Source: a virus
Length of the DNA stretch: 41,841 nucleotides
IMG/VR virus record: IMGVR_UViG_3300032087_003603
Location: 1 to 41,841 of that record
Direction: 5' to 3' (one strand)
Part shown: in pieces, positions 1 to 41,841 of the stretch
Layout of the letters: every line of letters begins with the position of its first letter
Position numbering within the stretch: the stretch's first letter is position 1
Notes under the pieces: generated by a model
Told to the model about the DNA's origin: nothing
What the model saw: the letters and a program-made list of their open reading frames with translations, nothing else
Database searches by the model: none
Program-made: the position numbers and the translations under genes

Positions 1-91
1 TCTGCGTGATCCTGCACAACCCTATGCCCTCTCAGGCAGGAGTCAATGTTGTAGAATACGCGCTCTACGGTTCCGGGTTCTGGCAATGTGT
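1..91. repeat. Terminal direct repeat, left copy (circular contig overlap)
   Basis: These 91 bases are identical to 41751-41841. An exact end overlap of this size is what an assembler leaves when a circular or circularly permuted molecule is opened at an arbitrary place. It lies inside a small gene, so it is unlikely to be a true packaged terminal repeat, although a short direct terminal repeat cannot be excluded from sequence alone. The unique genome length is about 41,750 bases. Confidence 0.9.
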
Positions 92-101
92 GTGTTTTCA
101 T
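1..101 (-). CDS. Hypothetical small protein, N-terminal part (gene crosses the contig junction)
   Basis: The ATG is at 99-101. The frame MKTHTLPEPG runs leftward off the window start and continues at 41750 down to the stop at 41627, giving 74 residues when the circle is closed. I do not recognise the product. The joined protein is charged and has a Cys cluster (KCCEDC) in its second half. The start lies 39 bases after the stop of the preceding minus-strand gene. There is no clear Shine-Dalgarno sequence; the leader is A-rich. The open frame continuing across the junction independently supports a circular molecule. Confidence 0.65.
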   Translation of the reverse strand, partial: MKTHTLPEPGTVERVFYNIDSCLRGHRVVQDHA

Positions 102-140
102 ATTTAGGTTTCTTTATAACCGCCGAGACACCTGCACTTT

Positions 141-419
141 TTAGCGTTTTCTTAGCTCCCATGTCGTTTTGTTTGGTTGAACAACCTCGCACCCGAACCC
201 AAGCCCCAATTTAGCAAAGAAGGCCAATGCTGTAGCCTTGCGGGTGAAGGTGCGTCGGAATAAATCAGAGGTTCCCCAACCTACCCTGCTCCAAGGAGAC
301 TTGGAATCTCTCGTAATCTTACGCATCTTGGACCTAATTCCGGGGTTGTCCGTCTGGATTCTCCAGTAGCCATTGAATTTGTCCTCACAAAAAAGAAAAC
401 TGCCATATTCCTCATTCAT
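141..419 (-). CDS. Hypothetical protein, 92 aa, coupled to helicase gene
   Basis: This is a basic protein of 92 residues that I do not recognise. It is rich in Arg, Lys, Trp and Phe, with a basic middle (around SKMRKITRDSKSPW) and a C-terminal RKR, so nucleic-acid binding is possible but is only inference. Its ATG overlaps the TGA of the upstream helicase gene in an ATGA, the usual sign of translational coupling, so it is probably made with the helicase. No membrane segment or signal peptide is visible. Confidence 0.6.
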   Translation of the reverse strand: MNEEYGSFLFCEDKFNGYWRIQTDNPGIRSKMRKITRDSKSPWSRVGWGTSDLFRRTFTRKATALAFFAKLGLGFGCEVVQPNKTTWELRKR

Positions 420-1777
420 AGTTCATATTGTTGGTTGGGGTGTTGAAAGTCTTTAATTGTAGACGTTATGTCCAAGTGTGTCAATGCCCGATTGATCGTG
501 AGTCCAGAAAGCCTAGTGATTCGGGACAGGGCAACATACGCTAGTCCATGCCCCCACTCCGTTATAGGCTTATACCCTAGCTCCAAGTGGACACGCTCAA
601 GGGTTAGCCCCTGGCTGGCGTGAATTGTCATTGCCCAGCCCAATCTAACGGGGTATTGCTTCATTGAGCCAACCTCCTCGCTCTCAATTTCTCCGTCCTC
701 GGTCAGCTTTGTCTTGAACTTGGCGTCCTTTTCCTTGCTGATGTAGACGTACTCACTGTCCCTGTCACGCATAATGACCAGCCTCTGGTACTTGTCCATG
801 CCCACAAAAGTTCCCGTGTCCCCGTTGACAACACACTGCATCTCACCCCTAATCTTCTTGCGAATGTTCTTCTTGATGATGACGCGGCAACCTTCCTTCA
901 GGGTGAGGGTTTCCTCCATTGTGTCCAGCCCCTTGGTGTCGCCCTTCTTGCTAGCCAGAAACGTGTACTCCTTGCTGCGTAGCCGAGTCAGCTTTTGCTC
1001 GTTAATCTCAGCGGCCCTCTTGCGGTAGGGTGAGAGGACTATGGCAGACGAGTGGGCAGTCCCAACACGCTTGTTAATCTCCCGCAAGTCCATGTCTGTC
1101 TGCTTCCCCACCTTGACCCGATCAAGTATGTTGGCCTCGATGGGGTTGGACTGCCTGAAAATGTGGTTCAGGTTGCAAACTTGCACCTCGCTGCCAAACT
1201 CACCCCAGAACTTGGACTGCTCCAGACCGAATGGTTCATCATATCCAAAGCCTAACAGTGCCTTAGCGTCGTCCTGAGAGGCCACGGGAAGCAATTGGCC
1301 TGGCCCCCCTACGAACATAACCCTTTTGCCCCCAAACGGCTCAGGGTGGCCTGTAGCCCTTCTAAGAGCCTTGCTAATAAAGTCGATGTGGTCTGCCCTG
1401 ACCATCGTCCACTCCTCTAGGACTATCCAAGAGATGCGTTGAAGCAGCTTGTCCCGCTTCCTCCCAAAGAATCTGGTCTCAATTTGTCTGGACCTTTGAG
1501 TAGTAACCCTTTCCTCTGGGTCAAGCGCACCCTGGCTAGGGACGCCAAACATTCTAAAGAGGGTTTCTCCAGATACGTTGGATGCAGCCCTTCCGGTTGG
1601 GGCAACGATTGCGAGTGCTGGCTCTGCTTTGCGTAGTTCATCAATGAGGTATGATTTTCCGGTTCCAGCAGACCCATCAAGACGGATGAAGCGACAGGAA
1701 CGCTTGGTTACGAGGTCAAAAGCCTCCCGCTGTTGAGGTGATAGACTAATACCCAATCTCCTCCTTAAATTTGTCAA
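416..1777 (-). CDS. SF1 DNA helicase, RecD2/Dda-like
   Basis: An ATP-dependent DNA helicase of superfamily 1. Numbered from the TTG at 1777, Walker A is GSAGTGKS at 35-42, motif Ia APTGRAA at 59-65, the Walker B region VLEEWTM at 119-125, and motif III GGPGQLLPV at 157-165. The C-terminal UvrD_C_2-type signature (TIHASQGLTLE, then AYVALSR) lies near 383-435. Two motifs deviate: EE replaces the usual DE in motif II, and GGPGQ replaces GDxxQ in motif III. The true start is uncertain. AAGGAGG (minus, 1766-1760) lies inside the frame, so initiation may be at the TTG at 1754-1756 or even the ATT at 1748-1750, which overlaps the preceding stop. It follows the Cas4-like nuclease and probably serves replication or recombination on a host replisome. 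Confidence 0.85.
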   Translation of the reverse strand: MTNLRRRLGISLSPQQREAFDLVTKRSCRFIRLDGSAGTGKSYLIDELRKAEPALAIVAPTGRAASNVSGETLFRMFGVPSQGALDPEERVTTQRSRQIETRFFGRKRDKLLQRISWIVLEEWTMVRADHIDFISKALRRATGHPEPFGGKRVMFVGGPGQLLPVASQDDAKALLGFGYDEPFGLEQSKFWGEFGSEVQVCNLNHIFRQSNPIEANILDRVKVGKQTDMDLREINKRVGTAHSSAIVLSPYRKRAAEINEQKLTRLRSKEYTFLASKKGDTKGLDTMEETLTLKEGCRVIIKKNIRKKIRGEMQCVVNGDTGTFVGMDKYQRLVIMRDRDSEYVYISKEKDAKFKTKLTEDGEIESEEVGSMKQYPVRLGWAMTIHASQGLTLERVHLELGYKPITEWGHGLAYVALSRITRLSGLTINRALTHLDITSTIKDFQHPNQQYEL

Positions 1778-1943
1778 AGCTCCAGTAGTTCAGCATCGCA
1801 TCGTCAGCCAATTCCTCTGGACACTCCTTTCCATGTATGACAAGGGTCAACACCCCCCACATGTGATCGCGATCAGTCTGGGCCTTAATTGCCCTGTCGT
1901 ATTCCAGCCTAATGGCTTCTAGTTGTTCTTTTTCTTCCATCAT
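1746..1943 (-). CDS. Hypothetical acidic protein, 65 aa
   Basis: This is a small acidic protein with a predicted helical N-terminus (MEEKEQLEAIRLEYDRAIKA) that I do not recognise. The start overlaps the TGA of the nuclease gene as ATGA. A second in-frame ATG follows directly (1938-1940). Its own end overlaps the start region of the helicase, and the helicase ribosome-binding sequence lies within its last codons. It sits tightly between nuclease and helicase, so a role as an accessory to that pair is plausible, but nothing in the sequence proves it. Confidence 0.6.
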   Translation of the reverse strand: MMEEKEQLEAIRLEYDRAIKAQTDRDHMWGVLTLVIHGKECPEELADDAMLNYWSFDKFKEEIGY

Positions 1944-2662
1944 AGTCCCGTAAAATAGTTGTAAACTTCATTCAGCTTGTCAAACGCCTCAACGCCCCAC
2001 TCCACCTTGTGAATGGGCCACTTCTTAACAAGCATTTGAGCATCCACGCAATCAAAAATGACTGAGTAGCACTCAACATCCTCAAGGGCATAACCCCACT
2101 CGTTGGCAATGATGTCTGCCTCAACCGCAAGCTGACACAGGTCAGTCTCGTAGCTCTTCCGACGGGGATCGCCCTGCCTAAACTTGAAATCCATCAGGAC
2201 ACGCTTCTTGCCCCTCTGCCCAACGAAGTCAATCATGCCAGCCACCCGTCGCTTATTGTCCATGACGGAGAACTCAACCAGTTGCGGCTCAACCCCTGAA
2301 TCATCCAGCCAACGCATGAACGGGTCATAGAAATGACTGTATGCAGAGCGATAGTCGGCCCCGGCAATGCGTTGATTCACGGCCTCCTCCATTTCTGCAT
2401 GTAGCTTGGTTCCAAACTCGGAAGAGGTGAGGGTGGAGCCGTCCAGGTCTTCACGGTATCCCCACAGACGCTCAAGGAGCTTTTCCTCGGCCTCGTGCGG
2501 GTACTCCCTTGCGAGCTGAACCAGCCGACGCTCTCGCCAGTTGTTAATGTCAAACCCCCTGAGCTGCCTTGGGAACAATGACAACACTGTAGTCACGCTC
2601 TTTACGCACCCACCGTGCTTTCTTGCCTTGGCAATGGTGTCGATGCTCTTTAATAGCCTCAC
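1940..2662 (-). CDS. PD-(D/E)XK nuclease, Cas4/RecB-like
   Basis: A 240-residue nuclease of the PD-(D/E)XK superfamily. Visible motifs in order are GTKLHAEME with His88, an acidic residue Glu130 in VEFSV, GMIDFVG with Asp145, the catalytic DFK at 158-160, and a QLAVEA helix with Gln177. This arrangement matches RecB/Cas4-type exonucleases. I do not see the four-Cys iron-sulphur cluster of typical Cas4. The start is GTG with a weak ribosome site; there is no better upstream ATG. The next two genes downstream are a 65-residue protein and the SF1 helicase, so nuclease plus helicase may form an end-processing pair for phage recombination. Confidence 0.75.
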   Translation of the reverse strand: MRLLKSIDTIAKARKHGGCVKSVTTVLSLFPRQLRGFDINNWRERRLVQLAREYPHEAEEKLLERLWGYREDLDGSTLTSSEFGTKLHAEMEEAVNQRIAGADYRSAYSHFYDPFMRWLDDSGVEPQLVEFSVMDNKRRVAGMIDFVGQRGKKRVLMDFKFRQGDPRRKSYETDLCQLAVEADIIANEWGYALEDVECYSVIFDCVDAQMLVKKWPIHKVEWGVEAFDKLNEVYNYFTGL

Positions 2663-2702
2663 CTTGCCGTTTTTCTGCTGAGAATAAAAATGCGAGATAA
2701 TG

Positions 2703-3218
2703 TTACCCTACCTTTCCGTTGAAGTTCATTGAGTCTATCGGGAACCCGAGGTCCCGCGCCAAACAGTCGCGCATGACGGCTGCCACTAACTCGCTCTTGT
2801 AATTGCTCGTTCTGTGATTCTTGTAGTCTTTCTTAACCTGACCCATCCATCGCTGGCTTTGGCTCACGAAGTGAACTCCGCGATACTTGGAGGTTACATT
2901 TCCCTTCGTTGGCTTGTTGTAACCCCTCAGATTGCCTGCGTGAGTTACGCACCTCAAATTGCCGAGCGAATTATTGTGACCATCTCCGTCTACATGATGT
3001 ATGCACATACCCTTAGGAATGTCGCCATTGAAGGCGCGCCATATTTGTCTATGGACATATTCCCCTGCTCTTTTTCGGTACTTGCCATCACCAGTTTTTG
3101 CGCCCTTGTGAATCATGCCATTTCGCTTTCTCCCCTTGCTCCTCAGCTCGATTAGATAGCCGCTGTCAGTCACCGCGTGTGTATTGCTTATCTGTTTTAC
3201 TCTCATGTCGTGGCTCAT
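2703..3218 (-). CDS. HNH endonuclease with AP2 DNA-binding domain
   Basis: A homing-type endonuclease of 171 residues. The HNH core runs from about 55 to 96 (VHRQIWRAFNG, then IHHVDGDGHNNSLGNLRCVT), with the His-His pair at 74-75 and the closing Asn in GNL. An AP2-type DNA-binding domain follows at about 110-157 (KYRGVHFVSQSQRWMGQV). This pairing is common in free-standing phage homing nucleases. Its ATG overlaps the TGA of the preceding gene, so it is embedded in the early operon rather than carrying its own promoter. All expected HNH residues seem present, so it may be active. Confidence 0.85.
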   Translation of the reverse strand: MSHDMRVKQISNTHAVTDSGYLIELRSKGRKRNGMIHKGAKTGDGKYRKRAGEYVHRQIWRAFNGDIPKGMCIHHVDGDGHNNSLGNLRCVTHAGNLRGYNKPTKGNVTSKYRGVHFVSQSQRWMGQVKKDYKNHRTSNYKSELVAAVMRDCLARDLGFPIDSMNFNGKVG

Positions 3219-3547
3219 ATTTCAATTTCCCCAATCAGTGCTTCGTCGGCCTCCTCCAGCATGGTGGGGATCATTGCCAGAAGCATTTTCTTGCAATCAA
3301 TGTCATTAAGTCCGTCAAGTCGCCAAGCCCAAAGCCCTTCTCCGGCAAAATTGTAGTGCGTCATCCGGTATGTCAGTCCAATTTCATCAAACTCCGGCTC
3401 CTCTTGGTCAATGGCAACAAGCTCGCCATGTATCGGGCCACCAAGACATACGCCCTGCGACTCGTCGAATAGTCCGTCATAAGAAGAAAGAGCGTTTCTG
3501 CACCTCCTTATTTTGTCGGCCATGTCCTCCATATATATTCCATCCAT
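3215..3547 (-). CDS. Hypothetical acidic protein, 110 aa
   Basis: An acidic protein that I do not recognise. It has a conserved-looking central stretch (FDEIGLTYRMTHYNFAGEG) and a C-terminal acidic helix. It contains no membrane segment and no metal-binding motif I can identify. In-frame ATGs also occur at residues 6 and 9; the last lies too close to a GGAGG to be ideal, so I keep the first. It overlaps the HNH-AP2 gene downstream by four bases. Confidence 0.6.
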   Translation of the reverse strand: MDGIYMEDMADKIRRCRNALSSYDGLFDESQGVCLGGPIHGELVAIDQEEPEFDEIGLTYRMTHYNFAGEGLWAWRLDGLNDIDCKKMLLAMIPTMLEEADEALIGEIEI

Positions 3548-3558
3548 AAGCTTTTAAG

Positions 3559-3765
3559 TTAATAAATGACGTCTTGGGCTTCCATCAGGGCCTGCCTCAC
3601 CCACTCGCAAACCTCCTCAACTGAAGAGAATGTTATCCCGTGCTTGAGTTCAGATCGCATCCGGTTGTCTACATCGCAGATCACCGATACCAGTGTTCGG
3701 GAATCAAGCATCAGGTTAAGTTCGTCTCGCTCCTCTGGGATTTCAAATTCTATCGTTACCGTCAT
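3559..3765 (-). CDS. Hypothetical protein, 68 aa
   Basis: A small acidic protein (begins MTVTIEFEIPEERDELNLML) that I do not recognise. A beta-strand start followed by two helices seems likely. The upstream 20 bases run straight into a palindromic repeat (3785-3813), so that repeat lies in its 5' untranslated region. Stop and next start are 11 bases apart. Confidence 0.6.
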   Translation of the reverse strand: MTVTIEFEIPEERDELNLMLDSRTLVSVICDVDNRMRSELKHGITFSSVEEVCEWVRQALMEAQDVIY

Positions 3766-3784
3766 CTTTCATGGTCTCAGCCAA

Positions 3785-3813
3785 TTGCAGCGTTACAAGG
3801 TAACTAGCGATTG
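3785..3813 (-). repeat. Palindromic repeat, family A, copy 1
   Basis: Plus-strand halves are TTGCAGCGTTACAAG and GTAACTAGCGATTG. The core GTTAC-AAG-GTAAC is a perfect inverted repeat, flanked by GC/GC pairs with a two-base bulge on one side. It is matched over 28 bases at 3889-3916 and, with one or two changes, at 6056-6083. It lies about 20 bases upstream of the ATG at 3765. No T-run follows, so it is not an intrinsic terminator. It may be an operator, an RNA processing hairpin or a small mobile repeat. Confidence 0.85.
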
Positions 3814-3888
3814 CTCTCTATCGTCTTTTGTTATCATAAGTATATTAGTAAAAAAACTGGACAAATTAATGCGGGTTGTTGGCTCAGA

Positions 3889-3916
3889 TTGCAGCGTTAC
3901 AAGGTAACTAGCGATT
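3889..3916 (-). repeat. Palindromic repeat, family A, copy 2
   Basis: This is an exact 28-base match to copy 1, in the same orientation. It lies three bases after the stop codon of the CTERM-tagged gene. The 75 bases between copies 1 and 2 are AT-rich; the minus strand offers only a 14-codon frame there (ATG near 3836), whose stop comes out of the repeat itself. Confidence 0.85.
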
Positions 3917-3919
3917 CAC

Positions 3920-4222
3920 CTATTGGTGATCTGCCTTTTGGTGATTCCAAATTGCCAGTGCTACTAGCACAACGCCCAAGAGCATTATGGTTGCACCACC
4001 GTCAGGCACACTGCACTCCGGCCTGTCGCCTAAGCCATGAGCGGGTGCCCAACATGGAACGTTTTCGTGAGCGTTCCCGTGATTGGGTTGCTCGAATCCG
4101 TAGCGACCGCCGGAGAATAGCCCGCCGTAGTTACCATTAGACCCCTGGAAGTTGCTCTGTATAATATCAAGCTGATAGAATTCGTCTTCCTGCTTGGGTT
4201 TGTGTTCGTTATCTATTCTCAT
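3920..4222 (-). CDS. Small protein with C-terminal VPDSG/PEP-CTERM-type sorting signal
   Basis: A protein of 100 residues. It ends with VPDGG at 72-76, a hydrophobic helix at about 77-92 (ATIMLLGVVLVALAIW) and a short polar tail with one Lys. This is the three-part plan of VPDSG/PEP-CTERM signals, which in bacteria are handled by exosortases in the inner membrane. The tail is less basic than usual, and no N-terminal signal peptide is present, so export would be atypical. The body is Gly/Asn-rich with two Cys just before the signal. I chose the ATG at 4220-4222 because it overlaps the stop region of a tiny membrane gene; a TTG at 4279 would add 19 residues. Known hosts of this tag are mainly Verrucomicrobiota; the function here is unknown. 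Confidence 0.65.
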   Translation of the reverse strand: MRIDNEHKPKQEDEFYQLDIIQSNFQGSNGNYGGLFSGGRYGFEQPNHGNAHENVPCWAPAHGLGDRPECSVPDGGATIMLLGVVLVALAIWNHQKADHQ

Positions 4223-4322
4223 GGTTTGCTGGTCTCTCAGTTTCCTTGTAAGCTCTTTCAAATTTAGCCAGAAACTCAATTACGATTATCGTTCCGAGGA
4301 TTATTAGTATAATTTCCATCAT
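4209..4322 (-). CDS. Tiny membrane protein, 37 aa
   Basis: This short frame starts MMEIILIILGTIIVIEFLAK and ends with a charged tail (FERAYKETERPANHENR). It is a single hydrophobic helix followed by a cytosolic or periplasmic polar tail. AAGGA lies about 11 bases before the first of two adjacent ATGs. Its stop overlaps the start of the CTERM-tagged gene by 14 bases, so the two are probably co-translated. A membrane partner for that protein is a natural guess. I do not recognise it. Confidence 0.5.
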   Translation of the reverse strand: MMEIILIILGTIIVIEFLAKFERAYKETERPANHENR

Positions 4323-4344
4323 AGTGACATTAATCCTTCATAGC

Positions 4345-4674
4345 TTACGGGTAATCAATATGGTTTTCTTTCTTCTCTTTAATCATTGCTAAAGCGATTG
4401 TGCAGTACCCGATAATATCCTCGAAGGCATCCTCAACGTGCTCATCTTCCACGGCTAAGGATTTAGTTTTGCAGAACGTCTGCACTCTCTTTATCTTGTC
4501 CCCCATTCGGACGCACAGTCCAACAAGAGGATCTACTCCGTACTCCCTAGCTTGCTCAAAGTTAGCGAAAGCAGAAGTGCTCATTGCGGTGTAGTCGTTG
4601 TTCTTGTCCTTTAGAACATTAGACATCTTGGCGAACAAAGCCTTAGTAAACTCTTCAAATTTTTCTTTTATCAT
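4345..4674 (-). CDS. Nmad1/DUF1599 (MazG-like) family protein
   Basis: A helical protein of 109 residues. The stretch KDKNNDYTAMSTSAFANFEQA, the RMGDKIKRVQ helix and the acidic EDEHVEDAFEDIIGY segment fit the DUF1599 family, also called nucleotide modification associated domain 1, an all-helical fold related to MazG nucleotide pyrophosphohydrolases. Members are common in phages and may act on nucleotides. The start overlaps the phosphoesterase stop as ATGA. The assignment rests on pattern recognition of the spaced NDY, RxxDKxxR and ExxxDxxxD motifs and is moderate. Confidence 0.5.
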   Translation of the reverse strand: MIKEKFEEFTKALFAKMSNVLKDKNNDYTAMSTSAFANFEQAREYGVDPLVGLCVRMGDKIKRVQTFCKTKSLAVEDEHVEDAFEDIIGYCTIALAMIKEKKENHIDYP

Positions 4675-5318
4675 AATTCCATTAAATAATTAGTAGCCAC
4701 CTTGCCATGCTCGACCACACCACACCCGATGGCTGGGTGCGGCCCATGCTTACCGTAGGCCATTGCATAAGAGTCCTTGTCGATCCCATTGCCCACCTGC
4801 ATTCCAAACACCTTACACTTGGCCCCTGTGTGCCATTGCACGTAGCACTCCGAGTGCCAGTGACCCTGAACCACGCTCTGCATGTCCTGCTTGGCTCGCT
4901 GGATCGCCTTCTTGCCGTCCCCGTGGCAGTAAACCACGTTGTCAATACAGACCGACTCAACAAACTTCCAACCAGGTGCCTCGAACATTTCATTGTAGTC
5001 CCTAACCCATCTTTTGGATATACCAGCACTGTATGCCTTGCGGTGCACTAGTCGGTCATGGTTGCCGATGCAAACGTGTGCTTGGGGAAATGCCTTGTAC
5101 CATTTCTGTATCTCGGAGATCGCCCTGTCTAGCTCGTCGCCAGCACTAAATCCATCTGGGTCCGTCTCATGGTAGGAGCTGTAGTGGTTATCAATAACAT
5201 CTCCGATAAACACTACCTCGTTGCAGGCCAGCTTGCGGTCCACGTTCTTGCAGAACCTCAAATACTTCTTGAGGGTAAATGGACAATGCAGGTCCCCGAT
5301 TATTAAGACTCTCGACAT
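4671..5318 (-). CDS. Calcineurin-like metallophosphoesterase
   Basis: A 215-residue dimetal phosphoesterase. All five metal-binding blocks are visible: GDLH with Asp9 and His11, GDVID at 39-43, GNHD at 85-88, His132 in YCHGDG, and GHWH at 152-155. The fold can act on phosphodiesters or protein phosphates; the substrate cannot be read from the sequence. Phage members are often encoded beside replication or nucleotide genes, as here with the Nmad1-like gene, to which it is coupled through an ATGA overlap. Confidence 0.85.
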   Translation of the reverse strand: MSRVLIIGDLHCPFTLKKYLRFCKNVDRKLACNEVVFIGDVIDNHYSSYHETDPDGFSAGDELDRAISEIQKWYKAFPQAHVCIGNHDRLVHRKAYSAGISKRWVRDYNEMFEAPGWKFVESVCIDNVVYCHGDGKKAIQRAKQDMQSVVQGHWHSECYVQWHTGAKCKVFGMQVGNGIDKDSYAMAYGKHGPHPAIGCGVVEHGKVATNYLMEL

Positions 5319-5348
5319 AATATTTTTATTTTCTCGTTGCTCTTGCAG

Positions 5349-5534
5349 TTAATCTTCAGAAATTACTGCGATAGAGATTCCTCCATCTTCTTCCAAGTCA
5401 CATCGTATGATCTTGCCATTAATCATTGCCGTAACACTTAATTCCTCCACGGGTAACACCTCTATGGTCTTGCCGATCATCCCGACAATCACCTCGTGGT
5501 CCTCCAGCTCATCTAGCTCGTCATTATATCTCAT
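5349..5534 (-). CDS. Hypothetical acidic protein, 61 aa
   Basis: A small acidic protein (DELDELEDHEVIVG..., then beta-like ING KIIRCDLEEDG GISIAV) that I do not recognise. Start and upstream stop overlap as ATGA with the sigma-like gene, so the two are likely co-translated. An acidic partner of a basic DNA-binding protein, for example an anti-sigma or a mimic, would fit, but this is only inference from position and charge. Confidence 0.55.
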   Translation of the reverse strand: MRYNDELDELEDHEVIVGMIGKTIEVLPVEELSVTAMINGKIIRCDLEEDGGISIAVISED

Positions 5535-6034
5535 ATATAGGCTTCCTCCATTTTGCTAATACCCATTGATTCAAAGACTCTCCTCGACTGCTGAATGGCT
5601 CCGTTCCTGACCCTGTTGGATCTGCGGCCAGGATAGGCCAATTTAATCTGCTCAGAACTGGGATCAGTCATCATAAACTCCACAAATTCCCTGTTTTGGT
5701 CCGATAGTTTAGGTAGAATTTTTTCCAATGGACCTGGGTCACCACTACCCAAACGCTCTTCCATGGTCCCACTTAGTCTTGTTGTCGGATCTTTTGCGGC
5801 CTTTTCCAATTTGATAGCTCTCTTTTTACTAGCCTTCACGTATTCCAGTGCTCTCCACTTGATAGTAATGAAGTAGTAAGCGGAGCCGTTTTCTGGATAG
5901 CGTTGATAAAGCCCATAAACTACGTCCCATAGGTGGCCCTCTAATTCCCAAGCGGTCACCTCACCCCTTTTGGAGTAATAACCAACGAACATGTTGATTA
6001 TTTTCGTAATTTTTTCATACAGATCAACCCTCAT
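5531..6034 (-). CDS. Putative sigma-70-like transcription factor (small, ECF-like)
   Basis: A helical protein of 167 residues. The first half (WELEGHLWDVVYGLYQRYPENG, then YYFITIKWRALEYVKASKKR) resembles sigma region 2. The second half has a LPKLSDQNREFVEFMM helix followed by a helix-turn-helix (SSEQIKLAYPGRRSNRVRNGAIQQSRRVF), like region 4. It could redirect host RNA polymerase to phage promoters. I chose the ATG at 6034 because AAAGGA sits 7 bases before it; another ATG at 6052 would add six residues. The 5' side contains a family A palindromic repeat. It could also be a general HTH regulator; the family call is moderate. Confidence 0.5.
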   Translation of the reverse strand: MRVDLYEKITKIINMFVGYYSKRGEVTAWELEGHLWDVVYGLYQRYPENGSAYYFITIKWRALEYVKASKKRAIKLEKAAKDPTTRLSGTMEERLGSGDPGPLEKILPKLSDQNREFVEFMMTDPSSEQIKLAYPGRRSNRVRNGAIQQSRRVFESMGISKMEEAYI

Positions 6035-6055
6035 CCCGGCTTCCTTTGTCATTGA

Positions 6056-6083
6056 TGCAGCGTTACAGGGTAACTAGCGATTG
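6056..6083 (-). repeat. Palindromic repeat, family A, copy 3
   Basis: This matches copies 1 and 2 except that the loop reads AGG in place of AAG, and its outermost base differs; the arms GTTAC and GTAAC are kept. Its left arm contains the stop codon (TAG at 6074-6076) of the gene 6074-6469, and it ends just before the sigma-like gene. As in copy 2, the repeat starts at or right after a stop codon. Confidence 0.8.
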
Positions 6084-6469
6084 CCCCGCTCCATGTTCTT
6101 GGCTGCACGGGCCGCCGCCAGCATCTTAATGCTCTCAAGGCTCATCTCAATGTTCGCTGCCTCGAAAACACTTACAGCCAATGCTTCAAGGAACCCAATG
6201 ATGTACTGGGTGTCCGGCATCGAGCCCATCTCAGGCATTTGGGCAACCTCCCCATCCTCGTCGATGTATGTGGGAGTTTCCTTCTCTTGATAAACAATGC
6301 GGCCATCCTCCTTGGTGCTGTGGTAATCAGTCCACACCCCGGCGTATTCGCTGCCAACCTCGTACTTGGACGGGTCAAGGGCCTTTATGACGGCATCATC
6401 CCACTCGTCGCCCCGCTTAACCTTCACTAAAAGCCACGAATCCTGTTTTTTCTCAACTTTGATATTCAT
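6074..6469 (-). CDS. Hypothetical protein, 131 aa
   Basis: A mixed alpha/beta protein (KKQDSWLLVKVKRGDEWDDAV at the start, Ala-rich helices at the end) that I do not recognise. I use the ATG at 6467-6469. A TTG at 6503-6505 overlaps the upstream TGA and would add 12 residues. The sequence just before the ATG reads TTGACA, 16 bases, TAAAAT, which resembles a promoter whose transcript would begin close to the ATG. The stop lies inside a family A repeat. Confidence 0.6.
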   Translation of the reverse strand: MNIKVEKKQDSWLLVKVKRGDEWDDAVIKALDPSKYEVGSEYAGVWTDYHSTKEDGRIVYQEKETPTYIDEDGEVAQMPEMGSMPDTQYIIGFLEALAVSVFEAANIEMSLESIKMLAAARAAKNMERGNR

Positions 6470-6473
6470 TGCC

Positions 6474-6505
6474 GCAAATTTTAACAGACTTGCCCCAATT
6501 GTCAA
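6474..6505 (-). promoter_or_regulatory. Possible internal early promoter
   Basis: On the minus strand TTGACA (6505-6500) is followed after 16 bases by TAAAAT, about 8 bases before the ATG at 6469. A transcript from here would be nearly leaderless. It is inside an operon and could be chance. Confidence 0.3.
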
Positions 6506-6699
6506 CGAAATTCACTGATTCTCAGCAGATATTCATCACCAAATGGCATTTGCTCCAGCTCAATTCGCTGTTCCACGTAGTCAATGATGCTTTTTTCAAC
6601 CTCCTCGGAGCAATGCTTCTCAATCGCTTCCTCAATTATCGTTACTAGGATTTCGGCTTCGCCCTCCTCCTCAATTTCAATTAGTTTTATAAAATCCAT
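6502..6699 (-). CDS. Hypothetical acidic protein, 65 aa
   Basis: A very acidic helical protein (IEIEEEGEAEILVTIIEEAIEK), about a third Glu/Asp. I do not recognise it. It has no metal motif or membrane segment. Such small acidic phage proteins often bind or inhibit host DNA-binding proteins, but that is only a general possibility. The gap to the upstream gene is 5 bases. Confidence 0.6.
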   Translation of the reverse strand: MDFIKLIEIEEEGEAEILVTIIEEAIEKHCSEEVEKSIIDYVEQRIELEQMPFGDEYLLRISEFR

Positions 6700-6704
6700 G
6701 TCGT

Positions 6705-6995
6705 TTATAGTTTGTTTCTAAATTTGTCGAGGATGGAGTCGCTCACTCGGTAATGCTCAGGCAGGGTCTGGGAGTGCTTCTCGCCAACGTCCGACTTCCT
6801 AATCCAATCAATCCTGGCCTTGCCATCTGGTGTGCTTTGAACTAAATACAGGTTTCCAAAAGAGCAGACGCCAATAACCTCAACGCCACCATCCTTGGTT
6901 CGCTTCACCTCCAGTGTACGGCCCCACTCCTGCGACTCTTGGCCGTTGTGACCCTTGACCATTGCATCAAGCTTTGCTTTTGTTAGAGAATTCAT
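6705..6995 (-). CDS. Hypothetical protein, 96 aa
   Basis: An unrecognised basic-to-neutral protein with a short N-terminal helix (MNSLTKAKLDAM) and beta-rich middle (VEVIGVCSFGNLYLVQS). I start at the ATG at 6993-6995; a TTG nine bases upstream is also in frame. A family B stem-loop element (6997-7054) ends directly at this start, so folding of that element could affect translation. Confidence 0.6.
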   Translation of the reverse strand: MNSLTKAKLDAMVKGHNGQESQEWGRTLEVKRTKDGGVEVIGVCSFGNLYLVQSTPDGKARIDWIRKSDVGEKHSQTLPEHYRVSDSILDKFRNKL

Positions 6996-6996
6996 A

Positions 6997-7054
6997 CACC
7001 CCAAAGCCCCGCAGCTCCATTACGGCTTGCGGGGCAGGGGCTGGCTTAGGGGTT
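6997..7054 (-). repeat. Intercistronic stem-loop element, family B, copy 5 (GC-rich variant)
   Basis: On the plus strand it begins CACCCCAAA and ends AGGGGTT, as do the other family B copies. Inside is a hairpin with arms GCCCCGCA and TGCGGGGC (7006-7035), with two further GC pairs. It fills the space between the stop of the HNH gene (7057) and the start of the next gene. The inner sequence is quite different from copies 1, 2 and 4 but the architecture is the same. Confidence 0.65.
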
Positions 7055-7056
7055 GT

Positions 7057-7488
7057 CTAAAACTCTGCTTTAAGCTTAAGCCCCTTGGTGTAGGGGTTTT
7101 GGTTCCCAGTTCGACTTTTGCAGTAGGCAATGAATTTTGGCATATTCATATTTTCTTTTTGGGTTCCCCATTTGACGTTCGATGGCCTGTTATCGAGCGC
7201 ATTCTCGTTTAGATGAATAACGACCGCCCCATCAAATGGTGGAGGACCGTGAAACGCCTCGCAAACTAGGCGGTGCACCTTCAGGTTGCCATACTTCGAT
7301 GTGAACAACCCGTAGTATTGGTGTCTCGCGTTCCTGTTTGCCCGCCTAATGGACCCCGTCACTGGCTTAGTTTCATAGGTTCTAATGTTTCCCCTCGGCA
7401 TGGGGGCCGTTGACGTTGGTAGCTTAACCCGACCGTGACTGCTGGCAATCATGCCGGGGATGCTTGGCACCTCTTTCCAGATTTCCAT
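7057..7488 (-). CDS. HNH homing endonuclease (NUMOD4 + HNH_3)
   Basis: A 143-residue protein that starts with a NUMOD4-type motif (EIWKEVPSIPGMIASSHGRVK) and continues with an HNH_3-type core (KVHRLVCEAFHG, then VIHLNENALDNRPSNVKWGT). The usual motif has HHIDGN; here the text is IHLNEN, so the second His and the Asp are replaced, and activity may be reduced or lost. It follows the SSB-like gene; a GTG at 7494 overlaps that gene's stop and is an alternative start. A family B element follows it. Likely a selfish homing enzyme. Confidence 0.8.
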   Translation of the reverse strand: MEIWKEVPSIPGMIASSHGRVKLPTSTAPMPRGNIRTYETKPVTGSIRRANRNARHQYYGLFTSKYGNLKVHRLVCEAFHGPPPFDGAVVIHLNENALDNRPSNVKWGTQKENMNMPKFIAYCKSRTGNQNPYTKGLKLKAEF

Positions 7489-7490
7489 GA

Positions 7491-8156
7491 TCACCAGGGT
7501 ACAGCTTCCTCCACCTCGGCCTTGGCACCAACCTTTGCCTTGATGCCTTCACGTTTGGCTGCGAGGTACTCGCGAACGCTCTTGCGATCAGCATTTACGT
7601 CGGACTTAGGCGTTCCGTCCCCAGCCTCAAAGATGGGAGACTTGAACTCAATGTCCCCAGTCTTGTGGTCTCCGGCCTTCTCAACCTTTATACTTTTGGC
7701 ATCCTTGTGGGCCTTGCCAAATTCAATCCACGGGGAGAGTGAACAACCCTTTACGAGAATGCGAACCACGGTGCCGTCGGCTATCTCTGGGTTGGAGCAG
7801 CTAACGGTTGATGCGTAGATTACGCCAGTAAACTTCCCGCCGAATTTCCCTTGGGCCTCGTACTTAATCTCTTTCCAGAGCCCCGAAAGAACAACCTCTG
7901 GGCCTTTTTCCTTGAAGATCTGAAGGTGTTTCACCTCGGTATGTTCCTGGCATTCATTGCTGAAGCAGGTACCAAACTCGCGACTGAAGCCACTAATTGA
8001 ATGGGCCTCTTCAAGCTTGATGAATTCGATTCGGTCAACAAAGACATTGTCCTGCTTTTCCTTATCGTAGTATTTGAACTTTCCGGCTTCTTTGCCTCCA
8101 GCCCATTCCAGCGTGAATTTAGCTGGGTTTTCTAGTGTATTTTCCATATTGCTCAT
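7491..8156 (-). CDS. Putative single-stranded DNA-binding protein
   Basis: A protein of 221 residues. The first part (KFTLEWAGGKEAGKFKYYDKEKQ, then FIKLEEAHSISGFSREFGT and a GLWKEIKYEAQGK stretch) resembles a family of phage proteins predicted to be OB-fold single-strand binding proteins. The C-terminus is an acidic tail ending EVEEAVPW, which resembles the SSB or T7 gp2.5 acidic tip with Trp in place of Phe. It is the first sizeable gene of operon E2, so it should be made early and in quantity. Expected partners are the helicase and nuclease downstream. The family is recalled by pattern, so confidence is moderate. Confidence 0.5.
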   Translation of the reverse strand: MSNMENTLENPAKFTLEWAGGKEAGKFKYYDKEKQDNVFVDRIEFIKLEEAHSISGFSREFGTCFSNECQEHTEVKHLQIFKEKGPEVVLSGLWKEIKYEAQGKFGGKFTGVIYASTVSCSNPEIADGTVVRILVKGCSLSPWIEFGKAHKDAKSIKVEKAGDHKTGDIEFKSPIFEAGDGTPKSDVNADRKSVREYLAAKREGIKAKVGAKAEVEEAVPW

Positions 8157-8165
8157 TGGGTTTTA

Positions 8166-8339
8166 TTATCTAATAATTACTGCGGCGGTTGTTATAAAAA
8201 TTGCTGATATGGCCACTAACAAGACCCAGACCTTCATTGACTGGATACGTAAGTGGCGCCGGTACTCTGTGGAGACCATGTGGTTGTTGTTTCTGACTTT
8301 CTCATTAAGCATTACCTGTTTTACCTTGTTTTTGGACAT
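8166..8339 (-). CDS. Small membrane protein, 57 aa
   Basis: A short frame from ATG at 8337-8339 to TAA at 8166. The N-terminal 35 residues are basic and polar (MSKNKVKQVMLNEKVRNNNH at the start), and the C-terminus is one hydrophobic helix (VWVLLVAISAIFITTAAVII) ending in Arg: a C-tail-anchored protein. The leader ends in AACAAC before the ATG, the same A/C-rich type found at other genes here. It ends 9 bases before the SSB-like gene and is the first gene of operon E2. I do not recognise it. A plus-strand frame over the same bases also encodes hydrophobic stretches, but it is antisense to the operon and lacks a promoter. Confidence 0.5.
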   Translation of the reverse strand: MSKNKVKQVMLNEKVRNNNHMVSTEYRRHLRIQSMKVWVLLVAISAIFITTAAVIIR

Positions 8340-8390
8340 GTTGTTAATAATTTATACTAAAACGCACAAATTGTATTAATTTATGCTAAC

Positions 8391-8418
8391 ATTGTAGCAG
8401 AAATAGCTTTTAAGTCAA
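8391..8418 (-). promoter_or_regulatory. Possible secondary promoter of operon E2
   Basis: TTGACT (8418-8413) and TACAAT (8396-8391) are separated by 16 bases on the minus strand, about 50 bases upstream of the 57-residue membrane protein. The spacing is one base shorter than in the other promoters of this genome. Confidence 0.35.
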
Positions 8419-8473
8419 TAGCAATTAAGTCGCTACCTCAAAGTAGCTCACGATTGAAAAAATAAACAGCTAA

Positions 8474-8524
8474 AATCGCTAGTTACTTCGCTAAGCTCGT
8501 CTTAGTTACTGCGTAACGCTGCAA
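8474..8524 (+). repeat. Compound palindromic repeat, family A, copy 4 (inverted and expanded)
   Basis: It starts with AATCGCTAGTTAC and ends with GTAACGCTGCAA, the two arms of family A, but reads in the opposite orientation to copies 1-3. Between them are 26 extra bases that include a second TAGTTAC, so that TAGTTAC-TGC-GTAAC recreates the hairpin core. It looks like a partially duplicated or rearranged copy. Confidence 0.65.
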
Positions 8525-8701
8525 CTTGTTTCTTCCTTAAAAGCAACCGTCTCACCTTAGATGCTCCATACACTGAGAAGCTGTTGAGACGGAATCGTGA
8601 CAACGGCTCAACCCGATCCTCTGTCTACAGCTCAACCCGAATGGAGAATCACAGTTCCAGAGAGGAGAGTAATTCGCCTCCCACGAGCACCAACTCGGCT
8701 C

Positions 8702-8730
8702 ATGATACTAGAGGAGGTTGTCTCTGTCAA
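8702..8730 (-). promoter_or_regulatory. Early promoter of operon E2, sigma-70 type
   Basis: On the minus strand TTGACA (8730-8725) and TATCAT (8707-8702) are separated by 17 bases. It lies just downstream of the terminator that closes operon E1. Transcription would start near 8695 and enter the structured leader. Confidence 0.6.
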
Positions 8731-8735
8731 GCCTA

Positions 8736-8768
8736 AACAAAAACCCCTAACATTCAACGTGTTAGGGG
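8736..8768 (-). terminator. Intrinsic terminator of operon E1
   Basis: Arms CCCCTAAC (8744-8751) and GTTAGGGG (8761-8768) pair perfectly over 8 bases with a 9-base loop. On the minus strand the stem is followed by TTTTTGTTT. It follows the last E1 gene (8815) by about 45 bases. In the plus direction it ends CCTTTATT, so weak two-way action is possible. Confidence 0.8.
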
Positions 8769-8778
8769 CCTTTATTGA

Positions 8779-8793
8779 CTGTAAATATTACAG
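8779..8793. repeat. Small palindrome between E1 terminator and last E1 gene
   Basis: CTGTAA-ATA-TTACAG is a perfect 6-base inverted repeat. It may be an operator or just a weak hairpin before the terminator. Confidence 0.4.
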
Positions 8794-8814
8794 ACAAGTT
8801 GTAAAAAATGGAGG

Positions 8815-9012
8815 CTAGTCGTTTAGGCCAAATTCCCCCAGGATGGATTCGAGTTCCTTTTCGTCAATTGATTCCGGGGGCAATGCGTTTACCCAAGCGT
8901 CAGCCGACTCCCTCACAGCCATTAGTGGGTCCGTTTCATAAGGGGATACATTGCGGCCAATCCACTCAGCCCCGTTGCCTCCCGTGAAAATTAACAGGTC
9001 GTCATCTTTCAT
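8815..9012 (-). CDS. Hypothetical acidic protein, 65 aa
   Basis: This acidic protein (MKDDDLLIFTGGNGAEWIGR at the start, SIDEKELESILGEFG near the end) is not recognised. The start at 9012 is preferred because GGGAGGAGG lies 4-6 bases before it and because ATGA overlaps the preceding stop; an upstream ATG at 9042 lacks this. It is the last gene of operon E1 before the terminator. Confidence 0.65.
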   Translation of the reverse strand: MKDDDLLIFTGGNGAEWIGRNVSPYETDPLMAVRESADAWVNALPPESIDEKELESILGEFGLND

Positions 9013-9239
9013 CGTTCCTCCTCCCATGTTTCTACGGCACAATCGTAACGGCGGGAAACAATTTCCTCAATGGAGGCCATCAGAATGGCTTCTTGACTCT
9101 CTTCCGAAAGCCAGTCCCAAATCTCGGTCCCGTCCATTACCCAGCACGATTCGATGTACAAATCGCCGTCATCACCATCAACGGCAACCTCCAGCAAAGT
9201 TGGATGCTGCCCATTTGGCATTTTTACTTTGATAATCAT
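9009..9239 (-). CDS. Hypothetical acidic protein, 76 aa
   Basis: An unrecognised small protein with a beta-rich first half (MIIKVKMPNGQHPTLLEVAV) and helical second half with several Trp and Glu. No motif is visible. Its last codons supply the ribosome-binding sequence of the next gene, to which it is coupled by an ATGA overlap. Confidence 0.65.
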   Translation of the reverse strand: MIIKVKMPNGQHPTLLEVAVDGDDGDLYIESCWVMDGTEIWDWLSEESQEAILMASIEEIVSRRYDCAVETWEEER

Positions 9240-9259
9240 GGCTTCAAATCACTAGCCCG

Positions 9260-9520
9260 TTAGGGCGTTAGATTGCCCTCCCCTGGCGAGCAAATGTCGT
9301 AAAGGGTCGCTGACAGGTCGTCGGCAACATCGTTATAGGCGTGAGACGATGCCTCGTTCCGTGCCTCCTCCATATCCAGCGGGAGCTGTTCCCGCTTAAT
9401 CTGCGCGATGTCTACGTGCAAATCGTTCAATAGCATGTGCGTGTGCCTTTCATCGGTCATCGCAGCGATGCGGTTAATCTCCATTGCTAGAGAGTTTAGT
9501 GCTTTTTGTGTGTTTTTCAT
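9260..9520 (-). CDS. Hypothetical helical protein, 86 aa
   Basis: A mostly helical small protein (MKNTQKALNSLAMEINRIAA at the start) that I do not recognise. It has several His and acidic residues and no membrane segment. A short hairpin GCCC-GTTA-GGGC coincides with its stop. The start follows an A-rich stretch with AAGG about 15 bases upstream. Confidence 0.6.
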   Translation of the reverse strand: MKNTQKALNSLAMEINRIAAMTDERHTHMLLNDLHVDIAQIKREQLPLDMEEARNEASSHAYNDVADDLSATLYDICSPGEGNLTP

Positions 9521-9562
9521 AGATTAGATACACCTTGAGGCATACCAGCCCCTAGTGCAAGC

Positions 9563-9691
9563 TTAAATTAAATTTATTCCTATCGCTATCACCAGCCCCC
9601 AAAGGGCTGCGATGATCATCCCGGCAGTTATTGTGTCGGCTATCCGCTCAAGGCGTAGATGCCTATCTAGTGGGTGTTCTTTTTTATTCAT
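9563..9691 (-). CDS. Tiny membrane protein, 42 aa
   Basis: The first half is charged (MNKKEHPLDRHLRLERIADT) and the second half is one membrane helix (ITAGMIIAALWGLVIAIGINLI) running to the C-terminus. Its ATG shares one base with the stop of another tiny membrane protein gene, so the two are coupled. Two different single-helix proteins from overlapping genes could form a complex, but no family is recognised. Confidence 0.55.
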   Translation of the reverse strand: MNKKEHPLDRHLRLERIADTITAGMIIAALWGLVIAIGINLI

Positions 9692-9798
9692 CAATGTACA
9701 CTGTTGATTGCAATTGCGACTGATAGCCCAATTAGGGCCAGGATTAGCACGCAAGCCGTTATTCGGCTTAGTGATCTCTCTATTTGGTCTTCGCTCAT
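9691..9798 (-). CDS. Tiny membrane protein, 35 aa
   Basis: The frame reads MSEDQIERSLSRITACVLIL and continues as a membrane helix (to SVAIAINSVH). The ATG overlaps the TGA of the upstream gene as ATGA, and a GGGGGCGAGG stretch serves as ribosome site. It is followed at once by the 42-residue membrane protein. Confidence 0.55.
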   Translation of the reverse strand: MSEDQIERSLSRITACVLILALIGLSVAIAINSVH

Positions 9799-10073
9799 GC
9801 CTCGCCCCCTTTCCATCTCTCTTCGAATACTTTCTCGAATGTCGGATGAATTACCTTCTTCGCTAGGGAGTCAGGAGCTTGGCTAGAGAGTTGCAAACAC
9901 TCAAGGAACGCGTCTTTTGGCATTATCCAAAGCATCCCCTTTGCTTGCGTCCATTGTCCATTTATTAGGCTGTCAGCAAGTAGATTGCTCCAGCGATAGC
10001 TTTCGGTTTCGTATTCCTGACCCATTGACAGGTCGATTCCTTGCGACTCTGTGTCGTATAACGTATTTTTCAT
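9795..10073 (-). CDS. Hypothetical protein, 92 aa
   Basis: An unrecognised soluble protein with several Trp and a helical middle (YRWSNLLADSLINGQWTQAKG). It has a strong ribosome site, AAAGGAGAAA just before the ATG. Upstream lies family B element copy 4. It is the first of a coupled trio with the two tiny membrane proteins. Confidence 0.65.
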   Translation of the reverse strand: MKNTLYDTESQGIDLSMGQEYETESYRWSNLLADSLINGQWTQAKGMLWIMPKDAFLECLQLSSQAPDSLAKKVIHPTFEKVFEERWKGGEA

Positions 10074-10104
10074 TTTCTCCTTTGGTTACTTGCCCATAAT
10101 TAGG

Positions 10105-10168
10105 CACCCCAAAAGCCCGCGTCTCCTTAGAGATAGCGAGCGATTGAGAGTGATCGGGAAAGGGGTTA
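10105..10168 (-). repeat. Intercistronic stem-loop element, family B, copy 4
   Basis: On the plus strand it begins CACCCCAAAAGCCCGCGTCT and ends GGGAAAGGGGTTAA. Inner arms GCCCGC and GCGAGC pair in the minus-strand RNA with one U-G; a TCTC/GAGA stem caps it. The outer ACCCC and GGGGT can pair as a base stem. It sits 11 bases after the stop of the gene at 10180 and 32 bases before the next ATG. It is nearly identical to copies at 11749-11810 and 12109-12172. Confidence 0.8.
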
Positions 10169-10179
10169 ATTTTTATTGG

Positions 10180-10389
10180 TTATTCATAAGCCGTCACTTC
10201 CATAGCCTCAATTTTTCGGTTGATCCAAGGAGCGGTAGTTTCGGAGCACTTTAGCGGTCCGTATTCAATGTCGTTTATCCGCTTGCATTCGTTGAAAATG
10301 TTTATTGCTGTTTCCACTGGCAAAAAGTGCTTGTCCATAAGTTGATCAACGGAAAGGGCCTTTAGTCGATTATATTGGTTATAAGTCAT
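10180..10389 (-). CDS. Hypothetical protein, 69 aa
   Basis: A small helical protein (MTYNQYNRLKALSVDQLMDK at the start) that I do not recognise. The start has a clear AAGGAGATATAAAAA ribosome site. The sequence ends with an acidic-aromatic tail. Confidence 0.65.
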   Translation of the reverse strand: MTYNQYNRLKALSVDQLMDKHFLPVETAINIFNECKRINDIEYGPLKCSETTAPWINRKIEAMEVTAYE

Positions 10390-10414
10390 TTTTTATATCT
10401 CCTTTTGTTTTTAG

Positions 10415-10645
10415 TTAATTGTGCAAAAAAGTTCGTCTATCTGCTCTTGGCTTAAATACTCGGACAGCTTCTTCAATGGAAAAAAACGATCCTATCGAAC
10501 CTTGTTGAGGATTTCGTTCGTCAATCACTTTAAACTTAGTAACTCCAGAATCCGTTTTAAACTCTTCAATTATAAATGTCGGTAGCGTTCTCTTTCTTCC
10601 AAATTGTCCATTAGTTTTTTTGAAATTTATGTTCTGTTTTTTCAT
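10415..10645 (-). CDS. Hypothetical basic protein, 76 aa
   Basis: A small basic protein with a Lys/Asn-rich start (MKKQNINFKKTNGQFGRKR) and a beta-strand pattern after it (TLPTFIIEEFKTDSGVTKFKV). The C-terminus has KPRADRRTF. I do not recognise it. The leader AACAAAAACCAAC before the ATG contains no Shine-Dalgarno sequence and matches other A/C-rich leaders in this genome. Confidence 0.65.
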   Translation of the reverse strand: MKKQNINFKKTNGQFGRKRTLPTFIIEEFKTDSGVTKFKVIDERNPQQGSIGSFFSIEEAVRVFKPRADRRTFLHN

Positions 10646-10712
10646 GTTGGTTTTTGTTTATGTTATTGAGTGAAGGCTGCCCCCTACCCCTTGAAGGAGT
10701 GGAGGCAATTGT

Positions 10713-10982
10713 TCACGCAATTGTTATTTTGGCGGCCCTTCTCTCGTCTCTTCTGCGCTTTAAATAGGCTTTCGGCGCCGCTGAGTTTATCACCCGCATT
10801 GAGTTGAAAAAGGTGTCAAACTCGCGCTTTGCTTGTCTGAAACTAGGTGAGGATTTAATCTTGTCCGGAGTCAATCCCATTGATCCCCTCTCATTGCCTT
10901 GCAGCTCTTTCATTTTATTACTTGCAACGTCACAGCACTTTTCCACTGAATCAATTGCGCTAATATAAGTTTCGTATGTCAT
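10713..10982 (-). CDS. Hypothetical basic helical protein, 89 aa
   Basis: Helical, with a basic C-terminal segment (YLKRRRDERRAAKITIA) that may bind nucleic acid. I start at the ATG at 10980-10982 (MTYETYISAI) because its leader is the A/C-rich type (CAACCAATAAAACGAAAA). An upstream ATG at 11060 would overlap the preceding gene by more than 50 bases. I do not recognise it. Confidence 0.6.
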   Translation of the reverse strand: MTYETYISAIDSVEKCCDVASNKMKELQGNERGSMGLTPDKIKSSPSFRQAKREFDTFFNSMRVINSAAPKAYLKRRRDERRAAKITIA

Positions 10983-11004
10983 TTTTCGTTTTATTGGTTG
11001 AGGT

Positions 11005-11253
11005 TTAGGAAATGGTTGAGTGTGGAAAGGTAAAAACGTATCCGTCCTTAATTCCTCCATAACTCATTTCTGAAATGTCCCAATCTAGGGCGTATTTTTC
11101 CTTTAGAGCTTTTACGGCTTCGAAGTGGAGCTTTTCATCACTAAGCGCGTAATCATAGTTGATTATCGCTGAATGGTCGTTGCAAGTGAATGCTTTGATT
11201 CTTGCTCCTTTGGTATTTGTGGGTCCTAAGTATTTTGTCTGTATTGCTATCAT
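11005..11253 (-). CDS. Hypothetical protein, 82 aa
   Basis: A small alpha/beta protein (MIAIQTKYLGPTNTKGARIK at the start, AVKALKEKYALDWDI helix later). Beta strands with polar turns followed by such a helix are seen in many phage proteins of unknown role. Its leader (TTAACATTAACCAAAGAAATA) is nearly the same as that of the gene at 11809-12072, and a family B element precedes it. Confidence 0.65.
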   Translation of the reverse strand: MIAIQTKYLGPTNTKGARIKAFTCNDHSAIINYDYALSDEKLHFEAVKALKEKYALDWDISEMSYGGIKDGYVFTFPHSTIS

Positions 11254-11286
11254 TATTTCTTTGGTTAATGTTAAGTGTTAATTTTT

Positions 11287-11330
11287 CACCCCAAAAGCTC
11301 GCAATTCTTAGTTGCAAGCTAGGGGTTTGG
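11287..11330 (-). repeat. Intercistronic stem-loop element, family B, copy 3 (divergent)
   Basis: On the plus strand it begins CACCCCAAAAGCTCGCAATT and ends AGGGGTTTGG. The inner hairpin has arms AGCT-c-GCAA and TTGC-a-AGCT, so the stem sequence differs from copies 1, 2 and 4 while the frame of CACCCC and GGGGTTT is kept. It fills the gap between genes at 11344 and 11253. Confidence 0.7.
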
Positions 11331-11343
11331 TTTTTGGTTTACG

Positions 11344-11631
11344 TTAGAGATAAAGGGGTTTTGATTCAATTGTGACCTTATTGACTTCACAATCGCCAAA
11401 TGTCCTTTGGTCCTTCTTCAAGTCATAGACTTCCTGATGAGTTTTTGGAATGAATGTGTCATTGAATTTCGCATAGTCCAAACGATCGAAACAGTATCCT
11501 AGCAAGCTGGATTGGTTTGAGTACACCGTTTTGAAGGTTTGACCGTCGTCCCCGTATTGAATGGTGAGAATATACACGTATTCAGTGGGCTCCGTTGATT
11601 CGTAGTTAATAGTGATCTTTGTTTTTTTCAT
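11344..11631 (-). CDS. Hypothetical protein, 95 aa
   Basis: A beta-rich protein (TKITINYESTEPTEYVYILT, then QYGDDGQTFKTVYSN) that I do not recognise. The leader is A/C-rich (ACACAAAACACCAAC then ATG) without Shine-Dalgarno sequence. The 117 bases upstream (to 11748) contain only a 15-codon frame and no clear signal. Confidence 0.65.
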   Translation of the reverse strand: MKKTKITINYESTEPTEYVYILTIQYGDDGQTFKTVYSNQSSLLGYCFDRLDYAKFNDTFIPKTHQEVYDLKKDQRTFGDCEVNKVTIESKPLYL

Positions 11632-11748
11632 GTTGGTGTTTTGTGTTAATGGTTAATTTCTAACTCCAAAAAAGACCCTTTTCCTACAATCGGCAAGAAA
11701 AATCGTCTCCCGAAGTGAACTTTTTTCTCATTGCGTAGGGTAAACTTT

Positions 11749-11810
11749 CACCCCCAAAGCTCGCGTCTCCTAGGAGATAGCGAGCCGTTGAGAGTGATTG
11801 GAAGGGGTTT
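11749..11810 (-). repeat. Intercistronic stem-loop element, family B, copy 2
   Basis: Compared with copies 1 and 4, this copy has GCTCGC opposite GCGAGC (fully Watson-Crick instead of one wobble pair) and TCTCCTAGGAGA (perfect palindrome) in place of TCTCCTTAGAGA. The changes keep or improve pairing, which argues for selection on RNA structure. It touches the stop of the gene at 11809. Confidence 0.8.
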
Positions 11811-12072
11811 ACTCTTCGATTAGGTGATCAAATGAGCCGTTGAGAATGGCGCCGTAAATCCATTTTTTGACCGCTGGTACTAGCCCATAATCCCATTCCA
11901 TTCCAATCACTTGCGGCCTATTCCAATCGTTTTCTTCTCCTACTGGGTGACGTTTGAAACGCTCTATTGCATGGCAATAGATCCGACCAAAGTTATTTAA
12001 ACAATCGCCCACAATATCAATTTTCCCGTTTCTGTGTATCTCTATTTCGAATTCTCCGATTTTCTTTTTCAT
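11809..12072 (-). CDS. Hypothetical protein, 87 aa
   Basis: A small protein (MKKKIGEFEIEIHRNGKIDI at the start, then CLNNFGRIYCHAIERFKRHP) that I do not recognise. I start at the ATG at 12070-12072. A GTG at 12111 is in frame but lies at the edge of the family B element. The leader matches that of 11005-11253. Confidence 0.65.
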   Translation of the reverse strand: MKKKIGEFEIEIHRNGKIDIVGDCLNNFGRIYCHAIERFKRHPVGEENDWNRPQVIGMEWDYGLVPAVKKWIYGAILNGSFDHLIEE

Positions 12073-12108
12073 TTTATTTCTTTGGTTAATGTTAATGTTT
12101 AAACTTTT

Positions 12109-12172
12109 CACCCCAAAAGCCCGCGTCTCCTTAGAGATAGCGAGCGATTGAGAAGATTGGGAAAAGGTTTAG
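12109..12172 (-). repeat. Intercistronic stem-loop element, family B, copy 1
   Basis: On the plus strand it begins CACCCCAAAAGCCCGCGTCT and ends GGGAAAAGGTTTA. It directly follows the stop of the gene at 12173. The minus-strand RNA would expose or hide the sequence UAAGGAG in the loop and upper stem. Confidence 0.8.
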
Positions 12173-12547
12173 TTATTCCCAAAAACCATCGGGAATGGAA
12201 TCATCACCATACTTTTCTAGAAATTTCTCAATTGCGCTTTGATTCACTTCCCAAAGATCACCATTTTGAAAAAGAGACCAAGTATCTCCCTTTTCATCAA
12301 ATCTAAGCAAATTAGATTCAGCAGTGTTCCACGCATCCCAGTACCATTCCCCATTTGGGCCCGATTCGATTTGATTGCGTACCCATTCGCTAAGCTTGTT
12401 CCATTCGTGCTGGTAACCATTGCACGTCAATTCCTCCGCGAATCGCTGGGGAATATAAACTCCATTCGCATCTATTACCAGTAAAGAGAAGGCGTTTTCT
12501 CTCAATTCATCGAGTTCTGTTTCTAAGTCTTTTTCTACTGTTTTCAT
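12173..12547 (-). CDS. Hypothetical acidic protein, 124 aa
   Basis: An acidic protein with many Trp, Glu and Asn (for example NGEWYWDAWNTAESNLLRF and IPDGFWE at the end). I do not recognise it. A good ribosome site (AGGAGAATCAAATAAC then ATG) supports the start. It resembles early phage proteins that bind host targets only in being acidic and small. Confidence 0.65.
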   Translation of the reverse strand: MKTVEKDLETELDELRENAFSLLVIDANGVYIPQRFAEELTCNGYQHEWNKLSEWVRNQIESGPNGEWYWDAWNTAESNLLRFDEKGDTWSLFQNGDLWEVNQSAIEKFLEKYGDDSIPDGFWE

Positions 12548-12595
12548 GTTATTTGATTCTCCTGTTTAGTTATATATTAGTTGTTGTTGTTGAGG

Positions 12596-12796
12596 TTAAA
12601 TTTTAGAGCTTGAACAATTGGAAAAGGTAAATTCACCCTTTTGGGTCAATTGCAAGTCAATTCCGAATGTTGAACAATGAACTCTAGTTGCACGCTCAGC
12701 ATCGAAAGAATCGAAAGCACGAACGATAAATTCCCGTTCGGTCAATTCGCCGTTTTCCAAAATTAGGGTTTGCACCTTGTAGAATCTATTAACCAT
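12596..12796 (-). CDS. Hypothetical protein, 66 aa; first gene of operon E1
   Basis: An unrecognised small protein (MVNRFYKVQTLILENGELTE at the start). Three in-frame ATGs are possible (12829, 12805, 12796). I favour 12796 because GGAG lies 10 bases before it. Directly upstream, CTCCA-GTTTTT-TGGAG forms a small hairpin that includes this ribosome site and might control it. The leader from the E1 promoter would be about 700 nt. Confidence 0.55.
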   Translation of the reverse strand: MVNRFYKVQTLILENGELTEREFIVRAFDSFDAERATRVHCSTFGIDLQLTQKGEFTFSNCSSSKI

Positions 12797-12899
12797 CTTG
12801 TTCATACTCCAAAAACTGGAGCAATTCATGGAAAGTGTCGAGAAAAATCTGAATTTATTTTCTCAAGGCGTGGCAATGACCGTTTTCACCCTTTGATTA

Positions 12900-13110
12900 G
12901 CTAGCAATGGCAACGCAACGTATCAATGGATCAAGATGCGTTGATACGATGAGCTTTCCTATGGTGGCTATAGCAACGCAACGCAACGAACAACCAATTG
13001 TCTTGACGTCAAGGGGCCAGGGGTAAATCACCCCCGGTACCCAAGCCGGGGTGGGGGGGACGACGGGCCAGACAGGGCAGGGCATGGTACCTATCCCCCA
13101 CGCAAGCAAC
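12900..13110. other. Candidate replication origin: iterons and palindromes
   Basis: CAACGCAACG occurs at 12911-12920 and, extended by one unit, at 12974-12988; TGCGTTG in the opposite orientation is at 12937-12943. Arms CGTATCAA (12919-12926) and TTGATACG (12941-12948) form a hairpin. CTTGACGTCAAG (13002-13013) is a perfect palindrome. Arms CACCCCCGG and CCGGGGTG (13029-13053) form a GC-rich stem. No convincing gene covers this stretch. Such clustering in the divergent control region is typical of an origin or a regulator array; no DnaA box is clear. Confidence 0.4.
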
Positions 13111-13184
13111 GATTTGTGAATAGTCCAATTCGCATTGTTTGTGCTTGTTTTTGATGGAGGTAATAGATCCTGTTATCTGGACAC

Positions 13185-13216
13185 AATAAGCCCTCAGTGA
13201 AGAGAGCTTATTTTTT
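13185..13216 (+). terminator. Terminator-like hairpin, plus direction
   Basis: Arms AATAAGC (13185-13191) and GCTTATT (13206-13212) with an inner CTC/GAG pair are followed by a T-run to 13216. No plus-strand gene precedes it, so it either protects the early region from rightward transcription or ends a small plus-strand RNA. Confidence 0.55.
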
Positions 13217-13500
13217 AGTGTTGTCTAAGTGGAGTACAATGAGTCCTATGGTTAGAGCTGTTCACTCGGATGCGCTAGGTACGTGCTAATTACGCATTTA
13301 TCCGAACTAAGCCGCGACATTAAGTCGCCACGTTTTATTGTTCCCCCGTGGGCTGATGTGGGGGCAACCTATGTCCCTTGTACCGTTTCGGTACGCCTGA
13401 TTTAAAGGTCGAGGGTAATTTAGCGTCCGTGTGCTGATGTATGTCTTGTTGCCTCAGCCAGCGAGTCACAGAATAGTCCGGACGCAGTTGTTCTTTTGAT
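13217..13500 (-). ncRNA. Structured non-coding region, start of operon E1 transcript
   Basis: No gene is visible. Five inverted repeats follow one another: TCGGAT/ATCCGA (13266-13305), GCGAC/GTCGC (13314-13328), CCCCC/GGGGG (13343-13364), GTACC/GGTAC (13380-13394) and GCGTCCG/CGGACGC (13423-13485). The promoter at 13508-13536 would transcribe it from its right end. It resembles no RNA family I can name. It may be a long regulatory leader, a stand-alone small RNA or part of the origin. Confidence 0.45.
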
Positions 13501-13507
13501 GCCGCAC

Positions 13508-13536
13508 ATTATAACAAAAACAAACTCACTTGTCAA
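13508..13536 (-). promoter_or_regulatory. Main early promoter (operon E1), consensus sigma-70 type
   Basis: On the minus strand TTGACA (13536-13531) and TATAAT (13513-13508) are separated by exactly 17 bases, with GTTATAATG as in the late promoters. It faces away from the late promoter at 13614. Transcription would start near 13501. Confidence 0.8.
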
Positions 13537-13613
13537 GAATAAAATTGTTCTGTTGATAAAAAATAGGATAACTAATATAGATCATAAGATTTGCTAATAC
13601 TGTTATAAAAGTC

Positions 13614-13642
13614 TTGACTTGTGAGCCGGTTTCTGTTATAAT
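13614..13642 (+). promoter_or_regulatory. Late promoter 1, sigma-70 type
   Basis: TTGACT, 17 bases, TATAAT. The -35 box overlaps no gene. The transcript would start near 13649, giving a leader of about 13 nt before the HNH gene. It drives the terminase block. Confidence 0.75.
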
Positions 13643-13661
13643 GCTTTCTGCATTAAATAAT

Positions 13662-14279
13662 ATGGAATTGCGTCACTACACTTTCAAGCAGGTTATTAAC
13701 CTAAAAAAGCAAACCAGTCTTCCAAGGGGAACATTTAAAAATGGCGACAAGCATCCGTGGCTCCCCGGTTTGTACTATAGGGAGTATGGGGATGAGAAGG
13801 AGATTTGGACCCAAAATCCAAACGCCTCAAGGAGAGTCTCCCCCAGAAAGCAGAAACCATTGACCCAGGAGCTTCGAGACCGGAAGAGGGAGTACAACAA
13901 AAAATACCAACGAGAAAACAGGGAGCAAATTGCTGCCCAATCAAAAAGACGGTGGGAAGTCAATGGCAAGGATTATCTTAAAAAAAGACAAGAGAGGCAT
14001 GGGGCTAAGCTGGCTGCTGAGGCAAGCGAAAAACGTGCTGCTAAACATTCTGACATCAAAGAATTGTCACCGAATGAGAACTTAATGGTAAATCACTATT
14101 ACAAGTCTTGCAACAGGTTGAATAAAATCTTCGGCGGTACGGTGTGGCACGTAGATCACACTGTCCCCCTGAGCCTTGGCGGGAAACATCACCCATCAAA
14201 TCTTCAAGTAGTTCCGGCTAAGTGGAACCTTAAGAAGAATAAATTTCACAGCAAGGAATGGGAGGTTCCCTTCGTATGA
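13662..14279 (+). CDS. HNH endonuclease, paralogue of 22335-22886
   Basis: A basic protein of 205 residues. The C-terminal part holds the nuclease core VDHTVPLSLGGKHHPSNLQVVP and ends with WEVPFV. The same C-terminal block recurs in the protein at 22335-22886 with conservative changes. The middle is very rich in Lys, Arg and Glu (likely a helical DNA-binding arm). I start at the ATG at 13662, which lies just after the promoter; upstream frames fall inside the promoter boxes. It is the first gene of the late arm and is coupled to the next gene by ATGA. Confidence 0.8.
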   Translation: MELRHYTFKQVINLKKQTSLPRGTFKNGDKHPWLPGLYYREYGDEKEIWTQNPNASRRVSPRKQKPLTQELRDRKREYNKKYQRENREQIAAQSKRRWEVNGKDYLKKRQERHGAKLAAEASEKRAAKHSDIKELSPNENLMVNHYYKSCNRLNKIFGGTVWHVDHTVPLSLGGKHHPSNLQVVPAKWNLKKNKFHSKEWEVPFV

Positions 14280-14494
14280 CCGAATCGGAAGACGACAAGT
14301 TTAGGATTTTGGAAAGACTTATCTATCTCGATGGCGGTGTTCACCCGATCACGGGCAAGCAGGTAATTCCAAAGCAACTATGGCTCATCCTAATTGACGA
14401 CGAGTTGAGGAGTTTGAATGGGGTGGCTCGATTTGATACATGGGACAAGATGGGTTGGTGCAAGGCTCCAGTAAAGGATGAAGCTAATACTTAA
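14276..14494 (+). CDS. Hypothetical protein, 72 aa
   Basis: A small protein (MTESEDDKFRILERLIYLDG at the start) that I do not recognise. It contains VHPITGKQVIPKQLW and ends in a hydrophilic tail. ATG overlaps the HNH stop as ATGA, and its own end overlaps the next gene by 17 bases, so it belongs to the terminase-side operon. Confidence 0.6.
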   Translation: MTESEDDKFRILERLIYLDGGVHPITGKQVIPKQLWLILIDDELRSLNGVARFDTWDKMGWCKAPVKDEANT

Positions 14495-14843
14495 ACCAAA
14501 CACCTATCCCATTGTCTTTGTGGTTTGGGGCGGTCATTCCGATTTCAAGAGCTTCTTTAAGGAGATTGAGGACTTGGGTGTTGGTCCATCAGAAATTTCG
14601 GAGTCGCTAACCCCTATGTTGAATGACATTGACCACGTTGCTGGGTTTAGGCTCAACTTTGGATATGTCCAGGCCATTTGGGTTAAGGATCGTTTGATGT
14701 GGAAGACGGTGGACACTTACGCTCACGAGGTGCTTCATGCGGTGTGGGCGGCAATGCACTTCCTTGAGATTGAAGACGAGGAGGCCCATTGCTACATGGT
14801 TGACTATTTAATGAGGGAAATTGCGTCCACTAAGCAGAAATGA
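14478..14843 (+). CDS. Small HExxH putative zinc metalloprotein
   Basis: A protein of 121 residues with a HEVLH motif at 83-87 followed 14-15 residues later by Glu101/Glu102, a plausible third zinc ligand as in gluzincin-type minimal peptidases. It has a beta-rich first half and no signal peptide or membrane helix. It is directly upstream of TerL and coupled to it by ATGA. Possible roles are a protease in capsid maturation or a host-directed protease; the context favours a packaging or assembly role. No family name is certain. Confidence 0.55.
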   Translation: MKLILKPNTYPIVFVVWGGHSDFKSFFKEIEDLGVGPSEISESLTPMLNDIDHVAGFRLNFGYVQAIWVKDRLMWKTVDTYAHEVLHAVWAAMHFLEIEDEEAHCYMVDYLMREIASTKQK

Positions 14844-16402
14844 ACACACAGGGGATAGAGAAGGTTAGGGATATTATGTCCCAGCCGATTAGCGAGGAAG
14901 TGTTTTCTGATCCAATTTGGAGGATTGGAAACCTCTACACTTGCATCACCAAGGAAGGGGTTGAGGTGGTGTTCAGTCCCAATGACGCCCAGTGTGACGT
15001 ACTGAGCGAGGTGTTCCTCAAGGGGCACAGGCGTGTGTTAATTCTGAAGGCTAGGCAGCTTGGAATGTCTACGCTAATAGCCATTATCGGGTTGGACTAC
15101 GTGCTAACCCATGAGAACAGCACCTTTAACATTCAGTCTCACAATGACGAGGCCGCGAAGGACTTGCTTAGGGAGAAGGTTATACAGCCGTTCAATCAGT
15201 TGGACGACAGCTTAAAGGCAACTGTTGACGTAGTTAATAGCAACTTGAACGAGTTGGTGTTTAGTCCTGTATGGAAGATTAGGTCAAAGGTTAAGATTAG
15301 GGGTGGAACCAGTCAGGTGTTGCACATCTCAGAGTGGGGCAAGGTTGCGGCCAAGGACCCGATTAGGTCTGAGGAAATTCTAACTGGAGCGATGCCAACT
15401 GCCGGGGACGGTGCCATTGTTTTCATTGAGTCTACGTATGAAGGTGGTCAGGCGGGTCACTTCTACAACCAGGTAGTCCAGGCAATGAACACCACTGACA
15501 AGCACCGGACCAAGATGGATTTCAAGTTTTTGTTCTATCCTTGGTTTGACGAGGGTCGGTACAGGATGGTTGGCAGCGAGCAGCTTTTAAGTCAGAGCAC
15601 AATAGACTACTTTATTGAGCTTGAGCAAAAGCTGGACAGGAAGTTTGACCTGGAGCAAAAGATTTGGTGGCAGAAGCAGAGTGAGTTGCTTGGCATCTTT
15701 ATGGGCCGCGAGTATCCTTCTACACCGGAGGAGGCAATGGCCGCTCCTGTTGAGGGGGCGATATACGCTGATGTATTGGAGATTGTCAGGAGGAAGGGCC
15801 AGTTCAGGAATGACTTGCCAGTTGCGAAGGACGTTCCGATATGGGCGGTGTGGGATTTGGGTTTCCGTGACTACACGGCTATATGGCTTGTCCAGTGGGA
15901 CGGCATTGCCCTTAAGTGGCTATGGTTTACGCAGGGGAGCCAGAAGCAGACCAGTGAGTATGTTGCGGAGCTGAGTCGCAGTGGCTACAAGATTTACGGA
16001 CACATCCTGCCTCACGATGCTGCCTACATGGACAAGACGGGCACAAGGAACTACGTCATGGAACTTAGGCGATGCGGGGGCGAGAACATAAAGGTGGTGC
16101 CTAGAACCAAGGATGTGTGGAAGGGCATTAACGATTTGCGATCACTGCTGCACAAGTCCTACTTCTATCGCCCCAACATGGAGGATGGTTTAAAGATGCT
16201 GCAACAGTATAGGGCAAAGAAGGATGACAGTGCTGGCATCATAGGGACGGTGCCTGTTCACGACTTCACTTCTCACGCAGCGGATGCGGCTAGGTATGTT
16301 GCCGAGGGAATAGAGCACGGGCTTCTGTCTACCCAAGTTGGGTGGTCGGATAACAGGATAAGCTCGCCAGTGCAAATTGAGGAACCGTCAAACGGCTTTT
16401 AG
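14840..16402 (+). CDS. terL: Terminase large subunit (TerL)
   Basis: A 520-residue ATPase-nuclease that pumps DNA into the procapsid. The ATPase has a Walker A-like KARQLGMST at 70-78, a Walker B-like block LHISEW at 161-166 and a coupling motif IVFIESTYEGG at 193-203. The RNase H-like nuclease has acidic residues Asp339 (AVWDLGFRD), Asp393 (HDAAYMD) and Asp482 (SHAADAARY). Length is normal for the family. The ATG overlaps the stop of the HExxH gene. TerS follows rather than precedes it. Confidence 0.92.
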   Translation: MNTQGIEKVRDIMSQPISEEVFSDPIWRIGNLYTCITKEGVEVVFSPNDAQCDVLSEVFLKGHRRVLILKARQLGMSTLIAIIGLDYVLTHENSTFNIQSHNDEAAKDLLREKVIQPFNQLDDSLKATVDVVNSNLNELVFSPVWKIRSKVKIRGGTSQVLHISEWGKVAAKDPIRSEEILTGAMPTAGDGAIVFIESTYEGGQAGHFYNQVVQAMNTTDKHRTKMDFKFLFYPWFDEGRYRMVGSEQLLSQSTIDYFIELEQKLDRKFDLEQKIWWQKQSELLGIFMGREYPSTPEEAMAAPVEGAIYADVLEIVRRKGQFRNDLPVAKDVPIWAVWDLGFRDYTAIWLVQWDGIALKWLWFTQGSQKQTSEYVAELSRSGYKIYGHILPHDAAYMDKTGTRNYVMELRRCGGENIKVVPRTKDVWKGINDLRSLLHKSYFYRPNMEDGLKMLQQYRAKKDDSAGIIGTVPVHDFTSHAADAARYVAEGIEHGLLSTQVGWSDNRISSPVQIEEPSNGF

Positions 16403-16414
16403 TGTCTTAGTTCA

Positions 16415-16780
16415 ATGACAAACATAAGAGAAATAAAGGAAGAGGACGTGGAGCCACTGATAAAGCTTGCCCAAAGTCAGGGGCACGGTCTTTGGAGGCC
16501 CACGGACATAATAGAAATTGACGGAGAGGTGCGTGGAAGCATTTCTGTAGGCGGCGTCCCGCTTGTCACAATGTTCATGGACAATCAGGTTAAAAACCCC
16601 GTAGCCCTAATGCGTGTGTTTAGAAAGAGTGAGCAAATAGTAAAGGAAAGAGGTTTTATGGATGCCCTTGTTTGCTGCAACGAGGACAGCCCAATCTTTA
16701 GGTTTATGCCAAAGTTTAACCTTACACCGTATCAATCGGTTTTGTGGTACAAAAGCTTAGAAGAAAATGGGCAAGCATAA
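16415..16780 (+). CDS. GNAT-like acetyltransferase-fold protein
   Basis: A protein of 121 residues that begins MTNIREIKEEDVEPLIKLAQ, a typical first strand and helix of a GNAT fold, and ends with a FRFMPKFNLTPYQSVLWYKSL segment. It is short for a full enzyme and the acetyl-CoA loop is not obvious. Podoviruses of the T7 group encode a GNAT-like protein (gp13/DUF2833) in the structural region, so a virion-assembly role is possible. No clear ribosome site precedes the start. Confidence 0.5.
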   Translation: MTNIREIKEEDVEPLIKLAQSQGHGLWRPTDIIEIDGEVRGSISVGGVPLVTMFMDNQVKNPVALMRVFRKSEQIVKERGFMDALVCCNEDSPIFRFMPKFNLTPYQSVLWYKSLEENGQA

Positions 16781-17234
16781 TAGATTTACGGAAGACAAGT
16801 ATGCGGAGTACGCTCTTCGCATCCACAAGAAGGACGCATCTCAGACAATCCCCAAGATTGCGGCTGCGGTCTTTGGTGTGAGCTTCAGCTATGCCAAGCA
16901 GAAGGCGTGGGAATGGATGAAACACGCTTCATACTTGAGGGAAAAGGACAGGCTTGAGCAACTGGACATGGCCAGTGATCCAATGACCAAGGATGAGAAG
17001 CTGATCCAGAACCGCATACTAATTGACGAGTCCTATCGAACAAGGGACAAGGATGCGTACATACGGCTGGTCAGGATGGACAATGAGATGCAGGGGCACA
17101 CCCGGTCTGACGAGCAGGGGGATGTAAAGCTGCAACAGGGAAGTGCCCTCATTGGTGAACTGGTCAAGCAACTCAGGGAAAAGAACAAGGGATTAAAGAT
17201 GGCCGACAAGGTTGTGGATGTCATTGAACAGTGA
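16767..17234 (+). CDS. terS: Putative terminase small subunit (TerS)
   Basis: A 155-residue helical protein. The N-terminus (FTEDKYAEYALRIHKKD, then IPKIAAAVFGVSFSYAKQKAWEW) can form a helix-turn-helix. The centre (DESYRTRDKDAYIRLVRMDNEMQGHTR) resembles the oligomerisation helices of TerS, and the tail is a charged helix. It would recognise the packaging site and stimulate TerL. It overlaps the GNAT-like gene by 14 bases. It is assigned by fold pattern and position between TerL and portal. Confidence 0.6.
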   Translation: MGKHNRFTEDKYAEYALRIHKKDASQTIPKIAAAVFGVSFSYAKQKAWEWMKHASYLREKDRLEQLDMASDPMTKDEKLIQNRILIDESYRTRDKDAYIRLVRMDNEMQGHTRSDEQGDVKLQQGSALIGELVKQLREKNKGLKMADKVVDVIEQ

Positions 17235-17251
17235 GTTTTTTAAGAAAAAGC

Positions 17252-17280
17252 TTGACATTTTAATCCCAATCTGTTATAAT
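17252..17280 (+). promoter_or_regulatory. Late promoter 2, consensus sigma-70 type
   Basis: TTGACA, 17 bases, TATAAT. A start near 17288 would leave only a few bases before the ATG at 17291, so the first transcript product may be leaderless. Confidence 0.85.
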
Positions 17281-17290
17281 GTCGGGCAAC

Positions 17291-17521
17291 ATGTGTGATC
17301 CAGTTACAGCAGCATTGATAGCAACGACGGTTACGGGAGTTGGAACAGCGGCGGCAATGAAGAAGATGGCCCCCAAAGCTCCCGCTGTGCCAACCAAAAT
17401 TAGTCCACCCCCAACTGCCATATCCGCAGGTGAGCAGGGGAAGAAGTCGTCTGGCGATGAGCCCGTGGATTTGCTTAGTACAATTATAGCGGGTTCAGGT
17501 AGGAAAAACAAATTAGGATGA
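17291..17521 (+). CDS. Small virion-associated protein candidate, 76 aa
   Basis: Starts MCDPVTAALIATTVTGVGTA, a short hydrophobic Ala/Thr/Gly helix, followed by a Pro-rich linker and a basic end. The MCDP-type start followed by an Ala/Gly helix is seen in phage internal virion proteins, so it may be a membrane-active virion peptide. I start at 17291 because an ATG at 17279 lies within the -10 box. Its stop overlaps the portal start (ATGA). Confidence 0.5.
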   Translation: MCDPVTAALIATTVTGVGTAAAMKKMAPKAPAVPTKISPPPTAISAGEQGKKSSGDEPVDLLSTIIAGSGRKNKLG

Positions 17522-19170
17522 GTGAACAAAGAGCGAGAGCAATATTGGCAGACTTTGAAGATTTTCCAGAAATGGAAAAGTGGAAGTCGTATGCTAACAA
17601 CATAGCCATATACGGCGAGGAACGCAAGTCGGGACAGATTGGTGGACGCACTGCGGGACAGGTTGACAGCACTCGCATATTTGACACCACGTTCCGCGAG
17701 GCACTTGAGGTTTTTAGTGCTGGCATAGTTTCCGACCTGACGCCCCAGAGTGAGCGTTGGCTTGAGTTGGAGTCGCAGAGCTTTGACCCTGAGACGATAG
17801 AGAGCGAGCGTAACTTCTACAACGCAGCATCAGACCGCATCCGCACCCGCATAGGCCAGTCCAACTTCTATCGTGCATTCCACGAGGCAGTGCACAGCGG
17901 CGGCATGTTTGGCACATTCTGCCTTGCAATGCTTCCCAGCAGGAAGAGAGCCTTTAATTTCACAGAGATTCCCTTTGGCAAGTTTAGGTTCAGGGAAGAC
18001 GAGGACGGCTACGCAACTACGGTGTTCCACGAATGGGACGAGAAGACGGCAGAACAAATAGCCGCATACTTCCAAGACGACATTGACAATGGTCGCGTGG
18101 AGCTGCCGGATCAGATGATCGAGGCATTAACCAGCGACTCCCCCACCGCTCGCAACAAGAAGTTTACAGTCGTCCACATGGTTCGCCCACGGAAGGGGGC
18201 CGAGGGAAACATACCCGCAGCCCCAGAGAACCGACCGTTTGAATCAATTTACATTTGCAAGGAAACATGCAGTGTGCTGCTCGACAATGATGGACTGTAC
18301 TACCAGCCATACATTATCACCCGCATACTTAAAAGCAGACATGACGCTGGCTTTGGAAGATCTCCAGGCACGCAGTCCTATCCTACCGTTCGGGTTCTTA
18401 ACCGTGCGGTTCGGGACATTAGTGTTGCTGTAGAGAAGGGTGTTCGTCCTCCAATGCTGGTTCCCAAGGACAGCTCCTACCGCAAGGATGATCGTGCTGG
18501 TGGGGAGATTATGTTTGACCCGCATGTACCAAATGGCGTTCCGCAACCCTACGTGGTGCCGTTTGACATTAACAGCGTTGACTGGTTTATTCGCAGGCTG
18601 GAGGGTCAGATTAAGTCTGCATTCTTCAACGAGATGTTTAAGTTCTTTACACAGCAGGACATCGCGACAACCGAGAAGACGGCATTTGAGGTGCAGATGC
18701 AGGCAGAGGAACAGCTTAAGTTGTTCACCCCCATCTTCCAGAACATCGTAGACGAGTGCCTGAATCAGGTTATCGAGAACGTCTTCATCCAGATGTACCT
18801 AATTGGCGACTTCAACGACATCCTTGAGTCGGAGGGTCTTGATGAGGTTAGCAACTTTAGCGTTGTTTATAACAGCAGAATAGCTCTAGCTGTTAAATCT
18901 CAACGCACGCAGGGACTGGTCAGAGTTGCTCAGGCAGCCCAAATGATCGAGGCGTTTGTTCCGGGAGCCGGAGCAAGGTCGCTAGACTGGGAGCGTGGCC
19001 TGAAGGAGATTGCAATTAACTCCACGGTCCCTGCGGAACTTATAAATGACGATGCCACCATTGACCAGTTGAAAGACCGGGATCAGCAGATTGCCATGCT
19101 TACACAGCAGTTGCAGCAGTTGCAAATGGCGGGGCAAGCAGTTAGCCAGTTATCTGGCGTGGGTCAATAG
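17518..19170 (+). CDS. Portal / head-to-tail connector protein
   Basis: A 550-residue protein of the bacteriophage head-to-tail connector family found in podoviruses. Typical features are the N-terminal ALxEVFSAGIVSDLTPQSERW-like block at about 62-84, the ARNKKFTVVHMVRPR strand region near 221-235, a long helical stem region with EKTAFEVQMQAEEQLKLFTP near 385-405, and a Gln-rich C-terminal coiled coil. It forms the dodecameric ring for DNA entry and exit. Length fits the family. Preceded by the small virion protein, followed by a Bbp19-like gene. Confidence 0.88.
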   Translation: MSEQRARAILADFEDFPEMEKWKSYANNIAIYGEERKSGQIGGRTAGQVDSTRIFDTTFREALEVFSAGIVSDLTPQSERWLELESQSFDPETIESERNFYNAASDRIRTRIGQSNFYRAFHEAVHSGGMFGTFCLAMLPSRKRAFNFTEIPFGKFRFREDEDGYATTVFHEWDEKTAEQIAAYFQDDIDNGRVELPDQMIEALTSDSPTARNKKFTVVHMVRPRKGAEGNIPAAPENRPFESIYICKETCSVLLDNDGLYYQPYIITRILKSRHDAGFGRSPGTQSYPTVRVLNRAVRDISVAVEKGVRPPMLVPKDSSYRKDDRAGGEIMFDPHVPNGVPQPYVVPFDINSVDWFIRRLEGQIKSAFFNEMFKFFTQQDIATTEKTAFEVQMQAEEQLKLFTPIFQNIVDECLNQVIENVFIQMYLIGDFNDILESEGLDEVSNFSVVYNSRIALAVKSQRTQGLVRVAQAAQMIEAFVPGAGARSLDWERGLKEIAINSTVPAELINDDATIDQLKDRDQQIAMLTQQLQQLQMAGQAVSQLSGVGQ

Positions 19171-19173
19171 TTT

Positions 19174-19434
19174 ATGGAAAAGGGAGAGAAGGACATAATT
19201 AAGGCATATCAAGAATGCTTTAATAACGATTATGGGCAGACAGTGCTTGAGCATCTTCGGGAAATATCTCGTATGAACCGCTTTGACATTGATCCCAAAA
19301 TTGGCAATGATGAGCTTAGGAGTTATTACTTCCTTGGCCGCATCGTCAATTACATTGAGCACATGCGCTCTTTAGAGAATTTCGATAGACCTCATTCGGA
19401 CAATCCGTTTGGGATAATCACCAACGAAATATGA
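19174..19434 (+). CDS. Bbp19-like phage protein
   Basis: An 86-residue helical protein. The pattern CFNNDYGQTVLEHLREISRM, then LRSYYFLGRIVNYIEHM, fits the Bbp19 family (named from Bordetella phage BPP-1), which is found beside portal and scaffold genes. Its precise role in assembly is not established. It lies 3 bases after the portal stop and overlaps the next gene by ATGA. Confidence 0.6.
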   Translation: MEKGEKDIIKAYQECFNNDYGQTVLEHLREISRMNRFDIDPKIGNDELRSYYFLGRIVNYIEHMRSLENFDRPHSDNPFGIITNEI

Positions 19435-19850
19435 CAACTAAAAAAGCTGCAAAGAAGGTTACCAAGAAGGTAGCCTCTAAAACCATGCCCGAAGCCAAGG
19501 CCGAGGGAATTACGATAAAAGAAAGGTGCAAGCTGCCAATAGCGGAAGCTTATCCAGATGCACCTGGCTTAAAAACAAACTTGGGGGACAAGAACCCGGA
19601 CTTTGTTAGATGGCTGCATAAAACCCACCCTGAAGATTTTTCAATAAGGTTTGATGGTCGAAAGACAATCTTGGACTCCAAGAAGAAAAAGGGCGAGTTA
19701 TCCTTTACGAAGAAATGCGTAAAGGCTCAAATGGACGGGTTCAATGATGCTAGTTCAAGGAATGGCTACAAGGCCGAGGAGTATGGCTATGATGGCATCC
19801 TTGAGTGCGAATACCTTGTCGGGTATAAAAACGCAGGAGGAGTAGTATAA
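19431..19850 (+). CDS. Hypothetical basic protein, 139 aa
   Basis: A Lys/Ala-rich N-terminus (MTTKKAAKKVTKKVASKTMP) like a histone tail, followed by a globular part (NPDFVRWLHKTHPEDFSIRFD). I do not recognise it. Its position between Bbp19-like and scaffold genes suggests a head component or a DNA-contacting morphogenesis factor. It ends within the ribosome site and start of the scaffold gene. Confidence 0.6.
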   Translation: MTTKKAAKKVTKKVASKTMPEAKAEGITIKERCKLPIAEAYPDAPGLKTNLGDKNPDFVRWLHKTHPEDFSIRFDGRKTILDSKKKKGELSFTKKCVKAQMDGFNDASSRNGYKAEEYGYDGILECEYLVGYKNAGGVV

Positions 19851-20749
19851 TGAGCGAAGAAAGCACAAACCCATTAGCGGCACCAGTTGAAGCACCCGCA
19901 CCAGTAGAGGCAGTTCAGGAGCAACCGCAAACATCTGTGGAAACACCGCAAGCTGCCAGTGTCAACTTGAAGGACATGATTGGCGACGACCTGTCTTTTA
20001 CGGACAACGTATTTGCCAGCATGCCCCTTGATGAGGGTGAAAACCCGGACAAGTATAAGGCACTGGGCGACAAGTTCAACTCGGTTGGAAGCTTGGCAAA
20101 GTCCTACCTTAACCTTGAGCGTATGTTGTCAAAGGACAAGATGCCCATTCCCACCGACAATGATGGTGATGAGGTTTGGGATCAAGCTTACAAGGCTCTA
20201 GGCAGACCGGAAACTCCAGATGGCTACGAGGCACCAGAGGGGCTACCCTTAGAGGCCAAGGAGCAAACTGATAAGATTTTCCATGAGGCTGGACTATCAC
20301 AGAAGCAGGCTTCCAAGTTGTATGCCAACATAGCTCAGGCACTTGAGCAAAACAGCAATAACCAAGAGGAGGCTTCTCAGGCCAGTGCTGAAACGGCAAT
20401 ACAGTCACTTGAGTCCGAGTTTGGGCCAAGGGGCGGTGAGTCATATCAGCAAGCACTGGACAAGGCTCAGACGGTAGCCAAGCACTTGGGGCTAGATGTT
20501 TCCGAGTTTTGGACGATGCCCGGCTTTGCTAGCAAGCTGGCCTCGCAGTATGAAACACTGATGGGCTCTAAGATTAGGGGCGTAGAGAGTGGACGAATTG
20601 GATCTGCCCAAAGCATAGACGATCAAATCCACGACATACAGAATAATCCGTCAAATCCGTACTACACGGCTTACCGCGACGGTGATCCTGCTATACACAA
20701 ACGGGTGTTGGATTTGTTTGAGCAAAGGGCTTCATTGGACATTTCTTAA
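19850..20749 (+). CDS. Putative scaffolding protein
   Basis: A 299-residue acidic protein with an Ala/Pro/Glu-rich, likely disordered N-terminus, a GSLAKSYLNLERMLSKDKMP segment, and the block DEVWDQAYKALGRPETPDGYE near 104-124, which is common in podoviral capsid assembly (scaffold) proteins. It lies just before the major capsid gene, as expected. It would form the internal core of the procapsid and leave on packaging. The ribosome site AGGAGGAG is strong. Confidence 0.75.
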   Translation: MSEESTNPLAAPVEAPAPVEAVQEQPQTSVETPQAASVNLKDMIGDDLSFTDNVFASMPLDEGENPDKYKALGDKFNSVGSLAKSYLNLERMLSKDKMPIPTDNDGDEVWDQAYKALGRPETPDGYEAPEGLPLEAKEQTDKIFHEAGLSQKQASKLYANIAQALEQNSNNQEEASQASAETAIQSLESEFGPRGGESYQQALDKAQTVAKHLGLDVSEFWTMPGFASKLASQYETLMGSKIRGVESGRIGSAQSIDDQIHDIQNNPSNPYYTAYRDGDPAIHKRVLDLFEQRASLDIS

Positions 20750-20767
20750 AATAATTGAAGAAAAAGC

Positions 20768-20796
20768 TTGACTTTTCAGTTCAAATCTAGTATAAT
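20768..20796 (+). promoter_or_regulatory. Late promoter 3 (capsid), sigma-70 type
   Basis: TTGACT, 17 bases, TATAATG. It lies in the gap between scaffold and capsid genes, with a start near 20803 and a leader of about 104 nt. An extra promoter for the major capsid gene is expected from the need for high expression. Confidence 0.8.
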
Positions 20797-20810
20797 GGGC
20801 GAATTCAATT

Positions 20811-20870
20811 TTTCAGACAAGCAAATGCCCTGAAAGAGCGAAGCCCCCTGCCGGATGGTCCGGGAACAGG
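20811..20870 (+). promoter_or_regulatory. Two hairpins in capsid mRNA leader
   Basis: TTTCAG (20811-20816) pairs with CTGAAA (20830-20835). CCTGCCGG (20847-20854) pairs with CCGG-gaa-CAGG (20860-20870). Inside the first stem is ATGCCCTGA, a two-codon frame. Likely role is mRNA stability or translation control. Confidence 0.5.
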
Positions 20871-20906
20871 AACAAACTGAAACTTATAAACTAACACATA
20901 ACTAAT

Positions 20907-21800
20907 ATGTCTTCACAATACCCTAACGCATTCTCACAAAAGTTTGCTTCGGATGTGCATATTCAGTATCAGCAGGGTGCCTCTCGTCTTAAGGGCAAGG
21001 TCGCCGAGCGTAATATGGTTGGTGGTGAAACTATGTGGTTGCCGCAGATTGGATCTGTAGCTGGCCACCAAGAGTTTGAACGCCATGCCGATACGCAGTA
21101 TATTGATACTCCGCACGATACCCGCAAGCTTGTTGCTAATCCAGAACGCTGGGCAGATCTTATTGATATGCCTGACCGCAACCGCTCGATTGCCGATTTC
21201 CTCGGTCCATACGTGCAGGTTGCTTCGGCCTACTTTGGTCGTCGGTTTGACACCATCGTTCTTGAAAACGCTCTCGGCACGAACTACGCTAAAGTTAGCG
21301 GAGCTACTTCCGAGACCGCCGTTTCATTCCCCGCTGGTCAGCAAGTTGCTGTAAACCTCAGCGGTTCTAACGAAGGTTTGACCCTTGGAAAGCTCATTGA
21401 AGCCAAGTCTATTCTTGGACAAAACGAGACCCCAATGGGAGAACAGAAATACTTCGTCCATCGCCAAGAGCAGTTGGATGATCTGTTAAACAACGTAAGC
21501 CAAGTTAGCGACGCCGATTTTGCCAATGTTAAAGCATTGATAAACGGTGAAGTTAATTACTTCATGGGATTTGAATTCGTTCAGACTCAGACGGTTGACG
21601 TTAATGGATCTGACTACGCGCGTTGTGTTGCTTACACAAAGAGCGCTCTTGTAGCTGGTATCACCTCTGGATTCAGTGCGAAAGTCGAGCAGCTCCCCAC
21701 CAAGAATTACTCTTGGCAAGTTTGGGCAGAGCAGGACATCGGCGCATCTCGCGTTGAAGAAGAAGGTGTTGTTGAAGTTCTGGCAGACCAAAGCCCTTAA
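20907..21800 (+). CDS. Major capsid protein (BPP-1 Bbp17-like)
   Basis: A 297-residue protein. The opening QYPNAFSQKFASDVHIQYQQ, the GETMWLPQIG block and the HDTRKLVANPERWADLIDMPD region are features of the Bbp17-type HK97-fold capsid family. Later parts (TLGKLIEAKSILGQNE, then DDLLNNVSQVSDADFANVKAL) fit the spine helix and A-domain. It has no Shine-Dalgarno sequence; the leader is A/C-rich (AACTAACACATAACTAAT). It has its own promoter. Neighbours are scaffold upstream and decoration protein downstream. Confidence 0.85.
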   Translation: MSSQYPNAFSQKFASDVHIQYQQGASRLKGKVAERNMVGGETMWLPQIGSVAGHQEFERHADTQYIDTPHDTRKLVANPERWADLIDMPDRNRSIADFLGPYVQVASAYFGRRFDTIVLENALGTNYAKVSGATSETAVSFPAGQQVAVNLSGSNEGLTLGKLIEAKSILGQNETPMGEQKYFVHRQEQLDDLLNNVSQVSDADFANVKALINGEVNYFMGFEFVQTQTVDVNGSDYARCVAYTKSALVAGITSGFSAKVEQLPTKNYSWQVWAEQDIGASRVEEEGVVEVLADQSP

Positions 21801-21818
21801 TCTAGGAGGTAAAATATT

Positions 21819-22289
21819 ATGGCAGCAGTAACTGACGCAACTTATTACACAAACCAGGTTGGCTCTAACGGCGATTCTCGCGTTAAAACCTATCCTACAG
21901 CCGCAAATATCCGCATGGTTCGCATTCGTCGCGACCTTGCAGGTACTGAATCGGCGTTGGATACTTTTAACTTGTATCGCCTGAAAGTAGGCCAAACTGT
22001 TATTCCTGGCTTATCCTACGTTTCTCACGATGACGCTGGAACAACGCTAACGCTCGACATTGGTGACAGCACCGATCCAGATCGTTACGCAAATGGTATT
22101 GACATCGCCGCCGCTGCGGATCAAACGTCATTCTGTGACGGTGCGATCCCCGCTGGTGAGGACACTCCATTTGCAGCTACAGAGGCCCTACAAGATGTAG
22201 TCGTAACGATTGCAACTTCGGGAACTCCTTCAGCAGCTTCTTGTGTATTCTACTTGGCTATCGCCGACGAGAACTACGCAGAAGCCTAA
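21819..22289 (+). CDS. Putative capsid decoration (cement) protein
   Basis: A 156-residue beta-rich protein rich in Thr, Ala and Asp (LDIGDSTDPDRYANGIDIAA; ATEALQDVVVTIATSGTPSA). In BPP-1-like phages a protein of this size and make-up follows the capsid gene and binds the capsid surface. A perfect AGGAGGT ribosome site precedes the ATG, and a strong terminator follows, so it is likely made at high levels with the capsid. Confidence 0.65.
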   Translation: MAAVTDATYYTNQVGSNGDSRVKTYPTAANIRMVRIRRDLAGTESALDTFNLYRLKVGQTVIPGLSYVSHDDAGTTLTLDIGDSTDPDRYANGIDIAAAADQTSFCDGAIPAGEDTPFAATEALQDVVVTIATSGTPSAASCVFYLAIADENYAEA

Positions 22290-22301
22290 AGCTTCTTAAC
22301 T

Positions 22302-22330
22302 GGTGGCCCCCTTCGGGGGGCCGCCTTTTA
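22302..22330 (+). terminator. Terminator after capsid genes (UUCG tetraloop)
   Basis: GGTGGCCCCC and GGGGGCCGCC pair around a TTCG loop, followed by a short TTTT. The C(UUCG)G loop is exceptionally stable. It lies 13 bases after the decoration gene. Confidence 0.85.
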
Positions 22331-22334
22331 ATGC

Positions 22335-22886
22335 ATGACAAAGGAAGAAAGAAGAGAATACGCAAGGATTGTCAGGCTGGCATTCAAGGACGACCCAGAA
22401 TACCAGACCCAAACAAGAGAGTACGCAAGAACTTACCGCTTGGCAATGAAGGACGATCCAGAGCATAAGGCAAAGGAAAAGGCCCGTGCTCGTCGACGCT
22501 ACCTAGAAAAGAAACAAGATCCAGAGTGGTACGCAGGGCTTTGCGAGCGAAGAGACAAGTGGAGAGAAAATAATCCAGAGAGGGCTTTGGCGATTATGAA
22601 AAACACTAACGCCAGAAGACGTGAACAAAAACTGGGCTCCATTTCAGAGCTAACCAATGAGCAAGTCGGTGAGATTCGTGGCATATACCTTCAATGCGAC
22701 CGACTAAACGGCATCTTTGGTGAGCAGGTCTTTGAGGTGGATCACACGGTACCACTGTCCAAGGGAGGCAAGCACCACCCAAATAATTTACAAATAGTTC
22801 CAAGATCATGGAACAGAGAGAAAAGAAACAATCACTCAGAAAGATGGGAAGTCCCATTCGCAAACATTAAAATATCAATCCGCTAG
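22335..22886 (+). CDS. HNH endonuclease, boxed by terminators
   Basis: A basic 183-residue protein. A tandem repeat opens it (EYARIVRLAFKDDPEYQ, then EYARTYRLAMKDDPEHK). The C-terminal nuclease core is VDHTVPLSKGGKHHPNNLQIVP, followed by WEVPFAN. It is a paralogue of 13662-14279. It sits between the capsid and tail genes, with a UUCG-loop terminator on either side, so it looks like an inserted homing cassette. No promoter of its own is obvious. Confidence 0.8.
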   Translation: MTKEERREYARIVRLAFKDDPEYQTQTREYARTYRLAMKDDPEHKAKEKARARRRYLEKKQDPEWYAGLCERRDKWRENNPERALAIMKNTNARRREQKLGSISELTNEQVGEIRGIYLQCDRLNGIFGEQVFEVDHTVPLSKGGKHHPNNLQIVPRSWNREKRNNHSERWEVPFANIKISIR

Positions 22887-22905
22887 ACTTCGGTCTAGTT
22901 TCTCT
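22883..22905 (+). terminator. Terminator after HNH gene (UUCG tetraloop)
   Basis: CTAGAC and GTCTAG pair around TTCG, followed by TTTCTCTCC. The stop codon of the HNH gene is part of the left arm. Confidence 0.7.
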
Positions 22906-22913
22906 CCTCTCCT

Positions 22914-22931
22914 CCCATCCTTCGGGGTGGG
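22914..22931 (+). terminator. Second UUCG hairpin before tail genes
   Basis: CCCATCC and GGGTGGG pair (one wobble) around TTCG, followed by GGGTTT. No proper U-tract follows, so it may be a stability hairpin rather than a terminator. Confidence 0.45.
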
Positions 22932-22958
22932 GGGTTTGGAGCCACTTTATATAGAATT

Positions 22959-23567
22959 ATGGCAGTCACGGCTAACGACATCTGCAATTTAGCAGCAACA
23001 CACCTAGGCGAGAGACGGTACGCTGACGTTTTTACGGACACAAGCCCAACTGCCGAGTTACTATCCTTTCGCTACGACTTTAGTCGTCGGGAGGTTTTGC
23101 GTTCCCATACATGGGGAGCGGCAAAGGTTGACATTAGCTTATCAGCCGATGCAACAGCACCTACTCATACATGGGCAAGAAGGTTTCTTGTCCCACAAGA
23201 CTCTTTAAGGCTTGTCAACATTGGCAACACAGATTTAGAGGACTTGCATTATCGCGAGTGGGAGCTAAAGGGTCAGTACATTCATACAGATTTGGCTGCA
23301 CCACTTAAGATTACTTACATTCAAGACATAACGGACACATCATTGTTTGACGCTTTGCTGGTTGAGTCCATTGCCTTACACCTAGCATCCACTTGTGCAA
23401 TTGCAATTACAGATGACAGGGGATTAGCTGAAGGACTTTTCTCATTGTATGAGCGAAAGGTTGAAGAGGCTAAATTTACAGACAGCCTACAACGCAGACG
23501 CCCGATTGATAATCAATACGCTTATTCCGTTTGGGACGGTATTCGTAGTGGAGCTGATAGCGTATAA
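22959..23567 (+). CDS. Tail tubular protein A-like (adaptor, T7 gp11-like)
   Basis: A 202-residue protein. The opening NDICNLAATHLGERRYADVF, the FRYDFSRREVLRSHTWGAAK block and a late ALLVESIALHLASTCAIAITDD helix are typical of podoviral tail tubular protein A, which links the portal to the tail. Length matches the family. It is followed at once by the tail tubular protein B-like gene with one shared base. Confidence 0.8.
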   Translation: MAVTANDICNLAATHLGERRYADVFTDTSPTAELLSFRYDFSRREVLRSHTWGAAKVDISLSADATAPTHTWARRFLVPQDSLRLVNIGNTDLEDLHYREWELKGQYIHTDLAAPLKITYIQDITDTSLFDALLVESIALHLASTCAIAITDDRGLAEGLFSLYERKVEEAKFTDSLQRRRPIDNQYAYSVWDGIRSGADSV

Positions 23568-26548
23568 TGGCAATACATACTAGAATAAATCGTTTCAATG
23601 CTGGGGTTTGGACCCCACTCTTGGATGGTCGTACAGACCTAGAGGACTATAGTGCCGCGCTTAGAACCTGCACTGGAATGATCCCACTTAAGTATGGTCC
23701 AGCTAAGTCCATGAAGGGATTTGAGTATGTTGCAGACACTAAGGTGTTTAACCCCTGGATATTGGCGTTTAAATTTAATCAAAGCACCAATTACATATTA
23801 GAGACCAATGGCTCCTATATTAGGTTCTTTAATAGCTCAACCGAACGCCCGACGCAAACCCCAGTTACGGTTGATGTAGGGGATGTTTCTAATTGGGCAG
23901 CAAGCACGCCTTATCGGTACGGTGAACTCGTTAGATACGCTGACACCACATTGACGGGGACAATATCTGGGGCGAGCACTACCATAACAGGTGCAGGCGG
24001 TACGCTTTTTACAAGTGAGTTAGAAGTCGGCGATTACATACAAGACAATGCCAGTCTGGAAATCAGGGAGGTTACCGCTATCACAGACGATGACACCCTT
24101 ACTATTGATGTCGCTTTTACGGCAGACCCAGCAGACGATGCCTCCGGTTTCGGAAAGGTTACTCTGTGGGCCTTTGACACGCTTGGTGGTGGAACTTCAG
24201 CCGGAAGTTTTACGTCCGGAAGCTGGCATGCCCTAACCCAAACAACAACTGCGGGTACATACATTTACGAAGTTCCTTTTGACATAGGTGGATCAAGAAC
24301 AGAGGCATCAATGCACCCCGTTCAGGTCAATGATGTAATGTACTTTGTTAATGAACAACACGCCCCAAGGAAGCTTTCCAGGTATGGAGAGACCGACTGG
24401 CGTGTGGAAGAGCTAGACTACTCATACCCTCCAACGCTTTCCCAAAACACATCCACAACTACACTCCTTCCGGGCTCCTACAGCGCAAGCACGACAATGA
24501 CAGCATCTGCTAACACATTTGAAGCTGGTCACGTTGGCAGCAAGTGGGAGTGGAGGGTTGATAGAGATGCTGAACACGCAGCTTATGACTTAACAACTGG
24601 TGGAGCCAAATCATTTGGAACCATCCCGGTTTTTGGCGACTGGACCTTTACCACAACTGGAACCAATTGGACTGACACATTAACACTTGAGAGATCAGTG
24701 GATAACGGCAGTACGTATGAAAAGGTCTACGAGGTTCAGGCAACTGGATCTTCCCAGGAAAACTTTAGTATAACCGGAAACGAAAACGACCCGCGAGCAC
24801 TCTATCGACTAACAAAGGGGGCAAACGCTGCCAATGGTACAGCTCATTTAGCGGTTGGTCAGGTTGAGGTGAGGGGTGTGTTTAAAATTGACTCCCTTGA
24901 CGGTGGTAATCCAGCAACCATAGCAAACATTACATGGACGAAAGAACTTGACTTTGGGGGAACGCCAGTAGCTTCCACTAAATGGTCTGAGGCTGCGTTC
25001 AGTAGTGTGCAGGGCTGGCCCTCGGCTGCGTGTTTTTACCAAGGACGTCTGTGGTTTGGTGGGACCGACAATAGAAAGCAAACCATTTGGGGCTCATCAA
25101 TAGATGACTTTGAAAACTTTGGAACATCAATTCCCAATGTTTTGGCAAGTGATTCGGTTTCTTACACCTTGTCCAGCGTTGAGCAAAACAAAATTAGGTG
25201 GATGCGTCCACTTGATAATCTAATTATTGGCACAACTGGAGAAGAATATTCCCTCAGGGGGAACGATGGTAATTCCATTCAAGCAACAGAAGCACCTCTA
25301 ATTGCTCCGGAATCAAGCAGAGGCAGTGCCTACATCGAGCCCACAATGGCTCATAACGGAATAATTTTCACATCACAAGATCAAAAGAAAATCTTTTTCC
25401 TGTCTTACAATTGGAGAGCTAGGGGGTATGATACCGAAGATTTGTCTTCTTTGAGCGAAAATCTATTCACCTCGGTAAACCACTCAACGTTTACCAAAGA
25501 TCCGTACAATATTTTTTGGTGTGGAAATCAGGGGGCTCTTAACGGATTGGTCTTTGATCGTGTAAACGAAGTCAAGGCTTGGTTTACGCGAGAAGCCGGA
25601 GGTAGCGGTGGAGCATTTAATTCAGTTGCATCCTGTTACGGTGGAGACAGTGGAGATGATATATGGGTTTTATGGGGAAACAACAAGGTTTGTCGCCTAG
25701 CCAGAGACACGGTTTATAAAGGATCTTTTTTTGGGGTTGAAGCCAGGGGGAGAAACGCACAATGCTTTTTAGACATGAGCAAGTCTGAGTATGAGCAAAT
25801 TTCAAATCCAGATCCAGATTTGGGCAGTGGCTACATCCGCGTTCTTGGTGCAGAACACTTGGGCAGTTATACCACACTAACTGGAACTATTAGCTCTAGC
25901 GGTACGACCGTAACCGGATCTGGCACCGACTTTACTGGAGAACTTTCGGCTGGTGACTACATTAGGGCCAATGGTGAGACCCAAAGAGTTGATTCAATCG
26001 CCAGTGCAACATCGCTTGAAACATCTGTTGCGTTTACCACATCTTTATCTGGGGAGACGTTTGAAGAGGCAACTGGAAGAGATGATGTTTATGCCTTGGT
26101 TAATGGCCTGGTAACCGGACCCCATCAAGTTAGGGGAGATCGAATTTCTATTGAGTTTGGCGACACCGCTGCCTCTGTTATTTATGGCTTGAAATACACA
26201 ATGGAACTTGAAACAATGAAGTTGCAAGCTCCAGCGGGAGATGGTTTCAGTCGCGGCAAACAAAAAAGGGCAGTTGAGGTTGATGTTGGATTTGACAATA
26301 CGGTTGGTGGAAACATTGGCATTAGGTATTGGGAGTCCGATGGACAGAGCGGAGAGCAAACATACGAGATACCATTTCGCACACCGCAAGACACCATGGA
26401 CAACCCGATTCCTCTGTTTACTGGGGAAAAGAGACTTAAGTTGCCACAAGGAAGTCACAAATATTTTTCACTATACTACAAACAAACAGAACCTTTGCCT
26501 GCGACAATAACCTACATGTCGCCGCAAATACTACCCAAGGGACAATAA
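23567..26548 (+). CDS. Tail tubular protein B-like (nozzle, T7 gp12-like)
   Basis: A 993-residue beta-rich protein. The N-terminus FNAGVWTPLLDGRTDLEDYS, then TGMIPLKYGPAKSMKGFEYV, is characteristic of podoviral tail nozzle or stabilisation proteins. A module of about 60 residues (LTGTIS, then TxFTxELxxGDYI) is present twice, at about 128-190 and about 771-830. Length is at the upper end for the family. It forms the distal tail tube. Confidence 0.8.
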   Translation: MAIHTRINRFNAGVWTPLLDGRTDLEDYSAALRTCTGMIPLKYGPAKSMKGFEYVADTKVFNPWILAFKFNQSTNYILETNGSYIRFFNSSTERPTQTPVTVDVGDVSNWAASTPYRYGELVRYADTTLTGTISGASTTITGAGGTLFTSELEVGDYIQDNASLEIREVTAITDDDTLTIDVAFTADPADDASGFGKVTLWAFDTLGGGTSAGSFTSGSWHALTQTTTAGTYIYEVPFDIGGSRTEASMHPVQVNDVMYFVNEQHAPRKLSRYGETDWRVEELDYSYPPTLSQNTSTTTLLPGSYSASTTMTASANTFEAGHVGSKWEWRVDRDAEHAAYDLTTGGAKSFGTIPVFGDWTFTTTGTNWTDTLTLERSVDNGSTYEKVYEVQATGSSQENFSITGNENDPRALYRLTKGANAANGTAHLAVGQVEVRGVFKIDSLDGGNPATIANITWTKELDFGGTPVASTKWSEAAFSSVQGWPSAACFYQGRLWFGGTDNRKQTIWGSSIDDFENFGTSIPNVLASDSVSYTLSSVEQNKIRWMRPLDNLIIGTTGEEYSLRGNDGNSIQATEAPLIAPESSRGSAYIEPTMAHNGIIFTSQDQKKIFFLSYNWRARGYDTEDLSSLSENLFTSVNHSTFTKDPYNIFWCGNQGALNGLVFDRVNEVKAWFTREAGGSGGAFNSVASCYGGDSGDDIWVLWGNNKVCRLARDTVYKGSFFGVEARGRNAQCFLDMSKSEYEQISNPDPDLGSGYIRVLGAEHLGSYTTLTGTISSSGTTVTGSGTDFTGELSAGDYIRANGETQRVDSIASATSLETSVAFTTSLSGETFEEATGRDDVYALVNGLVTGPHQVRGDRISIEFGDTAASVIYGLKYTMELETMKLQAPAGDGFSRGKQKRAVEVDVGFDNTVGGNIGIRYWESDGQSGEQTYEIPFRTPQDTMDNPIPLFTGEKRLKLPQGSHKYFSLYYKQTEPLPATITYMSPQILPKGQ

Positions 26549-27063
26549 TGGGCGATTTCGCATCAGCTATATTCGGGGGCATCGAGGGTGGAGCCCAGAT
26601 TGCCCAAGGCCGCCAACAGAGAGCACTTGCAGAGCATAATGCCAAGTTGTCAGAACTGGACGCCCAGCAGGTGTTACAGGATGCTGAGATGCAGGCGTTC
26701 ACCGAACTGCAAATGGGCCGAATCATTGTCGGTGAGCAGAAGGCTGGGTTTGCGGCTGGAGGTGTCGTAACAACCGTCGGCACACCTGCAATTTTAGCCG
26801 CTCAGGAGGCTTCTATGGCGTCCCAGCGAGTTGCGAATGTCATGATGCAGGGTCAGGCTGAAGCCTCACGTTTAAGGCGTGGTGCGGATGCAATGAGATT
26901 TCAGGGAAGAAATGCCCAGCTTGCCTCCACTGTTGGCGGCCTGACATCCATGGGCAAGGGAGTCTTTAAATCGGGTAAGCTGTTGGGAAATAAAAGCAAG
27001 CCACTTACCAAGTCAATTGGTGCCAGCCCTTCGGTATCTATGACACCACAACTCCCTAGATAA
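26548..27063 (+). CDS. Internal virion protein, T7 gp14-like
   Basis: A 171-residue helical, Ala/Gln-rich protein (DFASAIFGGIEGGAQIAQGR, then LSELDAQQVLQDAEMQAFTE and a GFAAGGVVTTVGTPAILAAQ segment). This pattern is seen in internal virion or ejection proteins that follow the tail tube genes. It may insert in the outer membrane during DNA delivery. It shares one base with the upstream stop and is two bases from the next gene. Confidence 0.65.
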   Translation: MGDFASAIFGGIEGGAQIAQGRQQRALAEHNAKLSELDAQQVLQDAEMQAFTELQMGRIIVGEQKAGFAAGGVVTTVGTPAILAAQEASMASQRVANVMMQGQAEASRLRRGADAMRFQGRNAQLASTVGGLTSMGKGVFKSGKLLGNKSKPLTKSIGASPSVSMTPQLPR

Positions 27064-27064
27064 C

Positions 27065-28726
27065 ATGCCAAGAATACCAACAAGCAAGCCAGACCGGGCA
27101 CCACGCAGACCATCTGTTGGTGGACAAGTTGACATTCGTTCTCAAGACGCATTCTTTCGCAGCATAGCATCCGCATCAGAAGAGGTTGGTGCAATTATAG
27201 AAAATGCCAGAGTTGAGAAACAGAAATTATTAGACTCAAGAGCTTTAAACCAATGGAAGATTCGCCAAATTTCTGAATCGGCAGAATTAAAGAATTCACT
27301 AACTCCAGAAAACATTGACCAGCACAATGAAATTATTGACACATGGGTTAGCAAGCAGCGGTCTACGCCATTACCACAGTCCATGTCAAAAGAGGCAAAG
27401 GAGCAATTGCAGCAAGAAAGCAATCTGTGGATTGAGTCTTCTATAGCCAATGGTTCTGTTTTTAGTGCCCAAGCTTTGTCTGCTAGTGAACGAACTACAG
27501 CCAATACATTGCTTGGCGTATATGTAGATGAGATGAACTTGCCCCGTGCCTTTTCCGTCATAGACGGCATGAGTATTACTGATTTGGAAAAAGCTGCATT
27601 AAAGAAAAAGGCTGAGTTCAATGTTGGTTCAGCCATTATTGCTAATAATGAAAAAGCAGAAGGCATTGTTGTTGAGCAAATAGAAAGTTCAATCTCTGAA
27701 GCACAAACCACCGAAGATGTTCCAGCTATTAGGAAGGTTATTGAAGAGGCCAATCTTGATACCAAAAGACAAGAAGCCCTGCATCAGCGTTTAACAACAA
27801 TGGAAAAAGGTTTGTACTCGGCGGAGATGACGGCAAAGTCCACAGAGTACGCTATGATTATTGACGATTCAGCAGACTTTGAATATGTAGAATCAGTAAT
27901 TAAATCCATAGAAAAGGACCCTGCATTCCAAGGAACCAAAGGAACGGCTGCTAAAAACAGGCTTATTAAAACTGCAAACTCCAAGAAAAGGTCCATCATC
28001 ACACAAGCAGAAGATGAATACCAAAAGCAATTAAAACTGGCAGGTGATCGTTTAGAGGAAATAGCAGATGGCGAGTTGGTCGATTTAACGGCTGCAACCC
28101 AAGGAATTTCTGATCCCGATTTAAGGTCTGTGCTCCAAAAGGCGTTTGCCATGGGTTCGGGAACTATAGGCGTAGAAGACCAAGAGTTCAAAAGTTTGTC
28201 CGAGGATTTGGAAGATGGGTATTGGTATTGGAGCGAGGCTAGGTCGAAAAGAAGGGTGGAGGCGTTTTTAGAAGACCCTAATCGCACAATGCAGGCTAAA
28301 CTTAATATAGCCATAAAAGCAGTAGATGCGGTAAACTCTGACGCTAGCGATGGTTCCCTAGAATCCTATATTCAACAAGATGAAAACGGAAACCTAAATT
28401 GGACCGGGGGCTTGCTAGAAATAGATGACTCTCAAAAGTTTATGATTAAGGCCGCTTCTGGGACAATGAACAAGCTAATACAGGCTGGGGCCCAAAGTAA
28501 AGATTGGACTAAAGCTGGCATTTCACCTGCTGGTATTAAGCGTGTTTTTAGAAGCATTCACGATCCTGAGTTTATAGACAAATTTAAAGGCAAAGATCCC
28601 AAGGAAGCAGACGAGCTTTTTAGAAAAGAATTCTATGGTGAAAATGGGCTGATTGGGCGCGAAATGGCAATCACGGTTGGGCAATTGTATCGAAATTTAG
28701 TTTATAATGCCAGCACTAACAAATAG
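27065..28726 (+). CDS. Internal virion protein, T7 gp15-like
   Basis: A 553-residue, largely helical, acidic protein with no membrane segment or catalytic motif I can see. Its place between the gp14-like and the very large gp16-like genes, and its size, suggest the middle ejection protein that forms the periplasmic channel. A basic RIPTSKPDRAPRRPSVGGQ stretch opens the protein. Assignment rests on position and composition. Confidence 0.55.
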   Translation: MPRIPTSKPDRAPRRPSVGGQVDIRSQDAFFRSIASASEEVGAIIENARVEKQKLLDSRALNQWKIRQISESAELKNSLTPENIDQHNEIIDTWVSKQRSTPLPQSMSKEAKEQLQQESNLWIESSIANGSVFSAQALSASERTTANTLLGVYVDEMNLPRAFSVIDGMSITDLEKAALKKKAEFNVGSAIIANNEKAEGIVVEQIESSISEAQTTEDVPAIRKVIEEANLDTKRQEALHQRLTTMEKGLYSAEMTAKSTEYAMIIDDSADFEYVESVIKSIEKDPAFQGTKGTAAKNRLIKTANSKKRSIITQAEDEYQKQLKLAGDRLEEIADGELVDLTAATQGISDPDLRSVLQKAFAMGSGTIGVEDQEFKSLSEDLEDGYWYWSEARSKRRVEAFLEDPNRTMQAKLNIAIKAVDAVNSDASDGSLESYIQQDENGNLNWTGGLLEIDDSQKFMIKAASGTMNKLIQAGAQSKDWTKAGISPAGIKRVFRSIHDPEFIDKFKGKDPKEADELFRKEFYGENGLIGREMAITVGQLYRNLVYNASTNK

Positions 28727-31700
28727 AGAGTTACTAGACGCGGAGTTCGCAGCGGAACTTCAGGGCGAACAACTGGACTTAATCGAGGCAGAGAACCCCG
28801 GTTTTACGGACAGGATTGGCATGAGTTCCGTGATAGCTCAAGAGCTTGACATGGAATTTGATACCGTGTTTCAGAACTACGAAGCCATTGCAAAAGAAGC
28901 CGGACATACGGGTGATCCCAAAATTGACAAAGGTTTTGAGGCTGCACGAATTAGGGCACACCAAGAGGTGTCGGAACCAGGAACTCTTAAGGCGTGGTTT
29001 AATTCTGCGGTCCGTGGTGGCATTCGCGTTGGTCAGTTTGGAGATGCAATTCCGTTGCTTAAACACCAAGGCGACATAGATGGTCTCAATACATTAAGGG
29101 ATCGTGCAGACGGTATTATTAAAGATGCTAATACAGAAGAATTCAAAAAGAGGCAAGAAGAGGTTGATTTATACAATGACCGTCGTGATGCTGCCTTGCT
29201 TGGATTTATGTACCCTAGGAAGATTGACCCAAATGACGCATTGGCGTGGGCCGAGACGACCAAGAAAGACATTGACAATAAGATTGCTTCCGCAGAAAAG
29301 AAACGCGATGAGCAAATAATTGACTGGGTGGGCAAACAAGCTGCTTTACTAAAAGTTCCAATGTCATCTAGGCTTGCGGAATTTAAGTCGGAAGAGGGTG
29401 GACTAGGTCTGCTGTTAAACCCTGCTACATTTACTGAAATTTTAGTCGAGGAAATGATTGCCACCACTCCATCATTGGCTATCATGGCTGGGGGAACTGC
29501 GGCTGGGGGTCCATTAACTGGAGCTGCTGCTGGTGGATTGACTGTGTACGCGCAAGGTGTTGGTGCAAATTTCTTTGCCTACCTATCAGATAACAACATA
29601 GACACCTCAAACCAAGAGGCAGTTCGGAATGCTTTAAGTGACAAGGAATTTTACAGTGATGCTATAGACTACGCAATGACCAAGAGTGCTCCTGAAGCAA
29701 TCGCGGCTGCGCTGTCTATGGGTGTTGCGAACAAAGGGAATGCGATATTCAATGCCTTAGTTGTGCAACCTGGCTTGGGTGGAGTTGGAGCGGCTGCTGG
29801 AAACATTGTGGTTGGTGAGGACATTGACATGAAGGACTTCGTTCTGGAAATGGTGATGGAGCTTCCAGGTGGTTCACTTGAAGTAATCTCCCAACGGCTG
29901 CTATCAAAGACTCCAAAGTTTGATCGGGTAATGAATCAAACCGCAAGGCCCCCGTCAAACCACGACATCCAGAAGATGGTTGAGCATACATCCTTGGCAG
30001 AGGTCACGGATGGTATGAGCGAAGAAGAGGCTTTGCTGATAGAGAAACAGAATGATGGAGATCCAAGGGCAGAAAAGCTTTCAAATAACCTAGTCCTTTC
30101 ACAACGTAATTTAGACGAGATCGGAGTTGGCACCGAATGGGCACCACCACGCGATCCTGTTGTTATTGAAGCTGAACCCATACTGGAGCTAGCACAAGGC
30201 ATACAGGATGCAAGAACCGAATTAGAAACTAATCGGGATGTTGAAGAAGACATTGGAGATGTTCCAACTCGTGGAGCACAGCCAGACAAGGACGGAACTC
30301 TTGAAGAAAGAATAGCTCAAAAGGAAGCCCGTGAAGAGGCTAAAAAGAGAAAGGCCCTACAAGAGGAACTGGACGAAATTAATGACGAGATAGATGTGTC
30401 ATTGAGTGAAGCCACTCCAGAAGAAACTGCTGTTGGATTTACGGAAGACAAGCTTAACAAAACCGACGAGAAGGCAGTATCAGATTTACTAAACCATCTT
30501 TCTGGACAGGGAAAACGCTTAAAGCCCACTAGGTTAGCTACGGTACGCGAACGCATTAGGGGCTCAAGAAAGTTGGCAGCATTTGCAAAGAAGCAACTGG
30601 AAAAACTAAACAAAGCCGTACAGCAAGAGCGAACAAGGGCAGATGTCAGAGTGTTTGCAAAAGATGAAAAGATTGCCAACCTCAATGAACGCATGGATCA
30701 GGTTAAGAATGATGCTGCATTTGAACTGAGGGCCATTATTCGCAAACTTAGAAAAGACTTACGTGACAAGGTTAAGCAAATTAAGACCGAGATGTCTCGC
30801 AACAAGATCTCTACGCAGCAAGCAAATCGAGATCAAGCAGCATCTATTTCAGAAGCGATCAAGCAAGTAGAAAAGCTAAGAGACGACCTCAACAAGCGAC
30901 TACCCAAAGAAGACCGCATTAAAGGTCCATCTGTTAAGGAGTTGCCACAGAAGCGTACACTGGAATCCCTTGAAAAGATTTTAGACAAGAAGATTGAAGC
31001 ACTGGAATCCGCTTTTACTGATGCTGTTATTCGCGTTAAGAAAAAACAGGTTAAGCAGTTCGTTAAGGCATTTGAGAAGGACCAATCAGCAGCCAAGAGG
31101 GCTAAGAAGAAGTCGAAGTACACCGCTGAAAGTTCTGAGAATATCAACGATTACCTTTCTCTGTTGGGTTTAACCAAGGAATCTGATAAGGTACGTGCGG
31201 ATGCCATTCAGGAACTAAATAAGCTTGATGACCGGATTGACCAGAATGAAAATGTAGAGCTTACAGAGGACGAGAACATTGTTGTAGAGCGAGCATTGAC
31301 TCCGCTTTTGAGCGATAATCTTACCGAGGCCCAAGTTGACGAGGTCCTTGCCAACATTAAGAGCTTGGACAAAGATGGTATCACTAAACGTCGGGCTGAG
31401 ATTTTGGCCGAAGAGCGTAAGATAAAGTCTGTTAGCGGCACTGTTACTACCGAGGTATCAGCTAGAAACTCTGACAAGGGATTAAAAGTTCCACAGGAGG
31501 TTCGAGCACTAGAGACAACATTCGGAAGACTGAAAAGAAGACTGAAGTATGATTTACTAGATTACCGTAGTGTAAGTGCGATGCTTACTGGTAAGCTTAG
31601 ATCCAAGCTGGAGGACTTGGTATTTGAGCCTATTGCACGGGCTTTTAGCGATGGCGTTCTAGCACAGCAAAGGTTTACGGATTCCTTACACGCTAAGGCT

Positions 31701-33416
31701 AAGGCTCTGGGTATCGACATGTCCTCGCTTGGCACCACCCAGCTAATTACTATCGGAACTAGGGCTATGTCCATCCATGAAGCTATGTTCGTGTACGGGC
31801 ATAGCCAGAATAGCCGAGGACGGACACACCTAAAGGGAACGACTTTTGGCGGTCTGCAGATTAACGGCGAAGTCACTGAAATGATTAGCAACGTGTTGCC
31901 GCAGAAGTACAAAGACTTCGTAGATGCGATCATTGACCACATGGACAACGACGTGTACCCTCGATTGAATGAGATTTACAAGAAGCGTTTCGGTGTCAAT
32001 ATGCCGAAGGAAGAGCGATACCTACCCATCAAGGGGCTGAATGAGGTATCGGCTGGTTCCAACGTATTCAGCGATCACATGCAGTACGCAGGGTTCAAGC
32101 TTTCTAACCAGAAGTTGAGAAGCGGGGCCAAGGTCGGATGGGGTGGTAACAACCTTGATTTGATTGGTTCAGTAATGTCTAATATTGCGAACACTGAGCA
32201 CGTTATTGCTACGTACGATGCCGTACGCAGAGCGGATAAGGTGATGTCTTCTAAGGCGGTTCGCACAGAGTTATCTAAACGAGACCCAGACATCATTAAG
32301 TGGGTGAACAAGTACCTTAAGGGCGTAGCTAGAGGAACTTTTGAGCCCCCAAGCGGAGCGCTAGTCGAAGCCGCATCTCATCTGAGGCAGAATACAGCAG
32401 CCAGCTTGACCGCTATCAATGTAGCCTCTTGGGCCAAGACCCTCGCTCCTTTAATTGCTGTTAAAAAGGACGTAGACCTTGGAGCGTGGACATCCACTAT
32501 GGCTGACATGCCGAATTACTCCAATATGCACGATGCGGCCATGTCGCTATCTACGTTCATGGCTGGTCGTAGGCACACAAATAAGATTGAGGTAGCGGAA
32601 TTGGCAGAGGGAATGAATCGCGGAATGATTATTCCGGGGATGGAAGTTAGTTCGCAAATAGCCGCAAAGTACAAACAGACTACCCAGAAGTTTAAAGAAT
32701 GGGGTTGGTCCATTTACGGAGCACTAGACGGATTTAGCACAACACTGGCATGGACAGCAAAATTTAAAGAGCAGATCAACCAGCATGGGGATCTAAACCT
32801 TGCAATATCCGAGGCAGATCGCATTGTAAAGGTGTATTTCCCGTCAGGCAGAATAGACCAGTTGCCGTTGTTTTTTAGCAGCGGTGGATTGGAGAGACAG
32901 CTAACTACGTTTACGGCTGACATGAACCGGATGTTGAACCTTGGATTTACAGGGCAGCAGCTCAAAACCGGAAAGGTTCGCGAGGCAGTGCTTTTTGTGG
33001 CGTTTCCGGCTGTGTTGTCTTCGTTCTATCTCGCCGGAACCGACTTCTTGGGTGATTCCCTTAAGGAGGTTCTTGGTTTGCGGGAGAAGGACGAAGAAAA
33101 AGATAAGCAATATTGGCAAGACACCGCTAGGTACATAACATCACAATTTGTTGGTGGCGTTCCGGTTGTGGGACAGGCAATAGAAGGCAAGGTTGCACAG
33201 GTTGTTGGTGATGATGCCGCTGCTTGGTATCTTGGGCAGAGCAACATGGTGTTCACCTCTACTTTCAAGGATATTCATAGGGGAAATTATATATCAGCGT
33301 TTAGTAAAGCAAGTGGTGCTCCAGGTGCCAATTACTGGGCTTATGCTGCTGACAAATATTTAAAGAGCATCCTTAAGGAGGAAAAGGCAGAGAAAGATTC
33401 CAGCCTAATTTACTAA
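28707..33416 (+). CDS. Very large internal virion / DNA ejection protein, T7 gp16-like
   Basis: A 1569-residue protein. It has hydrophobic Ala/Gly segments near 245-295 and 315-370, which could cross the inner membrane, and long charged coiled coils at about 520-800 (EERIAQKEAREEAKKRKALQ; KAVQQERTRADVRVF). The last 400 residues are mixed (SAMLTGKLRSKLEDLVFEPI; FFSSGGLERQLTTFTADMNR) and resemble the C-terminal part of large podoviral ejection proteins. No lytic transglycosylase motif (catalytic Glu block) is evident. The start overlaps the previous gene by 20 bases. Confidence 0.65.
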   Translation: MPALTNRELLDAEFAAELQGEQLDLIEAENPGFTDRIGMSSVIAQELDMEFDTVFQNYEAIAKEAGHTGDPKIDKGFEAARIRAHQEVSEPGTLKAWFNSAVRGGIRVGQFGDAIPLLKHQGDIDGLNTLRDRADGIIKDANTEEFKKRQEEVDLYNDRRDAALLGFMYPRKIDPNDALAWAETTKKDIDNKIASAEKKRDEQIIDWVGKQAALLKVPMSSRLAEFKSEEGGLGLLLNPATFTEILVEEMIATTPSLAIMAGGTAAGGPLTGAAAGGLTVYAQGVGANFFAYLSDNNIDTSNQEAVRNALSDKEFYSDAIDYAMTKSAPEAIAAALSMGVANKGNAIFNALVVQPGLGGVGAAAGNIVVGEDIDMKDFVLEMVMELPGGSLEVISQRLLSKTPKFDRVMNQTARPPSNHDIQKMVEHTSLAEVTDGMSEEEALLIEKQNDGDPRAEKLSNNLVLSQRNLDEIGVGTEWAPPRDPVVIEAEPILELAQGIQDARTELETNRDVEEDIGDVPTRGAQPDKDGTLEERIAQKEAREEAKKRKALQEELDEINDEIDVSLSEATPEETAVGFTEDKLNKTDEKAVSDLLNHLSGQGKRLKPTRLATVRERIRGSRKLAAFAKKQLEKLNKAVQQERTRADVRVFAKDEKIANLNERMDQVKNDAAFELRAIIRKLRKDLRDKVKQIKTEMSRNKISTQQANRDQAASISEAIKQVEKLRDDLNKRLPKEDRIKGPSVKELPQKRTLESLEKILDKKIEALESAFTDAVIRVKKKQVKQFVKAFEKDQSAAKRAKKKSKYTAESSENINDYLSLLGLTKESDKVRADAIQELNKLDDRIDQNENVELTEDENIVVERALTPLLSDNLTEAQVDEVLANIKSLDKDGITKRRAEILAEERKIKSVSGTVTTEVSARNSDKGLKVPQEVRALETTFGRLKRRLKYDLLDYRSVSAMLTGKLRSKLEDLVFEPIARAFSDGVLAQQRFTDSLHAKAKALGIDMSSLGTTQLITIGTRAMSIHEAMFVYGHSQNSRGRTHLKGTTFGGLQINGEVTEMISNVLPQKYKDFVDAIIDHMDNDVYPRLNEIYKKRFGVNMPKEERYLPIKGLNEVSAGSNVFSDHMQYAGFKLSNQKLRSGAKVGWGGNNLDLIGSVMSNIANTEHVIATYDAVRRADKVMSSKAVRTELSKRDPDIIKWVNKYLKGVARGTFEPPSGALVEAASHLRQNTAASLTAINVASWAKTLAPLIAVKKDVDLGAWTSTMADMPNYSNMHDAAMSLSTFMAGRRHTNKIEVAELAEGMNRGMIIPGMEVSSQIAAKYKQTTQKFKEWGWSIYGALDGFSTTLAWTAKFKEQINQHGDLNLAISEADRIVKVYFPSGRIDQLPLFFSSGGLERQLTTFTADMNRMLNLGFTGQQLKTGKVREAVLFVAFPAVLSSFYLAGTDFLGDSLKEVLGLREKDEEKDKQYWQDTARYITSQFVGGVPVVGQAIEGKVAQVVGDDAAAWYLGQSNMVFTSTFKDIHRGNYISAFSKASGAPGANYWAYAADKYLKSILKEEKAEKDSSLIY

Positions 33417-33423
33417 AATAACA

Positions 33424-34896
33424 ATGGCTAAAATTTTACAGACACAGGCGATTACGTCTGACACATTCAGGACGAACGCAGAAACAAGATTTAGCGAATC
33501 GGCCTTTGGCGAACAGGTTATTGCCCAGGAGCTGCCATTTATCCAGTCAGCCCCAATTTATAATCTGCTTCCGTCCAACTTTAGGGCGTACACGGCAACC
33601 GGCGGTACGGCTGGGGTTGAAAACAAAATGTTTAAGGCCAGCACCGGAACATCTGCTGGAGGATATGGTGCTGTTCAATCTTTTCGCTCACTAAATTACA
33701 AGCCCGGAGAGGGTGGAGTGGCCAAGTTTACAGCGTTGTTTGAGAGCAATGCAGCCAATTCTTGGCAGGGAGTGGGCCTAATCAACCTTGGGGATGAGCT
33801 ATCCTTTGGCTATAATGGCACCGATTTTGGGGTTTGGCATAGGTACGGTGGCTTGGCTGAGGTAAGAACCATCACCGTCACTGGCGCGGCTGGGGGTGGC
33901 GAAAACCTAACCCTAACGCTTAACGGAACCGCTGAGACGGTGCCCCTAACGGCTGGCACGGTGGAGCACAACGCCTACGAAATAGCTGACTACATTAACG
34001 CATCCGTAAGTGGCTGGGACGCAGATCAAGTTGATGCCACTGTAATAATTTCAGCATCGTCAGATGGTGCAAAGGCCGGGGCTTACTCCTTTTCATCTGC
34101 TACGGCAACTGGAACCATTGGCCAAGATGTAGCTGGCGTTACCAAGACCTCTGACTTTGTTGCTCAAGCAAATTGGAATGGCGAGAATATTTCGATTGAC
34201 CCGACCAAGGGGAATGTGTTTAAGATTAGGTATCAATATTTGGGTTTTGGTGCTATTTTTTACGACATAGAAGAACCATCCACTGGGCGTTTTAAAACCG
34301 TCCACACTATTGGGTACGCCAATTCAGCAACTTCCCCGTCCTTAGGAAACCCGTCTTTGAGGTTTGGCCTTTATGCCGTTAATCTGACAAACACTTCAGA
34401 CTTGGTAGTTAGAACCGGCTCCTGTGGACTGTTTGTGGACGGACAACGTGAGTCTACCAGAAACCCTAGAGCTGTTGTAAACACGCAGTCCGTTGGAACA
34501 TCATTCACTAATATTCTTACCCTGCGAAACAGAAGGACGTACAACGGCTACATCAATCAAGTAGAAATTCAACCACTATTGCTGGACATATCTTCCGAAA
34601 CTGGCTCTAAGAATTTTGAAATTGAGGTGAGGGCTACGACAGACACTGGGGTTGAGCAAGATTTCACAAATGTGGGCACCAATCTTGTCGGTGACATTGA
34701 CACAACTTCCGTAACCGTATCTGGGGGCAGGTTGCTTGCGTCAGCCGTTGTCGCCCCACAGACAAACACGGTCATTGACCTTTCGGCTCTTGGGATTCGC
34801 ATTCCACCATCGCTTCACTTGGTGATTCAGGCTAAGAAGGCATCGGGAGCAGCGTCTGACATTTCGGCAGCATTAACTTATTACGAGGATTTATGA
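33424..34896 (+). CDS. Structural appendage protein, 490 aa
   Basis: A beta-rich protein with a distinctive DFGVWHRYGGLAEVRTITVT segment followed by a LTLTLNGTAETVPL domain and a C-terminal DLSALGIRIPPSLHLVIQAK. Similar HRYGG-plus-repeat proteins occur in tailed phages and some large DNA viruses as virion surface proteins. I cannot name the family exactly. It begins the adhesin cluster; its leader (AAATAACA) lacks a Shine-Dalgarno sequence. Confidence 0.55.
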   Translation: MAKILQTQAITSDTFRTNAETRFSESAFGEQVIAQELPFIQSAPIYNLLPSNFRAYTATGGTAGVENKMFKASTGTSAGGYGAVQSFRSLNYKPGEGGVAKFTALFESNAANSWQGVGLINLGDELSFGYNGTDFGVWHRYGGLAEVRTITVTGAAGGGENLTLTLNGTAETVPLTAGTVEHNAYEIADYINASVSGWDADQVDATVIISASSDGAKAGAYSFSSATATGTIGQDVAGVTKTSDFVAQANWNGENISIDPTKGNVFKIRYQYLGFGAIFYDIEEPSTGRFKTVHTIGYANSATSPSLGNPSLRFGLYAVNLTNTSDLVVRTGSCGLFVDGQRESTRNPRAVVNTQSVGTSFTNILTLRNRRTYNGYINQVEIQPLLLDISSETGSKNFEIEVRATTDTGVEQDFTNVGTNLVGDIDTTSVTVSGGRLLASAVVAPQTNTVIDLSALGIRIPPSLHLVIQAKKASGAASDISAALTYYEDL

Positions 34897-34904
34897 TTTT
34901 TTAC

Positions 34905-34933
34905 TTGACATTTTAACTCAAATTTGTTATAAT
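34905..34933 (+). promoter_or_regulatory. Late promoter 4 (adhesin cluster), consensus sigma-70 type
   Basis: TTGACA, 17 bases, TATAAT. The spacer TTTTAACTCAAATTTGT is close to that of promoter 2. The start near 34940 gives a leader of about 35 nt. Confidence 0.85.
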
Positions 34934-34974
34934 GTCACGCACTTAGACAATTAACCACAAAACCAACGACCACA

Positions 34975-35229
34975 ATGGCTCAATCATTAGGCTCTCCAGC
35001 CAAAGTTTACAAAACAGTTACTCCACACGACTCGAACAGGGTTTTCACTGACGCTAAATTCCAATGGATTTACGTTGGGGGAACTGCCGGAGACGTTGTG
35101 GTTAATCCAGGTGGAGGACAATCAAATGTCACCATTCCAGCCGCAGCTAACAGCTATCACCCCGTGCAGGGGACGGTAATACTTTCCACCGGAACAACCG
35201 CAACTCCCATTATAGCAGCTAAACTGTAA
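34975..35229 (+). CDS. Spike-base-like small virion protein (RCAP_rcc01079-type)
   Basis: A protein of 84 residues. FQWIYVGGTAGDVVVNPGGG and the ending TTATPIIAAKL match the beta-sandwich pattern of the spike base protein family found in gene transfer agents and phages. It would be a small structural unit at the base of spikes or fibres. It has its own promoter upstream and an A/C-rich leader. The next small gene starts on its last base. Confidence 0.55.
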   Translation: MAQSLGSPAKVYKTVTPHDSNRVFTDAKFQWIYVGGTAGDVVVNPGGGQSNVTIPAAANSYHPVQGTVILSTGTTATPIIAAKL

Positions 35230-35384
35230 TGGCTATTCTAGTAAGGGTCAATGCTTGGGTCAATAGTATCATCATTGACACTGGGGCTGGTGCGGGAACT
35301 CCAGCAGCTACGGACTTCTTATTTGAGGACTCGGTTGTGTACGAGTTCGAGGACTCCGTGCAGTTTGAATTCGAGGACGCATAA
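35229..35384 (+). CDS. Tiny acidic repeat protein, 51 aa
   Basis: The frame begins MAILVRVNAWVNSIIIDTGA and ends with a short acidic repeat (FEDSVVYEFEDSVQFEFEDA). Two to three copies of FEDSV/EFED suggest a beta-hairpin that can stack, as in small phage spike parts. ATG and the upstream TAA share one base. I do not recognise it by name. Confidence 0.55.
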   Translation: MAILVRVNAWVNSIIIDTGAGAGTPAATDFLFEDSVVYEFEDSVQFEFEDA

Positions 35385-35402
35385 CTTTAACTAACACTTA
35401 CA

Positions 35403-36170
35403 ATGGCAAAACTATCAGCAAGATCCCAGTCGGGCACCGTAACATCGGCAAGTAACATTCACGTAGTAAACGATCCGGCGGGGACTCCGGTGTCCAGCAA
35501 GGAAACCCTTGACAGTGTTGTTATGTCCGGTGCCTTGAACCCGTTAGACACGGGACTTACGGCGGGAACAACTCAGACACAGGCGGGTGGCCTAGCCCTC
35601 ACTGCGGCAATCAACGATGTTACTACGGTAACTAATGCCAATGACGCGGTAACGCTAATCACGGCAGTCGCACAGATCAAGCAGACCGTTTATAACAATG
35701 GGGCTAATGTGCTACAGGTATTCCCAGCCGCCTCCGACAATCTCGGAGAGGGTGTTGACGCCAGCACAACCATTGATCCGGGGCAGTTCGGAGTGTTTAC
35801 CGCGAAGGATGCGACCAACTGGATTAGCGTTATCTCTACGCCAAGCAGTGCGGTAACGCTTCACACTGGCTCTGGTACGCTGACACGGGCTCAAATGAGC
35901 AACGGTCACACGAATTACGTTAATGCCGCCGCAACTCTTACGATGCTAGCAGTGGACACTGAAACCAACTTCAATGTTAAAACCATTGGAGCTGTAGCGG
36001 TAAGCGTAGATCCGAATGCCTCTGACCTGCTTTACCTTGACGGTACGGCCTTGGATGACGGGGATAAGATTACGAACCTCTCAACCGCTGGTGACGTTGC
36101 CACTATTCAATACTACAGTGCTGTAGGGGCTTACGCAGCAACCAACGGGTGGACAGACGGCGGCGTATAA
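35403..36170 (+). CDS. Tail/surface structural protein, 255 aa
   Basis: A Thr/Ala/Asn-rich beta protein. The central part (VTLITAVAQIKQTVYNNGANVLQVFPAASDNLGEG split over about 85-115) is a recurring pattern in phage and virus surface proteins with tandem beta units. There is no enzyme motif. Its leader TTAACTAACACTTACA lacks a Shine-Dalgarno sequence. It belongs to the promoter 4 cluster. Confidence 0.6.
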   Translation: MAKLSARSQSGTVTSASNIHVVNDPAGTPVSSKETLDSVVMSGALNPLDTGLTAGTTQTQAGGLALTAAINDVTTVTNANDAVTLITAVAQIKQTVYNNGANVLQVFPAASDNLGEGVDASTTIDPGQFGVFTAKDATNWISVISTPSSAVTLHTGSGTLTRAQMSNGHTNYVNAAATLTMLAVDTETNFNVKTIGAVAVSVDPNASDLLYLDGTALDDGDKITNLSTAGDVATIQYYSAVGAYAATNGWTDGGV

Positions 36171-36172
36171 TT

Positions 36173-36883
36173 ATGGCTGACGTAACATCACAGGGAGTTT
36201 TAAGCGCAGTTGCTAGGAAGAACGCGGGGGGAGATGCGTTTGCCGCTGCGGTTACTGCCGACAGCCCCGTTGCTTGGTGGCGGCTAGACGAAACATCTGG
36301 AACCGCACTAGCAGATCAGCAAGGCACTTATGGATTAACGGCCACTGGAACATACACACTAAATCAAGCTGGGCTAATAGGATCTAATGCAGCAATCGAC
36401 TTTAACGGAGGTTATGCAGACAGAACTGGAGGTCCAGACCTAACCACAGCGCTCACCATTGAGTTAGTTTGCAAAATTGATGCAATCGCAGGAGCCCCAG
36501 CTTGGGCCTCATTGATTAGTTATGGAACATCTTCTGCTAACACTTGGTCCCTATATCGAACAAGCTCAACAAACGAATTGTCTCTTGGGATGTCGGCTAA
36601 CTCAACATGGACAACTGGGTTTTCTGGAATTGCAGATGGAACAAGTCACCATGTCGTAGTTACCTTTGGTAGTGGAACTGGGGAGCTTTGGATTGACGGT
36701 GTTTCTCAAGGCACGGATGCAGGAACCGCAAATACCAATAACACAGGACACACGTTAAGGATAGGAGCATCAAGGGATGCCTCTCCCGTATCGGCAGAAG
36801 GTGTCTACGATGAAGTAGTTTTATACGACTCAGTATTAAGTGATGCGAGAATAGGTGTACACTTTTCTGCAACTGGATTATGA
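36173..36883 (+). CDS. LamG / concanavalin A-like domain protein (adhesin)
   Basis: A 236-residue protein. AWWRLDETSGTALADQQG near 36-53 and the late YDEVVLYDSVLSDARI block are classic for LamG-like jelly-roll domains that bind sugars. The start is the ATG at 36173; a GTG at 36149 lies within the preceding gene. Likely a receptor-binding or surface-adhesion component. ATGA couples it to the next gene. Confidence 0.75.
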   Translation: MADVTSQGVLSAVARKNAGGDAFAAAVTADSPVAWWRLDETSGTALADQQGTYGLTATGTYTLNQAGLIGSNAAIDFNGGYADRTGGPDLTTALTIELVCKIDAIAGAPAWASLISYGTSSANTWSLYRTSSTNELSLGMSANSTWTTGFSGIADGTSHHVVVTFGSGTGELWIDGVSQGTDAGTANTNNTGHTLRIGASRDASPVSAEGVYDEVVLYDSVLSDARIGVHFSATGL

Positions 36884-38058
36884 GCACACCAACAGAGGTA
36901 GAAAGCTACGGACCTAATGGTACACATTGGCCGAATCAACTGCCTACACCGTTCATGTACGATGACGGCACGGCTGGTAATGTGGTCAATGTTGCATGTT
37001 CGTGGGCGGCTATACAGACGGCGTTAGACGCAGTAACAGCTACACAAGCTAATGTAGACGGTACACTGATTTTGGTAGCTGATGGAACCCTTACTGGAAA
37101 TGGCGAGGGCTCCGCATCGACTGCCGTTATCACCGCCACTGGAGACTCTACATGGACCCAGCGCGTAACCGTGGCTCCTGCTAGCGGATACGGAGGGGTT
37201 ACTTTTTCTGGTGGCCCCCGAATTCAGGCGGCAGACGGTATTTGCTGGGCTGGATTTAAGGGAGACGGAAGCAGAATAGCTTTCTCGGCTTGCAACAATG
37301 CTGCTGTAGCATGGACTTCAGGATCTGGGTTCTACATTTGGGGTGCTGAAGGCAACGGCATAACGGGCAATTGTGACACTTTTGAGATTGTTGAATTTGT
37401 AAACAATGACGTAAGCGTGGGCCAGTCTGACCGATGCCTTGTGCAATCTGCTGGAGGAAACATTTCCAATCTTTACTTTACCGGCACTTATCTGACTCCG
37501 CGATACCTCCCCACGGGATTTACTCCACCTCCAAAGAACGATACTTGCCAGTTTATTCAGAGTGGAGGCGGGACAGTAACGGAAATCTTTTATGAAGATT
37601 CCGTTTTCTTTGCATCATCTAATGCGGCAGCAACACCCATGATTGGGTATGACTTGGATCACACTGCTCTTATTGGTGGAGATACAGCGAAGGAGCGATA
37701 CCCATATCCAGCGGGAGCTGCCACCTCGACGGGTGGCACGTACTCATCCTTGAATGGAAATGGTGCCAATATGAATTTCACCAATGGGTGTTGGGTTTCA
37801 AACTGGAATGTTGGAACTGGAGATGCGGCTACACCCGTTGATTCCGTAACGTCATCTAAGATTAAGGCTGCTTCGGAAACGGGAACCGCTGTTCCCGCAA
37901 GTGGAGGCTGGACATTAGTGCCTAGTGAAACCCTGTCCGACATTGGATTGCCAGACGAACCAACCGACAGCTACCTAGAGGAAATCTGGGCGGGTGCGGC
38001 TGTTTTGCCTGCTCCAATTAAATCATCCTCCGCAGCTTCCGCAGCCCTTATATCGTAG
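36880..38058 (+). CDS. Beta-helix-like tail protein, 392 aa
   Basis: A beta-rich protein with WAAIQTALDAVTATQANVDG and LILVADGTLTGNGEG-like strands, then repeated short strands as in right-handed beta-helix (pectate lyase-like) proteins. It lacks the clear catalytic residues I would need to call an enzyme. A tail-associated receptor protein or depolymerase is likely by context. A Ser/Ala-rich tail ends it. Confidence 0.55.
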   Translation: MSTPTEVESYGPNGTHWPNQLPTPFMYDDGTAGNVVNVACSWAAIQTALDAVTATQANVDGTLILVADGTLTGNGEGSASTAVITATGDSTWTQRVTVAPASGYGGVTFSGGPRIQAADGICWAGFKGDGSRIAFSACNNAAVAWTSGSGFYIWGAEGNGITGNCDTFEIVEFVNNDVSVGQSDRCLVQSAGGNISNLYFTGTYLTPRYLPTGFTPPPKNDTCQFIQSGGGTVTEIFYEDSVFFASSNAAATPMIGYDLDHTALIGGDTAKERYPYPAGAATSTGGTYSSLNGNGANMNFTNGCWVSNWNVGTGDAATPVDSVTSSKIKAASETGTAVPASGGWTLVPSETLSDIGLPDEPTDSYLEEIWAGAAVLPAPIKSSSAASAALIS

Positions 38059-38062
38059 TGCA

Positions 38063-38491
38063 ATGCTAGACAATATCGAAAGTTCAGCAATCAGTGCAGC
38101 CCTTGGGATAGGGTCCGGTGGAGTGATGGGTGCCCTTAGCTCGTTGCTAGAAACCGTGAACTCAATAGCCAAGAACAACTTCCAGATACTACTTAAGAAG
38201 GGCGAGTTTGTCGAGGCATCTATGGAGAAGGCTGACAAGCGTGGATCTAGGTGGATGAGGGCGTCGCTGGTGGGTCTTGCTGTTACGGGGTTTGTGGTCG
38301 CTTGGATTGCTGGTTTTCTGGATCTGCCTATACAGCTTGAGCAGGAGGTAACAAAGGGATGGTTCATTTGGAAGAAGACTGTAACGGAATTGGTTCAGAC
38401 AGGCGGGATTGTTGTGTTTAAGGAGCTTAGGGACATACTTGTATACTCCCTAACTTTTTCAATGGGGTACATTGGAATGAAAAGCAGATGA
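38063..38491 (+). CDS. Putative holin (GTA holin 3TM-like)
   Basis: A 142-residue protein starting MLDNIESSAISAALGIGSGG. It has a Gly-rich amphipathic N-terminus, a membrane helix (SLVGLAVTGFVVAWIAGFL at about 69-87) and a C-terminal hydrophobic helix (ILVYSLTFSMGYIGM). This layout resembles the GTA_holin_3TM family. The ATG at 38063 is preferred; a longer frame would start inside the previous gene. It lies between tail genes instead of a typical lysis cassette. Confidence 0.5.
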   Translation: MLDNIESSAISAALGIGSGGVMGALSSLLETVNSIAKNNFQILLKKGEFVEASMEKADKRGSRWMRASLVGLAVTGFVVAWIAGFLDLPIQLEQEVTKGWFIWKKTVTELVQTGGIVVFKELRDILVYSLTFSMGYIGMKSR

Positions 38492-38503
38492 GTAATTAAG
38501 AAA

Positions 38504-38881
38504 ATGGGTGATAAAGTAACACAGGGTATAGAGCAATGGCTCTCAATAGGCAGTAAGGCGGTAACGGTTTTGTTTATTCCCTCTCTGTGGGTTTTTCACT
38601 TGTATTTAGACAATCGCTTAAATGCTAGATTTAACGACTTAAAGGACGAGTTGCGGGACGAATTTGTTAAGCAGTCAGAAGTTTACTCGTTTGCAAAAAA
38701 CGATGTTCTTACAAATTTCAAAACCAAGACCAACTCCGAGTTGCAAAACACAGCAGCTAAAATTCATATAAATGATGCAAAGGTAGACTCTATGCAGGCT
38801 AACACAAATCTTAGACTTGAAGCAATCAAGGAAGACATTTTAGAAATTAAAAGCATATTAACCAAGGCATACCCACAATGA
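38504..38881 (+). CDS. Membrane-anchored coiled-coil protein (i-spanin-like)
   Basis: A 125-residue protein with a short N-terminal polar part, one membrane helix (KAVTVLFIPSLWVFHLYL at about 18-35) and a long charged helical region. This N-terminal anchor plus periplasmic coiled coil fits an inner-membrane spanin; it could also be a holin partner. No o-spanin lipobox gene was found nearby. It follows the holin-like gene by 12 bases and is coupled to the tailspike by ATGA. Confidence 0.45.
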   Translation: MGDKVTQGIEQWLSIGSKAVTVLFIPSLWVFHLYLDNRLNARFNDLKDELRDEFVKQSEVYSFAKNDVLTNFKTKTNSELQNTAAKIHINDAKVDSMQANTNLRLEAIKEDILEIKSILTKAYPQ

Positions 38882-41151
38882 GCGTATCATCAGAACTTTA
38901 TAAAGTAAATGTGGTTGGCGACGGGTCAACCCCCTCCATTGCATTCAATCGCAAGGTCTTTAACTCAACCGACATCAAGGGGTTTAGTTACGACACCACC
39001 ACAAATGTCGAGACAGCGTTAGTAAATGGGACTGATTTTACCGTGACGGGGGCCGGAAACACCTCCTCTAGTGTTACCATTACCCCTACGTCATCCATCG
39101 CTACAGGCACTAACTGGGTACTTTACTCCGATGCTGGCAATGCCCAGGGCACAACACTGACAACGGCTGGAGAGTTTCCCGCCAAGTCGCTGGAGTATGC
39201 GTTCGACAAGTTGGCTATTGGCACACAGGAGGCAGACGGTAAGGCTGATCGGGCATTGAAGCTGCCAATTAGCGACACAGCGTCCACGGAGATCCCTAAC
39301 GCCACGGACAGAGCCAGCAAGGTTTTGGGATTTGATGCTAACGGTGCGATCCAAGCAGTTACTGCCAGTGCTTTAACTCCAGAGTACAAGTCGGTAACGG
39401 ACTTTGGTGCTGTTGGTGACGGCGTAACAGACGATACGGCTGCATTGCAAGGAGCATTAGATAGCAATGCCCTAGTCATAATGCCAGCAGGCAAATACCG
39501 CACCACAGCAAACCTTGTCATAGACCCCATACGCAATCGCAATTGTGGGTTTATTGGGTCTGTGTCACCATCTATTTATCCTGCAACTCAGCAAACTGGT
39601 GGTCCTGCCTGGGACGGCACCAAGGAGTGTCAGATATTTTATGATGGTTCTACCGGATCAACCACTGCGGTAATTGCAATCAGTGCTGAGGCAGTGGGAA
39701 CGGAGCCATCCTCTACTTTTGAAAACTCCATTTGGGGCGTTCGATTTGAAAACATCACTTTCAATGGCAACGACAAGGCCCAATACGGCTTTTACGCCGC
39801 CCGTTTGCAGCAACCGTATGTTGCTAATTGCGTAGCTAGGCAGTGCGAGGGCGATGGCTGGTACATCAATGGCAGCTACTCTGGAATGTTTGTGAACATT
39901 ATGGCCCGCCTAAATGGAGGCCGGGGCATTTCCATTGGCGCCGCTGCTGAAGACCTTGGCTGGACCACAAACAATAAATTAAACGGCGTGCTGTTTAGCA
40001 ACCTTTGGGCATACGCGAATGGTGGAGATAAACTATTTGACGACACAGAGGTTACGGACACCGCCCAAGCTGGGGCAAGCACAACGATTACTTTGGCCGC
40101 TGGCGCCTCTGCAAGCGATGACATCTACAATGATTGGGCAATAGAAATTACTTCTGGCACTGGATCGGGGCAGTATCGCACAATCACTGACTACAATGGC
40201 ACGACCAAGGTAGCTACCGTCTTGTCGGCGTGGGACACAAACCCGGACGCAACATCCGTTTACAGAATCTATGCCACCAACAAGGGATGTGGAGTGTACT
40301 TTAGACCCCACCGCAGTTGCAAGATCGACAGGGTTACTTCGGAATTGAACGATGGAGCGGGTATTGTCTTTGCCCCCACTAGCAGTGGAAATGTCATCCA
40401 TTCCGTTTACACCGAGTTAAACTCTGATTATGAGGTTGGAGGCACAGACGCCATAGATGATTCGCGTGCCGCTAAATCCTATGGAATACGCTTTGAGGGG
40501 ATTGCTTCGGGCGTCTCTTATGGGAACTCGGTTGAACACGGTTTCCTGAGCTCCGAGGAGTTGTGGATTCAGGGGATCGAGCCCACTTCCGCTAGGGTGG
40601 AATCAGCGGTTGAGTTCAAGAATCTGCTGGGTGGATCTGGGGTGGCTTCCGCTTGGGACAACTACCGCCTGATTAACTGCGCCGATGAGTTTATTGACAA
40701 CGTTACCGGAACGAACCCAGGATCGTCTTGGATTGTTAATTCCGACAGAGAAGGGAACTTCACCCCCACCCTTGAGGGCTCTGGCACCGCTGGAACAGGC
40801 TGGGGATATGACATAAACATCGGCTCCTATACTCGAATAGGCAAGTGGGTCTTCTTCAACCTTCGCATTGACCTTAACACTATTGGCTCAGGTGCGGCAG
40901 GCAGCGTGCTTATAAAGAATTTGCCATTCTCAATCAGGAACAGCAATGACAGTCAAACTGCATTCACTATTTCTAACGTTCAGAACATGACCACTAGCAC
41001 GGTTTTCGCCTCTGCTGCTGGTGTCATCAACACGTCGGAAATAGCTATTTACCACAAGACCGCAGCCGCTGCCAGCGAGTCTCAGACGCAAATCTCAGAC
41101 ATATCAGCTACAACCACGTTCAACATAAACGGGTTCTACCGGACCGCTTAG
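38878..41151 (+). CDS. Tailspike with T7-fibre-like anchor and pectate lyase-like domain
   Basis: A 757-residue receptor protein. Residues 1 to about 155 (SSELYKVNVVGDGSTPSIAF; LEYAFDKLAIGTQEADGKAD) match the virion-anchoring N-terminus of T7-type tail fibres. DFGAVGDGVTDDTAALQGAL near 172-191 is the classic start of the Pectate_lyase_3 beta-helix, so a polysaccharide-degrading spike is likely. A different beta module (about 390-465) interrupts the helix. The last 130 residues form a compact C-terminal domain (YTRIGKWVFFNLRI). It is the last late gene; its stop overlaps the converging HNH gene. Confidence 0.82.
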   Translation: MSVSSELYKVNVVGDGSTPSIAFNRKVFNSTDIKGFSYDTTTNVETALVNGTDFTVTGAGNTSSSVTITPTSSIATGTNWVLYSDAGNAQGTTLTTAGEFPAKSLEYAFDKLAIGTQEADGKADRALKLPISDTASTEIPNATDRASKVLGFDANGAIQAVTASALTPEYKSVTDFGAVGDGVTDDTAALQGALDSNALVIMPAGKYRTTANLVIDPIRNRNCGFIGSVSPSIYPATQQTGGPAWDGTKECQIFYDGSTGSTTAVIAISAEAVGTEPSSTFENSIWGVRFENITFNGNDKAQYGFYAARLQQPYVANCVARQCEGDGWYINGSYSGMFVNIMARLNGGRGISIGAAAEDLGWTTNNKLNGVLFSNLWAYANGGDKLFDDTEVTDTAQAGASTTITLAAGASASDDIYNDWAIEITSGTGSGQYRTITDYNGTTKVATVLSAWDTNPDATSVYRIYATNKGCGVYFRPHRSCKIDRVTSELNDGAGIVFAPTSSGNVIHSVYTELNSDYEVGGTDAIDDSRAAKSYGIRFEGIASGVSYGNSVEHGFLSSEELWIQGIEPTSARVESAVEFKNLLGGSGVASAWDNYRLINCADEFIDNVTGTNPGSSWIVNSDREGNFTPTLEGSGTAGTGWGYDINIGSYTRIGKWVFFNLRIDLNTIGSGAAGSVLIKNLPFSIRNSNDSQTAFTISNVQNMTTSTVFASAAGVINTSEIAIYHKTAAAASESQTQISDISATTTFNINGFYRTA

Positions 41152-41585
41152 CCGTGTGCGTCTGACCAGTCGCCCGGTGTTGGGTGTTCCCTTGTAGCTT
41201 TCCTCAGTGCTCTCTCGTCTGCTGTCTTTTGGGCATGACATTCGGAGCAGATTGCCTGGAACCCATCTAGCTCGCAGTAGAGCCGCTGTATTAGTTCGTT
41301 CCAGTTATAATCGAGATGTTTTTCTCCAGTGAACCCGTCAACAGGGACCACAGGAGATATGTGGTCAGCAACCATTTGAGATTGTGGAAACAGATTGCCG
41401 CACTGGTTGCAGCGATGCAGCTTACACTTGCGGCCAGTTTGCGGGTTGATTCCGTCTTCGACATAGGCATCCTTGATTGCTTGGTATTTGACTGGCCAAC
41501 GGGCTTTGCGTAAAGCGGACATGACAAAGCTCCTCATGCGAGCAGTGGTCCAAGTGTTTGAATTAAAAGATTTAGGTTTCTTCAT
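41148..41585 (-). CDS. HNH endonuclease with zinc-binding Cys pairs
   Basis: A 145-residue protein. CNQCG (59-63) and CSECH (113-117) form two Cys pairs around an HNH core with VADHISPVV (His75). The pattern is that of HNH nucleases often encoded beside phage replication genes. It is the last gene of the E2 transcript after the junction. Its stop and that of the tailspike overlap on opposite strands (41148-41151). The leader is A/C-rich (AAAAACAAACAC then ATG). Confidence 0.8.
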   Translation of the reverse strand: MKKPKSFNSNTWTTARMRSFVMSALRKARWPVKYQAIKDAYVEDGINPQTGRKCKLHRCNQCGNLFPQSQMVADHISPVVPVDGFTGEKHLDYNWNELIQRLYCELDGFQAICSECHAQKTADERALRKATREHPTPGDWSDAHG

Positions 41586-41626
41586 GTGTTTGTTTTTATT
41601 AAAAAGGTGATGTTATGTGCTCAATT

Positions 41627-41841
41627 TTAAGCATCAAAGCCCTCCTTTACCCTTCTGTGGTATCTTGAGAGAGACGATCTCGCATCCAGAAGGCAGTCCT
41701 CGCAGCACTTGCTGAAATCGACAAGGCTCTCCTTGTTGTCCACATACGCTTCTGCGTGATCCTGCACAACCCTATGCCCTCTCAGGCAGGAGTCAATGTT
41801 GTAGAATACGCGCTCTACGGTTCCGGGTTCTGGCAATGTGT
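41627..41841 (-). CDS. Hypothetical small protein, C-terminal part (gene crosses the contig junction)
   Basis: This is the remainder of the 74-residue gene whose ATG is at 99-101 across the circle. In this window the frame is open to the right edge. The visible part is rich in charged residues and holds a Cys-Cys-Glu-Asp-Cys cluster near the middle. Within this window alone a TTG at 41836 would be taken as start, but the joined sequence shows the better ATG. It lies 41 bases upstream of the last HNH gene. Confidence 0.65.
   Translation of the reverse strand, partial: TLPEPGTVERVFYNIDSCLRGHRVVQDHAEAYVDNKESLVDFSKCCEDCLLDARSSLSRYHRRVKEGFDA
41751..41841. repeat. Terminal direct repeat, right copy (circular contig overlap)
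   Basis: These 91 bases repeat bases 1-91 exactly. They mark the closure of a circular assembly. Confidence 0.9.

Follow-up and report, generated by a model that had tools for sequence, protein, structure and literature searches.

The question raised by this locus is why the gene of a phage should end in a sorting tag which in bacteria directs proteins to exosortase. The window, i.e. the whole stretch of DNA analysed, is the 41,841 nucleotide viral record IMGVR_UViG_3300032087_003603, and the gene concerned (P0001) lies on its minus strand at 3920..4222, with an ATG at 4222 and the stop at 3920. It encodes a 100 amino acid protein of 71 polar residues followed by a VPDSG-CTERM-like tail, the last 29 residues being VPDGGATIMLLGVVLVALAIWNHQKADHQ. 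The motif VPDGG occupies residues 72-76 and is followed by a hydrophobic helix and by the polar C-terminal end NHQKADHQ (3920..3946 on the minus strand, stop included). This is the arrangement on a small phage protein described in the earlier note; of its details, the helix is nearer to 17-18 residues than to the 16 given there, and the end, termed weakly basic, is indeed polar but carries one Lys, one Asp and two His and is not a basic cluster. The helix reaches a maximum Kyte-Doolittle value of 2.48 (17-residue window), and a helix at residues 75-98 is the sole confident part of a single-sequence AlphaFold2 prediction. The P0001 frame is the only one of the six without stops and ranks first when scored by the codon usage of this phage's genes (0.172 per codon, versus -0.071 or lower elsewhere), a value comparable to that of neighbouring small genes; on the plus strand the reading frame at 3920..4222 is interrupted by stops. 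The position of the gene on the minus strand among replication genes suggests early expression.

Both curated models of the tag recognise the tail. TIGR03778 (VPDSG-CTERM) scores 27.0 bits on P0001 (E 3.5e-6 for the library; curated cut-off 22) and aligns its positions 1-22 of 24 to VPDGG and the transmembrane helix (3944..4009, minus strand), while PF18205 (VPDSG-CTERM) gives 27.2 bits with a curated cut-off of 25; a search with CTERM models was the test which had been set beforehand, and it turned out positive. In a six-frame search with TIGR03778 the window was positive at 28.7 bits and none of fourteen control genomes at E 0.001. A home-made profile of host tails gave 31.7 bits for the P0001 tail, no other of the 19,655 ORFs in the window and in related phage contigs exceeding 5.6 bits, and this score was equalled by none of 40,000 shuffles (maxima of 9.2 bits when the C-terminal part was shuffled 20,000 times and of 26.3 bits when only the motif region was, again 20,000 times). 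This profile is partly circular, since 17 of its tails were retrieved by a pattern derived from the P0001 tail; TIGR03778 and PF18205 are not. Judged on sequence, the match of the tail is real and specific.

A search of 84,980 species genomes for VPDGGAT--LLG gave 17 matches, all of them in frame and C-terminal, at 25-28 residues before the stop (29 in P0001), and most of these proteins have a signal peptide in front. The carriers are genomes assembled from metagenomes, thirteen named Verrucomicrobia (Chthoniobacterales and Udaeobacter included) and four Acidobacteria, with no other group, which agrees with the earlier note's statement that the tag is known mainly from Verrucomicrobiota and related groups. 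In the phylum of one carrier, 18 of 388 genomes have VPDSG-CTERM, and an exosortase (PF09721) is present in each of the three VPDSG-bearing genomes that were tested. The closest sampled verrucomicrobial tail is only 59-64% identical to that of P0001. In one verrucomicrobial genome (L178) P0001 matches a genuine client by the tail only; its other weak matches in verrucomicrobial genomes look like chance.

P0001 has no match in PHROGs, PADLOC and PDB, the part before the tail is also unmatched in Pfam, and no relative is found in annotated phage genomes. A search of the viral collection listed a single relative (L002), which was rejected as a chance match within a 2027 amino acid tape-measure-like protein. 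Homology confined to the tail is usual in the PEP-CTERM/EpsH exosortase system (PMC1569441), with which P0001 shares the order of motif and helix at the extreme C-terminus, and with VPDSG-CTERM proteins it shares the VPDGG, the helix, the C-terminal position and scores above the curated cut-offs. In distinction to both, it is encoded by a phage and has neither signal peptide nor basic cluster; model positions 23-24 are unmatched, no exosortase is encoded in the phage record, and the gene sits among phage replication genes in place of a single-gene operon.

A signal peptide is present in 97% of PEP-CTERM proteins (PMC1569441), and a basic cluster follows the helix in exosortase clients (PMC1569441; PMC3237569). 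No signal peptide is visible in P0001 by hydropathy, the only measure used for this call: residues 1-70 have no hydrophobic stretch (best 12-residue mean 0.21), and the same is true from an upstream TTG start, in line with the absence already noted before. The 26 host tails examined have two to five K/R each, that of P0001 a single Lys. As both features are lacking, P0001 is filed as a protein that carries a VPDSG-CTERM-like tag and not as a proven client. Ahead of the helix there are 5 K/R versus 10 D/E, a charge balance which allows an N-out, C-in orientation but does not prove it. With no basic cluster the inverse, tail-anchored topology is also possible, in which the motif would be cytoplasmic and hidden from exosortase.

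Upstream on the same strand, the start of P0001 is overlapped by 14 nt by the gene of a 37 amino acid membrane protein (4209..4322, minus strand) with one helix and a basic C-terminus. The overlap, already pointed out in the earlier note, suggests translational coupling. A frameshift fusion of the two, which would add an N-terminal helix to P0001, was rejected, as it needs a +1 shift and there is no evident slippery site. Further upstream are a conserved phage gene (4345..4674, minus strand; phrog_1485, NMAD1/DUF1599), which borders the slot of the two small genes, and a metallophosphoesterase (4671..5318, minus strand); downstream of P0001 there are small genes, an HNH endonuclease, an exonuclease and a Dda-like helicase. 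The terminase is common to fifteen contigs at 81-87% and the neighbouring genes to about 100 loci, and in none of these is found P0001, its N-terminal part, the 37 amino acid protein or a VPDSG tail. A version of the gene without VPDGG was looked for in related phages, all of which turned out to lack the gene altogether. A gene of 102-103 amino acids, which looks like a relative of a 110 amino acid gene of the window, comes directly after the conserved gene in the closest relatives (L019-L021, with the phosphoesterase at 94-96%), and in L130 the slot holds a different 66 amino acid gene. As P0001 and its partner are absent from relatives and the content of the slot differs, the pair constitutes an accessory cassette.

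Other viral contigs carry sorting tags too. The 46 kb contig IMGVR_UViG_3300009678_000075 (L184/L305/L309/L313), unrelated to the window phage and with a DnaB-like helicase and other phage-type genes, has two ORFs with a C-terminal VPDSG-CTERM tag. One is a VPDGG client with signal peptide (25.8 bits). The other is a 33 amino acid ORF, MVATSFQRCVPDSGATLILLGMGLCGLAVIRRS (39.4 bits), whose stop overlaps the next start and which could be the remnant of a longer gene; by eye, a further short ORF can be seen to overlap it in another frame. Like P0001, the 33 amino acid protein is small, encoded on a phage contig, without signal peptide and ends in a VPDSG tail; it differs in being almost tag only, in its basic end (RRS), in the higher score and in belonging to an unrelated phage. 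Both proteins carry a Cys at most two residues ahead of the motif, which sets them apart from the genome tails listed. The presence of tags in two unrelated phages implies that the VPDSG tag entered phage genomes more than once, and once nearly bare. Annotated phage genomes contain no relative of the 33 amino acid ORF, of the second phage's full VPDGG client or of the two VPEP proteins tried. The VPEP type of PEP-CTERM is more frequent than the VPDSG type on contigs classed as viral, with at least 120 matches, and the 80 loci fetched (L185-L264) contain about 70 C-terminal VPEP tags, most of them on proteins that have a signal peptide as judged by a rough hydropathy criterion. These proteins are similar to P0001 in having a C-terminal sorting tag on a viral-classed contig and differ by the PEP motif and, in most cases, by signal peptide and basic end; some of the contigs may be bacterial DNA. 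Three of them (L193, L209 and L228, 55-103 kb) share a 144 amino acid protein in which a VPEP tail is combined with an N-terminal helix. In the literature searched (open-access papers) no description of a phage-encoded VPDSG-CTERM protein was found.

As regards the host, the nearest portal and capsid proteins are those of Pelagibacter and other marine podoviruses (22-35%), and the structural genes resemble those of Pelagibacter and Vibrio phages. The terminase is nearest to Burkholderia phages (34%), with verrucomicrobial prophage-like copies equally near; terminase relatives in 32 of 376 Verrucomicrobiota genomes (about 29-42%) were discarded as a host clue, as they do not discriminate against proteobacterial phages (34-35%). 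The phosphoesterase is 54-61% identical to flavobacterial phage proteins and has no match in the 376 Verrucomicrobiota. A flavobacterial-like phosphoesterase together with Pelagibacter/Vibrio-like structural genes indicates mosaic ancestry. From the kinships of its genes the phage is probably marine, and the tag is the sole pointer to a host in Verrucomicrobiota or Acidobacteria.

The single most likely reading, to which we give a probability of roughly 0.4, is that P0001 is an accessory (moron-like) membrane protein whose exosortase-recognition tail engages the host exosortase as an odd client or as a decoy; that of a plain borrowed anchor stands close behind. Topology, recognition, cleavage, effect on the host and identity of the host are here our own reconstruction. 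The C-terminal helix would enter the inner membrane as a late signal-anchor, and the acidic 71-residue N-terminal part would reach the periplasm without a signal peptide, like some N-out membrane proteins. VPDGG would thereby be exposed at the periplasmic face to the host exosortase, which might cut P0001 and free the N-terminal part to the envelope, or might be occupied by it as by a decoy. Engagement is supported by the two curated models, the shuffles and the uniqueness among the ORFs of the window and its relatives, by the motif being always a C-terminal tag in Verrucomicrobiota and Acidobacteria with exosortase in each genome tested, by the tags of the second phage contig and by a charge balance permitting N-out. 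It is weakened by the missing signal peptide and basic cluster and by the nearest phages, which infect Pelagibacter and Vibrio by structural genes and are flavobacterial by the phosphoesterase; moreover P0001 has no homologues, so that there is no sign of selection on the motif. The interpretation in the earlier note is supported as regards the tag; that the phage taps or blocks the exosortase route is a conjecture, given the missing client features, no exosortase of the phage's own and structural genes that do not point to Verrucomicrobiota. The borrowed anchor, also plausible but somewhat less so, supposes an illegitimate recombination which fused a phage gene to the 3' end of a host VPDSG-CTERM gene, the acquired end now serving only as an N-in tail anchor for which motif and exosortase are irrelevant. 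It accounts for the lack of signal peptide and basic cluster and for a tail which retains the front of the model and in which exactly the basic end is missing, and a cassette missing from all related phages was probably gained recently; however, the motif is almost perfect (VPDGGATIMLLG) though nothing would preserve it, and with the best verrucomicrobial tail at its present distance the capture was not very recent or the donor is unsampled.

A narrower form of the engagement reading, in which P0001, perhaps with its 37 amino acid partner, is a full client that is exported, cut by exosortase and displayed at the surface, e.g. for phage exclusion, appears unlikely. The tag itself, the charge balance and the complete clients with signal peptides on other contigs of the viral collection speak for it, but an N-tail of 71 residues, strongly charged at its N-terminus, would have to be translocated, there is no signal peptide to help it across, and the remainder of the protein has neither a match in the databases searched nor a confident structure. 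That a phage C-terminal helix merely happens to follow VPDGG is very improbable. In 2.9 million viral contigs there are 12 stretches with VPDxGxTxxLLG and 24 with VPDGG--LLG, and about 18 distinct matches of the latter are not tags but chance occurrences in other reading frames of viral DNA; in so huge a collection a C-terminal VPDGG tag is found only in P0001 and a few other ORFs, the true tags among the pattern matches being those of a protein with signal peptide that is encoded on each of three contigs (L133, L134 and L136) and of the two ORFs of IMGVR_UViG_3300009678_000075. Such chance matches are nevertheless unlike tags, the nearest of them, a VPDGG ORF, reaching 15.6 bits with TIGR03778, under the cut-off, whereas the P0001 tail also has Thr at position 7, LLG at 10-12, the right distance to the stop and a score not reached by shuffling. 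A general extension of the engagement reading, that phages of exosortase bearers make small signal-less tagged proteins which occupy or misdirect the enzyme in the course of infection as an anti-exosortase decoy, as here and with the near-bare tag of the unrelated phage, is speculative and rather improbable. In environmental bacteria, surface and biofilm proteins pass through exosortase sorting. Should the tag be functional, this sorting is exploited or blocked by phages, and P0001 would provide a probe, made by a phage, for an enzyme that is poorly understood, as well as a hint to the host of an uncultured phage group.

Some further elements of the window deserve mention. HNH-type endonuclease-like genes, possibly homing endonucleases, are present at 2703-3218, 13614-14279, 22335-22886 and 41148-41585, the first and third by Pfam matches, the last by a match below cut-off and that at 13614 by look only. 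Three nt past the P0001 stop there is a 29-nt intergenic repeat (3888..3916, minus strand) with the palindrome GTTACNNNGTAAC, and an identical second copy (3784..3812, minus strand) lies upstream of the next minus-strand gene (3765..3559). Further copies are found at 6054-6082 (90%) and, inverted and partial, at 8474-8524. The copies sit before or between minus-strand genes, and the repeat possibly serves this phage as operator or promoter; the palindrome with its flanks is absent from the related loci fetched. Finally, a 59-nt repeat occurs in three copies 83-90% alike (10105-10163, 11749-11807 and 12109-12167) within a region of minus-strand genes.
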